NCBI RefSeq assembly: GCF_002216775.1
Contig: NZ_CP022315.1
Coordinates: forward strand, 62,001 to 126,000
Length of the DNA: 64,000 nt
Reading direction: 5' to 3'
DNA from: Virgibacillus phasianinus
GTDB lineage: Bacteria > Bacillota > Bacilli > Bacillales > Amphibacillaceae
The translations under genes and the position numbers were made by a program. This document shows, piece after piece, positions 1 to 64,000 of the stretch. The notes under the pieces are model-generated. The model did not search any database and was not told the DNA's origin. It saw nothing but the letters and a program-made list of their open reading frames with translations. Numbering within the stretch: position 1 is the stretch's first letter; every line of letters begins with the position of its first letter.

Positions 1-44
1 GGTAATTCCAACCTTTGGTCAGAATTATCCTGTTATTTAAACTG

Positions 45-1436
45 TTAACATGGCAAATCGTTGATGGCGTTGCTAGCTAAATGTTTTTCAATCCCCTTAT
101 ATTCTTCCAAATTGCCAGTCACCTCAGCAAGGTCATACATCTTTTCCAACAAAAGACTCCTATCCAAATCAAAAATAAATTCGGTGTAAATATGATCCAA
201 TGTATTTTTAGAAAACCGCCACAGATTGTCATGCCTTGAAGGATCAATTGACTTTGATAGACTGACTAAAGCACCGATGAGTTCAATAATGATTGGATAG
301 TTCTTCTGGGCATAGTGCCGAATGGTTCCAAATCCTTGGTACAAATAATAGTCGAAATCCTCTATGCCAACAATCAGTCGAACCTGGTTATTGTTATCAG
401 CCAAATAAGGAGTAAACGTTATATTATTATCCACTGTCAACAATAAATCGGCCAGTTGATGGATTGTATTTGTTGCTGTCTTAGGATCATCATTGCCAAG
501 CGCCTTAATCGCAATTTCCGACAGCTTATTCATTGTCAGCTTCAAATCTTGAATTTCCGTTTCCTTATGCCCAATATTGATCATACGTACATATTTTTCT
601 ACATTAATGTCTTCCGCATTTGGCCCCCAGTAAGAAAACAATACATTATCTTTTAAAATAAAGCTGCCCACTCTCGTTTCCACCTTGATAATAATATTAT
701 CCCGCTTCGCTTCTTCCACCAAGTCATAAAAGTTAATTAATTGCACATAACCGGAATTCGGGGCATTAACCATTTTAATATGAGCTTGATAGGCTCGCAT
801 CAGATCCCCAGGTTCCTCAGTTCGATAGTCCTCCAAATCCCTTTTCAGTGACCCTTGAATAATATTCTCAGAGACCTTTTTCATACCATCAGTAATATTA
901 TGAACCTGCATCCAAGCAGTAGCATGATTGATAAAGTATATGAACGTTAAAATGTTGATAAACGCAATACCAGCTACCGAAAGCGGGACAGCGACAAAAT
1001 TGTTTACCGGATGACTACTGATGAAAAGAAACATGATTAGGATAAACACGAAACTCCCATTAAAAATTCCTAAAATATGCTGTGTTTGCTTATCCTTTAC
1101 AAAGTTCTGCAGCATTCTAGGTGAAAATTGGCCACTAAACGTTGTTAATACAACGAGCAGCGAGTTCAATGTAAAGGCGGCTAGCGTCAAAATACCGCCA
1201 ATTAGCGCACTGATTAATAGCCTTGTTGTTTGAAAATCGGCTCGAAAAAACTTATTTGTATAACTGGCTAAACCAAGCCAAACATCAAGAAATAGTACCA
1301 ATGCTGCCAAAATCAATGTAGCAATAATATAAAAAAACGGTGTACGCCACAATGTTAAACGCAATTCATGCTGCCGTTGACGTTTAGACATTTGAAAGTA
1401 TTTTCTGATTGAACTTGGCAGTAAATTGAAAAACAT
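45..1436 (-). CDS. DUF2254 family integral membrane protein
   Basis: The 463-residue protein has about four hydrophobic segments in its first 175 residues, including one near 30-55, one near 72-95, one near 120-140 and one near 148-170. A long soluble C-terminal part follows. This layout and the sequence style match the DUF2254 predicted membrane family, whose function is unknown. The start is supported by an AAAGGAG ribosome site 9 bases upstream. The gene stands alone and no operon partner is visible. The molecular role cannot be told from sequence; a channel or transporter-like role is only a guess. Confidence 0.8.
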   Translation of the reverse strand: MFFNLLPSSIRKYFQMSKRQRQHELRLTLWRTPFFYIIATLILAALVLFLDVWLGLASYTNKFFRADFQTTRLLISALIGGILTLAAFTLNSLLVVLTTFSGQFSPRMLQNFVKDKQTQHILGIFNGSFVFILIMFLFISSHPVNNFVAVPLSVAGIAFINILTFIYFINHATAWMQVHNITDGMKKVSENIIQGSLKRDLEDYRTEEPGDLMRAYQAHIKMVNAPNSGYVQLINFYDLVEEAKRDNIIIKVETRVGSFILKDNVLFSYWGPNAEDINVEKYVRMINIGHKETEIQDLKLTMNKLSEIAIKALGNDDPKTATNTIHQLADLLLTVDNNITFTPYLADNNNQVRLIVGIEDFDYYLYQGFGTIRHYAQKNYPIIIELIGALVSLSKSIDPSRHDNLWRFSKNTLDHIYTEFIFDLDRSLLLEKMYDLAEVTGNLEEYKGIEKHLASNAINDLPC

Positions 1437-1515
1437 AAACTTTAGCTCCTTTGGTCCAGATGACTGTTAAAATTCCCTGAATGGAAACGACTGAAACGTA
1501 CCCGCTTTTCAGATT

Positions 1516-1562
1516 TAAAATGACGGTTTTCTAAAAAGATTGCTTTTTGACACAAAAACTAA
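1516..1562 (+). repeat. Dispersed GGTTTTCTAAAAAGATT repeat, copy 1
   Basis: The stretch reads like two other intergenic places near 12106 and 41144, which share the words GCTGTTTTCTAAAA followed by a TTTGA/CATAAC- or CAAAAAC-type tail. The copies are degenerate and have no ORF. Function unknown; it lies between the DUF2254 and acyl-CoA ligase genes. Confidence 0.45.
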
Positions 1563-1649
1563 GGCAACTCCGCCCACTAATTCTGTTAATAGCAAACAAG
1601 AGGTCTTGCTTACTTAATTCTTCTAGAGTTTTTTATACCTCCTAAACGC

Positions 1650-1696
1650 AAAAAAAATACAATCTCACATAGGAGCAACCCTCATGCAAGATTGTA
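1650..1696 (-). terminator. Rho-independent terminator of the acyl-CoA ligase gene
   Basis: Read on the minus strand, the arms TACAATCT and AGATTGTA enclose a partly paired loop and are followed directly by eight T residues. It lies just beyond the stop of the acyl-CoA ligase gene. Confidence 0.75.
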
Positions 1697-1720
1697 AATT
1701 TAAACGTAAATTTAAACCAA

Positions 1721-3313
1721 TTAATTAACCTTCTTAGGACCATCCCAATACATTTCCCTAAGACGAAACTTCTGCAATTTGCCCGTCGCTGTTTTTGGCA
1801 AAGATTCGACAAACTCAACAGCTTTTGGAGCCTTAAAGTGTGCCATATTTGCCCGGCAGTAATCGATAATTGCTTCTTCTGAAGTACTCGCATTAGGGTG
1901 CAATACAATGATCGCCTTTGGTACTTCACCCCATTTTTCATCAGGTACAGCAATAACAGCTGTTTCCATTACATCCGGATGTTTGTATAAAACGCCTTCA
2001 ACCTCTGTTGAGGAAATGTTCTCGCCGCCGGAAATGATTAAATCCTTCGCCCGGTCGCGTATCTCAACAAATCCATCTGGATAGGTTACCGCCAAATCAC
2101 CCGTGTGGAACCAGCCGTCCTTAATAGCAGCGGCGGTCTTTTCCGAATCCTTATAATACCCTTCCATGACAACATTGCCACGGGTAATTATTTCACCAAG
2201 CTCGGTTCCATCCCACGCAACTTCCTCGCCATCAGGATGAATAACCTTTGTTTCCCCATTAAAGGCAAGTTCAATCCCCTGTCTCGCTTTAATTGTTGCT
2301 TGCTCATCAGCTGATTTGTCATCAAACTCCTTCTTCCACTCACAATAGAGAATAAATGGGGATGTTTCCGTTAAACCATAAACATGAATCATATTTAGTC
2401 CCAGGATTTCCTGCGCTTTGTTGATCAGCGCCGCAGCTGGAGGAGCGCCTGCCGTTGCCATTCGTGGCTGGGTCTTGATATCTGTTTCCTTCGCTTTCGG
2501 ATCATTGACAAGCATGTTGATGACAGTAGGTGCACCACATAATAAGGAGATCTTTTTATTTTCAAACAAATCGAGAATGCGCGGCGCCTCCACTTTCCGC
2601 AAGCAGACATGCGTACCACCCGCAGCCGTAATGGCCCAAACGCCGCCCCAGCCATTCGCATGAAACATCGGCAATGTATGAAGATAAACATCGTCGTGAT
2701 TAACTCCGAGATGATGCATGAAATTGGCCGCATTAAGATAATTACTGCGGTGTGTCAGCATCACCCCTTTTGGCTTCGAGGTGGTGCCGCTCGTATAATT
2801 CAACGTGAGCAACTGATTTTCATCAATCTCAACATCAGGCGGTACTGCATCTTCTGGTGCATGCTGCAGAAAAGCTTCATAGTCCACTCCTGTTAAGGTA
2901 GTGTCCTGGCCCGCTACGGAAACGGTTACAATTTCATCCAAGGACAGGTCGTCAACGATTTCCTCAATTGGACCGCTGAATTCCTCATCAACTATCAGCA
3001 TTTTGGCGTCGCTGTGATTGATAATATATTTCAGATCATCCGCTGTTAACCGGTAATTCAACGGCACCATTGTTGCTCCGAGCTGACAGATTCCATAGAA
3101 ACATTCGAGCATATAATGAGTGTTTGGCAGCATTACTGCAACATGATCGCCCTGCCCAATACCAGCCTGCTGCAAGGCAATCGAAAGCCTGTCCGTTCGC
3201 GCACCAAATTCCTTGTAGGTAAATTGCTTGTCATCGTCAATAACGGCAACCTTATCCGGATAATACTTTACTGCCCTTCGTTTCCAGTCCAACGGGGTTA
3301 ACGGAGAAAACAT
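1721..3313 (-). CDS. Long-chain fatty acid--CoA ligase (AMP-forming)
   Basis: This is a 530-residue ANL-superfamily enzyme that should activate a fatty acid with ATP and load it on CoA. The AMP-binding P-loop YTSGTTSKPKGVMLTH is near residue 175, the GLTETSP motif is near 315, the hinge-region HTGDLA motif near 400, and the C-terminal catalytic lysine lies in KTATGKLQKFRLR near 518. Length is normal for the medium/long-chain group. An AGAAGGAG ribosome site precedes the ATG and a terminator follows the stop. The substrate chain length cannot be read from sequence. It may feed the acyl-CoA dehydrogenase and thiolase at 45.4-47.7 kb, although it is not in the same operon. Confidence 0.92.
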   Translation of the reverse strand: MFSPLTPLDWKRRAVKYYPDKVAVIDDDKQFTYKEFGARTDRLSIALQQAGIGQGDHVAVMLPNTHYMLECFYGICQLGATMVPLNYRLTADDLKYIINHSDAKMLIVDEEFSGPIEEIVDDLSLDEIVTVSVAGQDTTLTGVDYEAFLQHAPEDAVPPDVEIDENQLLTLNYTSGTTSKPKGVMLTHRSNYLNAANFMHHLGVNHDDVYLHTLPMFHANGWGGVWAITAAGGTHVCLRKVEAPRILDLFENKKISLLCGAPTVINMLVNDPKAKETDIKTQPRMATAGAPPAAALINKAQEILGLNMIHVYGLTETSPFILYCEWKKEFDDKSADEQATIKARQGIELAFNGETKVIHPDGEEVAWDGTELGEIITRGNVVMEGYYKDSEKTAAAIKDGWFHTGDLAVTYPDGFVEIRDRAKDLIISGGENISSTEVEGVLYKHPDVMETAVIAVPDEKWGEVPKAIIVLHPNASTSEEAIIDYCRANMAHFKAPKAVEFVESLPKTATGKLQKFRLREMYWDGPKKVN

Positions 3314-3443
3314 ACGAATCCAACTCCTTCTTGTTTTTTAAAATGTCCAAATATTTTGCCTTATTATATAAAATAATTAAGCTTTCTGCAAGTGATAGGC
3401 CATCAAGAGACGGTTAGCTTTAAGTAATAGCGGATTTTTTTGA

Positions 3444-3627
3444 TTGGTTATACGGGTTCAGCGATATACTGATGTTTGGCTGATATATCTGGAAATTGGC
3501 CGATTTATTTTAAATTTGGCTGATATATCCTGAGATTGGCCGATATATCCGAAATTTGGCAAATATATTCTGAGTTTGGCCGTCCCCTAATTTGGCCGAT
3601 ATCCGCAAGTTTTGGCTGTTATCTTCT
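3444..3627. repeat. 20-bp period array of TTGGCCGATATATC-type motifs (R20-1)
   Basis: The gap between the acyl-CoA ligase and yndM-like genes holds about nine degenerate units built on TTGGC(C/T)GATATAT, whose GGC cores recur every 20 bases with one 16-base and one 18-base step. The unit spacers vary in sequence but not in length. Because 20 is not a multiple of three, the array cannot encode a repeated peptide. A second array of the same motif is at 36908-37103. Function unknown. Confidence 0.85.
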
Positions 3628-3717
3628 TAACCTGCAACGCACGAATCCAATTTGATGTTTTAGAAATTGAAAAAGGGACAACCTAAGGTAAGCATAAAAT
3701 CGAAAGGAGTAGAGAAA

Positions 3718-4170
3718 TTGAAATATGTAACCGCATTGTTAATTAAATTCGTTCTGATGACAATTGTGTTATGGGCTATCCTTGGCGGATTATTTGATGT
3801 TTCCTTTACTAATATTATTATTACGAGCGTTGTGCTGACCGGGGCATCGTTTATCATTGGCGACCTGTATTTTCTGCCAAAAATGGGGAATGTCGGGGCC
3901 GCGATGGTCGACTTCGTTCTGGCTCTGGCCGGAGTCTGGGCTTTAGGCGCCTTTTTGTTTGATAATGCTGTCCCCCTTGGAACCGCTTCGCTCCTATCTG
4001 CATTTGGAATTGCACTTGGCGAATTGCTTGTTCATTGGTATATGAAAAAGCAATTTGTGACCGATGATACGAAAATGCCTGGATACTATAATCGGGATCT
4101 GCAGACTGAGTTCAGTTCGGAACTGGAGCCCGATACTAAAAAAGATCAGGGTAATGGTCCGGAAGAATAA
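3718..4170 (+). CDS. YndM family (DUF2512) small membrane protein
   Basis: The 150-residue protein has four hydrophobic segments (about residues 4-25, 29-48, 57-78 and 83-103) and a charged tail rich in D and E, as in the DUF2512/YndM family of Bacillus. I chose the TTG at 3718 because GAAAGGAG lies eight bases before it. A longer reading from a TTG at 3667 has no ribosome site. The family is uncharacterised. The gene is convergent with the GMC oxidoreductase gene and shares its terminator. Confidence 0.8.
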   Translation: MKYVTALLIKFVLMTIVLWAILGGLFDVSFTNIIITSVVLTGASFIIGDLYFLPKMGNVGAAMVDFVLALAGVWALGAFLFDNAVPLGTASLLSAFGIALGELLVHWYMKKQFVTDDTKMPGYYNRDLQTEFSSELEPDTKKDQGNGPEE

Positions 4171-4184
4171 GACACGGGCGCATT

Positions 4185-4222
4185 AAAAAAGCCAAGCATC
4201 CCACTTAGGTGCTTGGCTTGAT
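4185..4222. terminator. Bidirectional terminator
   Basis: Arms GCCAAGCA and TGCTTGGC (4191-4217) enclose an 11-base loop, with A6 on the left and a T-rich stretch on the right. It can therefore stop both the yndM-like gene and the oppositely oriented GMC oxidoreductase gene. Confidence 0.9.
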
Positions 4223-4226
4223 TGTT

Positions 4227-5963
4227 TTATACAAGTTTATTACTTGTTTCCCGCTTTACCAGCTGGCCTTTATTTTTCCGGTATTTCAAAATCCCTTCTG
4301 CGGCACGATATGCTAAAGCGCCAACCGTACCCGTTGGATTGTACCCGCCATTATGGGCAAAAGCAGAAGCTCCGATAACGAACACATTGTCCACATCCCA
4401 CATCTGCAAATAATTATTCAGTGCAGACGTCTCCGGGTCTGCGCCCATGATTACACCACCAGTGATATGGTCATTTTGTGCAGGAACGATATCAAAATGG
4501 TCTGTCAGCTCTTTCGGTTCAACAACCTCTGCACCCATTTCTTCTAAAATATCTGCACATCTGGCGGTGATATAGTCGTACAGTGCATGATCCTGTTCCG
4601 TGAAATCATATGTCATTCGAAGCAGCGGATTTCCGTATGCATCTTTATACGTTGGATCAAGACTCAAATAATTATTCTTATGCGGCATGGAGGCACCTTG
4701 TGAGGTAACCGGGATGGAACGATTGAACCATTTGATTGATTCTTTTTTAAATTCTTTCCCCCACCTGGGTGTTCCGCTTGGTGCCCCATTTTCGTTAATC
4801 GGCCGTTTCCCAAGCTGTTTCATTGTAATCGATCCACCATGGATAAAGTCCAAATCCGAATGGTCAAAATTGTCATTGTTATAGTCATCCAAGGTAGTAC
4901 CCAGCGCCCCCGCTCCCATGGCAGCATTGAATCTATCCTTGAAAAATCCTGTAGCGACTGCAGTGATTTGATAACAGTAATTTTTGCCAATAACACCGGT
5001 TCCTGTTTTTGGATCATATGGCCGGCCAAGTTCAGATTGCAATAGTAGCCGTGTATTGTTCAGGGTGTAACTCGTTAAAACCACAATATCGGCTGGCTGG
5101 TCAAATTCCTCACCAGTCTGGGTATCCACGTATCTGACACCTGTAGCTTTATTGCCATCATGAATAATTCCAGTCACATTGGCATGGGTGCGCAGGTCAA
5201 AATTGCCGGTTTTTAATGCCGTCGGAACTACGGTAACGTTCGGCGATGATTTTGCCCCGTACTCACAGCCAAATTTTTCACAAAAACCGCAATACTGACA
5301 TTGGTTTAATGTCTCTCCATCCGGATTCTTGTACACCTCGGAAATATTGGCGGATGGCTGGCGGAATGGATGAAGCCCCAATCTATTGGCGGCATCCATA
5401 TAACTTTTAAGGATTGGCGTATCTTTCATTGGCGGGGTTGGGTACTTTTCAGTCCGTTCAGGCCTAAGCGGGTTAAGTTCCCCACTTGTCCCGGCCATTC
5501 GTTCAAATTGATGATAATACGGTGCCAATTCTTTGTACGTGATGCCCCAGTCCTGTAGCGTATATTCTTTTGGCAGCTTGTTTTTACCATATTTCTTATC
5601 GGTCATCGTTTTTATTTCAAAATCATAGGGTGAGAAAAACCATGTATCGCCGTTCCAGTGGGCTCCAGCGCCACCAACACCCGTTCCAATCAAAAATGCT
5701 CCAAACTGACGCATCGGTAATGCCTTTTCTCCGGGCTTATTTCGAAATGTAATGGTTTCTTTTGATAGATCCTGCATGAGTTCATAGCGAATCGCGTACC
5801 GATATTCATCATGCACCATTTGAAAATCTTCAGTGGACCGGTCGTTTCCCCGTTCGAGGCCAACGACTTTGACTCCTGCCTTCGCAAGCTCGGCAGCAAT
5901 AATACCGCCGGCCCAGCCAACGCCAACCGTCACCGCTTCCACCTTATCTAATTTTTTCGCCAC
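4227..5963 (-). CDS. GMC family oxidoreductase, gluconate-dehydrogenase large-subunit type
   Basis: This 578-residue flavoprotein has an N-terminal dinucleotide-binding stretch (VGVGWAGGIIAAELAKAG, residues about 12-29) and a C-terminal GMC substrate domain that ends with the typical HNGGYNPTGTVGALAYRAAE segment. The family transfers electrons from alcohols or sugars to a membrane acceptor through FAD. It lies 24 bases downstream of a gluconate 2-dehydrogenase subunit 3 gene, so the two probably form one membrane-attached dehydrogenase. No cytochrome c subunit is present here, unlike the three-subunit proteobacterial enzymes. The true substrate is unknown. It ends in a shared terminator. Confidence 0.88.
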   Translation of the reverse strand: MAKKLDKVEAVTVGVGWAGGIIAAELAKAGVKVVGLERGNDRSTEDFQMVHDEYRYAIRYELMQDLSKETITFRNKPGEKALPMRQFGAFLIGTGVGGAGAHWNGDTWFFSPYDFEIKTMTDKKYGKNKLPKEYTLQDWGITYKELAPYYHQFERMAGTSGELNPLRPERTEKYPTPPMKDTPILKSYMDAANRLGLHPFRQPSANISEVYKNPDGETLNQCQYCGFCEKFGCEYGAKSSPNVTVVPTALKTGNFDLRTHANVTGIIHDGNKATGVRYVDTQTGEEFDQPADIVVLTSYTLNNTRLLLQSELGRPYDPKTGTGVIGKNYCYQITAVATGFFKDRFNAAMGAGALGTTLDDYNNDNFDHSDLDFIHGGSITMKQLGKRPINENGAPSGTPRWGKEFKKESIKWFNRSIPVTSQGASMPHKNNYLSLDPTYKDAYGNPLLRMTYDFTEQDHALYDYITARCADILEEMGAEVVEPKELTDHFDIVPAQNDHITGGVIMGADPETSALNNYLQMWDVDNVFVIGASAFAHNGGYNPTGTVGALAYRAAEGILKYRKNKGQLVKRETSNKLV

Positions 5964-5987
5964 AGTAATCCTCCTTTATTCCACAAA

Positions 5988-6734
5988 TTAAGATATGTGG
6001 TCATTTAATGATTTTGGTTTAATATCGATAAACTTTTCACTGCCGATTTTGTTTAAATACGTCATCTGACTGCCTGGGAAGTTCTTCATCTTCCACGCAT
6101 CCATGTCTGCATTGCCGCCATACAACGGATCAGCATATGTACCTGAAATCGTAGCAGATCGCAGCATTTCAAAGAAATACGCAGAACTTACTTTGTGCAG
6201 TTTCACATCGTCATTCTCAAACTTTTTCAGTATTTTATCCTGCTGTTCTCCTTCTAAATCAACAAAAGAAGCATCATACGCGGATTTACTTTCACTTTCC
6301 AGTGCCCGGATACCGGTCATGAACACAGCATGACGCTTAAGCGGTGTCTGATATCCCTGGTATTCAGTACCTTCTAAAAATGGACCTTTCATATACTCAC
6401 GTTCATTATGTCCATATGCCCCGGCCAGTTCATGGTCAATAAAGTAAGGAACACCTAGCTCAATTGCCCCAGGACCCTGATCATCCTTCGGGTAAATTCG
6501 TTCAGTTGCTGCGCTAAGTATTTGGAAATCCGATTGCCTTGTAAAAAACATCAAGGCCCGATTAAAATTTGATTCTTTTGAAGAACGTGTAGATGGTTGC
6601 TCCGTATCATTAAAATAATTCGTCCCAATTAACGATCCAATTATCCCGCCACCAATCAAGCCACCAGCAGCATAACTGGAATTCCGGATAAACTTCCGAC
6701 GTGACATATTCGACTTCTTAGAATCCTCATCCAC
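5988..6734 (-). CDS. Gluconate 2-dehydrogenase subunit 3 family protein with Tat signal
   Basis: The 248-residue protein carries a twin-arginine export motif (SRRKFIRNSS, near residue 12) followed by a glycine-rich hydrophobic segment, then a small-subunit domain typical of gluconate 2-dehydrogenase subunit 3. In the family this subunit accompanies the FAD subunit to the outside of the membrane. I chose the GTG at 6734, with GGAAGGGGG eight bases upstream; a longer ATG reading from 6785 has no ribosome site. Its partner GMC oxidoreductase follows 24 bases later. Tat export of the folded FAD complex is inferred. Confidence 0.85.
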   Translation of the reverse strand: MDEDSKKSNMSRRKFIRNSSYAAGGLIGGGIIGSLIGTNYFNDTEQPSTRSSKESNFNRALMFFTRQSDFQILSAATERIYPKDDQGPGAIELGVPYFIDHELAGAYGHNEREYMKGPFLEGTEYQGYQTPLKRHAVFMTGIRALESESKSAYDASFVDLEGEQQDKILKKFENDDVKLHKVSSAYFFEMLRSATISGTYADPLYGGNADMDAWKMKNFPGSQMTYLNKIGSEKFIDIKPKSLNDHIS

Positions 6735-6795
6735 AATTTGTTCCCCCTTCCATAATTTTCTTACCCTTATTATTTCCAACATCAAAAATAATAAA

Positions 6796-7003
6796 CGCGG
6801 GACATAGGGACAGGTCTCTTGTCCCTAAAAGTCCGGTACGAGAATTATGTTCTCTGCTCAAAAAATAAGCCTTCCATCAACACTGATAGAAGGTTTAACG
6901 CTTTGACATTTGGGTAATTCCTCTTAAAAATCCGATTTACATCTCATTTGGGCTGTAATTCCGGGTGCGCGGGTCAAGGGACCTGTCCCTCTGTCCCACC
7001 AAA
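6796..7003. repeat. Inverted pair of GGGACAGG-type palindromic repeats
   Basis: A sequence starting CGCGGGACATAGGGACAGG at 6796 reappears as an inverted, slightly diverged copy at 6967-7003 (CGCGGGTCAAGGGACCTG read on plus). They bracket about 130 bases that also hold a small hairpin at 6870-6893. The gap between the dehydrogenase operon and the next plus-strand gene contains nothing else that I can see. Confidence 0.6.
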
Positions 7004-7108
7004 ATCAAGGAACCTCCGCCCCATAGGCGAATCAATCATTTATTGGTTGATTGTACCCGCTATTTGTTATGGGGAATAAACTGGGTGTATAGGAAGGGAG
7101 GTTTGCGG

Positions 7109-7516
7109 ATGTCTTATTATGATCCATCTAGGCGGAGCTTTGGCCATCCTTATGAACATTATTATCAAAATCAGGGCTGGAACGGACAACGGGAGGGTTA
7201 TCGGCAAAATGGCAACAACGGGGATCACGGAACAGGTATGGAATCTGAAACACATGGTGGTATGCCCGGGCCGAGTATGTACCCGGATATGGAACAGGAC
7301 GCTATACAGGATTATCCCCCTTATCCCTCCATGCCGTATTCTGGTACACCGGATATGCAATCCATGGGCCGAATGATGATGAATATTGAGAACCAGCTTA
7401 CCAGACTTAATCAGTTGATTGCCCAAAATAATCAACTGCTACAATCGATGCATGACCAGGAAGATACGAAATGTGTGCAAGGAAGTGGTGGCGGAGCAGT
7501 CATTGTACGGATGTAA
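7109..7516 (+). CDS. Tyr/Gly/Asn/Met-rich small protein, coat-like composition
   Basis: I do not recognise this 135-residue protein. Residues 1-85 are low complexity and rich in Y, G, N, P and M, residues 86-113 could form an amphipathic helix (NIENQLTRLNQLIAQNNQLL), and it ends in a glycine-rich GGGAVIVRM tail. Such composition is common in spore coat proteins of Bacillaceae, which is only a suggestion. The ATG at 7109 is chosen because AAGGGAGG lies seven bases upstream; a longer reading from 6965 runs into the GGGACAGG repeat. A strong terminator follows. Confidence 0.65.
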   Translation: MSYYDPSRRSFGHPYEHYYQNQGWNGQREGYRQNGNNGDHGTGMESETHGGMPGPSMYPDMEQDAIQDYPPYPSMPYSGTPDMQSMGRMMMNIENQLTRLNQLIAQNNQLLQSMHDQEDTKCVQGSGGGAVIVRM

Positions 7517-7528
7517 GTTATGGAATTC

Positions 7529-7566
7529 AGGGTGGAAATGCGACTGCGCCAGTCGTACCCACCCTT
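7529..7566 (+). terminator. Rho-independent terminator
   Basis: Arms AGGGTGG and CCACCCT enclose an inner GCGACT/AGTCG stem and are followed by TTTTA. It ends the plus-strand small-protein gene. Confidence 0.85.
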
Positions 7567-7633
7567 TTAATAATTATTGCCATCCATTGTAGCAAGAGTA
7601 TAAGTTGTGTCATTAAGGTTTTTCTAAAATTCC

Positions 7634-8392
7634 TTACAGAAAATCGCCGTATCTAATTTTGTCCCGGCAATCCGTACATCTTTTGGGATAGACAAAGCCC
7701 TTTTGTTTATAAAACCGCTGCTCGCCCACTCTAAAAGTAAAACGTTCACCGCATTCCCAGCATTTTAGCAGGATATCTTGTGGTGCTTCTCCCTGCAACG
7801 CATCCTGAATAGAAACCTTTCTTTGTTCAGCAGACTCTAGATTAATCGGTTCGCTGGATTCGAGTGCCGAAATGATCTCACGAATTCTAGCCCTTACTTT
7901 CTTATAATCAATTTCTTCCCATGCTTTTAAATAAGGGATGTACTTCGTTTCGCCTGTTTCGCTAACCTTATCAAGTAGTAATAGTATCATTTCCCGGTTA
8001 CGATCTTTTAAATAATTCATGTCAACAGTCTGTCTGTCATGTTCCAGCCACTCATCCCATTCATGCAATAGCTCATCCGTCAGCTGGTCAGACTCAATTT
8101 TCCAACCCCGCTCTGTAAAAACAATCATCGGTAACTTTCCCCTATATTTTGTGTCGAGAAAATCAAAGTCTATCATCCAATCAATTTTTTCGATAACATT
8201 TTCCAGCTTTTCTGAACGAAAAAATCCATATGATGGGCACTTGTCCAATTCTAATGCTAATACCTTTTTCTCACGGGATCCTTTTAGAATCTTTGCTAGA
8301 AGTGTCCGGCCGCCCGATGCAATAATAGTATCCGCTGCTCTCAAAATAACCCTAATCTCTTCTTCAGGTAATTGTCCTGCATTATACTTCAT
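7634..8392 (-). CDS. RQC-minor-1 family DNA-binding protein with zinc ribbon
   Basis: The 252-residue protein matches the RQC-minor-1 layout: an N-terminal winged-helix RQC-like region (about residues 1-95, with SYGFFRSEKLENVIEKIDWMI), a helical middle, and a C-terminal zinc ribbon with CWEC and CTDC pairs (about residues 211-250). RQC domains bind branched or structured DNA in RecQ helicases, but this protein has no helicase domain. The ATG at 8392 has GGGAGGTG upstream and starts just after the stop of the preceding 68-residue gene, so the two are probably co-translated. The cellular role is unknown. Confidence 0.8.
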   Translation of the reverse strand: MKYNAGQLPEEEIRVILRAADTIIASGGRTLLAKILKGSREKKVLALELDKCPSYGFFRSEKLENVIEKIDWMIDFDFLDTKYRGKLPMIVFTERGWKIESDQLTDELLHEWDEWLEHDRQTVDMNYLKDRNREMILLLLDKVSETGETKYIPYLKAWEEIDYKKVRARIREIISALESSEPINLESAEQRKVSIQDALQGEAPQDILLKCWECGERFTFRVGEQRFYKQKGFVYPKRCTDCRDKIRYGDFL

Positions 8393-8393
8393 T

Positions 8394-8603
8394 TTATTTA
8401 AGCACCTCCCCAAACTTATCCTGATACAGGTCCCGTACCCATACCTTGACCGGCGCTTTCCATTGCTGCGAAGGAAAAGGAATATTTTTTATCAGACCCT
8501 TTGGTGTCATACCGAGCTCTTTTGCCATTTGTATATCATTTTGATTCAAACGACAGCGTTTTTTGGCTTCTGCCCAATCAGACTTCTTCTTATTTCTCCC
8601 CAT
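8394..8603 (-). CDS. Conserved small protein of unknown function, upstream partner of RQC-minor-1
   Basis: This 68-residue basic protein (start MGRNKKKSDWAEAKKRC) has a possible helix-turn-helix-like central part (QNDIQMAKELGMTPKGLIKNI) and a C-terminal WVRDLYQDKFG stretch. I recall similar small proteins in Bacillaceae but no function. I start it at the ATG at 8603, where AAAGGA lies about ten bases upstream; a 14-residue longer version is possible. Its stop is one base before the start of the RQC-minor-1 gene, which suggests a two-gene operon acting on nucleic acid. Confidence 0.7.
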   Translation of the reverse strand: MGRNKKKSDWAEAKKRCRLNQNDIQMAKELGMTPKGLIKNIPFPSQQWKAPVKVWVRDLYQDKFGEVLK

Positions 8604-8810
8604 CGGTTTCAAATCCTTTCCTATTAAGGGGCAAAGTTCATCCACCCCTTCCTTCTAAATTTCGTGTCAAACTTCTATTCTACTATTTTACCATCTAACT
8701 TAAAGATTGACTCCCTTCCGATATTTCATACCAGCACTTCAATCAGCAAAGCAGGAAAATAATAAACTTTGTCGAATCTATTGGTTAATACGTTTTGTGA
8801 AGGGATGATA

Positions 8811-9221
8811 ATGATGGCACTACAAGCAGGTCAAACATTTATTAACCTACCCGTCAAAAACCTGGATAAGTCTGTGGAGTTTTTCTCGAAAATCGGCTTT
8901 GCTTTCAATCAATCGTATACTGATGACAACGGAACATGCATGATTATTAATGAGAACACATTTGTGATGCTACTGGTAGAGGAATTTTTTCAAACCTTTA
9001 CAAAAAAGGAAATCTCAGAAGCTGCAAAAAGCACGGAAGCAATTATGGCAATCTCAGCTGACAGCAGGGAACAGGTTGATGAAATTGTAAATAAGGCACT
9101 TGCAGCTGGTGGAAAAGAATCAAATGACCCAGTAGACCATGGGTTTATGTATGGATGGAGTTTTCAAGATATCGACGGCCACCTTTGGGAAGTGTTGTTT
9201 ATGGACGATGACGCAGCATGA
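8811..9221 (+). CDS. VOC (glyoxalase/bleomycin-resistance) family protein
   Basis: The 136-residue protein shows the VOC fold with two beta-alpha-beta-beta-beta units: FINLPVKNLDKSVEFFSKIGF at the start and DIDGHLWEVLFMD at the end, where the late glutamate is a usual metal ligand. Family members are metal-dependent lyases, dioxygenases or drug-binding proteins; the substrate here is unknown. The ATG at 8811 follows GAAGGGA; another ATG is at 8814. The DinB-like gene follows 28 bases later, so they are probably an operon. Confidence 0.85.
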   Translation: MMALQAGQTFINLPVKNLDKSVEFFSKIGFAFNQSYTDDNGTCMIINENTFVMLLVEEFFQTFTKKEISEAAKSTEAIMAISADSREQVDEIVNKALAAGGKESNDPVDHGFMYGWSFQDIDGHLWEVLFMDDDAA

Positions 9222-9249
9222 CCAAGTGCAAAATGGGAGGGAATGTAAC

Positions 9250-9735
9250 ATGAATGTATTAGTTAACCAGTATGACTTAATTCGTCTGACAAGGGAGAAA
9301 TTGTTTCAGTACTGCGAAACATTATCCATAGAAGACTATACACATGAGCATGACAATTTCGGATGGGGCTCAATCCGAAACCTGCATGTACACGTCGCGG
9401 AATGTTATCAATCGTGGCTTGCAAACTTTGGTCTCAAAAAAGGACTGACACTGGTGACTCCTGAGCTAGTTCGTGATGTGCAGGATATGCGCCGCATTTT
9501 TGAAAAAGTGGACAAGCTAGTTTACGAGTTTCTTGAAAAGTTTGATGGTCAGTGGGATCTCGGCATTACCGGGCCTGTTTCCTGGCAGGACGAAGAAGAG
9601 GAATTAACAACCCTTTGGCTCTATACACATGTCATCACACATGAGTTTCATCACAAAGGCCAAATTGTCTCCATGAGCCGGCAATTGGGCTATACGCCGG
9701 ATGATACCGATCTTATCGAGCCGGGGCATCTATAA
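9250..9735 (+). CDS. DinB family putative metal-dependent protein
   Basis: The 161-residue protein fits the DinB/YfiT four-helix bundle family. Likely metal-binding histidines are in NLHVHVAECYQSW near residue 42 and in the late motif HVITHEFHHKGQI near residue 137. DinB-like proteins often act as thiol-dependent transferases or are damage-induced with unknown substrates. The start ATG at 9250 has GGGAGGG upstream. It follows the VOC gene closely, and a short terminator hairpin at 9739-9761 comes after the stop. Confidence 0.85.
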   Translation: MNVLVNQYDLIRLTREKLFQYCETLSIEDYTHEHDNFGWGSIRNLHVHVAECYQSWLANFGLKKGLTLVTPELVRDVQDMRRIFEKVDKLVYEFLEKFDGQWDLGITGPVSWQDEEEELTTLWLYTHVITHEFHHKGQIVSMSRQLGYTPDDTDLIEPGHL

Positions 9736-9738
9736 AGT

Positions 9739-9770
9739 GAGCCTGGATTAACTCCCAGGCTCTTTCCCTT
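9739..9770 (+). terminator. Rho-independent terminator
   Basis: Arms GAGCCTGG and CCAGGCTC (9739-9761) are followed by a TTTCCCTT stretch, just after the DinB-like gene. Confidence 0.75.
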
Positions 9771-9920
9771 CATATAAAGAAACAGTATAATCAGAAGACC
9801 TTCTCAGTTCCGCTAAACCTAGTATATACTCACTATTTTCAACAATAATGCTCGGGTAAAGATGGAAAGTAAAAAATGGGAAGGAAAAAATTAAGCCTAA
9901 TCAAAATAAACTTTACAAAA

Positions 9921-10937
9921 TCATACCCACTTCTCTATCAACTTCGTCACATCAAAAGACCCGGATTCCTTATTCGAAGCCACAACAAGCTTAATATTCT
10001 GATCCGGGTAAACGGATGAACGGAAATTGACGCCAGGATCATAACCCATCACATGGTATTTAAAAATACGATCATTCCGTTTGTTTATCCATACCCCATA
10101 ACCGTAGTAAACATCGTTTTTTACCATAATCTGAGGACTTAACAAAGCATCCGTATATTTTTTACTTAACAGCTGATGGCTGAACAGATCTTCCCATAAT
10201 TTCAACATATCTGGGGCCGTAATAAAAGCTCCGCCATCAGGCCCTCCCTTAATCGGTATTGAAAATTGATTGGTTCTCCACGTTCCATCCTCTTTATCGA
10301 TATATCCATTCGCTGTGTTTTCCGGAAGCCCGTCAAGTGAAAAATACCCAGAATTGTACATGCCACACTCTCGAAATATCGCTGACTCAACATAATCGGT
10401 AAAGCTGCGCCCCGTACATTGTTCAATAATTAGCCCTAATACAATATATCCGGCATTATTGTAATGAAACTTTTCCCCAGCCTGAAACATCCTATCTTTA
10501 TCCTGAAACATTGGCAAAAAGTCCGTCGTCTTTTTCAATAGATAGCTAGGCTGGTTTTTCCAGAGCTCTTCAAAATCATCCATTTCTTCCTCATCAAAAT
10601 AATCTGCAATGCCAGAGCTATGTGTTAAAAGATGATGAATGGTTACTGACTCATCTAAATTTGGAAAATCTATAGTTAGGCAGTCTTTCAGGCGTGTGTG
10701 AAAAGAAAGCCTTCCCTGTTCTACTAGCTGACAAATTGCTATAGCCGTGAACAATTTACAGCCGGATGCAACCCCAAACCTCGTATCCACGTTATTTGCA
10801 ATCCGCTCTGCCCTGTTTGCATAACCATATGCCGATTGATGAATGACATTGTTTCCCTTTTTCATGTATACAGTTCCTGAAAAGTCGGTGTCCATCGCAG
10901 CATTTTCTATCGCGTGATCCATTTTACCTTTGTGCAT
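9921..10937 (-). CDS. Serine hydrolase of the beta-lactamase (class C/PBP-like) family
   Basis: The 338-residue protein has the SxxK motif (SGCKLF, near residue 59) that carries the nucleophile and the YxN motif (YNNAGY, near residue 147) of the Pfam beta-lactamase family. There is no signal peptide, so it is probably cytoplasmic and more likely an esterase or peptidase than an antibiotic-resistance enzyme. The ATG at 10937 lies inside the last codons of the upstream GNAT reading frame (14-base overlap), with GGAAGGTGG before it. The expression link to the broken GNAT gene is therefore notable. Confidence 0.85.
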   Translation of the reverse strand: MHKGKMDHAIENAAMDTDFSGTVYMKKGNNVIHQSAYGYANRAERIANNVDTRFGVASGCKLFTAIAICQLVEQGRLSFHTRLKDCLTIDFPNLDESVTIHHLLTHSSGIADYFDEEEMDDFEELWKNQPSYLLKKTTDFLPMFQDKDRMFQAGEKFHYNNAGYIVLGLIIEQCTGRSFTDYVESAIFRECGMYNSGYFSLDGLPENTANGYIDKEDGTWRTNQFSIPIKGGPDGGAFITAPDMLKLWEDLFSHQLLSKKYTDALLSPQIMVKNDVYYGYGVWINKRNDRIFKYHVMGYDPGVNFRSSVYPDQNIKLVVASNKESGSFDVTKLIEKWV

Positions 10938-11492
10938 CTTGCCCCACCTTCCTGAATTCTTTGCGCAATACCCCCATCAATATGGAATCGTGGAACTTCC
11001 CGTCATAAAACAGCTCATCCCGGATGACTCCTTCTTCTTGAAATCCCAGTTTTTTGTATGCTTTAATGGCCCGAGCGTTGTACTCAAACACATCCAGTCC
11101 AATCCTGTGCAAATTTAAAATGCCAAACCCGAATTCCAGTAGTAAGGACATCGCCTCCGTCCCGAATCCATCCCCCAGCAATCCTGATCAAATATTGATA
11201 TTCTGACTACGGATCGTTGATTTTGATGGTCGATATCAAGCATTGCTATATCCCCAATCGGCCGGTTGTTTTCCTGCAAACAAATAAGCAAATCGATTCT
11301 GTTTGGATTTGCCGAGATTTTATCAAACCAGCTTTGAACGCCAGAGCGACTGAATACAGCCTGTGTTCCCGTCAATCTTCTTCCCTCTTTATCCCAAAGC
11401 GCCTTCGTATAAAACAAATCCAAATCATCATTTTCAAGGGGTCTAAGATATACCCTTTCACCCGTTAAAAACTTTGTTACATGTTGTTCCAC
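10924..11492 (-). pseudogene. GNAT N-acetyltransferase (RimJ/RimL type) broken by a one-base frameshift
   Basis: Two overlapping minus-strand frames together make one GNAT protein of about 189 residues. The first (from 11492, starting MEQHVTKFLTGERVYLRPL) carries the N-terminal half to ISIFDQDCWG. The second, to 10924, continues with DGFGTEAMSLLLEFGFGILNLHRI, which contains the acetyl-CoA-binding region. The break lies in a run of five G at about 11172-11176; one more G would restore the frame. It is either a recent pseudogene or a homopolymer sequencing error. The stop overlaps the serine hydrolase start. Confidence 0.8.
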
Positions 11493-11639
11493 TAATTTTC
11501 AGCTCCATTCCAACTTGTTAGTTTAAATATTAGCGGATTTACCAGGTTTTTGATATGGGGAAAATAATTAAGAATCAACATTGCCCTAGGGTGTAAAAAA
11601 ACTGATCATCCCATGATAAAGATGACCAGTGCGTCGAAA

Positions 11640-11900
11640 CTATTTTTTAACGTATACAATTTTTTTAACAGTCTCCGGTGAAAGAAAATAATCGTCGGCT
11701 AATTGACCAATCGTTTTGCCCCTTTTGAAGTCGTCCTTCATAGATGCATTTCGTTCATCAATTGCCTTCCTTCCACCAGAACGGGTGCCCCACTTCTGAT
11801 AATGCTTTTTCGGAATGTACAAGGTTTCCCCATCAACATATTTTTGAAGTTCTTTAATCAATTCTTCCGGTAAAATATTTATTGCTTTTACATAGCTCAT
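11640..11900 (-). CDS. CD3324 family protein (Mor-like helix-turn-helix)
   Basis: The 86-residue protein begins MSYVKAINILPEELIKELQKYVDGE and contains YIPKKHYQKWG and a C-terminal helix-turn-helix (KTIGQLADDYFLSPETVKKIV). This is the pattern of the CD3324 family, related to the Mor/C DNA-binding proteins. A regulatory role is inferred. I start it at the ATG at 11900 with AAGGGG upstream because family members begin MSYVKA; a nine-residue extension is possible. It is monocistronic. Confidence 0.8.
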   Translation of the reverse strand: MSYVKAINILPEELIKELQKYVDGETLYIPKKHYQKWGTRSGGRKAIDERNASMKDDFKRGKTIGQLADDYFLSPETVKKIVYVKK

Positions 11901-12105
11901 TTCTGCCAGCCCCTTATTATATTTCAACTATCAATAAGGTGCAAAGCCACTATACTAGAAATGATGTCGTTTTGCTCAGGCGATAGAATCATCCTAAACC
12001 ACCCCATGCAAAGTATCGCCCCCAGTAACAGGCTTTGCATGAGATGCTGCCGATTTGGCATATGAAATAATACGTTTCATACCGTTTCTCAGCTCCTTTC
12101 TTTTT

Positions 12106-12180
12106 TTCAAGGCTGTTTTCTAAAAGATTGTTGCATTTGAAACATAACATATAACAGCGACATAACAGCAACCTGATTTC
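12106..12180 (+). repeat. Dispersed GGCTGTTTTCTAAAAGATT repeat, copy 2
   Basis: The words AAGGCTGTTTTCTAAAAGATT recur with variations near 1516 and 41144. A tail with ACATAACA words leads into a palindromic element that starts at 12181. No ORF. Confidence 0.45.
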
Positions 12181-12627
12181 CGCTGCGGGTAGTCGCTTTC
12201 CGCGGGCGGCTGGTGAGCCTCCTTGTGCTTGTCGTGTTACAAGTAAATTCAGTGTCGCTGCACTCCTCGCAGAAAAATTGCTGTCGCACAAGGTCACTGA
12301 AAAAGGTAAATAAAGTACTAAATATGTGGATCTATCATCGTATCTTGAATATACGTCGCTTTCCGCGGGCGAGTGACGAGCCTCCTTGCCCCGGCAAGGG
12401 GTAGCCGACGTTGCCCGCAAAGGGCGGTTTTAGTCGGGCTTCATTAACTGCCGTCCTCCGGGGTCTCGCCGATCTCTCACTTCCCGCAGGAGTCTCCGTA
12501 TATTCAAGATGCTAGGTAAAGGTGAAAAGCTAAATTTGTAAAATCCACCACTTTTTCAGTGGCCTTCTGACGTCCTCCGGGGTCTCACCTATGCCTATCA
12601 ATACCGAAGGAGTCGACTACCCGCAGC
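12181..12627. repeat. Palindromic element with CGCTGCGGGTAGTCG arms, interrupted by a 220-type element
   Basis: The left arm GCTGCGGGTAGTCG (12183-12196) is the exact complement of the right arm CGACTACCCGCAGC (12614-12627). Between them are an extra TTGTGC...GCACAAG hairpin module (about 12221-12290) and a complete TIR element (12291-12567). A second fragment of this arm family is to the right of the element at 59391. No coding potential beyond chance ORFs. Confidence 0.75.
12291..12567 (+). mobile_element. MITE-like palindromic element, copy A (277 bp)
   Basis: The ends AAGGTCACTGAAAAAG and the inverse of CTTTTTCAGTGGCCTTC form terminal inverted repeats. Inside, TATCTTGAATATAC (12344) pairs with GTATATTCAAGATG (12499). 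Compared with the 220-bp copies at 29772 and 48135 it contains an extra module of about 57 bases (CCCCGGCAAGGGGTAGCCG and following, about 12379-12445). It has no ORF of note. No clean target duplication is visible because it is inserted in another palindrome. Confidence 0.8.
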
Positions 12628-12690
12628 TCCAATCACTGAAAAGTGCGAGATGAATGACATAGTTTACCCGCTATTACAATAGTTGTTTAG

Positions 12691-12812
12691 AGCGGAGGAC
12701 CGTTGACTCCTGCTTAGAACAGCATGAGTCTGAAGACCCCGCAGAGTGAGTTGATAATGAAGCCGTTCCCGCTAAAAAGCAACGGTCCGCAGTGGAAAAT
12801 AACCTACCGCAT
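12691..12812 (+). repeat. Palindromic element with GGACCGTT/AACGGTCC arms, copy 1
   Basis: GCGGAGGACCGTTGACTCCT starts the element and AACGGTCCGCAGTGGAAAA ends it. The sequence GCTTAGAACAGC and the words GAAGACCCCGC are shared with copies at 27715 and 48485. The copy at 48485 carries the extra CCCCTTGCCGGGGCAAGG module. Non-coding. Confidence 0.7.
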
Positions 12813-12877
12813 ACGTCATGAGGTGCTATTAGCTACTAACTATGCGAAAACAGCTTTTCAAAAAACCCGACAAACTT

Positions 12878-13495
12878 CTAATCCACAATCGTCGCCATAT
12901 CCGGATTTCGCTTATATTCAAAAAGCATTCTAATTTGCGTCTCCGTATTTCGCTTAGTAGAAAGCTTTGGCAAATTGGTTTCAGCGAAAAACTCCACACC
13001 GTTTGTTTCCATTCCGCTGCTTGCCTCTCCGCCAACTATTTCGCAGTGAACGAACAATTTATAATAATCATAAGGTAGTGGCGGATGGCCATGTTTATTC
13101 GTATCCAATAAGGCAATCAGCTTTTTATATGCAGCATCATAGCCGGATTCCTCTTTTATTTCTTTTACAATATTTTCGGCAGGCGACAAACCAATATCAC
13201 AAAATCCCCCAGGTAAGGACCAGCGATCATCCACCTTTTCCCTGACCATCAATAGTTTATCATCTTTAAAAACAGCCCCGCGTACATCAACCTTGGGCGT
13301 TTGATATCCCGTTTCATTTGTGAATAGCTCCTCAACCTTTTCCATTTCAAGTCCCGTATACCCCTCCATAATTTCCACACTAATAGCGCGCAGTTCCTCG
13401 TATCGCTCTATATCATATACATCCTTCGAAAATGCTAACCCAGCTTGAGACAAAGACTGAATCCGTTTTTCCCATTCCAGCCATTGATAACTCAT
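12878..13495 (-). CDS. NUDIX hydrolase with N-terminal NUDIX_N domain
   Basis: The 205-residue protein starts with the helical NUDIX_N domain (SYQWLEWEKRIQSLSQAGL, residues 2-60). A Nudix fold follows with the catalytic box GGFCDIGLSPAENIVKEIKEESG near residue 101, in which the usual REUXEE reads KEIKEE, a conservative Arg-to-Lys change. Members hydrolyse ADP-ribose or other nucleoside diphosphate derivatives. The start has AGGTG upstream. It stands alone upstream of the repeat-rich gap. Confidence 0.88.
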   Translation of the reverse strand: MSYQWLEWEKRIQSLSQAGLAFSKDVYDIERYEELRAISVEIMEGYTGLEMEKVEELFTNETGYQTPKVDVRGAVFKDDKLLMVREKVDDRWSLPGGFCDIGLSPAENIVKEIKEESGYDAAYKKLIALLDTNKHGHPPLPYDYYKLFVHCEIVGGEASSGMETNGVEFFAETNLPKLSTKRNTETQIRMLFEYKRNPDMATIVD

Positions 13496-13527
13496 TTAAA
13501 ACACCTAATTTCCTAGAGTATTAAAAC

Positions 13528-13719
13528 CTATCTGAAATTCCTTGGTTTCTCTGCATAGCTTTCCGCAATAAAACCACAATTCGTACAAATCCGATGTATT
13601 ATATTTGAACCTAAGTTGAAACGACCCGAGCTCATTTTTGCATAACCTTTTTGCTTTCCAATTCCAAAATCCCTGCCGCCACATTTGGGGCATTCGATTT
13701 CACCCTTTATTCTGTTCAT
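13528..13719 (-). CDS. Small zinc-ribbon protein
   Basis: The 63-residue protein has two CxxC pairs, CPKCGG near residue 10 and CTNCG near residue 45, separated by a basic stretch. This is a single zinc ribbon of the kind that binds nucleic acid or protein. Function unknown. The ATG at 13719 is preceded by GAGGGGGTG. It lies only 13 bases after the LTA-synthase-like gene, so it may be the last gene of that operon. Confidence 0.75.
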   Translation of the reverse strand: MNRIKGEIECPKCGGRDFGIGKQKGYAKMSSGRFNLGSNIIHRICTNCGFIAESYAEKPRNFR

Positions 13720-13732
13720 CAACTACACCCCC

Positions 13733-15574
13733 TCAATCAATAAACCGCAGTAAATCTCCAAGTATAATATTGTCGGACAGCTCTAATTGCTTTCGGGCTG
13801 TATCTAAATAGGGGGCGCAGTTACCATAACCCACTGCTTTCCTGGAACTCCTGTCATAGCAGACGTTATTCAAATACGCATAATCCTTGCTGATCATACC
13901 TCCATCCCGCAGTACGACTGGCTTATCACTATCTCTTGTAAACAGACTTTGACTAAACGCCATTTGATTTTCGGTTGAAATCCCTAATAGGTGAAGCAAT
14001 GTGGCCCGAATATCGACTTCCCCGCCAATTTTATTGATTGTCCTGCCATCTTGGCCAGGGATATGTATAATCAAGGGAACCTGCTGTAATTCCAGGTGGT
14101 TCAGCGGTGTTTCTTCTTGCCCAAGTAATTCATGAACACCCGCTTCATATTTTTTTGAAATTCCATAATGATCACCATAGATAACAAATATAGTGTCCTT
14201 ATACATGTTCTGTTCCTTCATTAACTGGAAGAATCGCTTTATTGCCTGATCTTCGTATCGGACAGTCGTGACGTACCGATTCACAACGTCTACCTCCGTA
14301 TTGGCCGGTTCAATGGTGCGGTCCGCTTCATCTATCAAAAAAGGAAAATGATTTGATAACGTAATGAACTTTGCCATAAACGGTTCAGGTAACTCTGTAA
14401 GATTTTCCATTGATTGCTCAAAGAAAGGAATATCCTTAATTCCATAGTTAATTGAGTTTTCCTTTGTTACGTCGTAATATTTTTTTGAAAAGAAATGATC
14501 ATAGCCTAGGTTCTCGTACATCTGTGCCCGATTCCAAAAATCTCGGTCATTGCCATGGAATGAAGCCGTTGTGTAGCCGCCATTTTCCTTTAAAAGATAT
14601 TCGAGTGATTCAAATGTATTTTCAGGGCGCCGGACGAAAACAGAACCACTTGGCAGCGGGTACAATCCCGTATCAATCATAAACTCCGCGTCTGACGTTT
14701 TACCTTGAGCGGTTTGGTCATAGATATTGGAAAAATAAAAACTTTTCTTAATCAAATCATTGAGAAATGGTGTTATTTCTTCCCCGTTTACCTTTTGATT
14801 AATGACAAAATTCTGCGTGGACTCCAGGCTAATCAAGACGACATTTTTCCCTTTTGCCAGCCCAAATAAGTCCGTCTGTTCATGTGGCTTACTTTGAATA
14901 TATTCGCTAACATTTCCGGCATCCGACTTATCCGATAATGCCTTTTCAATCGGCGCCTTTATGCCATATCCAATATTTACGAGCTGATAATTGTACAGAC
15001 CAAGCGACTCGACAAGCTGTTCGCGATCATACCCTGTTTTAAGCAAATGCGGGTATTGGAAAACTCCAATGCAAAAGGTAAGCACAATTAAACTAATACT
15101 TGTGGCTAAATATTTTTTTCGAGCTGGTTTGTTAATTTGCTTCCTTCTTTTTTTCATGGAATAGACCAGATAACCCACAACAAAGATATCGATAAACAAC
15201 AGAATATCGAAGGGCGAAAGCAACTCAAGTGTGCTTGGCCCTAGACCGCCAACATTGTTCAGTTGAAACAATACAGAGACCGTTACAAAATCGATATAAA
15301 AACGAAAGTACAGTAAATTGGCGTACAGCAGCCCGGTAATCAGGATGTCAATCACGATTAGACTGATTGGATGAACCCGCTTGCCAAACAAAAAGCTGAT
15401 GCCAATAAACAACATTAACGTACCTATTGGACTAATGATGAGCAATAGGATATCCATGAAAGAGACAATTGTTAAGTCAAAACAGAAGTAAGTAACAATC
15501 ACTGTTTTCAGCCATAGTAAAATGACCGTTGTAGCGATTAAATGATTCGATAAATAGGCCGTTAGCTTTTTCAT
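13733..15574 (-). CDS. LTA synthase family membrane phosphotransferase (sulfatase fold)
   Basis: The 613-residue protein has about five N-terminal membrane segments (residues 10-175) and an extracellular sulfatase-fold domain. The candidate nucleophile threonine lies in QGKTSDAEF near residue 291, ISLESTQNFV holds an early metal-binding acid, and YGDHYG is near residue 470. LtaS enzymes move glycerol phosphate from phosphatidylglycerol to a growing chain. Its ATG overlaps the stop of the aminotransferase fusion by four bases (ATGA), and the PlsY homologue precedes that. The operon suggests it acts on an unusual acceptor or donor rather than being the main LtaS; this is inference. Confidence 0.9.
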   Translation of the reverse strand: MKKLTAYLSNHLIATTVILLWLKTVIVTYFCFDLTIVSFMDILLLIISPIGTLMLFIGISFLFGKRVHPISLIVIDILITGLLYANLLYFRFYIDFVTVSVLFQLNNVGGLGPSTLELLSPFDILLFIDIFVVGYLVYSMKKRRKQINKPARKKYLATSISLIVLTFCIGVFQYPHLLKTGYDREQLVESLGLYNYQLVNIGYGIKAPIEKALSDKSDAGNVSEYIQSKPHEQTDLFGLAKGKNVVLISLESTQNFVINQKVNGEEITPFLNDLIKKSFYFSNIYDQTAQGKTSDAEFMIDTGLYPLPSGSVFVRRPENTFESLEYLLKENGGYTTASFHGNDRDFWNRAQMYENLGYDHFFSKKYYDVTKENSINYGIKDIPFFEQSMENLTELPEPFMAKFITLSNHFPFLIDEADRTIEPANTEVDVVNRYVTTVRYEDQAIKRFFQLMKEQNMYKDTIFVIYGDHYGISKKYEAGVHELLGQEETPLNHLELQQVPLIIHIPGQDGRTINKIGGEVDIRATLLHLLGISTENQMAFSQSLFTRDSDKPVVLRDGGMISKDYAYLNNVCYDRSSRKAVGYGNCAPYLDTARKQLELSDNIILGDLLRFID

Positions 15575-17181
15575 GTATTCATTTCCTTTTCCTTATGCAA
15601 CTGATTAAACAGCTTCGTAATCAGTTGAATCGCTTTATTGGCACTCGGCTGATTCTGTTCTCCCATCAGTGCAACCTGAAACCAGTTTCTTTTCAGTAAA
15701 TAGGCGCTCTCATAGCTTGTATATACACCAGCCGATTTTAACCGGTCTCCGAATACCCTGGAATCTATTTCTTCTGGTAACTGAACGGTAATGATTCCCG
15801 GTGAATAATTATTGCCCCGAAGAACATCCATTCCCGCTTCCATGAAGGTATGACATATTTCCTCAGCAAGACTTTCCCTAGTCGGCTGCGGATTACTTAA
15901 TGCAGCCTGCAGGGCCATCAAGCCGTTTGAAGAATGGGTATACGGAACACTATCGTATACCTGATATGTCCCAATATCCAGGTAGTTCGGAACCTGCGCA
16001 TTTGGCATCATACTTTCCTGATGGAATACCAACGCAAGCCCTGGATAGGATGCAAGTCCCTTTCCACTGACCGCAGTTGCCAAATACACATCCGACAAAT
16101 CAACTGGAAGCACGCCAATCGAACTGCAGGCATCCAAGCAAAGATGCACTTGGTACTTCTGACAAACCTCCGTCAATTGCTTTAACGGGCTAACATATCC
16201 CGTTGATGTTTCGCAATGAACGGCCCAAAGCCATCTGATATCAGGATCATCTTTTAAAGCACGGTCAACTTCCTCAATTGAAATGGATGTGTTCCAAGGA
16301 TTATGCACCATTGCAAAGGATAGATTCCATCTCCTGCCATGATCCTTTAAGCGCTCGCCAAACTCACCATTAGCCAAAATTAACCCCCTGCCAGGAAGCG
16401 ACGACAAGTGCGCGGCAACCATATCATTAGCAAGCGTTCCAGTTCCTACAGCTAGTTCAACATGATTGGCGTTCACTAGCTTACCTAACTTGCTTTGGAT
16501 GTCACGGACTACATTCAATAATGTAGTTGACCGGTGTGAGATTGCTGGTTTTTGCCATGCTTCCCTTACCTTTTTTGTTACCTCAACCGGGCCTGGTAGA
16601 AAGTTATGATAAAAAGGTTTTTCTTTTCGCTTCAGCAGCCTTTGAAAAACCCTTGAAGCCAGCTCAAAATTTTTCTTCGTTAAGTACATTGGCTGATATG
16701 GCGCTTCCTTTGTGCCAACAAGCGGGCCAAAATGCAGAAAGCCAAGATGTTTATACAGCTTAGCCTGCCTGGTCGTTCCAGAAATCAGGGCCATCGTGTA
16801 TCCTTTTTCCAAGCAGTAGGACACCAATTGCTCACACAACCCGTAGAAAACCCGTCCACCACGAAAGGCCTCTTTCACCGACAATAACCGTACTTCGCAT
16901 GGTACAGCGTTTTCCGGTAAATAACTGTCCAGATTTTCAAGCTTTTGATCCAGTGAAAATGGCCGATGCCCCCTGACAGCAATCATGCCGATTACTTCTT
17001 CATTTCTTTTTGCGACGATATATGTATTTTCATCATTAAAGCGATCAATTAATTTTCCTGTTTTATTCGCGTGATGCTGTGGAATTTCCTTTACAAACGT
17101 TTGGTAATTTAAACTGTGTATTTGTTCAAGTTCCTCCACGTCATCTGCTATTTTGTATAAGATTGATGTAGTATGTTTCAC
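15571..17181 (-). CDS. Fusion of a GNAT acyltransferase domain and a class V PLP-dependent aminotransferase
   Basis: The 536-residue protein has two parts. Residues 1-185 form a GNAT domain (IGMIAVRGHRPFSL, then VKEAFRGGRVFYGLC and ISGTTRQAKLYKHLGF); its YQTFVKE and NDENTYIVAKR words recall LuxI/FeeM-like N-acyl synthases, which use acyl carrier protein. Residues 195-530 form a class V aminotransferase like those for 2-aminoethylphosphonate or alanine-glyoxylate, with the PLP lysine in SGKGLASYPG near residue 373. I chose the GTG at 17181 (AGAGGG upstream), one base after the plsY stop. A product in which an amine is made and then acylated is plausible but unproven. Confidence 0.85.
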   Translation of the reverse strand: MKHTTSILYKIADDVEELEQIHSLNYQTFVKEIPQHHANKTGKLIDRFNDENTYIVAKRNEEVIGMIAVRGHRPFSLDQKLENLDSYLPENAVPCEVRLLSVKEAFRGGRVFYGLCEQLVSYCLEKGYTMALISGTTRQAKLYKHLGFLHFGPLVGTKEAPYQPMYLTKKNFELASRVFQRLLKRKEKPFYHNFLPGPVEVTKKVREAWQKPAISHRSTTLLNVVRDIQSKLGKLVNANHVELAVGTGTLANDMVAAHLSSLPGRGLILANGEFGERLKDHGRRWNLSFAMVHNPWNTSISIEEVDRALKDDPDIRWLWAVHCETSTGYVSPLKQLTEVCQKYQVHLCLDACSSIGVLPVDLSDVYLATAVSGKGLASYPGLALVFHQESMMPNAQVPNYLDIGTYQVYDSVPYTHSSNGLMALQAALSNPQPTRESLAEEICHTFMEAGMDVLRGNNYSPGIITVQLPEEIDSRVFGDRLKSAGVYTSYESAYLLKRNWFQVALMGEQNQPSANKAIQLITKLFNQLHKEKEMNT

Positions 17182-17182
17182 G

Positions 17183-17728
17183 TTAACCCTCTTTTCTATG
17201 CACGAATATAACAATTACCAGCATCAACAAAAATAATCCCGCAAAGATAGGTTCAGATAGGATTATTAGTGTAATTGGAATCGTGGCAAGCGCAATTAAA
17301 CCTGCTATTGTAAAACTCCGCTTAAACTGCAAAACAATTAACAGCGTTAAACCAACTACAACAAGCGTTAGCGGAGCAAGCACTAGAGCAACCGCCAAAT
17401 ACACAACCACACCTTTGCCCCCGCGAAATTGCAGTTGAACCGGCCAAATATGGCCGATTAACACAGCAAGTGCCATGCACCCTAATAAGACCCCGGTAAC
17501 ATTTATTAAATAGGCCGCAATTGCCAATGGGATGATTGTTTTTAACGCATCGATAATAACCGTATAAATAAATGCAGAACGGCCAAACACCCTGCCCGCA
17601 TTTCTAGCCCCAGCATTTGAACTTCCAAGTTCCCTAATATCCTGATTTGCGACAACCGTTCCAAGATAATAGGCACCATTCAAGCACCCGCACAGATAGG
17701 ATACGACGATAAAAACAAATGTCAACAT
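17183..17728 (-). CDS. PlsY-family glycerol-3-phosphate acyltransferase
   Basis: The 181-residue membrane protein shows the PlsY signature motifs: GSSNAGARNAGRVFG near residue 36 and GGKGVVVYLAV near residue 103, with about five hydrophobic segments. PlsY moves an acyl group from acyl phosphate to glycerol 3-phosphate. Because it is the first gene of a tight operon with a GNAT-aminotransferase fusion and an LtaS-like enzyme, and not in a housekeeping setting, it is probably a paralogue with a special acceptor. That is inference. Confidence 0.88.
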   Translation of the reverse strand: MLTFVFIVVSYLCGCLNGAYYLGTVVANQDIRELGSSNAGARNAGRVFGRSAFIYTVIIDALKTIIPLAIAAYLINVTGVLLGCMALAVLIGHIWPVQLQFRGGKGVVVYLAVALVLAPLTLVVVGLTLLIVLQFKRSFTIAGLIALATIPITLIILSEPIFAGLFLLMLVIVIFVHRKEG

Positions 17729-17820
17729 AGTCCCACCCCTTAGTAATTCTATTTGTATATTCTTACAATATTATCAATCTAACAAATTATAACACTGACT
17801 TAAAAAATTTTAAACGAACA

Positions 17821-17856
17821 AAAGGACCCTTTACCGCCGGAGACGGAAAAGGATCC
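17821..17856 (-). terminator. Terminator of the flavin reductase gene
   Basis: AGGACCCTTT and AAAGGATCCT arms with an inner CCG/CGG pair lie downstream of the minus-strand flavin reductase gene. The minus-strand T-tract is short (TTTGTT), so efficiency is uncertain. Confidence 0.6.
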
Positions 17857-17908
17857 TGTATTTCATCAAAAATATTTCTAACACAAACGCGCCGAGCTTT
17901 TCTAATTT

Positions 17909-18523
17909 TCACGTTTCTGCCCGAAATGTTTTCCCTAATTCCTTGCCAAGTCCAAAATAATGACGAAAATTATAAATTAACGGGCTCCACTTGACTGGAT
18001 CAACATGATGCTCATCAATCACAATGTGCTGATGCGCATGGACATGAAGTGCCTGTACCTCGACAATAGCAAAAACAGAACTATACTCCGGAATGCGAAT
18101 GTTGTTTACCTTCGCCTCAATTTGCAGGGGACATTCCGCGATTCGCGCTGGCTTCACTGTTTTAGAAGGCTTAGGTGTGAGTCCCGACGCACCGAACTTA
18201 TCCTTTTGGCAGCTGAATCCTTCTGCTAATTTATAGTCTGGAACAGGATTACTGCCAGTAAATGGTGCCAGTGCCTCAACATTTTTCCATAACGACGGAT
18301 CTGGAATATTCACCACACAATCAGACCCATTCTGGATATTTTCAATTGCCTTACCGCCTAATCCAAGCCCTAATACAATAGTATCTCCTAGTCCCCACGA
18401 TGAGGAAATTGGTGAAATATTTGTCGTACCATCTTCGTTAAGGGTGTTAAGCAACACTACTGGCGTCCCATAATATAAAATTTTTGGCTTGATTTCCTGA
18501 TCCTTTGTAGTACCTTGAGTCAT
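17909..18523 (-). CDS. Flavin reductase family protein (FMN-binding split barrel)
   Basis: The 204-residue protein matches the flavin reductase-like split barrel: NEDGTTNISPISSSWGLGD near residue 30 and VVNIPDPSLWKNVEALAPFTG near residue 85 are the usual FMN-contacting parts. A His-rich segment (HVHAHQHIVIDEHHVD) near residue 163 is a variation. It is divergent from an ArsR-type regulator with shared operator-like repeats between them, so the regulator probably controls it. The electron acceptor is unknown. Confidence 0.87.
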   Translation of the reverse strand: MTQGTTKDQEIKPKILYYGTPVVLLNTLNEDGTTNISPISSSWGLGDTIVLGLGLGGKAIENIQNGSDCVVNIPDPSLWKNVEALAPFTGSNPVPDYKLAEGFSCQKDKFGASGLTPKPSKTVKPARIAECPLQIEAKVNNIRIPEYSSVFAIVEVQALHVHAHQHIVIDEHHVDPVKWSPLIYNFRHYFGLGKELGKTFRAET

Positions 18524-18580
18524 TTTGTGACCTCCTTTTTCTATTCTAAACCTAGTATACTTCCATAAAACTTCAACATG

Positions 18581-18647
18581 GATCGAAATATGAATGTTTT
18601 ATTTCCAATTGTAAAACAAATACATTTCCATTATGATCGAAGTATGA
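18581..18647. promoter_or_regulatory. Candidate operators between flavin reductase and ArsR-type genes
   Basis: The words GATCGAAATATGA (18581-18593) and GATCGAAGTATGA (18635-18647) are direct repeats 54 bases apart, one nearer each of the two divergent genes. A third, inverted and less exact copy (ATGGAAGTATA on minus) lies near 18555-18565. They are good candidates for ArsR-family binding sites. Confidence 0.45.
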
Positions 18648-18669
18648 TTACGAAGGGAGGAAACTAAAA

Positions 18670-19356
18670 ATGAACGCTAATCCTAACGTTGCCGAAATTG
18701 CTGCTATTCTTGGTGAACCTTCCCGAGCCTTAATACTAACCAGTCTGATGGACGGCAGGTTTCACACCGCTTCCGAATTAGCATATATGGCTGGAATTAA
18801 ACAGCAAACAGCAAGTTTCCATTTAGCAAAACTGACCGATGCTCATTTAATTACCAAGGAAAAACATGGCCGTCACAGGTATTATCAACTTGTCGATGGG
18901 GACGTTGCGCAAGTAGTAGAGTCGTTTCTTTCCATTGCACGCCCGCCGGAAATACGCTCACTGAAACAGTCAGCACAAATGAAATCCCTCAAATCGGGAC
19001 GGACCTGCTACGACCATTTAGCGGGCGAACTCGGAGTGAAATTAACCCAGCACATGCTTCAGGAAGGAATTATTGAGAAAACGGAAAAAGAATTCATGGT
19101 TACAGCAAAAGGGGAATTGTTCTTTGAGGAATTTGGCTTAGACATTGCTACCCTTCGTCAAAAACGCCGTTCCTTCTCCCGTACCTGCCTGGATTGGAGT
19201 GAACGGCAGCATCATCTTGCGGGTGCCTTGGGGCAAGCAATTACAGCTAAGTTTTTTGATTTAAACTGGATTGAAAGACATTCTTCCAGCCGTGCGGTAA
19301 AGCTGACAAAAGAGGGAGAAACCGGGTTGAAAAACGTTTTTCATTTGAGTTTGTGA
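18670..19356 (+). CDS. ArsR-type winged-helix transcriptional regulator
   Basis: The 228-residue protein has an N-terminal winged helix (residues 5-75: AAILGEPSRALILTSLMDGRFHTASELAYMAGIKQQTASFHLAKL) of the ArsR type and a longer C-terminal part with a possible second winged-helix-like region. The C-terminal SRTCLDWSERQHHLAGALG segment contains a cysteine and histidines that might sense a metal or thiol; this is a guess. It is divergent from the flavin reductase gene and probably represses it. GAAGGGAGG precedes the ATG. Confidence 0.87.
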   Translation: MNANPNVAEIAAILGEPSRALILTSLMDGRFHTASELAYMAGIKQQTASFHLAKLTDAHLITKEKHGRHRYYQLVDGDVAQVVESFLSIARPPEIRSLKQSAQMKSLKSGRTCYDHLAGELGVKLTQHMLQEGIIEKTEKEFMVTAKGELFFEEFGLDIATLRQKRRSFSRTCLDWSERQHHLAGALGQAITAKFFDLNWIERHSSSRAVKLTKEGETGLKNVFHLSL

Positions 19357-19372
19357 GGTATGGACTGAAACA

Positions 19373-19403
19373 GCCATCCTGCAAAAAAAATCATCAGGAT
19401 GGC
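19373..19403. terminator. Hairpin between convergent genes
   Basis: Arms GCCATCCTG and CAGGATGGC enclose an A-rich loop between the ArsR-type gene and the MOSC gene. The trailing T run is weak on plus, so it is a probable but not strong terminator. Confidence 0.6.
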
Positions 19404-19414
19404 CCACTTTCCTT

Positions 19415-19975
19415 TTAATCCGAATGGCTATATGCCACAATTTCGGCCTTGTCACCAGCCGATATTTTCCCAGGTTGCTCCACAATACCGACAATTCCCC
19501 TCAACCCTAATGATGATTTTATAAAACGTGTTGAAAGCTTTCGTTCATTCGGATAATTTTCCTGAAGCACTTTACCAGGACCTAAACACGGAAGGTTCTC
19601 CCCCTCACACAAAATTCCCGCACCACTTGGAAAAATAATTCTGCTTCCCGGCGTCAATCCTGTCAGGCCCTCAAAGCCTTCCAGTACGATATTGGCTCCT
19701 AACCATTCAGGCAATACCTGGTGGACTCCAAGCTTTTCAGCGATTATTGCACATTCCTCAACCGATACAATTGATACCTGCCTACGATTGAAAATTTCCG
19801 ATCCGCGTTCGTACATCAATTCTCTGGTACCAGCTAATTTAGTCAGGCCAAAATGCAGATCACCTGGAACCCCACCATATTCTAAATTTGTCTCCGATAT
19901 TTTTCTAGTCACAAAGCTATCTTGCCGATCCGCAACTAGAATAGATGTAACCACTGTAGAATAACGTTTCCACAT
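19415..19975 (-). CDS. MOSC domain-containing protein
   Basis: The 186-residue protein fits the MOSC beta-barrel family that handles sulfur for molybdenum-cofactor enzymes. NRRQVSIVSVEECAIIAEKLG near residue 64, LPEWLGANIVLEGFEGLTGLTPGSRI near 90 and the late GLRGIVGIVEQPGKISAGDKAEI fit the domain, and a cysteine in CEGENLPC could be the sulfur acceptor. The moaD, moaE and mobB genes at 61.6-62.8 kb show that the cell makes the cofactor, although they are far away. It is monocistronic. Confidence 0.82.
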   Translation of the reverse strand: MWKRYSTVVTSILVADRQDSFVTRKISETNLEYGGVPGDLHFGLTKLAGTRELMYERGSEIFNRRQVSIVSVEECAIIAEKLGVHQVLPEWLGANIVLEGFEGLTGLTPGSRIIFPSGAGILCEGENLPCLGPGKVLQENYPNERKLSTRFIKSSLGLRGIVGIVEQPGKISAGDKAEIVAYSHSD

Positions 19976-20148
19976 ATTATCTCCTCATCTCTCAAAATAC
20001 TTATAGATAAGCTACTAAAATGGTTCCGGGGAATATCATTAACTGGAGTTAAGGTTTATTACTATTTGTTTCTACGTTCTCATGATAATTAAAACCACAT
20101 AATCTATAAAAGGACCTTATACCAAGAACCAAGACGGGTTGTGTGCAT

Positions 20149-20943
20149 ATGAATCGAGAAACCCTAAATCTACTGCTACTTGTATTCCCCATGGTTTACG
20201 TGATATGTATCTTTATTACTGCATTCCTTAAAAAGAAAGACATCGTCCGGGCCAAGAATGGATTGATCCGATTTTTAAATAGATTAAGAATGCTGTGGCC
20301 CGTTAATCTGTTTTTCATTTTGCTGCTCATTTCATTATTGCTGGCAAACTATATGTTCCATGACTTTCATGCTGAAAGTTACCTGATATCATACGGAAGC
20401 TTGATTGTTACCGTATACTTTCTGGATTTCCTATATTCTGAGCACTCCCGCAAAAGCACTGCCAATAAACGATATATGATAGATGCTGATGTAAATCAAA
20501 TCATTCAGGATTTCAAATTTGGCATAGCAGATTTATTCTATTATGCAAATCCCGATGAAAATGGCGTATACGACACTGCAAGGATATACCAATTAGCTGA
20601 AAAAGATATTCATAAGATGATAACAAGCCCGTTTTTCTGGGAAATTAAACTAAATTTAAAACACATAAAAGGGTTTGATTACCTCATTAATAAGAATGAT
20701 TTCCTCAATGAATTGCTAGAACGAAAAAGGAATGAATTAAACACGATTTTAATGCGTTACAGCAACTTGATCCTATATGAGGATTTTAAACGAGTACACG
20801 CCTTAAACGAACTGATACACAGTTTTTATTTCAAGCAGGGATCAAAGTTTCACCAAATGGATCAGCGAATGCTGGCACATCAATTAAAAACACTTATTCA
20901 AAGTATAAACGATGGATTCAATATTTTTGCTAAATGGGAATAG
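20149..20943 (+). CDS. Membrane protein of unknown function
   Basis: I do not recognise this protein of about 264 residues. It has three hydrophobic segments (residues about 5-25, 48-68 and 77-96) and a long, charged, mainly helical cytoplasmic tail of 165 residues. The start is uncertain: the ATG at 20149 and a GTG six bases earlier are both possible, and no strong ribosome site is visible. No relation to the neighbouring genes is evident, and the downstream gap carries a 20-bp period array. Confidence 0.6.
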   Translation: MNRETLNLLLLVFPMVYVICIFITAFLKKKDIVRAKNGLIRFLNRLRMLWPVNLFFILLLISLLLANYMFHDFHAESYLISYGSLIVTVYFLDFLYSEHSRKSTANKRYMIDADVNQIIQDFKFGIADLFYYANPDENGVYDTARIYQLAEKDIHKMITSPFFWEIKLNLKHIKGFDYLINKNDFLNELLERKRNELNTILMRYSNLILYEDFKRVHALNELIHSFYFKQGSKFHQMDQRMLAHQLKTLIQSINDGFNIFAKWE

Positions 20944-21019
20944 CTGAAGCACGCCACAATGGGTTATAGGAAACACAAAGCAAAGCTGTGATGATGACTT
21001 AAAACCATGCTATTTAAAA

Positions 21020-21161
21020 ACTCGGGCGGGAATCTAGACAATTCGGGAGGCATCAAGCTGCACTCGGTCCAATAACAACATCGACTTGGGAGACAGCCAT
21101 TTCTCTCCCGAGTTTGACTTGCCCTCTCCCAAGTTCCACCTATTCCCCCGAGTTCAACCTG
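21020..21161. repeat. 20-bp period array of CTCGGGAG motifs that inverts midway (R20-2)
   Basis: Four forward cores (CTCGGGCGGG, TTCGGGAGG, ACTCGGTCC, CTTGGGAGA) are followed by three inverted ones (CTCCCGAG, CTCCCAAG, CCCCGAG). Spacing is 19-21 bases throughout. The switch point makes a hairpin of CTTGGGAGA with CTCTCCCGAG around position 21098. The motif differs from R20-1 but the period is the same. Non-coding. Confidence 0.8.
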
Positions 21162-21207
21162 CTAGTCTTCAAACAGAACTTATGACGACAGCCTTAAACT
21201 TTATACA

Positions 21208-21939
21208 TCACAGATTACAAGAAAACACTAAAAACAGCGGAATCCGCTTCCTCCTCTGGTATTCCTCTTTACTATCAAAGAGTTCGCTTCTTGGTGTGCA
21301 CTCACTGATGTATTCAATCGTAAAGCCAGCTTGAACCAATAACCTGAAATATTCTTCAATGGTCCGGTGATATTTAACCACCTGCTGATCAATCCAAGGT
21401 TCCACTCGTTTGCCAGTTGCAAAATAATCATCCACAATCCAATCTGTCTTTTTACCCGAATTTACCGCGCTCTTTATCGACGATGTCAGAACAGGATGCT
21501 GAACACTGAAAACAAAACTGCCATCACATTGGAGTGAATCGTATACCTTTTTGAAAATAGGAAGCAACTCCTCGATATAATGCAGTGCTAAACGGGAAAT
21601 GACCAGGTCGTACCTTTCAGTTGGATAATCCCACTTTTCCATCGTGGAATGATAAACATTACCGCAAGTCCCAGCCAAAGTTTCCCTAGCCTTACCAACC
21701 ATATTCGTCGATCCTTCAACTCCATCATACACGCTGCACCCCTGGTCAATAAGTTCATAGCCGAATTTGCCATCGCCACATCCCAGATCCAGCACCCGCT
21801 TGTCCGTTACGTCACCAATAAGCTCAAGTAAGGCGGGCTTTTCAATGCTATTATTTGGGCTTGTCTCACGATTCCTCCTTGTTAGATAGTTTTCAAAAAA
21901 TGCATCATTATCGTAAGCCATTGAACCTTTGTATTCCAT
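21208..21939 (-). CDS. Class I SAM-dependent methyltransferase
   Basis: The 243-residue protein has the SAM-binding motif I VLDLGCGDGKFGYELI near residue 52, an acidic motif II (VYDGVEGSTNMV) and motif IV YDLVISRLALHYIEEL. These fit the UbiE/BioC-like methyltransferase group. The substrate is unknown. The ATG at 21939 (AGGGGG upstream) lies ten bases after the stop of the PP2C gene, so the genes are probably co-transcribed. Confidence 0.87.
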   Translation of the reverse strand: MEYKGSMAYDNDAFFENYLTRRNRETSPNNSIEKPALLELIGDVTDKRVLDLGCGDGKFGYELIDQGCSVYDGVEGSTNMVGKARETLAGTCGNVYHSTMEKWDYPTERYDLVISRLALHYIEELLPIFKKVYDSLQCDGSFVFSVQHPVLTSSIKSAVNSGKKTDWIVDDYFATGKRVEPWIDQQVVKYHRTIEEYFRLLVQAGFTIEYISECTPRSELFDSKEEYQRRKRIPLFLVFSCNL

Positions 21940-21949
21940 GGATTTCCCC

Positions 21950-22792
21950 CTAAAAGGTAATGATAATTGCTGCTTTATCATCGGATTTTTTAAATCTTGG
22001 ATAAGCGATACATTCAGGATCGGACTCTTCGATATTTACTAAATCATTCACATACTGATCCAATCCCTTTGTGTTCAATGTGGAAGTGATAAATTTCCAG
22101 TAATCCATGCCTCCTGGAACAACTTCCTCAGGATAAAACATCCCATCCGTCATCAGGATTAGTTGTTTTATTCCAATCTTATTAATAGAACCTATCTCCA
22201 CGTAATCCATCGCATTTTGTTCTCCGTTTAAAACGCCATACCCGTCTTCCGTATTACTTTTATGCCGGTTGGAAATTAAAATATCCTTGACCCGCTTCGT
22301 TAACTCACTTTTGGATTTAACCCCTTGCTCGATACCTTCTTTCCATTTTTGGATGGCCGAACTTTCCAAATGTTCCACCTGCAGCCTTGTCAGTACACGA
22401 GTCTCATCATTGTTATAAACAGCAATGAGCATGCAATCACCAGTTTGTATGTATTCGATGCTTGTATCCGTAATCTTTAGAAGTGCCAGAGCCGTACCCC
22501 ATAACGTTTCCTTTTTTGAAATATCAATATCGTATTTCTTCATTTCATCCTGAATCCTTTGATTAACCCTTGATACTCCACTAAAAAGATCGCCATGCTT
22601 TTTATTGGATTCAAAATGCTGCTTAACCTCATTCGATGCAATGTAACCACCTGTCAGGTTTTTCCTGCTTGTAAATGGAACCAAGGAGGACACACCATCC
22701 GCGACACCATAAACTAACTCGTCTTTATTGATAATTAATGAATCCTCATTTAACCTGCTTACTCCCTTAGCTGTTTTATACTCGACTTTCAT
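21950..22792 (-). CDS. PP2C-family protein serine/threonine phosphatase
   Basis: The 280-residue protein has PP2C metal-binding motifs: RLNEDSLIINKDELVYGVADGVSS near residue 12, TGDCMLIAVYN near residue 125, and LILMTDGMFYPEE near residue 208. PP2C enzymes remove phosphate from Ser/Thr using Mn or Mg. No partner kinase is near. I chose the ATG at 22792 with GAAGGGA upstream; a longer reading overlaps the upstream pseudogene. It is followed closely by the methyltransferase gene. Confidence 0.85.
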   Translation of the reverse strand: MKVEYKTAKGVSRLNEDSLIINKDELVYGVADGVSSLVPFTSRKNLTGGYIASNEVKQHFESNKKHGDLFSGVSRVNQRIQDEMKKYDIDISKKETLWGTALALLKITDTSIEYIQTGDCMLIAVYNNDETRVLTRLQVEHLESSAIQKWKEGIEQGVKSKSELTKRVKDILISNRHKSNTEDGYGVLNGEQNAMDYVEIGSINKIGIKQLILMTDGMFYPEEVVPGGMDYWKFITSTLNTKGLDQYVNDLVNIEESDPECIAYPRFKKSDDKAAIIITF

Positions 22793-22808
22793 GCTTTCCC
22801 TTCTTTCA

Positions 22809-23260
22809 TCATTCGGTAGTGAATTTATCGATTTCATTCAGTATTTCTTTTAGGCAATCAATTGACTTATACATTCCATCTTCATGTTCTAATGCATGAT
22901 CAGTTCCTTTAATTAAAATAGGTTTCATTTTATCCTTCCCGGCCAACTGATCGAAACGTTCCTCCAAATAGCACCGGTCATTATCACCCATAATAATCAG
23001 ACCTTCTTGAAGGTTACGATTAATGAGATGGTCAAATATATAATCATTCTGTAGTAAAGGGGTCAACCATATCGCTTTAGCATTTCTTAATTTATTTCGG
23101 TTGGCCAGTTCACTAGCTAGTGCCACCGTTCCAATTGATTTAGCAATCACATAAACATCGTTTTCCTCAGGTAAAAGTTGATCTAGCGTCAATTCAACAT
23201 CTTCTTTAATAACCTTATCCCGTCAACATGTTCAGAGGAAGCCCTTTTCACTTCAATCAT
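22809..23260 (-). pseudogene. Composite remnant: GNAT start joined to the C-terminal part of an alpha/beta hydrolase
   Basis: An ATG at 23260 with a GGAG ribosome site opens a frame that begins MIEVKRASSEHVDGI, like a GNAT N-terminus, and stops after 23 codons. The other frame, to 22809, encodes DKVIKEDVELTLDQLL followed by AKSIGTVALASELA and LIIMGDNDRCYLEERF, which is the C-terminal two thirds of an alpha/beta hydrolase. The hydrolase lacks its first strands, roughly 85 residues. A deletion that fused two genes, with a frame change, explains this best. A shortened live hydrolase from a TTG at 23192 is less likely. Confidence 0.65.
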
Positions 23261-23311
23261 ATTGTTTTCTCCAACTCCTCTTTATTTTTCTGCTTTAAGG
23301 ATTACAACTGC

Positions 23312-23842
23312 TTAAACAAACCGATACATCAGAATGACATCAGCATATTTAGTTTTATCTAGTTTAATTTCACGCACTTTCCTGCCCTCTTCTTTGAAGC
23401 CAAAACTTTCGTATAATGCTATTGCCCGTTGATTGGTTGAGATAACCCATAAACTCACCTTTTCAATTAAAGGATTTTTTTCGGCCCAATCCAATAATGC
23501 GTTGATCAGCATTTTGCCAATACCTATTCCTCTGTATTCCTGAGCAATCATCATTCCAAACGTACCAGCATGGGCTAATCGTTTAGGATTACGCGTTTGA
23601 AAAACAATCCAGCCTACAACGATACTGTCTACTTCAGCAACCATCATTGTTTCTCTTTTGTTATCCAATAATTTCTGAATCCAGTCCCTCTGCTGCGGGA
23701 TTGTCTGATTAAATTCTTCTGGAACTGTGATCAAATAATCGTTTTCCAAAATAGTTTGCCACTGAATATTCAAAACTACCTGGGCATCCGCTAGTTCAGC
23801 TTTACGGATGGAAACCTGTTCTCCATTTTTCGCTGGCACCAT
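23312..23842 (-). CDS. GNAT N-acetyltransferase
   Basis: The 176-residue protein has the GNAT fold with the acetyl-CoA motif QEYRGIGIGKMLINALLDWA near residue 102 and the late NQRAIALYESFGFKEEGRKV motif. The acceptor is unknown, though the style is that of protein N-terminal or small-amine acetyltransferases. I chose the ATG at 23842 with GAGGGGG upstream; an ATG at 23875 is an alternative. It is upstream of the composite pseudogene and the PP2C gene. Confidence 0.85.
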   Translation of the reverse strand: MVPAKNGEQVSIRKAELADAQVVLNIQWQTILENDYLITVPEEFNQTIPQQRDWIQKLLDNKRETMMVAEVDSIVVGWIVFQTRNPKRLAHAGTFGMMIAQEYRGIGIGKMLINALLDWAEKNPLIEKVSLWVISTNQRAIALYESFGFKEEGRKVREIKLDKTKYADVILMYRFV

Positions 23843-24120
23843 CACTCCCCCTCTACTATCACTTCTGTTATCCATGGTACCACCAATTCTAGAAATAGTC
23901 TTACTATTTCAACTCGAACCCTATGCTAAACCCATAAAAATAACGGCTGAAAAAAGAGCAGCCGCTACCAAGTATTTTTATTATTTTACTTTTCTGTCAG
24001 ATTCAGTGTTTGTATTTCCTCACTATCTATAATAGATGCTTTTCCATACCCACACTAAGAATACATACCACAGCACATAACGTGACATACTAACCCCAAA
24101 ATACAAAGGAGGAACAAATC

Positions 24121-24348
24121 ATGCCAAAACCAGACGATCGTTCAAATAACCCTGAAAGAATTAAAAATAATATCAGTAATACGGAACAAAGTATGGATGA
24201 AGCTCAAGACTATGTGAATGCGCACGCTGATGAAATAAGTGAAGAGCAAAAGCAGCAAATTAAACAAAAGAATCATCGCCGCGAGGAAAGCATTGACAGC
24301 CTGCGGTCAGAATTGAAGGATGAAATAGAAGATCAGCAAAACAACTAA
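24121..24348 (+). CDS. tlp: Small acid-soluble spore protein Tlp
   Basis: The 75-residue, highly charged protein starts MPKPDDRSNNPERIKNNISNT and matches Tlp, a minor small acid-soluble spore protein made in the forespore. It has no cysteine pair despite its historical name, thioredoxin-like protein. GGAGG precedes the ATG. A perfect hairpin terminator follows, shared with the small gene on the other strand. Expression by a forespore sigma factor is expected from the family, but I cannot assign a promoter with confidence. Confidence 0.9.
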   Translation: MPKPDDRSNNPERIKNNISNTEQSMDEAQDYVNAHADEISEEQKQQIKQKNHRREESIDSLRSELKDEIEDQQNN

Positions 24349-24361
24349 AATTTTAAACATA

Positions 24362-24402
24362 AATACAGGCATGGAGCGTTTTCCGTATCCATGCCTGTAT
24401 TA
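24362..24402. terminator. Bidirectional terminator between tlp and the 35-residue gene
   Basis: AATACAGGCATGGA and TCCATGCCTGTATT form a 14-bp perfect stem, followed by ATTTTTA on plus. The minus strand also has a T-rich run after it. Confidence 0.9.
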
Positions 24403-24405
24403 TTT

Positions 24406-24513
24406 TTATGTTGAAGGGCGGTTCGGCCCATTTAATTTTTTATTCCCAGTTTTAAGTGATCGATTGTTCAGTTCTTCTTTACTTTTATTTTTTGACTTAT
24501 CCTTTTCCTTCAT
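24406..24513 (-). CDS. Very short basic protein, probably a spore protein
   Basis: A 35-codon frame begins with ATG at 24513 behind an ideal AAAGGAGGG ribosome site (spacing six) and reads MKEKDKSKNKSKEEL and so on, ending KKLNGPNRPST. It is lysine- and asparagine-rich, and the ending resembles short spore proteins I have seen in Bacillaceae, though I cannot name it. It is convergent with tlp and shares its terminator. It lies downstream of the MBL-fold gene (gap 20). The ribosome site and tail make it a real gene in my view. Confidence 0.65.
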   Translation of the reverse strand: MKEKDKSKNKSKEELNNRSLKTGNKKLNGPNRPST

Positions 24514-24533
24514 TTAATACCCTCCTTTTCCCC

Positions 24534-25445
24534 CTAGTTTGGCTGACTTTGGATATTCCTAAACTTCCAGATATTTCTTTCCATATAATGATCAATTTTC
24601 CCTCGTTTAATTAATCCCACTGCATATGCCGTAACAGCTGTCCGATACAATAACCAGGATGACAGCATGGAATTTTCAACTGCAAAATGCGCACACATGT
24701 CCGATACCATTGTCTCATGTGTCACCCCTGCCTTTGCATTCGTAATATATTTCACAAGCCATCCCATTATTTCTTCATGGCAGGCAATATTTTTTTCAAC
24801 AGTTTGGTTAAAATCTTTTTCAAAAGTACCATGACCCGGAACGGCACCATCGCAGTCTATGGATAACAGACGCAGTAAGCTTTCGAGCGTTAAATCAGCA
24901 TCAGTGATATACGGAATTTTATGCTTTTCAAGCTGCGCCTCGCTGAAGTAGCTATCTCCTGCAAATAAGATATTGTCGATTTGCATTGCTAGCTGATGAT
25001 AGCTGTGCCCCGGTAATAAATGGGCCGTAAAGGTGAAGCCATCAATGGTATGTTCGCCTTCCCCAATGACCCGGTCCACCTGAATCGGTTTACCCTCAAG
25101 AAATTTATTATGCAGTTCCGGCAATGGATCATTTCCCTGGAACAAATATAGAGGTTCAATCGTCGGGTGCTGCAAAATAGCCGATTCAAATTTTCCCGCA
25201 ATGGTTGTGATGTCGTGTTTTTTTTGCAAAAAATGGGCACCACCGTAATGATCCGCATGAGCATGTGTAATGAACAAATGGGTGATTGGCAGCTCATTTG
25301 CTTTTAATTCTTTAAGAACCTTGCGCATAATTGAATCGTCTATCCCAGCATCAATCAGCATGCCCTGATCTCCATGATGGACATAGCCAATATTTACGAC
25401 CGCATCAAAGTAATAGCATGTCTCATTTAATGGTGTAAATTTCAT
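24534..25445 (-). CDS. MBL-fold metallo-hydrolase
   Basis: The 303-residue protein has the metallo-beta-lactamase motif THAHADHYGG near residue 60, the further ligands in LLPGHSYHQ near 163 and AGDSYF near 182, and VPGHGTFEKD near 227. Two metals bind such sites. The family includes thioesterases, lactonases and glyoxalase II; the substrate is unknown. The ATG at 25445 with AAGGGAG upstream is preferred over a TTG three codons earlier. The next gene downstream is the short spore-like gene. Confidence 0.87.
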   Translation of the reverse strand: MKFTPLNETCYYFDAVVNIGYVHHGDQGMLIDAGIDDSIMRKVLKELKANELPITHLFITHAHADHYGGAHFLQKKHDITTIAGKFESAILQHPTIEPLYLFQGNDPLPELHNKFLEGKPIQVDRVIGEGEHTIDGFTFTAHLLPGHSYHQLAMQIDNILFAGDSYFSEAQLEKHKIPYITDADLTLESLLRLLSIDCDGAVPGHGTFEKDFNQTVEKNIACHEEIMGWLVKYITNAKAGVTHETMVSDMCAHFAVENSMLSSWLLYRTAVTAYAVGLIKRGKIDHYMERNIWKFRNIQSQPN

Positions 25446-25693
25446 TTGAATCAACTCCCTTACCTATACTTTTCGCTAAAGTATTGCCCATTTCCTGTTT
25501 TACTAACACAAATCTTCACTTTTCTCGCGCAATATGTAAAAGGCTTTTTTCGCATAGGTTGCATTAGTATCGCCACAGTTGATAAAAATTGCGAAGTAAC
25601 AGCAACGTGCGAAAACAACAATCTTTCGGAAAACAGCCATGTAACCATGTAAAAAGACAGCTGTGTAAGCTGCCTATTATTGACTCGGATCAA

Positions 25694-25927
25694 TTAAAAC
25701 CAGAAAGGTCGACGGTGCCTTCTTTTATCCTTTTCCTCATCTTCCTCATCACGATCGTGTTTCTTTTCTTCATGATCGTGGTGGTCATATTCGTTCTCCG
25801 CTTCATTATGATCATGCTTCCCGCCAAAAAATGGATTACGGCGATGATGGTCGTCACGCTCAACATAAACATTATCCGCCTTTATAATTAAATCCTTTAC
25901 ATGGTACACCTTTTTGTTTTCTGACAT
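25694..25927 (-). CDS. His/Asp/Glu-rich small protein, likely spore coat-associated
   Basis: The 77-residue protein starts MSENKKVYHVKDLIIKADNVYVERDDHHRRNPFFGG and then has a tail made mostly of H, D, E, K and R, with many HD pairs, ending RRPFWF. It resembles no enzyme. Location next to cotZ and cotO, and the histidine-rich composition shared with the CotZ-like protein, suggest a coat or exosporium component that could bind metal. The ATG has AAAGGGGTG upstream. Confidence 0.7.
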   Translation of the reverse strand: MSENKKVYHVKDLIIKADNVYVERDDHHRRNPFFGGKHDHNEAENEYDHHDHEEKKHDRDEEDEEKDKRRHRRPFWF

Positions 25928-26049
25928 GAAATTCACCCCTTTATAACCTTTATCGTTAATAGCCTATGTATAATTTTTCACTTTGGCATAGTCATTCGCC
26001 CTTTTCTGTTCGACTTTTAATTAAAAAATAAATTCTTATACTCGCCCAC

Positions 26050-26076
26050 ACCATGTGGTCTTTTGTACATATTCTA
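26050..26076 (+). promoter_or_regulatory. Possible sigma-K-type promoter of cotZ
   Basis: CATATTCTA at 26068-26076 matches the sigma-K -10 pattern CATAnnnTA, with an AC at 26050-26051 about 16 bases before it as the minimal -35. It lies about 45 bases upstream of the CotZ-like start. The motif is short, so the call is tentative. Confidence 0.4.
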
Positions 26077-26120
26077 GTATAGACAATAAGTCAATAAATT
26101 TTAGGAAGGGGTATTCATTT

Positions 26121-26642
26121 ATGGGTTGTTGTGGAAAAGATTTCGAAACAGGTAACTGTGTGTGCGATATATTAAAAGAAATTGCAGATGCACAAAACGA
26201 TGTAGTTGAGAATTGCTGTGATACTAGCTGCGAACGCTCTATTAGCGATTTACTTGGAGACACCGATAACGGAAATGGTCTAGATACAGTTCCAGTTCTT
26301 TTATATTGTAAGGGGGACTGCGAGCCATTTAAAGGTTTTGGTGTGCACCCTGATGATATGGGTAATGTAGTATCAAGTTTCTTCTTCAGGGTTAAACGTG
26401 TAGATGACGATTGCTGTGCAACATTGGAATTATTGCGCAGTGAAGAGGAACATCATCACCATCACCATCATCACGATCATGATAATGAAGGCGAGTGGGA
26501 TCGCCGCGGTAACTGTTGCGATCCAGAGTGTCCTGCAGATCAAGACACTGAAAACCTACGCACTACCGGCATTTGTATAACAGCTAATTTAGACTGCTTC
26601 TGCATTGTAACTTGCTTACCTGCAATTAATGCATTTAACTAA
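26121..26642 (+). CDS. cotZ: CotY/CotZ family spore coat protein with an eight-histidine run
   Basis: This 173-residue cysteine-rich protein (CCGKDFETGNCVCDIL at the start, then NCCDTSCERSI and CFCIVTC near the end) matches the CotY/CotZ crust proteins of Bacillus, which self-assemble through disulfides on the spore surface. An insertion at about residue 112 has eight histidines in a row followed by DHD, absent from the usual CotZ. AGGAAGGGG precedes the ATG at 26121. The cotO gene follows, convergent, as part of a coat cluster like that of B. subtilis. CotY rather than CotZ is possible. Confidence 0.88.
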   Translation: MGCCGKDFETGNCVCDILKEIADAQNDVVENCCDTSCERSISDLLGDTDNGNGLDTVPVLLYCKGDCEPFKGFGVHPDDMGNVVSSFFFRVKRVDDDCCATLELLRSEEEHHHHHHHHDHDNEGEWDRRGNCCDPECPADQDTENLRTTGICITANLDCFCIVTCLPAINAFN

Positions 26643-26668
26643 TCAGTTAGCTAACAACACCAAAAAAT

Positions 26669-26710
26669 AGCACAGATGAGCGGGTAATCTTCCCGCCCAT
26701 CTGTGCTTTT
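26669..26710 (+). terminator. Terminator of cotZ
   Basis: AGCACAGATG and CATCTGTGCT with an inner GCGGG/CCCGC stem and TTTT after it form a strong Rho-independent terminator. A second hairpin (AGCGACTA/TAGTCGCT) lies at 26735-26782. Confidence 0.88.
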
Positions 26711-26803
26711 CATTATGTTTAGTTCCAGCACAAAAGCGACTAATGAACCTGTACGCCCTGTGGGCGCGGTCCACTAGTCGCTAAGCGGGCACTTACGCTT
26801 TTT

Positions 26804-27325
26804 TTAAAATCCAATCAGTCTGATGTCGGTGATTGATTCGATTGCAATTTTTGTTGTACTAGTTCGTCTGCCAACACGCATTAAAATTTGATCTTCTTCA
26901 TCTTCTACAGAAAGAATAATACCTCGATAATTTCGTTCTTCTGTTTTCACTTCACACTTCATGATTGGCATATTCTTGGGTTTTGAAATAAAATAATCAA
27001 TTTTTTCCGGTATTGTCATTTCTGTAAACTTTTTACTTGATTGAGGTTTCGCTTGTTCTTGCTCTTCTGCCTCTTCTTTTAATTCAGCTCTTTCAGGTGG
27101 CTTTCCACTTTTCTTATCCGTCTTTTGTTTACCAGACTTTTTTGTGAAAATATCCCGATTCAGCGGCCGAACGTTTTTGGCTTGGGGTTTCTGAGCAACA
27201 GGTTCCTCCTGCTTCTTGTTCCTGGGGGTAGAATAATTGGACTGCATCGGAGCTTTTGGATTAGAAATATCCGGTTGATGTATATATAAGAGTGGTGATC
27301 TGGCATATTTCTTTTTTTTAGCCAT
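26804..27325 (-). CDS. cotO: CotO family spore coat protein
   Basis: The 173-residue protein begins MAKKKKYARSPLLYIHQP, then has a basic, low-complexity middle (residues 30-105) and a conserved C-terminal domain (IDYFISKPKNMPIMKCEVKTE and IILSVEDEEDQILM) that fits CotO (YjbX). CotO organises the outer coat in B. subtilis, where it neighbours cotZ, cotY and cotX, as here. It is transcribed toward cotZ. The minus-strand promoter region runs into the palindromic repeats of the next gap. Confidence 0.82.
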   Translation of the reverse strand: MAKKKKYARSPLLYIHQPDISNPKAPMQSNYSTPRNKKQEEPVAQKPQAKNVRPLNRDIFTKKSGKQKTDKKSGKPPERAELKEEAEEQEQAKPQSSKKFTEMTIPEKIDYFISKPKNMPIMKCEVKTEERNYRGIILSVEDEEDQILMRVGRRTSTTKIAIESITDIRLIGF

Positions 27326-27536
27326 CGTGCTGGTCTCCTTTCGTTTGCCATAGTCACCACATTATATGAATGGCTATTTATAAACGTGACCTCTGCCTAT
27401 ATTGGTCATTTAGGAACACAATGCAGAGAAAATAGAACATAATTACATTGATAATTTGAAACTTAACCACATATAAATGCTGTCAATTTTCTGTAAACTG
27501 CGACATAACTAAAAATCATGTTTGTGGCCTAGCGAC

Positions 27537-27654
27537 CGCTACGGAAAAACACTGCGCTTTCCGTGGGCAGCTGATGAGCCTCCTCGAGCTTTCGCTCTCC
27601 GGGGTCTCATCTAGGCTTCTGCTCCCACAGGAGTCTCCGTGTTTTTCCTCCGCT
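27537..27654 (+). repeat. Palindromic element with CGGAAAAACAC arms, copy 1 (intact)
   Basis: Left arm CGGAAAAACAC (27542) pairs with right arm GTGTTTTTCCTCCGC (27639-27653). The core reads GCTTTCCGTGGGCAGC and CCCACAGGAGTCTCCG, with a loop CTCGAGCTTTCGCTC. This intact copy shows the state of the element into which copy D (48135) has inserted. Non-coding. Confidence 0.75.
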
Positions 27655-27714
27655 AAGACGGGACTTGGTAACGATATCTACTTATCCACTAATACGATGG
27701 TGTCTTGCGCTCCT

Positions 27715-28175
27715 GACCGTTGGCTCCCTGCTTAGAACAGCACAGGCTGAAGACCCCGCGGATTGGGTTTAAGGGCACTGAAAAAGTGGTGGATTTTAAA
27801 AATATAGCTTTTCACCTTTACTTAGCATCTTGAATATACGGAGACTCCTCGAAAAAGAAAAGCACTTTTTCTTCGTGCGATGCCTTTCGGAGGAGCTTTC
27901 CTTGTCCTGCGGGAAGTGAGAGATTGGCGAGACCCCGCAGGACGGCAGTTAATGAAGCCCGACTAAAACCGCCCTTTGCGGTCAACATCGGCTACCCCTT
28001 GCCGGGGCAAGGAGGCTCGTCACTCGCCCTAAGGTGCGCGCAGTATATTCAAGATGCGATGATAGATCCACCTATTTGTGTATTAACGTTACCTTTTTCA
28101 GTGCCCTCAGCGTAAGCTCGAGGAGGCCATGAAAGCGAGTGTTTTTTAGCAGCGGCAATCGAGGTGCCAAACATA
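27715..28175. repeat. Mosaic of palindromic elements around copy B
   Basis: On the left lies a half of the GGACCGTT element (GCTTAGAACAGC and GAAGACCCCGC, 27715-27770), in the middle the TIR element B (27771-28108), and on the right an inverted half of the CGGAAAAACAC element (AGCGTAAGCTCGAGG to AAAGCGAGTGTTTT, 28109-28160). The two flanks come from different families, so the site looks recombined rather than a simple insertion. No genes between 27326 and 28362. Confidence 0.7.
27771..28108 (-). mobile_element. MITE-like palindromic element, copy B (338 bp)
   Basis: The ends AAGGGCACTGAAAAAG and CTTTTTCAGTGCCCTC are the terminal inverted repeats. Inner arms CATCTTGAATATAC and GTATATTCAAGATG are intact. 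It carries two extra modules: one with AAAGCACTTTTTCTTCGTGC (27849-27913) and one with CCCTTGCCGGGGCAAGG (27952-28018). It has the same length as copy E at 59391, and lies in the opposite orientation. Confidence 0.85.
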
Positions 28176-28362
28176 ATTTTAGTCGTCGCAATTTATATCC
28201 ACTACGAATTATTATCGCTTGAAAAAGTAACGTTCTAAATTTCCTACCCTGTAATCGTTTGTATTCCCGAGTCAAATATTTAGTTATGTCCCAGTCTCCT
28301 TCGTGTTATTCGTATGCTTTTCCATGTTATTTTGTTATTTTACAATGAGTTCTATTCTATCA

Positions 28363-29721
28363 TCATATTAGGAATCCCATGAACGCGGTTGCCATACCAA
28401 AGTATATTAAAATAGAAATTATATCATTGATGGTGGTGATAAATGGTCCTGAAGCTACTGCTGGATCAATGTTAAGCCGGTCCATAATCAATGGCACGAG
28501 CGAGCCTGCAAGTGTCGCAACAACGAGTGTAGCCATAATCGAGATTCCGACAAGCAATCCTAGGAAAATATCGCCTTGCCATAAATAAATGACCAATGTA
28601 ATGACGATGCCACAAACTGTTCCCGTTATCAATCCTGTTGCTGCTTCACGCAAAATTAGTTTGAATTTACCCTGCTTCCCATATTCACCAGTGGCTAAAC
28701 CACGAACAGCAACTGCCAATGCCTGGGTTCCAGTATTTCCGGCCATACCCGCAATCAATGGGATAAAGATAGCCAAGATTGCCACCTGATCAAGCGTATT
28801 TTCAAAGCGACCGATTAAGCTCGCTGTTAACATGCCAAGAAACAAGAGAATGATTAACCATGGCAATCGTTTTTTTGCTGAAATAAGCGCATTCTCATTT
28901 GGCCGCTCATTATCAGTGATTGCTGCGAATTTAGAGTAATCATCACTTGCCTCTTCTTCCATGACATCCAAGATATCATCGACTGTAATAATTCCAAGTA
29001 AATGATCCTGAAAATCAACGACTGGTACAGCTAAAAAGTCATAATCACGCATCATTTTTGCGACTTCTTCCTGATCCTCGGCAACAGACACGGACACAAC
29101 TTTTTCACTCAAAATTTCCTCTATCAGGGTATCCTCTTCCGATATGATTAAATCACGTAAAGAAAGTACCCCGACCAGCCGCTTATCTTCGTCAACGACG
29201 TACAAATAATAAATGGTCTCCGCATCCGGTCCCTCTTTTTTTAATTGAGCCATGGTAGCTTTTACCGTTTGCTCTTTAAAAATAGAAATAAACTCGGTTG
29301 TCATAATACTTCCGGCTGTTTTTTCCTCATAATGCAGCAGCTGTTTAATTTCATCAGAAGCATCGTTTTCCATAATCGTCAGAAAGCTTGCAACCTTGTC
29401 TTTGCTTAATTCATTTAGTATATCAACCGCATCATCCGTCGACATATCTGCGAAAACCATTGCAGCAAACCGCGGATCCATTTCCGAGAAAAATGGTTCG
29501 ATATCTTCAATTTCAATATTCTCCATAATCTCTGCAACTTCTTCAGGTGACAGGTAACCGTAGATTAATAACCGCTCGTCTCGGCCTTGCTCCTGGAAAA
29601 ATTGCGCTTGGTCATATGGATGCATATCAAGGTACTCTGTGCGGAATGCATTTATATCTTCTTTTTTTAATTGATCGAGCAGCATACCCCATTGGTGTTC
29701 ATTTTTGGCTGTCTCTTCCAT
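28363..29721 (-). CDS. mgtE: Magnesium transporter MgtE
   Basis: The 452-residue protein has the MgtE N-domain (residues 1-125, with repeating alpha motifs such as SPEEVAEIMENIE), a CBS pair (about 130-250: AGSIMTTEFISI and DFLAVPVVDFQDHLLGIITVDD), and five membrane segments (about 285-452) with the pore signature GMAGNTGTQALAVAVRG. It is a Mg-gated channel for Mg uptake. The ATG at 29721 has AAAGGAAG upstream. No M-box riboswitch is visible; instead, the 292-base gap upstream is mostly a MITE-like element, which probably separates it from the rodA-like gene. Confidence 0.95.
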   Translation of the reverse strand: MEETAKNEHQWGMLLDQLKKEDINAFRTEYLDMHPYDQAQFFQEQGRDERLLIYGYLSPEEVAEIMENIEIEDIEPFFSEMDPRFAAMVFADMSTDDAVDILNELSKDKVASFLTIMENDASDEIKQLLHYEEKTAGSIMTTEFISIFKEQTVKATMAQLKKEGPDAETIYYLYVVDEDKRLVGVLSLRDLIISEEDTLIEEILSEKVVSVSVAEDQEEVAKMMRDYDFLAVPVVDFQDHLLGIITVDDILDVMEEEASDDYSKFAAITDNERPNENALISAKKRLPWLIILLFLGMLTASLIGRFENTLDQVAILAIFIPLIAGMAGNTGTQALAVAVRGLATGEYGKQGKFKLILREAATGLITGTVCGIVITLVIYLWQGDIFLGLLVGISIMATLVVATLAGSLVPLIMDRLNIDPAVASGPFITTINDIISILIYFGMATAFMGFLI

Positions 29722-29771
29722 AGGGAACACTTCCTTTCACGAAGGTTACAAGTGAAAGATAACCCCATAGC

Positions 29772-29991
29772 GTGGCCACTGAAAAAGGTAAAGTATGGTA
29801 CAAAATAATGAATCCATCATCGCATCTTGAATATACTTCGCTTTCCGCGGGCGAGTGTCGAGTCTCCTCGGACTGCCGTCCTCCGGGGTCTCGCCGATCT
29901 CTTACTTCCCGCAGGAGTCTCCGTATATTCAAGATGCTAAGTAAAGGTGGAAAACTAAAGTTTAAAATCCACCACTTTTTCAGTGCTCTTC
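29772..29991 (+). mobile_element. MITE-like palindromic element, copy C (220 bp)
   Basis: The basic 220-bp form, with ends GTGGCCACTGAAAAAG and CTTTTTCAGTGCTCTTC. It is flanked by CCCATAGC on the left (29764-29771) and ACAATAGC on the right (29992-29999), a 6-of-8 match where a target duplication would be. It lies between the rodA-like gene and mgtE. Inner arms and the CTTTCCGCGGGCGAG core are intact. Confidence 0.85.
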
Positions 29992-30013
29992 ACAATAGCC
30001 ACAGGGTTACCCA

Positions 30014-31189
30014 TTACCTTCCAAACATGTATCCTTCACTGTTTGTAATTTCCTCACTGACTCGGTATATTACTCCGAATCCAATTAATGTTGCCAATAC
30101 GGAACTGCCGCCATAACTTATGAGTAAAAGCGGAATCCCCGTAATTGGCATAATACCAATCGTCATCCCTATATTCTGAAAGGTGTGTACGGCAATCATT
30201 GCCATGTAACCAAAACAAAAATAGGCTCCAAATGGGCTTGTTCCATATATTTTCAATCCAATACTGACGAGCTTATAGATCAGAAAGAAATAAAGAAAGA
30301 TAACAAAACTGCTGCCAACAAATCCAAAGCTCTCCCCAATAATGGAAAAGATAAAGTCTGTCTGCGCCTCTGGAATAAAAACCTGTAATTCGTTCAATCC
30401 TTTACCAAATAATTGGCCGGAACCAATTGCAGAAAATGATTTGGTTATTTGATAGCTTTCTGCTGTTGTTTCCTCCTCAGGTCCAAACCAGGTCATAATC
30501 CTGTCCACTTGGTATTCTTTTATCGGCAGAATCTCTTTAGCTTGATCGGGATACTTAACAATAAGAGCTAAGGATCCTCCCGCAATAATTGCAAGTGAAG
30601 CAATAATCGTGAACAATATTTTCCAGTTTATTCCTGACAGCAGCACCATAAAGCTGAAAATAACCAGGTATACCATTGAGGTACCGAAGTCAGGCTGCAG
30701 CATAATCAAACCTACTGGAACCGCCACGATTACAATGAGTTTAAACAAAAGTATAAAGTCACTCTTTACATCTTTGTTGACATACTTTTCCTTGTGCCTG
30801 GAAATTGCTGATGCCAAGCACATGATGGTCGTTATCTTAGTAAATTCGGAAGGCTGCAAGGTCCCAAAACCTGGCAATGTAAACCAGCTTTTTGCACCGT
30901 ATATCGTTTTTGCAATACCTTCTGGGCTTACCAGCAAAATCGCCAGCACGAATACACCAAAGAGATAAGCATAAAAGCTGATCATATACATTTGATTGAG
31001 ATCGAACACCCTGATCAAGGCAATCAGTACTGCACCAACCGCATACCAAACCAGCTGCTTAACTAAAAAATCCTCGTCCCCAGGAGAAAAATTTTGCATA
31101 TTATAAAGTGAAACTAAACTCGTCCCCATGAACAACAGGAAAATAAAGATTAAATCAACTTGTAATCTCCCTGAGTTTCCCTTTTCCAT
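30014..31189 (-). CDS. FtsW/RodA/SpoVE family protein
   Basis: The 391-residue polytopic protein has about ten membrane segments and conserved SEDS motifs: GAKSWFTLPGFGTLQPSEFTKI near residue 98, LQPDFGTSMVY near 163, and GMTIGIMPITGIPLLLISYGGSS near 346. SEDS proteins polymerise glycan strands and partner with a class B PBP. The rod-elongation type (RodA) fits best, but a sporulation paralogue is possible. It is followed by mgtE after an intervening repeat. AGGTG precedes the ATG. Confidence 0.9.
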   Translation of the reverse strand: MEKGNSGRLQVDLIFIFLLFMGTSLVSLYNMQNFSPGDEDFLVKQLVWYAVGAVLIALIRVFDLNQMYMISFYAYLFGVFVLAILLVSPEGIAKTIYGAKSWFTLPGFGTLQPSEFTKITTIMCLASAISRHKEKYVNKDVKSDFILLFKLIVIVAVPVGLIMLQPDFGTSMVYLVIFSFMVLLSGINWKILFTIIASLAIIAGGSLALIVKYPDQAKEILPIKEYQVDRIMTWFGPEEETTAESYQITKSFSAIGSGQLFGKGLNELQVFIPEAQTDFIFSIIGESFGFVGSSFVIFLYFFLIYKLVSIGLKIYGTSPFGAYFCFGYMAMIAVHTFQNIGMTIGIMPITGIPLLLISYGGSSVLATLIGFGVIYRVSEEITNSEGYMFGR

Positions 31190-31291
31190 TAAAAATCACC
31201 TATGTCCCTAAATTAAAATTCCAAACGTAAAAATGCTGTATTATTTTCAAATTATGTTTACACTAGAATATATACTTTAAAATTACTTTCC

Positions 31292-31365
31292 TTAGAAAAT
31301 CTTGGCTTGTCGCCAAGAACTAATGGCGAAAGCCTTAGATTTTTTTATACTTTATACCGATAAAG
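31292..31365 (+). ncRNA. 66-bp hairpin repeat H66, copy 1
   Basis: It reads TTAGAAAATCTTGGCTTGTC and ends TTTTTTTATACTTTATAC. AAATCT, GGCT and TCGCCA pair with TGGCGA, AGCC and AGATTT around the loop AGAACTAA. The first 66 bases are identical to the copy at 37115. It lies in the gap between the divergent rodA-like and prpE genes. Whether it is transcribed is unknown. Confidence 0.7.
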
Positions 31366-31574
31366 ATTTATGCTTTCTTAAAGTGTAAAGAAAAAACAAC
31401 GACAAAATTTGTCGGTTTATTTTGCGTAATTTGCAGTGCTTTGTAAGTTTACTGCCATTAAATAATCTTACCACAAATCAATTTGCCCTTCCATATTTAA
31501 ATTGTGTCATTTCAATTGATTTTAAAAGGAAAATAACTAGGTATTCAAGATACCATTAAGGTGGAAAAAGTAGA

Positions 31575-32315
31575 ATGAAAATTGATGTAATCGGTGACAT
31601 ACACGGCTGTTTTGATGAATTATTGGAGCTTCTGTATTTGCTCGGCTATCAAAAAAAGCAAGATATATTCGTTCATCCTACTAATCGCAAGCCGATTTTT
31701 GCCGGGGATATAACAGACCGCGGCCCAAATTCTCTTGCGGTCATCAGGCTGGTTTACAATATGGTGGTAAAACACCGCGTGGCAGGCTATGTACCGGGAA
31801 ATCATTGTAATAAGCTGTACCGCTATTTCTTGGGAAATAATGTCCGGATTAATCATGGTCTGGAAACTACCGTAGATGAATATCTTTCCTTGGGGCAGCG
31901 GGAGCAAAAGAAAATAAGGCATCAGTTTATGACTTTATATGAAGCGGCACCATTATATTTGCAGCTCCCGGAAGCAAACGCGATTGTTGCCCATGCCGGT
32001 ATCAAAGAAGCCTATATCGGCCGTACAGATAAAAAGGTAAAAACGTTTGTCTTGTATGGTGATATTACCGGAGCCTCAAACGCAGATGGCACACCAATTC
32101 GCGGGGACTTTGCACAGGATTACCATGGGGATCCATGGATTGTGTATGGACACACACCTGTTCTTGAGCCTCGACAGGTTAACCACAGCCTAAACATTGA
32201 TACCGGTTGCGTTTTTGGGAATAAATTAACCGCCTTTCGCATGCCTGAGAATGAAACTGTTTCTGTTCAGTCACGGCAGCATTTCCTATCAGAGAAATTC
32301 AGGACTTTTCCATAA
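31575..32315 (+). CDS. prpE: Bis(5'-nucleosyl)-tetraphosphatase PrpE
   Basis: The 246-residue protein has the phosphoprotein-phosphatase metal motifs GDIHGCFDE (residues 7-15), [10 protein letters not shown] near residue 49, and GNHCNKL near 79, with late H motifs in [10 protein letters not shown]. It matches PrpE of Bacillus, which hydrolyses diadenosine tetraphosphate and related dinucleotides. Its 3' end overlaps that of the convergent rluD-like gene by 17 bases. In B. subtilis it lies next to yjbO, as here. Confidence 0.92.
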
Positions 32316-33186
32316 GCCCGGCGATTTTCTTTGGTGGAGCTGAATTAAAATGCATCCTCTTTTTGGTAAATGGATGGCGAAATTGCAATTCCATGCAATG
32401 CAAAGCCTGATGATCAATGTTCTCAGTTGAACCACCATATAAATCATCACCAGCCAGACTGTGTCCTATATGAGAAAAATGAACCCTAATTTGATGAGTT
32501 CTCCCTGTATCAAGCTTGATTTTAACCATTGTATAGGCGCTTGACCGCTTCTCCACCTGGTAATGTGTGACCGCTCGTTTCCCTTTTTCCCCAACCACGC
32601 GCTCGATAATTGAACCTTCTTTTCGAGCTATATCTGCATCAATGGTCCCTTTTGTCTGCGAAATAGCGCCTTCCACCACCGCACAATACGTCCTGTCTAC
32701 TTGATTCGCTTGTTGCTCCTTAGCCAGTAATGAATGACTGTACTGATGCTTAGCAATCAGCAGAAGTCCTGATGTATCACGGTCCAGTCTAGTTACGACA
32801 TGAATCGTGTATGGAATTTGCTGCTTCTGGTAATAACCAAGTACGGCATTTCCGATGGTTCCGCTTCGATGATTAAATGACGGGATTGTTGCCACTCCTG
32901 CAGGTTTATCGATAACCAGTACCGCTTCATCCTCGTACACAATCGATAGCGGGATGTCTTCAGGTACAAGCCCGGGTCCTATCGTTTCTGGTGGAAAAGC
33001 TGCCTCAAGCACATCACCGGCTGTTAATTCGTACCTGACAATCTGGCATCTTCCATTCACTTTCAGCAGACCTTTTGTCTCCTTTACACGCTTCACGATC
33101 CGGTGTGAGAAATCCTGAACAGTACGGAGATAATCATAGATGGACATTCCCTCATGTTCCGTTGTAATGACCCATTTCACGTTCAC
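32299..33186 (-). CDS. RluD-family 23S rRNA/tRNA pseudouridine synthase (YjbO)
   Basis: The 295-residue protein has the RluA/RluD catalytic motif [18 protein letters not shown] with Asp135 as nucleophile. An S4-like N-terminal region and the late [26 protein letters not shown] motif complete the pattern. I chose the GTG at 33186, seven bases after GAAGGTG. It is the third gene of the relQ-nadK-yjbO operon, 21 bases after nadK. The exact target uridine is unknown. Confidence 0.92.
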
Positions 33187-33207
33187 AAACACACACCTTC
33201 TCTATCG

Positions 33208-34011
33208 TTATTTCTCATCATCAGCTACAAATGAATCACGCACGCGGTTCCAGAATGGGAATGGCCTGAACCGGGCAAAACGCACTTTTTCCTTTGCGAC
33301 ACGGCACTGAATGGATTTCACATTTGTATAGGTCTCGGTAAAATGATCAATTGTGATTAAAAAACTGCGATCCACAAGCGGCTTTAATAGGCATGTATGA
33401 TGCTTTGGCAAAATTAACGGCGAGCCAATTGTACGGAATACCCGGTTGTTAATGGACGCCATCTCAGTCAACTGGAATGCCTCCAGCGATGGATGGATAA
33501 TACCGCCGCCAAGTGCTTTGTTGTATGCAGTACTGCCTGAAGGAGTCGATAAACATAATCCATCACCACGAAATGTTTCAAAGTGCTCGCCTTTTATTTC
33601 CACGTCAAAAACAACCGAACCATCGGCCGTTTTAATTGTCGCTTCATTCAAAGCTAGAAATGTGTCTTCACTGCGCCCGGATTTGGATCTTATATTTACT
33701 TCAAGCAGTGGATATTCCACAACCTGGAACGGTGTTTTGGCTATTTCAATGATTAACTTTTCAACCTCTTCCGGGACCCAATCTGCATAAAAACCGAGAT
33801 GGCCAGTATGTACCCCAATAAACGCCGTCTCATTTAAACGGTGAATGTAACGGTGGAATGCCTCAAGCAGTGTCCCATCCCCACCCACGGAGATGACGAG
33901 CTCGGGACTTTCTTTATCGTACTCTAAATCAAACTCCGTTAAATATTGCCTCATTGTTGCCATTATATTGTTTGAACGATCGTCGCCCTTTGATACAATT
34001 GCAAATCTCAT
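33208..34011 (-). CDS. nadK: NAD kinase
   Basis: The 267-residue protein has the NAD kinase motif [11 protein letters not shown] (GGDGT at residues 43-47) and the NE/D motif region LALNEATI, with [15 protein letters not shown] near residue 155. It phosphorylates NAD to NADP with ATP. The length is normal for the PpnKA group of Bacillus. It sits 53 bases after relQ and 21 before yjbO in the same order as B. subtilis. Confidence 0.95.
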
Positions 34012-34064
34012 GTAAAGTCATCTCCTTTTTCAGACGAATTTCGGTTAGTGTATACAGAACCCAG

Positions 34065-34673
34065 TTACTTCCTATGAAAAATCCGCTGTGCTTCCTGTAC
34101 CTCATTTTTTATTTTTGACATTTCCTCATCAAGCTTAAACGCAGCTTCCGAAGCTCGTTTCAACCTGTTCTTTATATCACTTGGAATGCTGCCTTTATAT
34201 TTATAATTAAGAGAGTGCTCATTCGTTGCCCAAAAGTTCATAGCAAGCGTTCGAATCTGAATTTCCGCAATTAACTTTTTCTCCCCATGAATCGTTTCAA
34301 CCGGGTATTCAATAATAATGTGGAACGACCGGTATCCACTGTCCTTTTTTTCAGATATATAATCCTTCTCCTCAATTATGGCAAAGTCATTCCTGGAGCG
34401 AAGCATGTCAACAATATTATAGATATCATCAACAAACTGACAAACGACGCGCACACCGGCGATATCCTGCATCTCCTGTTCAATCCGCTCAAGCGGGATA
34501 TGCTTCGTTTCTGCTTTATCTAAAATACTTGTAACAGGCTTAACCCGACCAGTAATAAATTCAATTGGGGAATGCCTTGACTCATATTCAAACTGCGACC
34601 GCATTCCTTTAAGCTTTACTTTTAATTCCTCAACCACCTGTGAATACGGTGCGAGTAATGCTTTCCAATTCAT
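34065..34673 (-). CDS. relQ: Small GTP pyrophosphokinase (RelQ/YjbM)
   Basis: The 202-residue protein has the synthetase domain of small alarmone synthetases: FITGRVKPVTSILDKAETKHIP near residue 40, IAGVRVVCQFVDDIYN near 70, and the catalytic ATNEHSLNYKYKG near 162. There is no HD hydrolase domain, so it only makes (p)ppGpp. It is the first gene of the relQ-nadK-yjbO operon. The ATG at 34673 has AAAGGTGG upstream. Confidence 0.93.
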   Translation of the reverse strand: MNWKALLAPYSQVVEELKVKLKGMRSQFEYESRHSPIEFITGRVKPVTSILDKAETKHIPLERIEQEMQDIAGVRVVCQFVDDIYNIVDMLRSRNDFAIIEEKDYISEKKDSGYRSFHIIIEYPVETIHGEKKLIAEIQIRTLAMNFWATNEHSLNYKYKGSIPSDIKNRLKRASEAAFKLDEEMSKIKNEVQEAQRIFHRK

Positions 34674-34730
34674 AGTATGTACCACCTTTATCATCAAACC
34701 CTAGCTTCAGCCAATAATTATTAGAAAATC

Positions 34731-34770
34731 TTGGGTTATCGCCAATAACTAATGGCGAAAGTCTTAGGAA
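34731..34770 (+). ncRNA. H66 hairpin repeat, copy 2 (diverged)
   Basis: It keeps TTAGAAAATCTTGGGTTATC, GCCAATAACTAATGGCGAAA and GTCTTAGG. The stem is retained although the bases in the GGGTT/AGTCT part differ from copy 1, and the T-tract is degraded. It lies in the divergent gap between relQ and the CYTH gene. Confidence 0.6.
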
Positions 34771-34887
34771 TTTTAACTTAAGTCCTTTAAATCTTATCAT
34801 AACACAATTTAATGGATAATCTTTGCAAAAACATCGCTGATTAGCGATAATCAATGGTAATCCTACCTAAAATTATGGAGGTAAACA

Positions 34888-35463
34888 ATGACACAGGAAA
34901 TTGAAATTGAATATAAAAATCTGCTAACAAAAGACGAATATAACCGTTTATTGCACGCGTTTCCTTTTCCCGAAACCGGAACCCGTCAAACCAATTACTA
35001 TTTTGAAACAAGCGATTTTTCATTAAAAGCAAAAGGTGCTGCACTCCGAATCCGGGAGAAAAACGAAAAATATGTTTTAACCTTAAAAGAACCGCATCCT
35101 GATGGGCTGCTTGAGTCACATGATTCGTTAACAGCGGCTGAAGCAGAAAGCTGGATCACCGGTATGCCTATTGAGAAGGAACAGGTTTCCAATCAACTTA
35201 AATACTTAGGCATCAAAGTAAATGACCTGATTTATTATGGAAGCCTTCAAACAGAACGGCATGAATTAAAGCACCAGGGAACACTATTGGTACTTGATTA
35301 TAGTACCTATAATGGGATTTCTGATTATGAACTGGAAATCGAGGCGGGTTCCAGAACCGATGGACTAAATATGCTTCACACTATTCTTGATGATTATGCG
35401 GTTACCAAAAAACAGACACCGAATAAAATTAAACGATTTTTCACATCATTGACGCTTGACTGA
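34888..35463 (+). CDS. CYTH domain-containing protein (YjbK)
   Basis: The 191-residue protein begins MTQEIEIEYKNLL, containing the ExExK motif that defines CYTH triphosphate tunnel enzymes. Charged residues expected in the tunnel follow: AALRIREKNEKYVLTLKEP near residue 50, and ELEIEAG near 151. YjbK-like members hydrolyse or bind inorganic triphosphate; the true substrate is not settled. TGGAGG precedes the ATG. It starts the CYTH-globin-spxH run on this strand, matching B. subtilis yjbK, yjbI and yjbH. Confidence 0.9.
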   Translation: MTQEIEIEYKNLLTKDEYNRLLHAFPFPETGTRQTNYYFETSDFSLKAKGAALRIREKNEKYVLTLKEPHPDGLLESHDSLTAAEAESWITGMPIEKEQVSNQLKYLGIKVNDLIYYGSLQTERHELKHQGTLLVLDYSTYNGISDYELEIEAGSRTDGLNMLHTILDDYAVTKKQTPNKIKRFFTSLTLD

Positions 35464-35531
35464 ATCAGATGATTTGCTCAAGCATTCGTACGTTGCTACA
35501 ATATAAACAAACCTGTTAGGAGAGAAAGTGA

Positions 35532-35912
35532 ATGACAAGACCCGGCACAATGTTTGAAGCCATTGGTGGTTTCGATTCCATAGATAAACTTGTAACAGCC
35601 TTCTATCGGCGCGTTTCCATGCATCCCGATCTTATACCAATTTTCCCTGAAGATTTAACGGAAACCGCTAGAAAACAACGCCTATTCCTGACCCAATTTT
35701 TTGGTGGGCCAATGATTTATTCAGAAGAGCGCGGTAGCCCCATGCTCAGGCGTCGTCACCTGCCATTTGAAATAACGCCAACAAGAAGAAATGCGTGGCT
35801 TGCGTGTATGAGTGAAGCACTTATAGAAGCGGAAATCGAAGAACCCTATCGCACGGCAATTTTTGAGAAACTTAGCATGACTGCAAATCATATGATGAAC
35901 ACACCCGAGTAG
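35532..35912 (+). CDS. Group II truncated hemoglobin (YjbI)
   Basis: The 126-residue protein has truncated globin features: [21 protein letters not shown], the proximal His in [22 protein letters not shown] near residue 76, and a Trp typical of group II at residue 89. It binds heme and oxygen or thiol-related ligands. Adjacent spxH follows 43 bases later, as in B. subtilis yjbI-yjbH, which are co-expressed. The partnership with a disulfide-related adaptor suggests a redox role, which is inferred. Confidence 0.92.
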
Positions 35913-35955
35913 TAAAGTTGCTAGTAAGAAGCCAGTAGTAGAAAGGAGAATCGAT

Positions 35956-36852
35956 GTGAGTTGGCAAAACGCTGAACTTGATGGCCCGAATCAATCAAAC
36001 ACATCGGCGAAATCTAATGTAACAGATTTTGTACAAAAACCAATTGAAATTTATGTTTTTGTAGATCCTCTTTGCCCTGAGTGTTGGTCTTTAGAGCCTT
36101 ATCTTAAAAAGCTTTCGGTTGAATACGGACGCTTTTTTACCATACGACCTATAATTAGCGGACACTTAAATACATTAAACAAAGATAAATTCGATAAACC
36201 AAGAAAACTCAAGGACATTTGGGATCGAACAGCGAAACGAACTGGCATGAGTTGTGACGGAGATATATGGACCGATAATCCCGTGTCATCACCATGGATT
36301 GCTTCACTTGCAATCAAAGCCGCTGAATTACAAGGTAAAAAAGCAGGCAAACTGTTTTTACGAAAAATTCAGGAAAGCCTATTTCTGCAAAAACGGAATA
36401 TTTCCGATGAAGACGTTCTATTTGAAGTTGCCAAACAAGCAAATGTAGATTTACAGGAATTCAAAAACGATTTATATTCATCCTCAGCAAAAAAGGCTTT
36501 TCAATGTGATCTTAAACTGACCAAGGAAATGGAAGTCGATTATATACCAACCATTGTCTTCTTTAACCAGGTAGTCGAGGAACAAGGTATTAAAATTTCC
36601 GGACTTTATCCATATGATATTTATGTAAAGGTTCTAAAACAAATGCTTCAGCAAGAGCCTGAACCTGCAGAAAGACCATCATTAGAAAAATTCATGGCAT
36701 TTTACGGAATCGTCGGCAATAAAGAAATATCGGTTGTATATGACTGGACACTTGCACAGACAGACAAAGAAATGAAGAAGCTGCAGTTAAAGCAAATAGT
36801 TAAAAAGATCCCTGTAAAATACGGATCCTTTTGGAAGTATATAAACGATTGA
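35956..36852 (+). CDS. spxH: ClpXP adaptor SpxH (YjbH) for Spx degradation
   Basis: The 298-residue protein has a DsbA-like thioredoxin fold with the cysteine pair in [15 protein letters not shown] (Cys40 and Cys43) and a conserved C-terminal region. It is the YjbH/SpxH adaptor that brings Spx to ClpXP under non-stress conditions. The start is the GTG at 35956, behind AAAGGAG at a spacing of seven. The spx gene itself is at 42273. A terminator hairpin at 36860 follows. Confidence 0.92.
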
Positions 36853-36859
36853 AATATAA

Positions 36860-36890
36860 AACGGTTGCCTGTTGGCGGCCGTTTTTTGTT
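36860..36890 (+). terminator. Terminator of spxH
   Basis: AAACGGTTGCC and GGCGGCCGTTT form the stem around TGTT, followed by a T6 run. Confidence 0.85.
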
Positions 36891-36907
36891 TGATCGTTAT
36901 TTTTGAA

Positions 36908-37103
36908 GTGGCAAATTCATCTTCAGATTGGCCGATATTCTAATAACAGCCGATAAAATCCCGGAATAGCCGATATAATATAAATTTGGCCAATATATTT
37001 CCAGAACGGCGATTATATTCCAGGATTGGCCGTTAAAATTCCAGAATGGCCGTTATATTATTATATTGGCTGATACTAGCCCGAATTGGCCGATATTTTA
37101 CGC
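36908..37103. repeat. 20-bp period array of TTGGCCGATATTAT-type motifs (R20-3)
   Basis: About ten units with a GGC(C/T) core recur each 20 bases, with a single 18-base step. Units read TTGGCCGATATTCTA, ACAGCCGATAAAATC, TAGCCGATATAATA, TTGGCCAATATATT and similar. It is the same motif and period as R20-1 at 3444. It is followed at once by an H66 hairpin repeat at 37115. Confidence 0.85.
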
Positions 37104-37114
37104 TTTTCACCTGT

Positions 37115-37180
37115 TTAGAAAATCTTGGCTTGTCGCCAAGAACTAATGGCGAAAGCCTTAGATTTTTTTATACTTTATAC
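37115..37180 (+). ncRNA. H66 hairpin repeat, copy 3
   Basis: Identical to copy 1 over 66 bases. It lies right after the R20-3 array and before another hairpin at 37188-37224 (AAAAAGGATATACG and CGTATATCCTTTTT). Confidence 0.75.
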
Positions 37181-37187
37181 GTGTAAA

Positions 37188-37224
37188 TAAAAAGGATATA
37201 CGGGGCAGCGTATATCCTTTTTGG
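37188..37224. terminator. Strong hairpin with T-tract
   Basis: AAAAAGGATATACG and CGTATATCCTTTTT pair around GGGGCAG. It looks like an intrinsic terminator, but no gene immediately precedes it on plus. It could end an RNA made from the array or from H66. Confidence 0.7.
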
Positions 37225-37433
37225 TCTTTTATTTTCTTTGTATCAAACAAAGGGGATGGGAGAAAGTTAAGTTCAAACAAAGGGGTTTGTTTGCTTGTTA
37301 TCTCGCACTATTACTATACCAACTATAAAGCTGGTTAGCAATATGTTTGTGCATCCTTTCACAAAAATGTCAAACTTCTATTCCAACACCCTTCTTCATA
37401 TAATGTAAAAAAGTAGTTTTGGAGGTTATGATC

Positions 37434-37610
37434 ATGCATAATCTAATGCCATACCTGTTTCTGGTTCTCACAATCTTTGCTTTCTTATTAAATTTTTTGG
37501 CGTTTATGACGCTCATTCCGCTTTATATTACACTTCCACTACTGTTTATTTCGATCTATCTAACGATTTTTTCCTTTACTCATCGCCGTTCATTCCGCAG
37601 GCTAAGGTAA
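37434..37610 (+). CDS. Small hydrophobic membrane protein
   Basis: The 58-residue protein (MHNLMPYLFLVLTIFAFLLN at its start) has two hydrophobic segments, residues 5-26 and 28-48, and a basic tail HRRSFRRLR. I do not recognise the family. TGGAGG lies eight bases before the ATG, and a perfect terminator (GAGGATGTTCC/GGAACATCCTC, 37664-37690) follows, which supports expression. It is a single gene between spxH and pepF. Confidence 0.65.
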   Translation: MHNLMPYLFLVLTIFAFLLNFLAFMTLIPLYITLPLLFISIYLTIFSFTHRRSFRRLR

Positions 37611-37663
37611 GCTGCATCTACATATAGCACCCACATCCATATACGTTCCCCTCCTAAGTAAAA

Positions 37664-37699
37664 GAGGATGTTCCCTAGTGGAACATCCTCCCTTTTGTT
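37664..37699. terminator. Terminator
   Basis: GAGGATGTTCC and GGAACATCCTC pair around CTAGT, followed by CCTTTTGTTTT on plus. Confidence 0.88.
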
Positions 37700-37739
37700 T
37701 TAAGTAGAAGAAAATTTGACTTTATTAAGCTTACGTAAC

Positions 37740-37900
37740 GGGCGGCCATGTCCAGTTTCAGCTCCCAGAAGCTGCCGTCATAAGCATTGGACACTACGAA
37801 CGCCAAACCCATGCGTTCTTCGGTCCCTTGCTTATGCGTCCGCTTCTAAACGGGCGCTTTCACTTTTCTTGTCCAGTTCCAGCTCCCAGAAGCTTCACTT
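37740..37900. repeat. Bacillaceae-type intergenic repeat (GCGTCCGCTTCTAAACGGGC core)
   Basis: The words CATGTCCAGTTTCAGCTCCC and TTGTCCAGTTCCAGCTCCCA recur within it, and GCGTCCGCTTCTAAACGGGC (37836) recurs, inverted, at 55497. It lies directly downstream of pepF. I know similar sequences from other Bacillus genomes as common spacer repeats. Confidence 0.6.
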
Positions 37901-37903
37901 TTC

Positions 37904-39718
37904 CTACTTCAACAACATTTCTTCCATTTCATTTAACTTTTCTTCAAAAACATCCAGTGCTTCAAGGATCGGCTGTTTTGAAGTCATGTCAACTCCAGCC
38001 TTTTTCAGCACTTCAATTGGGAAATCACTGCTTCCGGCTTTTAAAAAGTTTAAATAGCGCTCAACTGCTGAGCCATCTTCATCGGTTAGGATTTGGTTGG
38101 CCAAAGCAGTTGCGGCGGAATATCCGGTTGCATATTGGAACACATAATAATTGTAGTAAAAATGCGGGATACGGGACCATTCGAGTCCAATCTCCTCATC
38201 GGATATAACTTCATCACCAAAATACTTTTTATTTAATGCATAATAAATCTCAGTAAGTTTTTCTGCAGTTAATGCTTCACCTTCCTGCATCCGCTTGTGA
38301 ATATCATGTTCAAACTCAGCGAACATGGTCTGACGGAAAACAGTACCACGGAAGCCTTCAAGAAAATGATTCAATAAGAATAGCTTCTCTTTCTCATCTT
38401 CTAAATGGTTCAGCATATATTCGTTCAATAGTGCCTCATTACAGGTTGACGCCACTTCAGCCACGAAAATGGAATAATTTCCATAACGGAATGGCTGTGA
38501 CTTTCTTGTGTAATAGCTGTGCAGGGAATGACCAAGTTCATGTGCGAGTGTAAACAAATCATTGACATTATCCTGCCAGTTCAGCAGCACATATGGATTG
38601 GTTCCATACGCTCCTGATGAGTAGGCGCCACTGCGCTTGCCTTTATTCTCTTCAACATCAATCCACCTGCTTTGGTATCCTTCTTTGATCGTGTTAACGT
38701 AATCTTCACCAAGCGGCTGCAGTGCATCAACCACATATTCCTGAGCTTTTTCATATGGGATTTTCATCTCTACATTCTGAACAAGCGGTGTGTACATGTC
38801 ATACATATGCAGTTCTTCCAATTCAAGAACTTTTTTACGTAATGCTGTATAACGATGCAATAGGTGGATCTTTTCATTTACCGCTTCTACTAAATTTTCG
38901 TAAACTTGCTCCGGAATATTGTCTCCATCAAGTGCAGCGTGTCTAGCTGAATCATAGTTCCGCACCTTCGCATAGAAGTTATCTTTTTTGATTGTTCCGG
39001 TTAAAGTAGATGAGAACGTATTTTTAAAGCTGCCATACGTATCATACATTGCTTTAAAAGCAGCTTCGCGAACACTGCGGTCTTTTGATTCCAAAAAACC
39101 AATATAACGCCCGTGTGTTAAGTCTACCTCTTCTCCGTCCTCGTTGGTAATTGCCGGGAAAGTCAGATCGGCGTTGTTTAACAAACCAAATGTTTGGGAA
39201 GCATTTTCCATAGGTTCCGATGCTTCAGCAAGCAGCGCTTCTTCTTTTTGGCTTAACACGTGCGCACGCTGGCGGGCAATTTCATCCAATGTTTGCTTGT
39301 ATAATGCTAATTCTTCTTTTTCAGCTTGAAATTCCTTCAACTTAGCTTCGTCAATAGTTAGGATTTCGGGCACAATATAACTCATGGAACTTGATGCAAG
39401 GGTTAATACATTTTCCGCTTTTGCATTCAGCTCCTGATAAAATGAATTGGTTGTATCTTCATCATTACGCATATGGGAATATGTAAAAAGCTTACCTAGT
39501 CGCTCTGATAAGTCATCCTGAAGCTTTAATACATCATATAATGTTTGTGCCGAATCAGCCAGTTTGCCGGCATATTCCTCAATCTTTGGAATGTCCTGCT
39601 TTAAACTATTTAATTCTTTCTCCCATTCCTCATCTGTAGCAAAAATATCTTCTAAATCCCAAGTTAATTCCTTTGGTAACTCACTTCTTTTAGGTAATTC
39701 CTTTGTTCCTTTAGCCAA
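37904..39718 (-). CDS. pepF: Oligoendopeptidase F
   Basis: The 604-residue protein has the M3 metallopeptidase zinc motif HELGHSLHSYY near residue 390 and the later glutamate ligand region in FVAEVASTCNEALL. PepF cuts peptides of about 7 to 17 residues. The start is a TTG at 39718 with AAAGGAGG eight bases upstream. In B. subtilis PepF (YjbG) lies between coiA and yjbH as here. Downstream it runs into a dispersed repeat without a clear terminator. Confidence 0.94.
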   Translation of the reverse strand: MAKGTKELPKRSELPKELTWDLEDIFATDEEWEKELNSLKQDIPKIEEYAGKLADSAQTLYDVLKLQDDLSERLGKLFTYSHMRNDEDTTNSFYQELNAKAENVLTLASSSMSYIVPEILTIDEAKLKEFQAEKEELALYKQTLDEIARQRAHVLSQKEEALLAEASEPMENASQTFGLLNNADLTFPAITNEDGEEVDLTHGRYIGFLESKDRSVREAAFKAMYDTYGSFKNTFSSTLTGTIKKDNFYAKVRNYDSARHAALDGDNIPEQVYENLVEAVNEKIHLLHRYTALRKKVLELEELHMYDMYTPLVQNVEMKIPYEKAQEYVVDALQPLGEDYVNTIKEGYQSRWIDVEENKGKRSGAYSSGAYGTNPYVLLNWQDNVNDLFTLAHELGHSLHSYYTRKSQPFRYGNYSIFVAEVASTCNEALLNEYMLNHLEDEKEKLFLLNHFLEGFRGTVFRQTMFAEFEHDIHKRMQEGEALTAEKLTEIYYALNKKYFGDEVISDEEIGLEWSRIPHFYYNYYVFQYATGYSAATALANQILTDEDGSAVERYLNFLKAGSSDFPIEVLKKAGVDMTSKQPILEALDVFEEKLNEMEEMLLK

Positions 39719-39780
39719 TTGAACGTCCTCCTTTTAATCCACTACAATACTTATTCGGTAAATTTTCCTAAATTCCTTTA

Positions 39781-39844
39781 AATAATCTAAGCTGTCGCAA
39801 GAAAACTGCTGCGATGACCTTGGATCCTTCTATACCTGATACAT
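39781..39844 (+). ncRNA. H66-like hairpin repeat, copy 5 (most diverged)
   Basis: AATAATCTAAGCTGTCGCAA and CTGCTGCGATGACCTTGGAT keep the general form of H66, with TCGCA pairing with TGCGA where the others have TCGCCA and TGGCGA. This paired change is compatible with a conserved RNA shape. It lies upstream of pepF. Confidence 0.4.
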
Positions 39845-39904
39845 AAGGACTTAAACTTAAGTTAATATCTTCCTTAGTATGCTGATTTACCCTGTAATCA
39901 TGCA

Positions 39905-41080
39905 CTATCCTATTGTACTACAATGAAGAAGTTGATTCATTATTCGTGCATCTCCCTCTAGAGATGCTTCAATGTTTTTATGAAGGTGGATGTCCTGGAC
40001 TTTTTGAAAAATATTCGTATCGAGTTCTTCGATGATCCCAAGTTTTTTCAATAACATGAGATAGTTATGGACCGGATTGTCCATGCCCCTGATTAATGAG
40101 AAAAGATGATGCTGTGGCTGATAATGAAGGATTCTGTAACATCGGTCCAGTGAAAAAACGGCTCCAATTGGCAGGGGAAGTAATAGTTCAAGACATAACC
40201 TGCTTTGCCAGTTCCATAGCGGTGTCTTCATGAGGTATTGAGATTGAATCGGTAAATACACAATAGAAGGCAATGTTTCCTTATGCGCGCCTTTCTTATA
40301 TAACCATTGATGCCAAGTTCGTTCAGATCCATATTTATTTTTAGCTGGCCGTAAACGAAAAGCCTTCTTTTCCTGGTTCCATTGGTGGTACAACCATGTG
40401 TCATTTCGGTTCTGTTGGAAAAAGATATTGGGAAATTTCAGATCGCGAATAGGAATAAACCGGAATAATCCCATAGCATAACGCGGAGATAGTACATGGA
40501 TGTGCTGAACGATAATAAAGTAAAGGGTTTGTGGACAAAAGAAGTAAAGGGTTGAAGGGAATTCTGCCGAAAACTTGTGGATGAATGAAAGGAGAAATTG
40601 ATCAATTTTGAAATGATACTTGCGAATACGCTGAAAATGCTTGGCTCCAAGTATCCATATTGGGGTTATTCCCATCCCTTTGTACCCTTCGTTTCGCTGA
40701 CTTAACAGTTCAATCGGGATCCTTGCGCACTGATATTCGATTGCGATTTTCCTGTTCCTGAGTTCTGCATAAAGATCCGGCCGCTGACCGATTTCCTGTA
40801 TATACGGTTCAAGTCTGACATCGACTTGCTGCATCCTCAGCCAGTTATACAATACTAACTTCCCTTGTTCATGATACGGCCCCTCGCCATAATCATTGGA
40901 CGCACACTCTAGTCTTTGGCGGTGGGCAAAATGCGGAATCATTGTCATTCCCGCCTTTACCAACACGGGTTCCTCACAAGTTGGACAAAAAAATTCATCT
41001 TGCTTTGCCTTTATAATTTCTTGTTTAGGTAGGCTCGCAAGTGTGATCAGTTTACCATTTTTTAATTTTGCTTGCAGCAT
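39905..41080 (-). CDS. coiA: Competence protein CoiA
   Basis: The 391-residue protein has a zinc-finger-like N-terminal region (FFCPTCEEPVLVKAGMTMIPHFAHR, residues 31-55) followed by the CoiA nuclease-like domain (YHEQGKLVLYNWL, then LYAELRNRKIAIEYQCARIPIE near residue 110), where the E and Q resemble a restriction-type fold. CoiA supports recombination of incoming DNA during transformation. It lies between mecA and pepF as in B. subtilis. Together with mecA and med this shows a competence setting. Confidence 0.9.
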   Translation of the reverse strand: MLQAKLKNGKLITLASLPKQEIIKAKQDEFFCPTCEEPVLVKAGMTMIPHFAHRQRLECASNDYGEGPYHEQGKLVLYNWLRMQQVDVRLEPYIQEIGQRPDLYAELRNRKIAIEYQCARIPIELLSQRNEGYKGMGITPIWILGAKHFQRIRKYHFKIDQFLLSFIHKFSAEFPSTLYFFCPQTLYFIIVQHIHVLSPRYAMGLFRFIPIRDLKFPNIFFQQNRNDTWLYHQWNQEKKAFRLRPAKNKYGSERTWHQWLYKKGAHKETLPSIVYLPIQSQYLMKTPLWNWQSRLCLELLLPLPIGAVFSLDRCYRILHYQPQHHLFSLIRGMDNPVHNYLMLLKKLGIIEELDTNIFQKVQDIHLHKNIEASLEGDARIMNQLLHCSTIG

Positions 41081-41143
41081 GAATGGGTGTCACCTCCACC
41101 CCTATAAATTCGACAGCAATCACCAAATTCCTGCTTTTAAATA

Positions 41144-41215
41144 AAGGCTGTTTTCTAAAAAATTTTTTTGACGCAAAAACCTATAAACTGCGGTTACTGC
41201 TAAAAATAAAAAACA
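41144..41215 (+). repeat. Dispersed GGCTGTTTTCTAAAA repeat, copy 3
   Basis: AAAGGCTGTTTTCTAAAAAA followed by TTGACGCAAAAACC matches copies near 1516 and 12106. It lies between coiA and mecA. Confidence 0.45.
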
Positions 41216-41216
41216 A

Positions 41217-41244
41217 AAAAGGCACCCGCTTTCGGATGCCTTAC
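41217..41244 (-). terminator. Terminator of mecA
   Basis: On the minus strand AAGGCATCCG and CGGGTGCCTT pair around AAAG and are followed by TTTTTTGTTT. Confidence 0.85.
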
Positions 41245-41921
41245 AATTGTGCAGGAAAATAGTTTCTTACTTGTTCGAAAGTATCATCAGTGAATACCTT
41301 TTTCCCATATTCTTCTAAATAATGAATGGTTACATCTGTGTCCTTGCCAAATTCAAATATCTTGCTAATGACATCTTCTCGTTCATCACCATCCAATGAT
41401 TCGTCAATAAATTCCAGATAAAAATAGTACTTGTTGTTGAAGAAAAACAGACTGTCTTGGAATGCGTTCGTATCTTCCTGGAAGTAATGACTCAGCTGTA
41501 TGACATCTTCAAAATCATCAAATCGCAGGACTAGTGACAAAATACCGCCTTCATCTTCTGCGTTTTTATTGCTTGATTTACCAAATTTGCTTTCCAGCAT
41601 ATATTCAATATCTTCATCTACGGATAAATCGATGGTCTTTCCATTCTCAGTGGACAACTCAATATTCTCACCGTCTTTGGAAACCTGCGCCTTCGTTACA
41701 ATAATTTCCAGGCCTTTATCCAATGCCTGAACTTGTATCCAAAGTGGTCCATCAACAATAAAGTCTTCTTTATAGTGTACTTCGTCCATCATTTGCCAGA
41801 ATAATTGCTCACTGCGCTCCCGGTTGTACCAGATTTCCTCGCGTTCAAAGCCACGATCCTCGATATCAGCGTAGGATATATAAAACTTCACGGTATTATC
41901 ATTAATACGTTCTATTTCCAT
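41241..41921 (-). CDS. mecA: Adaptor protein MecA
   Basis: The 226-residue acidic protein begins MEIERINDNTVKFYISYADIEDRGFEREEIWYNRERSEQLFW and ends in the MecA C-terminal ClpC-binding domain (LVLRFDDFEDVIQLSHYF and LDGDEREDVISKIFEFGK). MecA targets ComK and others to ClpCP. The length is normal. It lies upstream of coiA on the same strand, as in B. subtilis. GAAGGGAG precedes the ATG. Confidence 0.95.
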   Translation of the reverse strand: MEIERINDNTVKFYISYADIEDRGFEREEIWYNRERSEQLFWQMMDEVHYKEDFIVDGPLWIQVQALDKGLEIIVTKAQVSKDGENIELSTENGKTIDLSVDEDIEYMLESKFGKSSNKNAEDEGGILSLVLRFDDFEDVIQLSHYFQEDTNAFQDSLFFFNNKYYFYLEFIDESLDGDEREDVISKIFEFGKDTDVTIHYLEEYGKKVFTDDTFEQVRNYFPAQL

Positions 41922-42202
41922 GGTATTTCTCTCCCTTCTATTAAATAGTCACAGGTGGGAGACTAAACTTCACCCCGTATCAATACTTAGAATGATACGT
42001 ATTTACTATTTAAATACCCGATTTCCTGCTTGTTTAACCATTCTTATGGCTATATTGCTTTCTATAGTTCCATTGTATGCTACAACGGAACCTTTTGAAA
42101 ATTAAAATGCCTATAAAAAGCTAATTTAATATACTAATTTATGGGGTTCGTGAGAATATGTCACGACATCCAATTTTATTTTATTATCTCTAAGATACAA
42201 CA

Positions 42203-42240
42203 AAAACGCAGAACCTTCAATATAGGTCTGCGTTTTTTAA
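42203..42240 (-). terminator. Terminator of spx
   Basis: AAAAACGCAGAACC and GGTCTGCGTTTTTT form the stem. On the minus strand the run after it is TTTTTGTTG. The rest of the 350-base gap between mecA and spx shows nothing I can name. Confidence 0.85.
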
Positions 42241-42272
42241 AAATCATTTTCCCGCTAACTTCAATTAGGAAG

Positions 42273-42668
42273 TTAGTTTACCATTCGTTGAGCCTCGCGT
42301 AGTTGAAATGTACGTACCGTTCTAGGTAAAAATCGTCTTATTTCATCTTCATTGTAACCAACTTGTAGACGCTTTTCGTCCAATATAATTGGTCGTCTTA
42401 ATAGCCCTGGATTTTTCTGGATCAAATGAAATAAATCTTTCAAAGGCAATTGGTCTATATTAACGTCCAATTTTTGAAAAACCTTGGAACGCGTTGAAAT
42501 AATCTCATCGGTCCCATCCTCTGTCATCCGCAGAATTTCCTTGATTTCATCCAATGATAATGGTTCGGAAAATATATTTCGTTCTGTGAACGGTATATCG
42601 TGTTCTTCTAACCATGCTTTTGCTTTTCTGCACGAAGTACAACTTGGTGAGGTATAAAGTGTTACCAT
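42273..42668 (-). CDS. spx: Transcriptional regulator Spx
   Basis: The 131-residue protein has the ArsC-like fold with the redox switch CTSC (Cys10 and Cys13) in [20 protein letters not shown]. Spx binds the RNA polymerase alpha C-terminal domain under disulfide stress and is degraded by ClpXP with SpxH. The length equals that of B. subtilis Spx when started at 42668. The yjbC gene is upstream on the same strand. GGAGTG is about ten bases before the ATG. Confidence 0.95.
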
Positions 42669-42901
42669 AAAAACTTCACTCCTCAATCTAATATGTTGGT
42701 TATCTCATGAACTTTGTAAAACTTATCAGATTAAAATAAGTTTAAATAACCTATATGTATAAGTATACTACAATTGTCAAGCGAAAGGTAGGGTATTCGC
42801 GAAAAAATTAGGTTTTTTTTATTGCTGTTCACGAAATGTTGATAATTATATATAACATACCCGTAATCATTTTCAATTAAACCCTTTTAGCCGAAATAAT
42901 A

Positions 42902-42973
42902 TTAAAAAACCTTGGCTTGTAGCCAGGAACTAATGGCGAAAACCTTGGATTTTTTTATACTTTTACCGATACG
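42902..42973 (+). ncRNA. H66 hairpin repeat, copy 4
   Basis: TTAAAAAACCTTGGCTTGTA, GCCAGGAACTAATGGCGAAA and CCTTGGATTTTTTTATACTT keep the stem, the loop and the T-tract with several changes. It lies in the gap between spx and yjbC, on the strand opposite to both genes. Confidence 0.65.
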
Positions 42974-43025
42974 TATAAGAAAGAAATGGAGCAGCCTCAG
43001 AAAAAACAGGGAGGCTGCAAATTCA

Positions 43026-43619
43026 TTATGCGTTCTCAGGCTTCTGCAGATTTTGTAAAATATCTTCGGATTCCCGATCAGCATCATAGCTTAACACTTC
43101 TTCTACCGGTTGATACGCCTTACCATAAATCTCTTCATCCTTATACGTATGAATATTATCGTACATATGCTTCATTTTTTCGTAAATTACATCTTCGGAA
43201 TCGTCATTTGGAGACCAATATAATATTTCCATAGGAGTCTCTTCATTTGTAGCAAGTGAACGGCGATTATATCCAATGGATTTTGCGTGGGTGAATCCTT
43301 CTCTATGATAAAAGCGAAGTCGTTTTTCCGTGTCTGTATCATCATAATCAACGGGCTCTACTTCCAAGATAATTGGTTTCCCTTTTTCTTTTAGTTTTTC
43401 CATTATCTTGTGACCAGTGCCCTGGCCTCTGGTTTCTGTAGATACCCAAACATAGTCAATAAATATAAATGTGTCAAACTCAGCGAACATTAAAACATGA
43501 TCAGGGCTTTCATCCTTGTAATAAACGTCCCCTTTTTCTTCCAAAAGCATGTCCATATGTTCCTTTGATTTCATTTCCTCAACAGGGAAATATTTGTTTA
43601 GCTTTTCATACCAATTCAT
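43026..43619 (-). CDS. yjbC: GNAT family N-acetyltransferase (YjbC)
   Basis: The 197-residue protein has the GNAT acetyl-CoA motif region WVSTETRGQGTGHKIMEKLKEKG near residue 58. It corresponds by position and length to YjbC, which lies just upstream of spx (yjbD) in B. subtilis. There both respond to stress; here the 357-base gap with an H66 repeat between them suggests a separate spx promoter. The acetylated target is unknown. Confidence 0.87.
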   Translation of the reverse strand: MNWYEKLNKYFPVEEMKSKEHMDMLLEEKGDVYYKDESPDHVLMFAEFDTFIFIDYVWVSTETRGQGTGHKIMEKLKEKGKPIILEVEPVDYDDTDTEKRLRFYHREGFTHAKSIGYNRRSLATNEETPMEILYWSPNDDSEDVIYEKMKHMYDNIHTYKDEEIYGKAYQPVEEVLSYDADRESEDILQNLQKPENA

Positions 43620-43792
43620 AGATCTACTCCTTTAAGATTTATTGTCAAAAGGCATTCCAGCGATCAAATTTTTTGTGTTTTTCTTGGATGTATACTATAT
43701 AGTATAACGAATATTTTGCGTTTTGTTAAATCGACGCCCTTAACAGACACTATTATTTGTTTACCCCAAATTCATCTTTTTAAACTCAAATT

Positions 43793-43824
43793 GAAGAAAA
43801 GACCCCATTTGGGATCTTTTCTCA
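43793..43824. terminator. Terminator of the glycoside hydrolase gene
   Basis: AGAAAAGACCCC and GGGATCTTTTCT form the stem around ATTT. On the minus strand the run after it is TTCAATTT, so efficiency is moderate. Confidence 0.75.
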
Positions 43825-43862
43825 GTTGACCAGTAGTAAAATTTGTCCAGTTGTATGCTTTT

Positions 43863-45080
43863 TTATTTATCCAAAGGGGTGTAATCCACATTGTTTGTGT
43901 ATTCATTTCCCGCATTCCAAAGAAGGAATTCATTTATATTATGTTCTTTAAGTGCTTTAATTTGTGCTTCTACTTCTGCTTTCCCATATTGTTTTGTTGC
44001 CCCGCTATACAGCCAAGGGGCTTCAAAATCCTGAATCCATGGTCGTGATGTTGGCGGATCCTTCAGCTTGCTTAATACTTGATTTTCCACCTTTGCATAC
44101 TCGGAAACCAATTTATATGGGTGCATATCCGGTTTTTCAATTCCAAAATAAGATGTCCAGTGACTTGGATAAATCATGGAAGAAATAACATCAACATTTT
44201 CAGAGATCTTCGAGAAGTTCTGTCCAATCCCGGGTGCCGCGGGAATAGTAGCCGCATACCCAAAAATATCAACACCAACTTTTACACCATAGCTTTCCAA
44301 CTCTTCCTTTGCATATGATACAAAATCCGTAACAGCTTGGACGCGGCGATGCACATTGTCCTCCGCCTCGGTATAATCGCCTAAGTTATAATCAAGAACT
44401 TCATCATAGTCTTCAAATCCTTCTGGGAAACGGACGTAATCAAATTGAATTTCCTGAAAGCCTAGTTCCGCGGCCATCTTGGCAATTTCCACATTATGTT
44501 TCCAAACTTCCTTTTGAAATGGGCTAACAAATGCGTCCCCTTTTCCATTTGTCCATACCTTTCCATTTTCTTTAAAAGACCATTCCGGGTGCTTTTCGGC
44601 AAGGTCTGCATCTTTAAAAACAACAATTCTTGCAATGGGATAAATCCCTTTTTTCTCTAGCTGTTCAAGCATTTTACGTGGATCATCAATATAATTAACC
44701 CCAATATCTGCAAAAGGGGAACCTTCTTTTGGCTGGAACATCAAATGTCCGCTGCCATCTTTTATGTCAATAACCATCGAATTCAATTCCGTATTCTCCA
44801 CTAGTCCAGTTAGTTTTTCAAATCTTTTCCCACCAGCAGATGGTCCTGTCACATAAATCCCGCGTACTGCTTCGGGATATTCAAAATTAAGTCCTGCATC
44901 ATATGTAAACCGCTTCATTTGTATACTTAAATCAATTGGCTGTAAACTTGTTTGCAATTTCTGGTGACTATGTGCAATATGTACTTCCTTTTCATCGCTC
45001 GCAGATGTATTCATCGGCAAGCCCAGACCCAACAGGAGAATTCCCATTAGAGACATGATTCCGAATTGAGTTTTCCCCAT
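43863..45080 (-). CDS. Secreted putative glycoside hydrolase (DUF4015/GHL family)
   Basis: The 405-residue protein has a signal peptide (MGKTQFGIMSLMGILLLGLG, cleaved near TSASD) and a TIM-barrel domain of the putative glycoside hydrolase family DUF4015. RGIYVTGPSAGG near residue 71, IDIKDGSGHLMF near 104, FQEIQFDYVRFPEGF near 205 and VDIFGYAA near 261 mark the barrel strands with acidic ends. A cell-surface polysaccharide role is inferred; the real substrate is unknown. It is monocistronic. Confidence 0.87.
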   Translation of the reverse strand: MGKTQFGIMSLMGILLLGLGLPMNTSASDEKEVHIAHSHQKLQTSLQPIDLSIQMKRFTYDAGLNFEYPEAVRGIYVTGPSAGGKRFEKLTGLVENTELNSMVIDIKDGSGHLMFQPKEGSPFADIGVNYIDDPRKMLEQLEKKGIYPIARIVVFKDADLAEKHPEWSFKENGKVWTNGKGDAFVSPFQKEVWKHNVEIAKMAAELGFQEIQFDYVRFPEGFEDYDEVLDYNLGDYTEAEDNVHRRVQAVTDFVSYAKEELESYGVKVGVDIFGYAATIPAAPGIGQNFSKISENVDVISSMIYPSHWTSYFGIEKPDMHPYKLVSEYAKVENQVLSKLKDPPTSRPWIQDFEAPWLYSGATKQYGKAEVEAQIKALKEHNINEFLLWNAGNEYTNNVDYTPLDK

Positions 45081-45309
45081 AAAATATCAATCTCCCAATC
45101 TTTTCTTTTTCATTCTATTATATAAGAGATAATTGAAAAAATGAACGTTATTTTCGTATTTACTGTCGAAAAAAGGGATATTTTTATATAGTTTAAAATT
45201 CCTTCTTAAAAAACATGGTAAAAAGGGACACCTTACTATGATGTTTTCCGCTGTCCGTATGTCGCAGTTTGTAGAAAATCAGAGGTGAAGTTTACAAAAA
45301 ATAGCCAAA

Positions 45310-45395
45310 AAACATCCGAACGAATACAAAAGTCTAACTGAGGAATTTTGTATTCGTTCGGATTTCCCTTTGGCTAAAATACTTTTGTTCCAGTC
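45310..45395 (-). repeat. GGCTGGGACAAAAG-type repeat acting as thiolase terminator
   Basis: Read on minus it starts just after the thiolase stop with ACTGGAACAAAAGTATTTTA and goes into an 18-bp hairpin (ATCCGAACGAATACAAAA and complement, 45314-45363) followed by GTTTTTTGG. It matches copies at 48700-48790 and 59234-59327 and fits a mobile terminator. Confidence 0.8.
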
Positions 45396-46547
45396 TTAAT
45401 CCAACCGCTCCACAATGGTTGCATTTGCCATTCCGTGGCCTTCGCACATGGTCTGCAGCCCATAACGTCCTCCAGTTCGTTCCAATTCATGCAGCATGGT
45501 TGTCATGAGACGTCCTCCACTGGCACCAAGGGGATGCCCCAGCGCAATCGCGCCACCATTTGGATTCATTTTTTTCGGATCAGCACCAGTTTCCTTTAGC
45601 CAAGCAAGTGGTACCGATGCAAACGCCTCGTTCACTTCAAAAATATCAATATCCGCAATCGATAGTCCGGCTTTTTGCAATACTTTTTCTGTTGCTGGAA
45701 TTGGTCCAGTCAGCATCAGTGTCGGGTCAGATCCAACTACGGTGCGTGCCACCACACGAAATCTTGGCTTTAGCCCAAGTTCTATTGCCTTTTCACGTGA
45801 CATCAACAAGATCGCAACTGCACCATCACTAATTTGACTGGAATTGCCTGCTGTTATGCTTCCATTTTCCCGAAACGCCGCCTTAAGTCCACCAAGCTTT
45901 TCAAACGTAGTATTATCTCTAGGACCTTCATCATCTTTCACAATTGTTTTTGTCCCATCTGGAAGTGTTGCCTCCAAAGGCATAATTTCTTTGGCGAAGC
46001 GTCCTTCTTGGCGAGCCGTAACTGCCTTTCTGTGACTTTCCAACGAAAATTCATCCATTTGTTTACGACTGAAACCCCATTTATCCGCAATTCGATCGGC
46101 GGATAAGCCCTGATTGATAATTTCGTACTTTGACGTCAATGCCTCGTTAAGCTTTACACCTTGCATATTCGATCCCATTGGCACACGCGACATATTCTCG
46201 ATCCCGCCAGCAATCACGACATCCATGTCTCCGCTAATAATCGCTTGTGAAGCAAAATGAACCGCCTGCTGACTGGACCCGCACTGTCGATCAATGGTTG
46301 TTCCAGGGACTTCCACTGGATAACCGGCAATCAATGCGGCTTGCCTGGCAATATCAAAGGCCTGTTCCCCCACTTGCGATACACAACCGAAAATGACGTC
46401 CTCCACTAATTCCGAAGAAACACCCGCTCTATTTAAAACTTCATGTAAAGGCATTGCCGCCAATTCCTCGGCACGTATTCCGCTTAACCCCCCGTTCCGT
46501 CTGCCAACCGGCGTCCTTACCGCCTCAACGATCACAGCTTCACGCAT
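45396..46547 (-). CDS. Thiolase family acetyl-CoA acyltransferase
   Basis: The 383-residue enzyme has the thiolase catalytic residues: Cys89 in TTIDRQCGSSQQAV, the NEAFA motif near residue 305, GHPLGASGGR near 340 and CEGHGMANA near 367. It cleaves 3-ketoacyl-CoA to acetyl-CoA and a shortened acyl-CoA. It lies 15 bases after the acyl-CoA dehydrogenase gene, so both form an operon for beta-oxidation or a related degradation. The hydratase and hydroxyacyl dehydrogenase are not in this window. Confidence 0.93.
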   Translation of the reverse strand: MREAVIVEAVRTPVGRRNGGLSGIRAEELAAMPLHEVLNRAGVSSELVEDVIFGCVSQVGEQAFDIARQAALIAGYPVEVPGTTIDRQCGSSQQAVHFASQAIISGDMDVVIAGGIENMSRVPMGSNMQGVKLNEALTSKYEIINQGLSADRIADKWGFSRKQMDEFSLESHRKAVTARQEGRFAKEIMPLEATLPDGTKTIVKDDEGPRDNTTFEKLGGLKAAFRENGSITAGNSSQISDGAVAILLMSREKAIELGLKPRFRVVARTVVGSDPTLMLTGPIPATEKVLQKAGLSIADIDIFEVNEAFASVPLAWLKETGADPKKMNPNGGAIALGHPLGASGGRLMTTMLHELERTGGRYGLQTMCEGHGMANATIVERLD

Positions 46548-46562
46548 AACTATCTTCCTTTC

Positions 46563-47708
46563 TTATAAGCCCATATTTTTCGCAATGATTACTTTCATAA
46601 TTTCATTCGAACCTGCATAAATCGATGCGACTGCCACATCGCGATATCGTCTCGCAATCTCATATTCTTCCATATAGCCATACCCACCATGCAACTGCAT
46701 ACATTCACCCACCACTTTCTTTGCCAGGTCAGTCGTCCACCATTTGGCCATCGAAACCTCATCCACTATTTCCTTTCCTGCAACATGGTCAACAATCAGC
46801 CTATCAACAAAAGTCCTGCCGATTTGAATTTCAGTTTTCATTTCGGCAAGTTTGAACTGCGTATTTTGAAACTGGCTGATACTCTGTCCAAAAGCATTCC
46901 GTTGTTTGACATAATCAACCGTTACTCCCAGCATTATTTCAGCTGCTGCTATACTTTGAATGGCAACCATCAACCGTTCCTGTTGCAGCTTCTCCATCAA
47001 ATAATAAAAACCTTTTCCCTCTTCACCTAGTAAATTGCTTGAAGGAACCCGGACATCCTCAAAAATTAATTCACATGTATCATTTGCATGCTGACCAACT
47101 TTGTGAAGCTTTTTGTTTTTTGTAAATCCTTGGGTGCCTGCTTCCACAACAACAAGGCTGATCCCCTTGTGCGCCGGATTCGCATGTGGATCTGTTTTAC
47201 AAACAACGACAGCTAAATCGGCAGTGTAGCCGTTCGTAATAAACGTCTTTTCCCCGTTTATGATGTAGTCGTCACCATCCTTGCTGGCAGTCGTCTTGAT
47301 CGCTGCCAAGTCTGATCCAGCTACAGGTTCTGTCATGGCAATAGCGGAAATTAAATCACCGGTGATGGCGCCCGGAAGCCAAGCGGTTTTCTGTGAATCA
47401 GTACCATAGGAAGCAATATACGGCATGACAATATCATTATGGAGACCAAACCCAACCATGCCTGTGCCAACCCGTTCAAATTCCTCATTGAGTACAACCG
47501 AATAGCCAAAATCAGCTCGGAACGCTCCATATTTCTCACCAGCCCAGGGACAGAGATATCCCTGCTCCCCTGCCTTTTTCCAAAAAGATCTGGAAACCTG
47601 CTGCTCACGCTCCCATTGATCATAATAGGGATATGCTTCTTTTTCCAGAAACTTTCGTAATGAACGGCGGAAAATTTCATGTTCTTCACGTAAATATGAT
47701 CGTTCCAT
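46563..47708 (-). CDS. Acyl-CoA dehydrogenase
   Basis: The 381-residue flavoenzyme has both family signatures: AIAMTEPVAGSDLAAIKTTA near residue 126 and QLHGGYGYMEEYEIARRYRD near residue 340. The catalytic base is probably the Glu of YMEEYEIAR or the later SNEI region. It makes the 2-enoyl-CoA and passes electrons to ETF. GGAGG precedes the ATG. It leads the acd-thiolase operon. Confidence 0.93.
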   Translation of the reverse strand: MERSYLREEHEIFRRSLRKFLEKEAYPYYDQWEREQQVSRSFWKKAGEQGYLCPWAGEKYGAFRADFGYSVVLNEEFERVGTGMVGFGLHNDIVMPYIASYGTDSQKTAWLPGAITGDLISAIAMTEPVAGSDLAAIKTTASKDGDDYIINGEKTFITNGYTADLAVVVCKTDPHANPAHKGISLVVVEAGTQGFTKNKKLHKVGQHANDTCELIFEDVRVPSSNLLGEEGKGFYYLMEKLQQERLMVAIQSIAAAEIMLGVTVDYVKQRNAFGQSISQFQNTQFKLAEMKTEIQIGRTFVDRLIVDHVAGKEIVDEVSMAKWWTTDLAKKVVGECMQLHGGYGYMEEYEIARRYRDVAVASIYAGSNEIMKVIIAKNMGL

Positions 47709-47937
47709 GTTGTTAATCTCCTCCCTATATAAATGATAGTTATGAACAATTAGATGGCTAGGTTGCGTGATAAATAATCAAAACGATTAGGCAATTTCTG
47801 TCGCATCCCTTTTCATATTCCCTATGTTTAATTAAATATAATTTTAGGTGTTTACTTCTAAATGTCAAGATAGCTTTCTAAATTATTCAACTATTATTAA
47901 AGGCTGTCAACTAGGATTCATTTCCGCGAAAAAGCAA

Positions 47938-47985
47938 AGGGGCTGGGACAAAACTAAAATGTCCAACTCAAAAAACGAACGATCA
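47938..47985 (+). repeat. Partial GGCTGGGACAAAA-type repeat
   Basis: GGGGCTGGGACAAAACTAAA at 47939 matches the 5' part of the repeats at 48700 and 59234 but lacks the hairpin. It borders the large palindromic mosaic that follows. Confidence 0.55.
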
Positions 47986-48078
47986 AGGGGTAGGAAGTTT
48001 AGAATGTTTCTTTCCAACAATCGGATCTTAATAAGCAGTTGACATAAACTACTATCATGTTCGGTGCCTTGTCACCGC

Positions 48079-48420
48079 TGCGGAAAAACACTGCGCTTTC
48101 AGTGGCAGCTGATGAGCCTTCTCGAGCTTACGCTGAGGCCACTGAAAAAGGTAAATGTAGTACAAAATAGGTGGATCTCTGATCGCATCTTGAATATACT
48201 GCGCTTTCCGCGGGCGAGTGACGAGTCTCCTCGGACTGACGTCCTCCGGGGTCTCGTCGATCTCTCACTTCCCGCAGGAGTCTCCGTATATTCAAGATGC
48301 TAAGTTAAGGTGAATAGCTAAATTTATCAAATCCACCACTTTTTCAGTGCCTTCCTTACGCTCTCCCGGGGTCTCATCGAGGCTTCTGCTCCCACAGGAG
48401 TCTCCGTGTTTTTCCTCCGC
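48079..48420 (+). repeat. Palindromic element with CGGAAAAACAC arms, copy 2, split by element D
   Basis: Left arm CGGAAAAACAC (48080) and right arm GTGTTTTTCCTCCGC (48406-48420) are those of the intact copy at 27537. Copy D (48135-48354) lies in the loop, flanked by the duplicated CTTACGCT. This is the cleanest evidence that the 220-bp element moves. Confidence 0.85.
48135..48354 (+). mobile_element. MITE-like palindromic element, copy D (220 bp) with exact 8-bp target duplication
   Basis: The ends are GAGGCCACTGAAAAAG and the inverse of GAAGGCACTGAAAAAG. CTTACGCT occurs at 48127-48134 and again at 48355-48362. Inner arms CATCTTGAATATAC and GTATATTCAAGATG pair, and the core CTTTCCGCGGGCGAG pairs loosely with CTCACTTCCCGCAGGAG. 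No ORF for a transposase, so it would depend on an enzyme made elsewhere. Confidence 0.9.
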
Positions 48421-48484
48421 TAATATGTCATTAGACAAAACAGTATTATATAGTAAGTCCACTATTACGTGATGTCTTACGCTC

Positions 48485-48655
48485 CGGACCGTTGACTCCT
48501 GCTTAGAACAGCGCGAGCTGAAGACCCCGCAGAGTGGTTAAATAATGAAGGCCGACTAAAACCGCCCTTTGCGGGCAACGTCGGCATACCCCTTGCCGGG
48601 GCAAGGAGGCTGAAGCCGTGCCCTAAGGTGCGCAACGGTCCGAAGCGGAAAACAA
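48485..48655 (+). repeat. Palindromic element with GGACCGTT/AACGGTCC arms, copy 2, with extra module
   Basis: GGACCGTTGACTCCTGCTTA at 48486 and GCAACGGTCCGAAGCGGAAA at 48632 are the arms. The module with ACCGCCCTTTGCGGGCAACG and CCCCTTGCCGGGGCAAGG (48546-48613) is the same as in copies A, B and E of the TIR element, so it has been exchanged between families. Confidence 0.75.
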
Positions 48656-48699
48656 TCTAGCGCATACTTTTTAGCTTTAAGTTTACAAAAACAGACAAG

Positions 48700-48790
48700 A
48701 AAAAATCCGAACTACTTCAAATTCTAATCAAAGAATTGAATCATAGTTCGGATTTCTCTCTGGCTAAAACACTTTTGTCCCAGCCTCTTG
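48700..48790 (-). repeat. GGCTGGGACAAAAG-type repeat downstream of the 3D-domain gene
   Basis: On minus it reads GAGGCTGGGACAAAAGTGTT, then AGCCAGAGAGAAATCCGAAC, then a hairpin that ends TAGTTCGGATTTTTTC. It has the orientation of a terminator for the minus-strand gene that ends at 48843. It is nearly the same as the copy at 59234. Confidence 0.8.
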
Positions 48791-48842
48791 CTTTTTTTAT
48801 TTAAACGCTCTTTACTTTTATAATCAGCTGCATACTTCGGTT

Positions 48843-50114
48843 TTACTGAATCGTTACTTTAACAGTGCGTACTCCCCACTCCAACGCTGCCTGTCGGGTC
48901 GGAACATACACATCAATTTTGTTACCATTAATTGCACTGCCAATATCGCCTGCTATCGCGTAACCATATCCTTCGACATGAACGACAGAACCTATTGGGA
49001 TAACGCTTGGGTCAACTGCAATTACTTTAGCGTTAGGATTTTCCCTAAGATTGATTCCAGTGTACGTTACTCCAGATCCGCCAGCACTCTCCATTGTATA
49101 GGCTGTTGCAGTAACGGTAAATGATTTTTTGTCTGTATTGTCCTGTGGTTTCTTTTCTGGCTTTGGTGTTTCTGCGTCTTTTTCCTCTCTTGCAGCTGCT
49201 TCCGTTTTATTTTCATCTTCTTTATTTGCAACAGGCGTTACTTTATGTTCACTTTCTTCCTTAGATACAGCCTTCCCCTTACTTTCGGTTTCTTTCTCAG
49301 CTGCAGCTTTCATTTTATTTTTACGTTCTTTCACTTGTTCAGCTTGTTCAGCCTTCTTTGCTGCCTCTGCCATATTTTGTTTTACATCTCTTTCAAGTGA
49401 AGCAAGCTCTTTGTCTTCACTTTTCAATTTATCTATTACTGCAATAAACTCCTGCTGTTTCTTTTCTAGTGAATCTTTACGCTTTTCGTTTTGCAGCTTT
49501 TCTTCATTAATTTCTGCTAAGGTTTCTTCTTGTTTTGTTTTCATGGCGTTTAAATCGTCGAGCTTCTCTAATGCAAGCTTTTTCTTTTCGGCTACTTTAT
49601 GTATATCACTGTCTAGCTTTTCTAATAAGGATGCATCAGAATCAGTAATTTTGTTCACCATGGAAACACGGCTGATAAAATCACCAAAACTTTGCGAACC
49701 AAAGATTACCTCTAAATAACTTACCGAACCACCGGCTTTTTGATAGGAGGCAATTCGATTCTTTAATAGTTCTTGACGTTTTTCAATATCCGTCTCTAGT
49801 TCCTTGATTTCATTTTGAAGCGTTCTAATTTCTTCAATAGTTTTTGAAATGGTTTGTTCCGTTTTTCCAATCATCTTTTGCTTTTCGTTTAATGATTGCG
49901 TTACACGTTCAATTTTTTTATTCATTTCTTCTATCTCGGACATGAAATTAGCAACTTGTTCATCCGCTTCGGATAAGTTTTCTTTAACGTCCTTGCGTTG
50001 ATCCTGAATGTTTTCCAGGTCTTGTTTGGTTTCTGCATAGCTATTAATACCAAAGGATAAGCTCAAGATAAGTGCAGTGGCTAAGGTAAGTGCAGTTAAT
50101 TTTCTTGTCAACAT
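48843..50114 (-). CDS. Secreted coiled-coil (PcsB-like) protein with C-terminal 3D domain
   Basis: The 423-residue protein has a signal peptide (residues 1-27), a long PcsB/CwlO-like coiled coil (28-260), a low-complexity K/E/T-rich linker (about 260-325) and a 3D domain (330-423) with three aspartates in IAVDPSVIP, AGDIGSAI and KIDVYVP. The domain resembles lytic transglycosylase MltA and stationary-phase resuscitation factors. It probably acts on cell-wall peptidoglycan. A promoter could not be assigned. Its 3' end is followed by a terminator-like repeat. Confidence 0.85.
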   Translation of the reverse strand: MLTRKLTALTLATALILSLSFGINSYAETKQDLENIQDQRKDVKENLSEADEQVANFMSEIEEMNKKIERVTQSLNEKQKMIGKTEQTISKTIEEIRTLQNEIKELETDIEKRQELLKNRIASYQKAGGSVSYLEVIFGSQSFGDFISRVSMVNKITDSDASLLEKLDSDIHKVAEKKKLALEKLDDLNAMKTKQEETLAEINEEKLQNEKRKDSLEKKQQEFIAVIDKLKSEDKELASLERDVKQNMAEAAKKAEQAEQVKERKNKMKAAAEKETESKGKAVSKEESEHKVTPVANKEDENKTEAAAREEKDAETPKPEKKPQDNTDKKSFTVTATAYTMESAGGSGVTYTGINLRENPNAKVIAVDPSVIPIGSVVHVEGYGYAIAGDIGSAINGNKIDVYVPTRQAALEWGVRTVKVTIQ

Positions 50115-50334
50115 TTTCCCCCGCTTCCTGTTTCTATTAAAAGTTCCAGCATTTTGATTCTATAGTACCATCTGAAATTTACACCAAGATTAAGGCAATG
50201 TTACAACTATATTTCATGGTAGTTTTCCAAGACCACCCTTAGCTCTTTTTGTTTTTTTGTAAAAATTGCATATAAAAATTAATCTAGTAACAGTGATGAC
50301 TTCCACCCGTACTTGCATTCTTTTTCATAAATCG

Positions 50335-51602
<1,268 letters not shown>

Positions 51603-51676
51603 AAAAAGCGCAAACTCGCCAGTATCTCTATTTATTACAGGGTGCCGGATTTGGACATGACTGAGTTAAACTGTTA

Positions 51677-51722
51677 AAAAACGAGACAGCGGTAAATTGA
51701 TCGCCGCTGTCTCGTTTTTATT
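51677..51722. terminator. Terminator of trpS
   Basis: AAAACGAGACAGCGG and CCGCTGTCTCGTTTT form the stem and a T run follows. It could serve both trpS and the convergent yjbA gene. Confidence 0.9.
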
Positions 51723-51764
51723 TTGTAACTATTATCGTCTAATCTATCAGCTGATAGAAAATAA

Positions 51765-52526
51765 CTAATTCTGTTTAGATGGTTTACCTTCTTGCACCTG
51801 CTCAAGTTCCCATAGTCTTTCGAGAAATGGCTGGCCCTTTATTAACTTTCTGCATAGGTTTTCATGTTCCATGCTCCAGCCTTGACGCACACCGTCATAA
51901 AGTACCTGCCAGATTTTATCAGGGTCCATGAAGCGAATATACCGATATTTTTTCGGATCCCATTCTGTCAGCCAATAGCGCAGTTCTCCATGATTATTTG
52001 TCGTACGTAATTGGTCTAGTGCCATCATCAATAATTGTTTCAACTGACGTTCTCTTCGGGTCAATCCATAAATCAATTCTGGTTCCATGGATAAAATATG
52101 ATATTCTTTTTCTTTCATTTTTTCATCAAGCTTGAAGTTTTGCGGTTTGATTCCGGAAATCATATCAAAAACTTGTTGTTCCTGTCTTGGAATTAATCTG
52201 CTTTTTCGAATAGGAATTTGATAACCGATTGTATCGAAGGCAATAATATCGGTACCGTCAGTTACAACACAAGCATAATCCAATACAATACGTTCCTGTC
52301 CCTTGCGAATATATGCACGTTTACAGATAATGTCTAATAATGCTTTAGGAAGATCATGCATATTATTCTCAATGTACCGGTACAGGTCCTTGTTTATGTA
52401 TAGCAACGGTACTTGGTCCAATAGCTCAATTCCATCTTCTTTACGCCATTCATGGAAGTAGCAAACACTGTAACCATTCTCTTCTCCTTCAAACCAGTTA
52501 ACCCAAACATCATGTAAATATAACAT
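51765..52526 (-). CDS. yjbA: YjbA family protein (DUF3603)
   Basis: The 253-residue protein begins [42 protein letters not shown] and matches the YjbA family, which is restricted to Bacillus-like bacteria and has no known function. It keeps the B. subtilis position between fabF and trpS. Promoter and ribosome site (GTGAGGG) are ordinary. Confidence 0.88.
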
Positions 52527-52614
52527 TGTAAACCCTCACTTTGTATGCCACCTTTTAAGATACATTATGACCAGGATGTTAGAAAAATATTCGATTAATC
52601 CTATAATTTTCCTA

Positions 52615-52818
52615 TCAGTTTGGGTAGCGGTAAAGTGCAATTATTATTAAAATAAAGCCTATTGGTAAGAAATAACATTCGGGTCTTACAACGATGTAAC
52701 TAAAGAAATCGGCCCAAGCTAACCCCGCTGGTATAAAATTCATATATGTAATCAGGACAACCCCACCCGCGACAGCTAGTCCAAACCCAAGTAAAAATAA
52801 AAAGATCGTGAACATCAT
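52615..52818 (-). CDS. Small two-helix membrane protein
   Basis: The 67-residue protein from the ATG at 52818 (start MMFTIFLFLLGFGLAVAGGV, AGGTGGGGG upstream) has two hydrophobic segments (residues 2-25 and 45-64) with a loop that includes a PECYF motif. I do not recognise it. A longer reading has no ribosome site. It lies between fabF and yjbA. Confidence 0.65.
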   Translation of the reverse strand: MMFTIFLFLLGFGLAVAGGVVLITYMNFIPAGLAWADFFSYIVVRPECYFLPIGFILIIIALYRYPN

Positions 52819-53108
52819 TATTTTCCCCCACCTAAACTTGTCCATTTTTTCTATAATGTATGCAAAACTATTATGAAAAATGAGTAATTCTTCCAAATGA
52901 TAGACATGGTCCGCGTAAAAAGGAATAAAAGCAATTCGGCTTCCGGTGGAGGGCAGGCGCATTCCAGCATTTCTCCCTGCGAGCATAGATAGGCATTTTG
53001 GTTCTGATAATATAAAATTTCTATTTTGGATGAAATCCTTTTTCCCTTGACAGCCTTAGTATGAAATAAAGGGAAGGGTAAAGCGATTAGTATTCGCCGG
53101 ACCGTGCA

Positions 53109-53152
53109 CAAAAAAAGCTTGCAGAAAAACCAAAGGGTTTCTCTACAAGCTG
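53109..53152 (-). terminator. Terminator of fabF
   Basis: On minus AGCTTG and CAAGCT with inner AGA/TCT and AAACC/GGTTT pairs make a strong stem, followed by TTTTTTTG. A second hairpin (GGTATGAA/TTCATACC) is at 53154-53180. Confidence 0.88.
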
Positions 53153-53186
53153 AGGTATGAAAGCAATTTAGCTTCATACCTTCCAT

Positions 53187-54428
53187 TTACTTATTATATT
53201 TCTTAAAAATTAGTGCTGCGTTGTGACCGCCAAACCCAAGTGAATTACTCATCACAACATTAACATCCTTCTTCCTTGCTTCATTTGGAACATAATCCAA
53301 ATCACATTCCTCGTCAGGTGTTTCATAGTTCGTTGTTGGTGGGACAATACTGTCGGTAATTGATTTAACAGCAATCACTGACTCAATTCCACCAGCAGCA
53401 CCTAGTAAGTGTCCTGTCATTGATTTGGTGGATGAGATGGCAACCTTATAGGCATGATCACCAAATACTTCTTTGATGGCCATGGTTTCAAACTTATCGT
53501 TCAAATCTGTACTGGTACCGTGTGCATTAATATAATCAACTTCTGTGCCATCAATTCCGGCATCGTTGATTGCCTGCTGCATAGCACGTGCCGCACCTTC
53601 ACCGCCCTGCGCAGGTGCTGTAATATGGTATGCATCTCCTGTAGAGCCATACCCAATAATTTCCCCATAGATATGTGCTCCACGCTCTAAGGCAGATTCC
53701 AGTGATTCTAGGATTAGGATTCCAGCTCCTTCTCCCATAACAAATCCATCGCGATTTTTATCAAACGGACGACTAGCCGTTTTTGGATCCGGGTTGTATG
53801 ACAATGCCTTCATGGAACTAAATCCGGCAAATGCCATATTCGTGATAGGGGCCTCTGTTCCACCCGTGATCATGTAATCCGCACCGCCGCGCTGGATTAC
53901 TTTAAAAGCGTCACCTATGGAATTGGCACCCGACGCACATGCTGTTACCGTACAGGAATTAATTCCTTTAGCACCCAATTGAATGGACACCTGACCCGCT
54001 GCCATATCCGGGATGAGCATTGGAACAAAGAATGGACTTACCCGCTTATAGCCGCGCGATAAAAATTTATTATGCTGGTCTTCATAGGTGTCCATGCCGC
54101 CAATACCTGAACCAATCCAGACACCAACCCGATTGGCAATTTGATCATTGATATCAAGTTTGGCATCCTCAACTGCCATTTTTGACGCTGCCACGGCATA
54201 TTGTGTAAAGCGGTCCATTTTTCGTGCATCTTTCTTTTCCATATATAATGATGGATCAAAGTCCTTTATTTCTGCTGCTACTGTTGCTGGAAAATCGTCT
54301 TTATTTACCCGGGTAACTGTATCAATCCCTGAATTCCCTTCAACAATATTATTCCACATGCTCGGAACATCTTTGCCGACAGGGCTTATTGCGCCTAATC
54401 CTGTTATTACTACTCTTCTTGCTTCCAT
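53187..54428 (-). CDS. fabF: 3-oxoacyl-ACP synthase II (FabF)
   Basis: The 413-residue enzyme has the beta-ketoacyl synthase motif [13 protein letters not shown] with Cys164 and the histidines of [15 protein letters not shown] near residue 304 and [14 protein letters not shown] near 341. It extends malonyl-ACP condensation products and controls fluidity. It lies 27 bases after fabH in an operon, probably under FapR control. Confidence 0.96.
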
Positions 54429-54455
54429 TTTATTTCCTCCTCTTACACGTACCTG

Positions 54456-55394
54456 CTATTTTCCGTAACGGAAGGCAATTGCACCCCAGGTTAAACCTCC
54501 GCCAAATCCAACCATTACGACTAAATCATTATCTTTTATTTTACCATCTTTGACTGCCTCTGATAATGCAATAGGTATTGAAGCTGAAGATGTATTACCA
54601 TATTTCTTTACCGATGTTGCCATTTTATCTTCTGAAATCCCTAACCGTTCACGGGCAGCATTCATAATACGAATATTTGCCTGATGCGGGATCAGATAAT
54701 CGACGTCCTCTTTATTATAACCGGTTTTTTCAATCACATTAACCGATGACTGCGGCATTTGTCTTACAGCAAACTTGAACACTTCCCGGCCATTCATAAT
54801 CAGTTGATTGTTTTCATCCTGGTATAAATGTTTCCCGCCAGAACCGTCAGATCCTAGTTCAAATGATAGAATTCCCTTCCCTTCAGAGACTTCTCCAACC
54901 ACTGCGGCGCCAGCACCATCACCAAACAGGACACATGTATTCCGATCTTCCCAGTTGGTGATTTTCGATAGCTTTTCCACTCCAACAACTAGCACTTTTT
55001 TGTATGCCTTTGTTTCAATAAATTGCTTCGCTGTAACCATACCGTACATGAATCCGGAGCAAGCAGCGCCAATATCCATTGATGCAACTGAACCACATCC
55101 GAGGCGATTCTGCAAGCGGTTTGCTACTGAGGGAAAAGGTGTATCCGGAGTTACGGTTGCAACTAGGATAAGATCAATTTCCTCTGCTGAGACATTCGCT
55201 TCTTCCAGTGCCTGCTTGGCGGCAAAAAAGGCCATATCTGACGTGTCGATATCGTCTCCAGCTATCCGCCGTTCTTCTATTCCTGTTCGTGTTCTAATCC
55301 ATTCATCACTTGTATCTACTATCTTTTCCATATCTTTATTTGTAACGACTTTGGTTGGAACATAATGACCTGTACCTAATAATCCAACATTCAT
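54456..55394 (-). CDS. fabH: 3-oxoacyl-ACP synthase III (FabH)
   Basis: The 312-residue enzyme has the FabH catalytic triad Cys112 ([12 protein letters not shown]), the His of [10 protein letters not shown] near residue 238 and the Asn of [11 protein letters not shown] near 268. FabH begins fatty acid synthesis with acyl-CoA primers, branched ones in Bacillus. It lies upstream of fabF, and a FapR-type operator lies just before it. Confidence 0.96.
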
Positions 55395-55430
55395 CCTTCC
55401 ATCCCCTTAAATAAGTTTTGTTATCAATTA

Positions 55431-55451
55431 TTATGACTTGGTACTAATTTT
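55431..55451 (-). promoter_or_regulatory. FapR operator-like site upstream of fabH-fabF
   Basis: On minus the sequence reads AAAATTAGTACCAAGTCATAA, close to the FapR consensus ATTAGTACCTAGTCTTAAT. It lies about 40-57 bases before the fabH ATG. FapR represses fatty acid genes until malonyl-CoA rises, so this is the expected control of the operon. Confidence 0.75.
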
Positions 55452-55489
55452 AATGCATCGATGCCCCACTTGCAAGCAAAAATTAGAAA

Positions 55490-55535
55490 AGCATAAGCGC
55501 CCGTTTAGAAGCGGACGCATACGCTGGACCTTTAA
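55490..55535 (-). repeat. Copy of the GCGTCCGCTTCTAAACGGGC intergenic repeat
   Basis: GCGCCCGTTTAGAAGCGGAC at 55499 is the inverse of the sequence at 37836-37860. It lies between med and fabH, where B. subtilis has the small comZ gene. Confidence 0.6.
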
Positions 55536-55570
55536 TTTATACTATTAGGTTACAGCTTCCTAACAGTTTC

Positions 55571-56542
55571 TTATTCATTCGGTAATATTGCTGTTTTCTT
55601 GTACTCTTTTATCATATTTTCCACTTTTTCCACGTAATCCTTTGGAATATCGGAACTGAACGGACCGAGCGTTATTGCATCGTCCTGAAAGTCAAACACA
55701 AGAATGTCACCCTTCAGCTTGTCCGAATTAAACTTTTCCGCAGCTAATGTATACAATCTATCAACATGCTGCACTGTGCTTGTTAATACAGTTTCCTCAT
55801 CAATATTGGACTGATCTGTAACGTAGCCAACCGCGTATAAATCATCTTCACTAGCCTGCTTAATAACTTCTTTACTGTACGAATCACCCGTCGGATAAAA
55901 AACATCAACACCCATATCCTTCATTTTCTTATACATAATTAAGGCAGTATTCTCGTCGCTCCAGTCCTTGACATAATCAATATGAACGGTCACATCCGGA
56001 TTCTGATATTTTGCCCCTTCATAAAAACCTTCAATTTCAGGCTGCCATTCATAAGCGGCAATAATTCCAACTTGATTGGAATCTGTCATTTTTCCAGCTA
56101 TCATACCACCAAAGAAACCCATCGCATGAGAATTAAAATTCAAACTGGTAACATTTTTTGCATGATAACCGCCATTAAAATAAACAAATTGTACATTTGG
56201 ATAGGATTTCGCGATGTTGACAAAATATTTCCCATAAATATTGCTATGGCCAAAAATTAAATTAACGCCATTGTTAACAAATTTATCTACGACTTCTGCT
56301 ACTTGTTGCTGGGTCTTAACACCCTCCTCATAAAATACGTGCACATCAAACTTTTTTTCGATGGATTGCAAGCCTTTATAACCCTTATGTCCCCATGCCT
56401 GATCATGAATCGAATCTTCTACCAACATGCCGACGTTTTGAATTTGACCTGTCTTCGTATACATATTACACACTGTTATGATAAGAAGGCATGCTGTGGC
56501 TAGGAATATGACGTATAATTTTTTCAAGCGGCTGCACTCCAT
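55571..56542 (-). CDS. med: Med-like BMP family protein (competence regulator)
   Basis: The 323-residue protein is a BMP/Med family basic membrane lipoprotein-like ligand-binding protein (GMLVEDSIHDQAWGHKGYKGLQ, NLIFGHSNIYGKYF and VFYPTGDS mark the two-lobe fold). It has an N-terminal hydrophobic segment with Cys25, but the lipobox LIITVC is unusual. Position upstream of fabH matches B. subtilis med, a positive factor for comK. ComZ, which follows med there, is not seen here. A transport substrate role cannot be excluded. Confidence 0.85.
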   Translation of the reverse strand: MECSRLKKLYVIFLATACLLIITVCNMYTKTGQIQNVGMLVEDSIHDQAWGHKGYKGLQSIEKKFDVHVFYEEGVKTQQQVAEVVDKFVNNGVNLIFGHSNIYGKYFVNIAKSYPNVQFVYFNGGYHAKNVTSLNFNSHAMGFFGGMIAGKMTDSNQVGIIAAYEWQPEIEGFYEGAKYQNPDVTVHIDYVKDWSDENTALIMYKKMKDMGVDVFYPTGDSYSKEVIKQASEDDLYAVGYVTDQSNIDEETVLTSTVQHVDRLYTLAAEKFNSDKLKGDILVFDFQDDAITLGPFSSDIPKDYVEKVENMIKEYKKTAILPNE

Positions 56543-56629
56543 TCTACATCAAGGATCGTCGCAAAGGTTTCCTTTAATTCTAGTTATACCCATATATACA
56601 ATGACGCTGAAGCAATGATAGCTCTGACA

Positions 56630-57238
56630 TTACAGATAATTCTTTAGCTTTTTATAATGGTTAATAACTTCTGAAACTTTTTCATCTATAGGTCTATTTT
56701 CCCTAATATACAACTGTTTTTCAAGTGTTTCTTTGCCCGTCTTTACGTTTTTATCCCTGGTTAGTGAAATTTGCTTTGGTAAAACTGGTATCTTCATCCA
56801 TTGCATCAAACAATCCACAAAGTCACCAACATAGATAGCTTGCGTTTGAAATTTTGTATCATCAAAACGTATATACTCTTGATTAACATACATTCCTTGT
56901 TCATCCATCGGCATCCATTCACCGAATACGAATGGTAATGAAATGTTGATACAATCTGATTCGGTTTTCTCGGCTCCTACACGATATGTCTTTACTGACT
57001 GTATCCCACCTGGCATCACTGCGTCTATTAATACCGTATCGGTGTACGTGTTTCCCTTTAATTCATCCTCATCATGATAGAGCGAGAATGAACTATTCCT
57101 TCCAAGCATAAAAGATAATTGTTCTTCCCTATCCGTAGTTAATTCTGACAGCCCATCCACCCGAACATCATTTTCAATAAATCGGTTAACTAAGTGAAAC
57201 CCAATCCAGTGTAAACAATTGGTTACACATACTATCAT
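56630..57238 (-). CDS. NAD-epimerase/SDR-like protein, degenerate nucleotide motif
   Basis: The 202-residue protein from the ATG at 57238 begins MIVCVTNCLHWIGFHLVNRF, where the usual GxxGxxG of an SDR appears as TNCLHWIGFH, so it probably binds NAD poorly if at all. PFVFGEWMPM and YVGDFVDCLMQWM echo later parts of epimerases. It lies upstream of med, where B. subtilis has a similar, uncharacterised gene. Function unknown. Confidence 0.6.
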   Translation of the reverse strand: MIVCVTNCLHWIGFHLVNRFIENDVRVDGLSELTTDREEQLSFMLGRNSSFSLYHDEDELKGNTYTDTVLIDAVMPGGIQSVKTYRVGAEKTESDCINISLPFVFGEWMPMDEQGMYVNQEYIRFDDTKFQTQAIYVGDFVDCLMQWMKIPVLPKQISLTRDKNVKTGKETLEKQLYIRENRPIDEKVSEVINHYKKLKNYL

Positions 57239-57341
57239 GAACACCAGCCCTTTATTTATATTTATTTTTAAAACACTTTTCATTTCAACAGCTATTTGGT
57301 AAACTATATGAAGAAATGCAGAAAAAAATGAGGTGTGATCT

Positions 57342-57521
57342 ATGCGGTTCTTCTGGACATTTATTTGGTCTTTACTACTTAGCAGTGTTCTTTCTTATAT
57401 TCTGACAAGTATGGGCGGAACAGAGTTTAATTTTGTGCATACATTAGTGCTTGGAATCATTCTTACAGCAATCGTATTCATTTTGGCTGAAGGAGTTCTA
57501 AAAGACGGGAACAAAGCATAA
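57342..57521 (+). CDS. DUF2929 family small membrane protein
   Basis: A 59-residue frame begins MRFFWTFIWSLLLSSVLSYI with an ATG behind GAGGTG, and has two hydrophobic segments (about 3-20 and 30-48). The MRFxWTFIWSxLLSxxLxY start is the pattern of DUF2929, a small Bacillus family of unknown function. A terminator follows. Confidence 0.85.
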   Translation: MRFFWTFIWSLLLSSVLSYILTSMGGTEFNFVHTLVLGIILTAIVFILAEGVLKDGNKA

Positions 57522-57554
57522 GTAATTGATGCTTTATATAATTCAACCTTACAT

Positions 57555-57597
57555 AAACCCTTGCCTACAAGGAATTGGCAAGGGTTTTGTTTTTTTA
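57555..57597 (+). terminator. Terminator of the DUF2929 gene
   Basis: AAACCCTTGCC and GGCAAGGGTTT pair around an 11-base loop, followed by a T-rich tract (TGTTTTTTT). Confidence 0.9.
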
Positions 57598-57629
57598 TGG
57601 GCTTATTAACGGGCACTTGCGCTTTTGGT

Positions 57630-57959
57630 TTAATACCATGGTAAGATACTTAGTGCGGTTAGGGCCGCGAGTGGCAGGACAAGTCGGTTAAACCTTCTTC
57701 TTGGCCGCCCATACCCACCATGATAGTATGGTCCTGGATATCCATATCCGTATCCATAACCAAATTGACGTTCATCATTTCCGCGGTATGGCTGATTCTC
57801 AGATTGATCAATTGGTATAGCAATATAAACGTATTCATCGTCCAGACCAGTTATTATACCATCAATCTTTCTGCCATCATTTGTTTCTGCAAGAACGTAT
57901 GCATGCATATGTTGTTTGCATAAATCCTGTATATGTTTTTTATCGTGTTTCATATTCAT
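57630..57959 (-). CDS. Gly/Tyr-rich protein with an Sm-like beta region
   Basis: The protein of about 109 residues begins [17 protein letters not shown], then [30 protein letters not shown] could form Sm-like strands, and [23 protein letters not shown] is a low-complexity part before a hydrophobic end. The Gly-Tyr stretch is typical of coat proteins, but no function is assigned. The start is uncertain: three ATG codons lie in a row behind GGTGAGGAGG, and I use the second (57959). Confidence 0.6.
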
Positions 57960-58052
57960 ATTCATCCTCCTCACCAACTAGACTATTCAATTAGTTTGTT
58001 TTCCGTGATAAAGGGAGGACGTGAAATTTCATTTGCAATGGAGGTATTTATT

Positions 58053-58874
58053 TTGGAAGGTTTAACAGAACTATGGCTGCTAATAAAATATCTTGTCCTT
58101 GGTCTTATTCAGGGTTTTACCGAACCTATCCCGATTTCGTCGAGTGGCCATTTGGTTATTTTGCAGAAGCTGTTTGGAATTGAAATAGAAGGATTGTCGT
58201 TTGAAATACTGGTTAACTTCGGGTCATTAATTGCTGTCCTTGTAATATATTGGAAGGACATCATCCGTTTGATTCAAAACGGACTGAACTATCTACTTAC
58301 AAAGAATCCAGAGAATAAAGCGGACTTTCAATTTATCCTCTATTTAATTATTGCAACAATACCTACCGGAATCCTCGGGCTTTTATTTGAAGACTATATT
58401 AGTTCGAAGCTGAGCACCGTTGCAGTTGTTGGGATAACGCTATTAATAACAGGGGCAGCCCTTTGGATTATCCGTAATTTAAGGGGAAGGAAAAGTGAAG
58501 GTGATTTGAAGGTCAAAGACGCGATTATCGTCGGTCTGGCCCAAGCAGTTGCATTAATTCCTGGAATCAGCCGGTCAGGTGCCACGATTGTTGCAGCAAT
58601 GCTTGTCGGGATGAAAGTGGAAACTGCGCTCCGTTTTTCTTTCCTGCTTTACATACCCGTAAGTCTTGGAATCACTGTTATGTCACTTGGCGATATTGTC
58701 GGAGATGACAATATTGATGCACTGGCTATTCCTTATGTATTAGCCTTTGCCGCTTCCATTATTGCCACCTATTATTCGCTAAGGTGGTTCATGAATATCA
58801 TGGCCCGCGGTAACTTGAAATACTTTTCATTTTACTGCTTTGTTGTAGGAATACTCGTTATTCTATTTCTTTAA
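58053..58874 (+). CDS. uppP: Undecaprenyl-diphosphatase UppP (BacA)
   Basis: The 273-residue membrane protein has the UppP motifs [18 protein letters not shown] near residue 15 and [18 protein letters not shown] near 176, with about eight membrane segments. It recycles undecaprenyl pyrophosphate to the monophosphate carrier and gives bacitracin resistance when raised. I chose the TTG at 58053, eight bases after GGAGG; an ATG five codons earlier has no ribosome site. Confidence 0.92.
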
Positions 58875-58960
58875 TCGGTATACCAAACCTCCACTTTAGT
58901 TTAACCTAAGGCCATTTAAGGGAATCATTCTTAGTAGTTATACTTGATGGAGGTTTCATA

Positions 58961-59287
58961 ATGTTTAGTATTAAAGATGAAAACAAATTCCTTGATGTGC
59001 AATTGGGGACATACGAGGTTTCTTTCAGTAAAAAATATCGTTTCTTGGCTTTGATGAATGACTTTACATTGGGACTTGAGTTTCTAATTGGCAGTGTACT
59101 ATTCTTATTTGAATCTACTCAAACGGGCGGCACCATCTTATTCATTATCGGAAGTGCTCAATTACTTGCCCGCCCAATCATTAAAATTATGCATGCCTTT
59201 TATTTTTCACGGGTTACCAAGAAAACAATGGATGAGGCTGAGACAAAAGTGGTTCAGTCAGAGCGAAATCCGAACGATGATCCATAA
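58961..59287 (+). CDS. YrhK domain protein with a repeat-derived tail
   Basis: The 108-residue protein has the YrhK pair of membrane helices (residues 29-50 and 56-76: MNDFTLGLEFLIGSVLFLFES, FIIGSAQLLARPIIK). The last 17 residues (EAETKVVQSERNPNDDP) are encoded by an inserted GGCTGGGACAAAAG-type repeat (59234-59327), whose hairpin also provides the terminator. The repeat is in frame and supplies the stop codon. Function of the family is unknown. Confidence 0.8.
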   Translation: MFSIKDENKFLDVQLGTYEVSFSKKYRFLALMNDFTLGLEFLIGSVLFLFESTQTGGTILFIIGSAQLLARPIIKIMHAFYFSRVTKKTMDEAETKVVQSERNPNDDP

Positions 59288-59327
59288 TTCTTTAATTAGA
59301 ATTTGGAGTAGTTCGGATATTTTTTAG
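59234..59327 (+). repeat. GGCTGGGACAAAAG-type repeat overlapping the end of the YrhK gene
   Basis: GAGGCTGAGACAAAAGTGGT, CAGAGCGAAATCCGAACGAT and AGTTCGGATATTTTTTAG match the copy at 48700-48790 over its whole length. It ends the preceding gene both in coding and as a terminator. Confidence 0.8.
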
Positions 59328-59390
59328 TTTTGTAACTTTACTGCTAATTGTCCATAAACTGCGACATAACTAACTCCTCGAGCTTACGCT

Positions 59391-59728
59391 GAGGGCACTG
59401 AAAAAGGTATAGTTAATATACAAATATGTGGATCTATCGTCGCATCTTGAATATACTGCGCTTTCCGCGGGCGAGTGCCGAGCCTCCTTGCCCCGGCAAG
59501 GGGTAGCCGACGTTGCCCGCAAAGGGCGGTTTTAGTCGGGCTTCATTAACTGCCGTCCTCCGGGGTCTCGCCGATCTCTCACTTCCCGCAGGACAAGGAA
59601 AGCTCCTCCGAATAGGCATCGCACGAAGAAAAAGTGCTTTTCTTTTTCGAGGAGTCTCCGTATATTCAAGATGCTAAGTGAAGGTGAAAAGTTAAAAGTT
59701 AAAATCCACCACTTTTTCAGTGCCCTTC
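59391..59728 (+). mobile_element. MITE-like palindromic element, copy E (338 bp)
   Basis: Ends GAGGGCACTGAAAAAG and CTTTTTCAGTGCCCTTC. It has the same two extra modules as copy B (CCCCGGCAAGGGGTAGCCG part 59482-59547 and AAAGTGCTTTTCTTTTTCG part 59591-59660) and the same length. The left flank CTCGAGCTTACGCT is that of the CGGAAAAACAC element, while the right flank belongs to the GCGGGTAGTCG family, so the site is recombined. Confidence 0.85.
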
Positions 59729-59950
59729 TATGTTTCCGGAGTTTCACCTATGCCTAATCGACTTACTACTCGCAATTACAATTATTAAAGAATGAAGAAA
59801 TCGATGTTATGGCATTATAGGTAGCACTCAACCCTAGCGAAGGAAAAGTCTGAAATAAGTCACTGAGCAGTTCCTGGAATAAATGGGCATAACTAATAAG
59901 CCATCGCTTGGATGAGGATTTGGCAAATACTGGATGTTGCGATATAGAGG

Positions 59951-61198
59951 TTAAGTAGCTTTCTCCATAATCCGAAAACCTTGTGATTTTGCTAACAAAA
60001 TAGCTTGTTCGACCGTGATCTCACGGCTTACTGGAAGAACATCAGCTTTTTGATATAAATCTGGATTATAGGATTCCTTTTTCTTTAAAATGTGGTATAT
60101 TGCAGTTAACAACATTCGTGCTATGGCGATAATGGCACGTTTGTGACCGCGACGTTTTTTAATTCTTAAGTAGCGGTTCCGGATCTCGGGATGTTTTTCA
60201 CTTTTGACTACAGAGGTAGCACACTGTACCAAAAGGGGTTTAATATAGACCCCTGCTCTCGAAATCCTAACTGACTTTTTCTTGCCGGCACTTTCGTTAT
60301 TCGTTGGTGTTAGCCCTGCCCAGGAACAAGAATGCTTCGCTGTCGGGAACACGTCCATATTGACACCTATTTCTGAGATGATGGCAATCGCGGTAAAGAT
60401 GTTTTTGATGGACGGAACAGTTAGAAGCAGATTGATTTCCTCCATGTAGGGCTCGGCAAGGGAAAGAATCAGTTTTTCAAGGTCTGCTTTACGTTCCTGC
60501 AGGTCCTCATAATGTTGTTTAATAACTGTTATTTTCCCCGCTTGTTCCGGTGTAATAAAACCATCCATGGCAAGTTTTAGTTCTGGAATCTTATTTCTAA
60601 GAGCCCCGTAAACTAGTGGTTCGATATCAAAATCCGTTTCCGTTGGATTTTCTAATAGTTTTTCGATAATATTCATCGAGGTTTTTCCAAAGGTATCAGA
60701 CACCGCACTTCCAAGTTGGATGTTCGAAACTGTTAAACTGTTTTGTAATCGATTCTTTTCACTAGATGTAAAATTGGTTAGTTTCGAACGATAACGCATC
60801 AAGTCACGGAGCTGCCTGATCCTAGCCGGAGGCATAAAACTCCCTGCCACCAGATCATGTTTAAACAAATCCGCAATCCATTTGGCGTCTTTCTTATCTG
60901 TCTTTTTGCCACGGATTGCCTTCACATACTTGGGATGTGCTAGAGTGATGTTGCAGGAATCCTCTAAGATATTGAACACGGGAATCCAGTATTTCCCGGT
61001 AGATTCCATACAGACATCTAGACAATTGTTTTCCAAAAGCCACTGTAACAGCTTTCTCAACCCATTGGTATAGGTGGAAAAGCGATGGTTTTTGTAGGAA
61101 GTCACTCCTTGATGATCTGTTGAGGCAATACAGGCAACCACAAATCTTTTGTGGACATCAATGCCACAACAAATGGGGTAAACGATTTTTAAACCCAT
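59951..61198 (-). CDS. IS110 family transposase
   Basis: The 415-residue protein has the IS110 DEDD catalytic residues: Asp in CCGIDVHKRF, Glu in CMESTGKYWI, and the Asp pair in KKTDKKDAKWIADL, and the C-terminal Tnp20 domain with the serine in SWAGLTPTNNESAGKKK. IS110 enzymes are RNA-guided recombinases that use a bridge RNA from the element's non-coding end. The ATG at 61198 has GAGAGGAG upstream. It seems intact. Confidence 0.93.
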   Translation of the reverse strand: MGLKIVYPICCGIDVHKRFVVACIASTDHQGVTSYKNHRFSTYTNGLRKLLQWLLENNCLDVCMESTGKYWIPVFNILEDSCNITLAHPKYVKAIRGKKTDKKDAKWIADLFKHDLVAGSFMPPARIRQLRDLMRYRSKLTNFTSSEKNRLQNSLTVSNIQLGSAVSDTFGKTSMNIIEKLLENPTETDFDIEPLVYGALRNKIPELKLAMDGFITPEQAGKITVIKQHYEDLQERKADLEKLILSLAEPYMEEINLLLTVPSIKNIFTAIAIISEIGVNMDVFPTAKHSCSWAGLTPTNNESAGKKKSVRISRAGVYIKPLLVQCATSVVKSEKHPEIRNRYLRIKKRRGHKRAIIAIARMLLTAIYHILKKKESYNPDLYQKADVLPVSREITVEQAILLAKSQGFRIMEKAT

Positions 61199-61440
61199 AT
61201 AAAGCACTCCTCTCTAGAATATATAGAGATAGATCGCAGGGACTGATTACCCAGCTATAAACGAGTTGTTGTTTATACAAAGATAAGTCTTCGTGCTCGA
61301 TGGCACACTTATTTGTGCTTGAAAAGGTAATCTACACATATAAACACGCGGTCACTCCGCTGTCGGAATAACCCACTTACCTCCACGTGATTTGTAGTGT
61401 GCGAAATAGCTCTATAATTCTAGAATAGCCAAATTAATGC
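61199..61440 (-). ncRNA. Non-coding end of IS110, candidate bridge RNA
   Basis: The 240 bases upstream of the IS110 start are non-coding and contain words such as GTGTGCCATCGAGCACGAAG that can form local stems. In the IS110 group such a region encodes the bridge RNA that pairs with target and donor. The exact element ends are not visible because IS110 elements lack clear inverted repeats. Confidence 0.45.
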
Positions 61441-61494
61441 GGAGCGCAAGGTTTATTTCATGTCGTTTTGTGCCTTGAGCGAAGCGAAAGGCAT

Positions 61495-61590
61495 GATTAT
61501 AAACACGGAGACTCCTCGAAAAAGGAAAGCACTTTTTCTTCGTGCGATGCCTATTCAGGGTAGCTTTCCTTGTCCTGTGGGAGCAGAAGC
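61495..61590 (-). repeat. Truncated half of the CGGAAAAACAC palindromic element with exchange module
   Basis: On minus it reads TAGGCTTCTGCTCCCACAGG, then the module ACAAGGAAAGC to CTTTTTCGAGG (61511-61580), then AGTCTCCGTGTTT. The other half is missing, apparently cut by the IS110 side. Confidence 0.7.
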
Positions 61591-61645
61591 CTAGATGTGA
61601 AACATTTTAGTTAGTCCCAGCCTCTATATTGCCCTATATTGTTCT

Positions 61646-61879
61646 TCACCCACCGCTTACTGGCGGGATAAACGCAATCACATCTCCACTTTTAATGATA
61701 CTGTCCTCTTCCGCGTACTCTTCATTGATGGCAACCATTGCCTGATCTATATTTTCGATTGCCAGTTCATTTAAATAATTTGTTTTTAAGTCGCTTACTG
61801 TAATGCCGGCAGCATCTATGGTCATGTTAGCCTTTCCTGCGGCTTCCTGCAGTTCAGCAAAAAATAATACATCAATCAT
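61646..61879 (-). CDS. moaD: Molybdopterin synthase small subunit MoaD
   Basis: The 77-residue ubiquitin-like protein ends in the PPVSGG double glycine that is thiocarboxylated and gives sulfur to the molybdopterin precursor. It starts at the ATG at 61879, which overlaps the moaE stop by eight bases (ATGATTGA), with GGAGGAGG upstream. It works with MoaE as a heterotetramer. An F6-type repeat fragment lies after the stop. Confidence 0.9.
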   Translation of the reverse strand: MIDVLFFAELQEAAGKANMTIDAAGITVSDLKTNYLNELAIENIDQAMVAINEEYAEEDSIIKSGDVIAFIPPVSGG

Positions 61880-62345
61880 TACGCATATCCTCCTCCACCG
61901 GGACACCCTTCTTGTATGAAATCTTTTCTTTCTGATCCCCTATCCAAAGACTGCCATCTTCCCAATGTTCCTTTTTCCAGATTGGAACGATTTCCTTGAT
62001 ACGTTCAATTGCATATCGGCTCGCTTCAAAGGCATCGTTCCGGTGTGGGGTTGAGACCGCGATTACTACGGCTACATCTGATATTTCAAGTCTGCCCACC
62101 CTGTGAACGATTGCTGTTTCCGTATTTTCCCACTTAGCAGCAATTTCCTCGCCAATTTGTGTTAATTTTTTTTCAGCCATGGAGGCATAGGCCTGATATT
62201 CTAAATACAATGTCCGCTTCCCTTTGGTAAACTCGCGAACTGTACCGATAAACGTATTGACGGCACCTGCTTCAGCCCGGGTCACTTTACTTATACAATC
62301 ATTAATATCTATTCGCTGATCAGTAATCCAGAAATGCTTATCCAT
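61872..62345 (-). CDS. moaE: Molybdopterin synthase catalytic subunit MoaE
   Basis: The 157-residue protein has the MoaE pattern: AGAVNTFIGTVREFTKG near residue 27, VHRVGRLEISDVAVVIAVSTPHRNDAFEASRYAIERIKEIVPIWKKEHWEDG near 80, with the lysines of the active site. With MoaD it turns cyclic pyranopterin monophosphate into molybdopterin. It is between mobB and moaD in a three-gene operon. Confidence 0.93.
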   Translation of the reverse strand: MDKHFWITDQRIDINDCISKVTRAEAGAVNTFIGTVREFTKGKRTLYLEYQAYASMAEKKLTQIGEEIAAKWENTETAIVHRVGRLEISDVAVVIAVSTPHRNDAFEASRYAIERIKEIVPIWKKEHWEDGSLWIGDQKEKISYKKGVPVEEDMRND

Positions 62346-62355
62346 TGTAACACCT

Positions 62356-62847
62356 TCAATTGTTTATTATGTATGAAGCAATTTGCGTGATGCATGTATC
62401 TATTTTCATCAGATCAAAAGTGGGATAACCGGTTCGAATAGATCCATCTTGTGTTGCTACTGCTATTATATTTGAAAGTTCATCCAAAAGCGATAGATCT
62501 TCCTGGTTTCTCAATAAGACAATTTTCGGATAATCTGCTTGTTTAAAGCCCTCTACCAATAAAAAGTCAATTGGAAACATGGAGTACACGTTAATTAAAT
62601 TTTCAAAAGGAAGATTACACAATGTCAGCTGCGTTATCGACTCGCCTTGCACACCACTAACAAGGGATCCAGATTCAAAATGAGAAATACTGTCTGTTCC
62701 AGCCGGTAATTCGATATCACCGCCATGACCATGATGCTTCAACGTTCCAACCCTGATGTTTTGATCGGCCAAATGATGCACAAGCCGGTTTACAACTGTT
62801 GTTTTCCAAGCATTTTTATAACCAACAATTTGAATGATATTCGCCAC
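62356..62847 (-). CDS. mobB: MobB, molybdopterin-guanine dinucleotide partner, with altered P-loop
   Basis: The 163-residue GTPase-like protein begins MANIIQIVGYKNAWKTTVVNR. The Walker A site should read GxxxxGKT/S, but here the glycine before the lysine is Trp14 (NAWKTT). KHHGHGGDIELPAGTDS and FLLVEGFKQADYPKIVL are as in the family. The start is a GTG at 62847. It lies upstream of moaE and moaD. The GTP-binding ability is therefore in doubt. Confidence 0.85.
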   Translation of the reverse strand: MANIIQIVGYKNAWKTTVVNRLVHHLADQNIRVGTLKHHGHGGDIELPAGTDSISHFESGSLVSGVQGESITQLTLCNLPFENLINVYSMFPIDFLLVEGFKQADYPKIVLLRNQEDLSLLDELSNIIAVATQDGSIRTGYPTFDLMKIDTCITQIASYIINN

Positions 62848-62871
62848 CTGTTATCACCACCAGACTAAAGA

Positions 62872-62908
62872 AAAAAGCTGATCCATGTAACATGAACCAG
62901 CGCTTTTC
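62872..62908 (-). terminator. Terminator of the DUF59 gene
   Basis: On minus AGCGCTGGTTCATGT and ACATGGATCAGCTT pair and are followed by TTTTTC. Confidence 0.75.
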
Positions 62909-62927
62909 TCTGTACAATTATAAAGCA

Positions 62928-63239
62928 TCAATCCGGAATTCCTAGGGCAATTTTTGCGTAACGGGACATTTTGTCTTTGCCCCATGGTGGATTCCATACA
63001 ATTTCAACATTAATTTCTTTTATTTCCGGAATGTCGGACAATGCATGTTTAACATCCTGCTCGATGTGTGCAGCAAGTGGACATCCCATTGCTGTTAGTG
63101 TCATTGTTACAGTACACAGACCGTCATCGTCCAAATCAACATTATATATTAAACCAAGATTAACAATGTCAATCCCAAGCTCAGGGTCGATTACGTTCTC
63201 AAGTGCGCCAATCATATTGTCTTTTAATGCTTCTTCCAT
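62928..63239 (-). CDS. DUF59/MIP18 family iron-sulfur assembly factor (YitW/SufT type)
   Basis: The 103-residue protein has the DUF59 motifs VIDPELGIDIVNLGLIYNVD near residue 16 and MTLTAMGCPLAAHIEQDV near 46, with Cys in MGCPL, and the late PPWGKDKMS. Such proteins help load Fe-S clusters. The ATG at 63239 with GGGAGG upstream is used. It lies next to an esterase gene as yitW and yitV do in B. subtilis. Confidence 0.9.
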   Translation of the reverse strand: MEEALKDNMIGALENVIDPELGIDIVNLGLIYNVDLDDDGLCTVTMTLTAMGCPLAAHIEQDVKHALSDIPEIKEINVEIVWNPPWGKDKMSRYAKIALGIPD

Positions 63240-63316
63240 GGCATAAACCTCCCTCATTAGTCCTACCTCTTATTTAAACATATTTGCATTAAATTTTAAA
63301 TCATTAGCTCCGGGTA

Positions 63317-64000
63317 TTACAAATACTTATCGAACCATTTCACTGTCTCTAAAATCGCATAACGGCTAACTTTATGACCCTGGTTCGGTTGATTCAAAAA
63401 CTTTATATCTTCTTTATCCTGATAAAGCTCGCGCGCCTTTTCATAAAAGGTAAAGGAATGATCAAACGGCACAACGGAATCAGATTCCCCGTGCCAAAAC
63501 AGTAATGGCCGGTTATTTAATTTTTCCATTTGCTCTGACAAGTCGTATTTTTTTAATGCCTCAAAAATTTCATTAATCATTTCTTCTGATACAGGTAAAT
63601 CCCCCATCCGTTTAAAGCTGGTAACCAGTGTATTCGCATAGGTGGTGATTTTTGGAGAACCCATCAGCACGCAGGCCACCTTTATCCATGGAAACTGCGT
63701 TAATGCAGCTGATGTGGTAATTCCACCCATACTTGTGCCAGCAATACCAAAGCGGTCATCAAGTAGTAATTTCTCCTTTTGCAGGACATCGTAAATTACT
63801 TTTGTTTCGTCGACATTCTGCATGACGATATCCCAAAATGAAATTTGTTTTTTGAGTGCTGATATCTCAATTTCACGTTCTCCATGATATTCACTGTCAG
63901 GCAGCACGACACGGAATCCTTTTTCAGCAAGGAGATAGGCTAGTGGTAAATTATGTTCTTTCGCACTTGTGAAACCATGATGATACAACACGACTGGCAA
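63317..64000 (-). CDS. Alpha/beta hydrolase, YitV-type esterase (5' end cut by window)
   Basis: The visible 227 residues hold VVLYHHGFTSAKEHN, the nucleophile motif GIAGTSMGGITTS (Ser in GTSMGG), the Asp in FWHGESDSVVPFDHS and the His in NQPNQGHKVSRYA, a complete catalytic triad. The gene begins beyond 64000. It corresponds to YitV next to YitW in B. subtilis. The substrate is not known. Confidence 0.88.
   Translation of the reverse strand: MPVVLYHHGFTSAKEHNLPLAYLLAEKGFRVVLPDSEYHGEREIEISALKKQISFWDIVMQNVDETKVIYDVLQKEKLLLDDRFGIAGTSMGGITTSAALTQFPWIKVACVLMGSPKITTYANTLVTSFKRMGDLPVSEEMINEIFEALKKYDLSEQMEKLNNRPLLFWHGESDSVVPFDHSFTFYEKARELYQDKEDIKFLNQPNQGHKVSRYAILETVKWFDKYL

Follow-up and report, generated by a model that had tools for sequence, protein, structure and literature searches.

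The stretch of Virgibacillus phasianinus DNA analysed here (the window, 64,000 nucleotides) corresponds to positions 62001-126000 of genome G000, a single contig of 4,071,214 bases. On its forward strand, a palindrome is split by a second palindromic sequence, copy D, and the locus raises the question of what moved D there and how its place of insertion was chosen. The reading that we favor, to which we give a probability of roughly 0.92, is that D is a non-autonomous element (MITE) of a subgroup of the IS1182 family with GAGGCCACTGAAAAAG ends. This reading is carried by the ends that the MITE has in common with full IS, by duplications of 8 to 10 bp in both, by the location of the duplication in a loop, both for the full IS and for D, and by one empty site of an IS.

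Copy D is 220 bp long (48135..48354, + strand). Direct reading shows that it starts with GAGGCCACTGAAAAAG at 48135 and ends with CTTTTTCAGTGCCTTC at 48354, and that its 16-bp terminal inverted repeats are imperfect, with 14 of 16 bases alike between GAGGCCACTGAAAAAG and GAAGGCACTGAAAAAG. An exact copy of CTTACGCT stands on its left (48127..48134, +) and on its right (48355..48362, +), and this 8-bp sequence is the hairpin loop of the host palindrome GCGGAAAAACAC...GTGTTTTTCCTCCGC (48080..48420, +), which closes round D as CTCGAG...CTCCCGGGGTCTC. The element described by an earlier sequence-only reading, with inverted ends and an exact 8-bp duplication in a palindrome loop, is therefore what direct reading returns. 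The longest reading frame that overlaps D has 79 aa and starts outside it, so that D holds no transposase gene. Folded as single-stranded DNA, D gives a z of −7.1, and none of 200 shuffles folded as well.

An exact search of G000 with GGSCACTGAAAAAG gave 75 matches, and its reversed control gave none. The stretches round these end matches and round the matches of another search, 257,524 bases including the window, contain 52 pairs of facing ends. One of these (1505235-1505559) is the outer frame of a nested copy and was left out, giving 51 copies. Measured between the GG bases, they fall into classes of about 216 bp (n = 25), 274 bp (n = 11), and 333 bp (n = 15), and, compared by eye, the two larger classes consist of the small one with added modules of about 58 bases. 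Besides C and D, end pairing and inspection of the flanks revealed three further copies in the window: a 274-class copy with no clear duplication (12290..12566, +), a 333-class copy whose flanks resemble two different targets and which is probably recombined (27771..28108, −), and a 333-class copy at the CTTACGCT loop whose right duplication has decayed (59391..59727, +). Copy C (29772..29990, +) begins where it had been placed before and its flanks match at 6 of 8 bases as then read, but it measures 219 bp and not 220. Because these flanks match at only 7/9 when taken as 9-bp repeats, C was kept out of the duplication-bearing copies.

A 70-base query from the right arm of the MITE found a match in 4 of 159 genomes of the family, spanning 63 to 70 bases in G000, G001, and G024 and 32 bases (E 7.7e-4) in G163. 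D-family arms are present in two species besides that of the window, those of G001 and G024. Among named genomes, in a search that may omit near genomes, the right-arm pattern was found in only one record, a Chromatiales MAG, and a plasmid search returned no match to the MITE itself. End pairs were obtained at 27 of 30 loci in G001 (L216, L219, and L233 were dropped) and at 10 of 10 in G024. Element ends were set 2 bases outside the GG, and a direct repeat of 8 to 10 bp with at most one mismatch was counted as a duplication. Duplications so defined are present at 65 of the 88 copies from the three species (35/51 in G000, 23/27 in G001, and 7/10 in G024), at 60 unlike targets, and are absent at 23. 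For the null, each left flank was combined with the right flank of a different copy, except where the two copies have identical left flanks. This yielded 119 such repeats in 3270 mismatched pairs; G000, in which a single target is common to many copies, accounts for 109 of the 119. Exact duplications were found in 37/88 copies versus 42/3270 pairs in the null. Two copies in G001 (L213 and L214) are 99.5% alike and occupy unlike sites with different 9-bp duplications, which suggests that movement of the MITE there has been recent.

Full elements with the same ends were found outside these three genomes. The GARGSCACTGAAAAAG ends occur in 23 of 81 genomes, that of the window included; since the reversed control matches once in each of 5 of the 81, single matches may be due to chance. 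In several genomes the ends flank a transposase gene. The four transposases scanned between such ends all match NCBIfam NF033551 (IS1182) at 356 to 385 bits, for a cut-off of 270, and all four also match PF05598 (DUF772) and PF13751 (DDE_Tnp_1_6). IS whose ends are identical or almost identical are carried by plasmids of Metabacillus sp. B2-18, Peptoclostridium acidaminophilum, and Priestia megaterium, and the ends of a plasmid IS of Enterococcus avium are more diverged. The transposase of the Priestia megaterium plasmid IS is WP_207371796.1. Among phages, the transposase matches 15 records, all of them below 60% identity. The full IS with the same 16-bp ends for which a search had been proposed is accordingly found in other genera, and judged by these ends, the IS1182-family IS with GAGGCCACTGAAAAAG ends is the probable mobilizer of the MITE. 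D resembles this family in that its 16-bp ends are those of full IS whose transposases score above the family cut-off, and differs from it in having no transposase; the subgroup duplicates a target of 8 to 10 bp, which is usually a loop. By eye, no match between the arms of the MITE and the full IS was seen beyond about 16 bp.

Short elements with GAGGCCACTGAAAAAG-type ends and different interiors are also found in other genera. All nine that were examined (the set includes L139 and L131) have duplications of 8 to 10 bp with 0 or 1 mismatch, seven of them exact, when the ends are floated by up to 2 bases, versus 2/72 with exchanged flanks. One 315-bp element with MITE-type ends (L149, in G023) retains the last part of an IS1182 transposase gene (27 residues, 63%, E 5e-7) and is a candidate for a half-way stage from IS to MITE. 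The family of D is short and lacks a transposase gene, has terminal inverted repeats, duplicates its target, and has its ends in common with an autonomous element. The protein-less MITE-type element moved by transposition that was first proposed is upheld by the duplications in 65/88 copies and by ends that are those of an IS1182-type IS.

The landing sites of the full IS were analysed in a set of 55 loci that comprises full or partial IS of the subgroup and its nearest relatives. Fifty have an end pair (L271, L274, L300, L301, and L163 do not), and removal of two duplicates of a single locus (L267 and L164) left 48 distinct loci, not all of them independent, as several copies can come from one genome and L264 and L296 have common flanks. 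Duplications of 8 to 10 bp are present at 45 of these 48, and 43 are exact. Because scoring the ends together with the duplication could favor duplications, the ends were also chosen blind to the flanks; the outcome was again 45/48, with 43 exact, and exchanged right flanks gave 14/2256. The 10 bases on each side of the duplication form on average 7.6 of 10 pairs, versus 5.2 with exchanged flanks (register free by 2), and this mean was matched or exceeded in 0 of 20,000 permutations. Stems of at least 8 pairs occur at 24/45 targets versus 7.5% in the null. In a folding test, at least 6 pairs enclose the duplication at 33/45 targets versus 749/1980 in a null that is itself high. For the full IS, there is thus good support for a preference of this subgroup for hairpin loops. 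An A-run before the stem and a T-run after it, which give the look of an intrinsic terminator, are found at 19/45 targets, a modest increase over the 12.8 expected if the two were independent. Palindromes of the type CCTCCT...GGGGTCTC, which also receive the MITE, make up 12/45 IS targets by eye and 13 by motif search, one of the 13 being a terminator of Priestia.

This Priestia site provides an empty target. In three Priestia megaterium plasmids, a terminator-like hairpin downstream of spxA reads AAAAAGGAGA..-GTAAAAAC-CCTTCTCCTTTT, with a single GTAAAAAC as its loop. In NZ_CP071473, the IS lies between two copies of GTAAAAAC, and one base differs in the right arm; the hairpin is wholly kept after the insertion, with its loop doubled. 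Among the matches listed, 20 records have both flanks in two pieces, and of the four that were examined three are the empty hairpin, while the fourth (L309) has no hairpin.

In passages of two papers (PMC5678879 and PMC4923244), IS1272/TnSha1 of Staphylococcus, which belong to the IS1182 family, are described as targeting stem-loops, some of them confirmed terminators, and IS1272 as removing the stem-loop wholly or partly and leaving no duplication; the same passages mention, citing Siguier 2015, that some IS1182 members target palindromes. The transposase family is the same as that of the GAGGCCACTGAAAAAG-ended IS. The result of insertion differs, since the hairpin is deleted by IS1272, whereas in the GAGGCCACTGAAAAAG-ended IS the stem is kept and the loop is doubled. 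Replacement of the stem-loop as in IS1272 does not fit the duplications at 45/48 IS loci or the Priestia hairpin that was kept whole. Wan et al. drew loop duplication as no more than a possible pathway c, and among titles and opening lines of abstracts in the open-access literature we recognized no description of loop-duplicating IS1182 elements or of an IS1182 MITE. We regard loop doubling as a second landing mode of the IS1182 family, beside the hairpin deletion of IS1272.

In the same analysis, the hairpin preference is much weaker for the copies of the MITE than for the full IS. Over the 65 targets, stems have a mean of 5.26 pairs versus 4.88 (301/20,000 permutations), and at least 8 pairs are found at 3/65, below the 7% seen in the null. 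When only the 20 targets that lie outside palindromic repeats are taken, the mean is 5.7 versus 4.29 (1/20,000 permutations). Folding of the targets gave at least 8 enclosing pairs at 25/60, a moderate excess over the 22% of a cross-joined null and the 13% obtained for positions drawn at random from the window. The null is high and the stems are interrupted because many targets are the same imperfect palindromes. The CTTACGCT-type loop accounts for 17/65 MITE duplications, 15 in G000 and 2 in G024. Our interpretation is that one loop of an abundant repeat is a hot target and that there is, in addition, a general taste for hairpin loops, the latter resting mainly on the full IS.

Whether the transposase recognizes the hairpin as such is a question on which two readings compete. 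What it prefers may be a duplex sequence, a symmetric site in double-stranded DNA, or terminator DNA that is bent or AT-rich, so that loops are hit as the centers of dyads. The recurrent CTTACGCT-type loop among the MITE duplications, the small stem excess over all 65 MITE targets, and the CCTGTCC and CCGTCC sites that recur in the IS set fit this account. Across the 45 IS targets, on the other hand, stems are retained although the sequences of the loops vary widely, and we hold recognition of the duplex to be a tentative explanation, although one to be taken seriously. That the subgroup reads the structure of the DNA and not the sequence of the duplex is the alternative toward which we lean slightly.

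Empty sites were found for the host palindrome of D as well. An uninterrupted relative lies in the window at 27541..27652 (+), as identified by site search; the sequence-only reading had pointed to an intact form at about this place, and the relative is there, but its loop is CTTTCGCT and not CTTACGCT. Allowing up to 4 mismatches, the fetched parts of G000 contain 13 uninterrupted host palindromes, and 10 of the 13 read exactly CTCGAGCTTACGCTCTCCGGGG, although one of the 10 passes into the MITE as a chimera and some of them share their flanks. With 10 uninterrupted palindromes that carry the exact CTTACGCT loop, paralogous empty sites therefore exist. No orthologous empty site for D was found: in G001, the neighboring gene is conserved and the adjoining sequence differs, and a different MITE copy lies there, in a AACCTGTCC site. 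Positions 34690-34791 of the window are the orthologue of a place of insertion in G001 and lack the MITE; because the hairpin is not conserved there either, they form a weak empty site. The proposed check for empty sites turned up paralogous sites in G000 and, for the full IS, the Priestia site, but no orthologous one for D. The opposite outcome, random flanks and no empty sites, did not occur, given these sites and the 65/88 duplications.

D also splits the CGGAAAAACAC palindrome as first described, but this palindrome is no free element here and sits inside an element of 855 bp (47936..48790, +) with the ends AAAGGGGCTGGGACA and CAAGAGGCTGGGACA, which resemble the ends of a second IS1182 IS in G000. 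The flanks of this outer element, AAAAAGC and CTTTTTTT, have the look of a terminator stem. The order of events that had been read from the nested insertion stands, with the outer 855-bp element arriving first and D second. The fetched sequence contains ten outer-type end pairs of 423 to 1018 bp, that at 47936-48790 among them. Eight of the ten enclose an end-paired MITE of the D family, a fraction that is biased because the sample was drawn round such MITEs. The MITE also enters itself: at 1505233-1505674 of G000 (L062), one copy lies in the core loop of another, with the duplication CTGCCGTC. D matches 55 of 81 genomes, its own included, at E <= 0.001, and among the matches listed mostly by its core only. 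The core palindrome spans about positions 59-158 of the query and is matched in many relatives. The MITE thus contains the same type of palindrome as those that it enters.

The outer element contains a match to Rfam RF01690 (Bacillaceae-1) at 48540..48602 (+), with 36.4 bits versus a gathering score of 35. The extra module of the 274- and 333-class MITEs matches the same model below the gathering score (23.8 to 29.6 bits, E 0.017 to 0.37) at all four loci scanned (L078, L079, L084, and L089). With 150 of 495 candidates scored, G000 has five RF01690 matches at E <= 0.001, two of them over the gathering score. Bacillaceae-1 is among the candidate RNAs in the portion consulted of PMC2864571. Judged by these positions, Bacillaceae-1 sequences in G000 appear to travel inside mobile palindromes. 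Elsewhere in the window, a T-box leader is found at 50355-50536 (Rfam RF00230, 103 bits).

No transposase with the ends of the MITE was found in G000, G001, or G024. G000 has seven PF13751 matches, none of them bounded by these ends: six are copies of another IS1182 IS (1842 bp; L152-L156 and L158), with ends like AAAGAGGCTGGGACA, and one is a distant, apparently frame-shifted copy. They were rejected as the source of D, as their ends differ. G001 has a single PF13751 transposase, between GAGGCTGGGACA ends, and no PF13751 transposase was found in G024. The mobilizer had been said to be absent from the window, and the search of G000 as a whole brought up no transposase bounded by the ends of the MITE; because of this, the transposase for D is likely to have come from elsewhere or to have been lost. 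The six 1842-bp copies are the IS that matches the outer element, and no 8- to 9-bp duplication was evident by eye in their flanks, in which they are like IS1272. G000 holds in this way a second IS1182-type system, made up of six full IS and of elements of 423 to 1018 bp with similar ends, with no evident target duplication.

The transposase of this outer family, with the AAAGAGGCTGGGACA ends of the six IS in G000 and the GAGGCTGGGACA ends of the one in G001, could itself move D in trans. In both G000 and G001, it is the sole IS1182-type transposase found intact, and the two G001 copies at different sites that are 99.5% alike make movement there seem recent. We consider this unlikely, as its ends differ from those of the MITE, its six copies show no evident duplication of 8 to 9 bp by eye, and G024 has MITE copies, yet no PF13751 transposase was found there.

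The copies might also have spread by recombination and gene conversion between palindromes, without any transposition. Inspected by eye, 15 unpaired ends in G000 either are joined to other palindromic repeats as chimeras or belong to copies in which one end has decayed; none of the 15 is an IS, and they were rejected as a mobilizer IS. At L041, L042, L043, L045, L049, and L055, the sequence starts as the MITE and continues as another sequence, often another palindromic repeat, and these chimeras are likely to have arisen by recombination in the shared core. Two copies at distant places in G000 (1363272-1363488 and 1912086-1912302) have the same sequence and the same adjacent flanks, as a duplicated segment or gene conversion would probably leave them. 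The chimeras in which the sequence departs from the element within its core and runs into another repeat, the copy at 27771-28108 and others with flanks like two targets, and the identical pair at 1363272 and 1912086 all fit such an account, which is nevertheless very improbable for the family in view of target duplications in 65/88 copies at 60 unlike targets. D is short, palindromic, and present in many copies, but a REP-like nature, with movement by a Y1 (IS200/IS605-type) transposase, has almost no probability, since it is already contradicted by the duplications of 8 to 10 bp and by ends in common with a DDE-type IS; REP and IS200/IS605 insertions are not known to have target duplications.

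For the MITE of the IS1182 subgroup, the following course of insertion may be proposed. An IS1182 transposase acting in trans would have bound the 16-bp ends and cut the element out or copied it. The 3' ends of the element would then have been joined to two strands about 8 to 9 bp apart, at both edges of a hairpin loop, and gap repair would have doubled the loop. At D, this loop would be the CTTACGCT of the palindrome inside the older 855-bp element. In a wider form of this proposal, a branch of IS1182 recognizes hairpins, terminators included, by their structure and cuts at both edges of the loop, for which reason the 8- to 9-bp duplication would be the loop itself. The palindromic core of the MITE would be its own landing pad and would build nests of mobile hairpins, and it may have spread the Bacillaceae-1 'RNA' as a passenger. 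The arguments for and against this wider form seem to us evenly balanced.

Bacterial MITEs are described in a review (PMC10969869) as short, protein-less elements with inverted repeats, duplications, and many copies, all of which are traits of the D family. The difference is that the core of D is itself a palindrome of the kind into which the element inserts. The main text of that review does not contain the term 'IS1182'. The REP/TnpA-REP systems are likewise palindromic repeats in many copies, and the D family differs from them in its target duplications and in having its ends in common with a DDE-type IS. Insertion of IS elements into REPs is reported in PMC1525189.

The finding ties an orphan palindromic repeat to its probable mobilizer. 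Comparison of loop doubling with hairpin deletion would make the way in which a DDE transposase reads a hairpin directly testable. It also raises the question of whether Bacillaceae-1 is a free-standing small RNA gene, and it may account for some of the nested palindromic repeats in these genomes.
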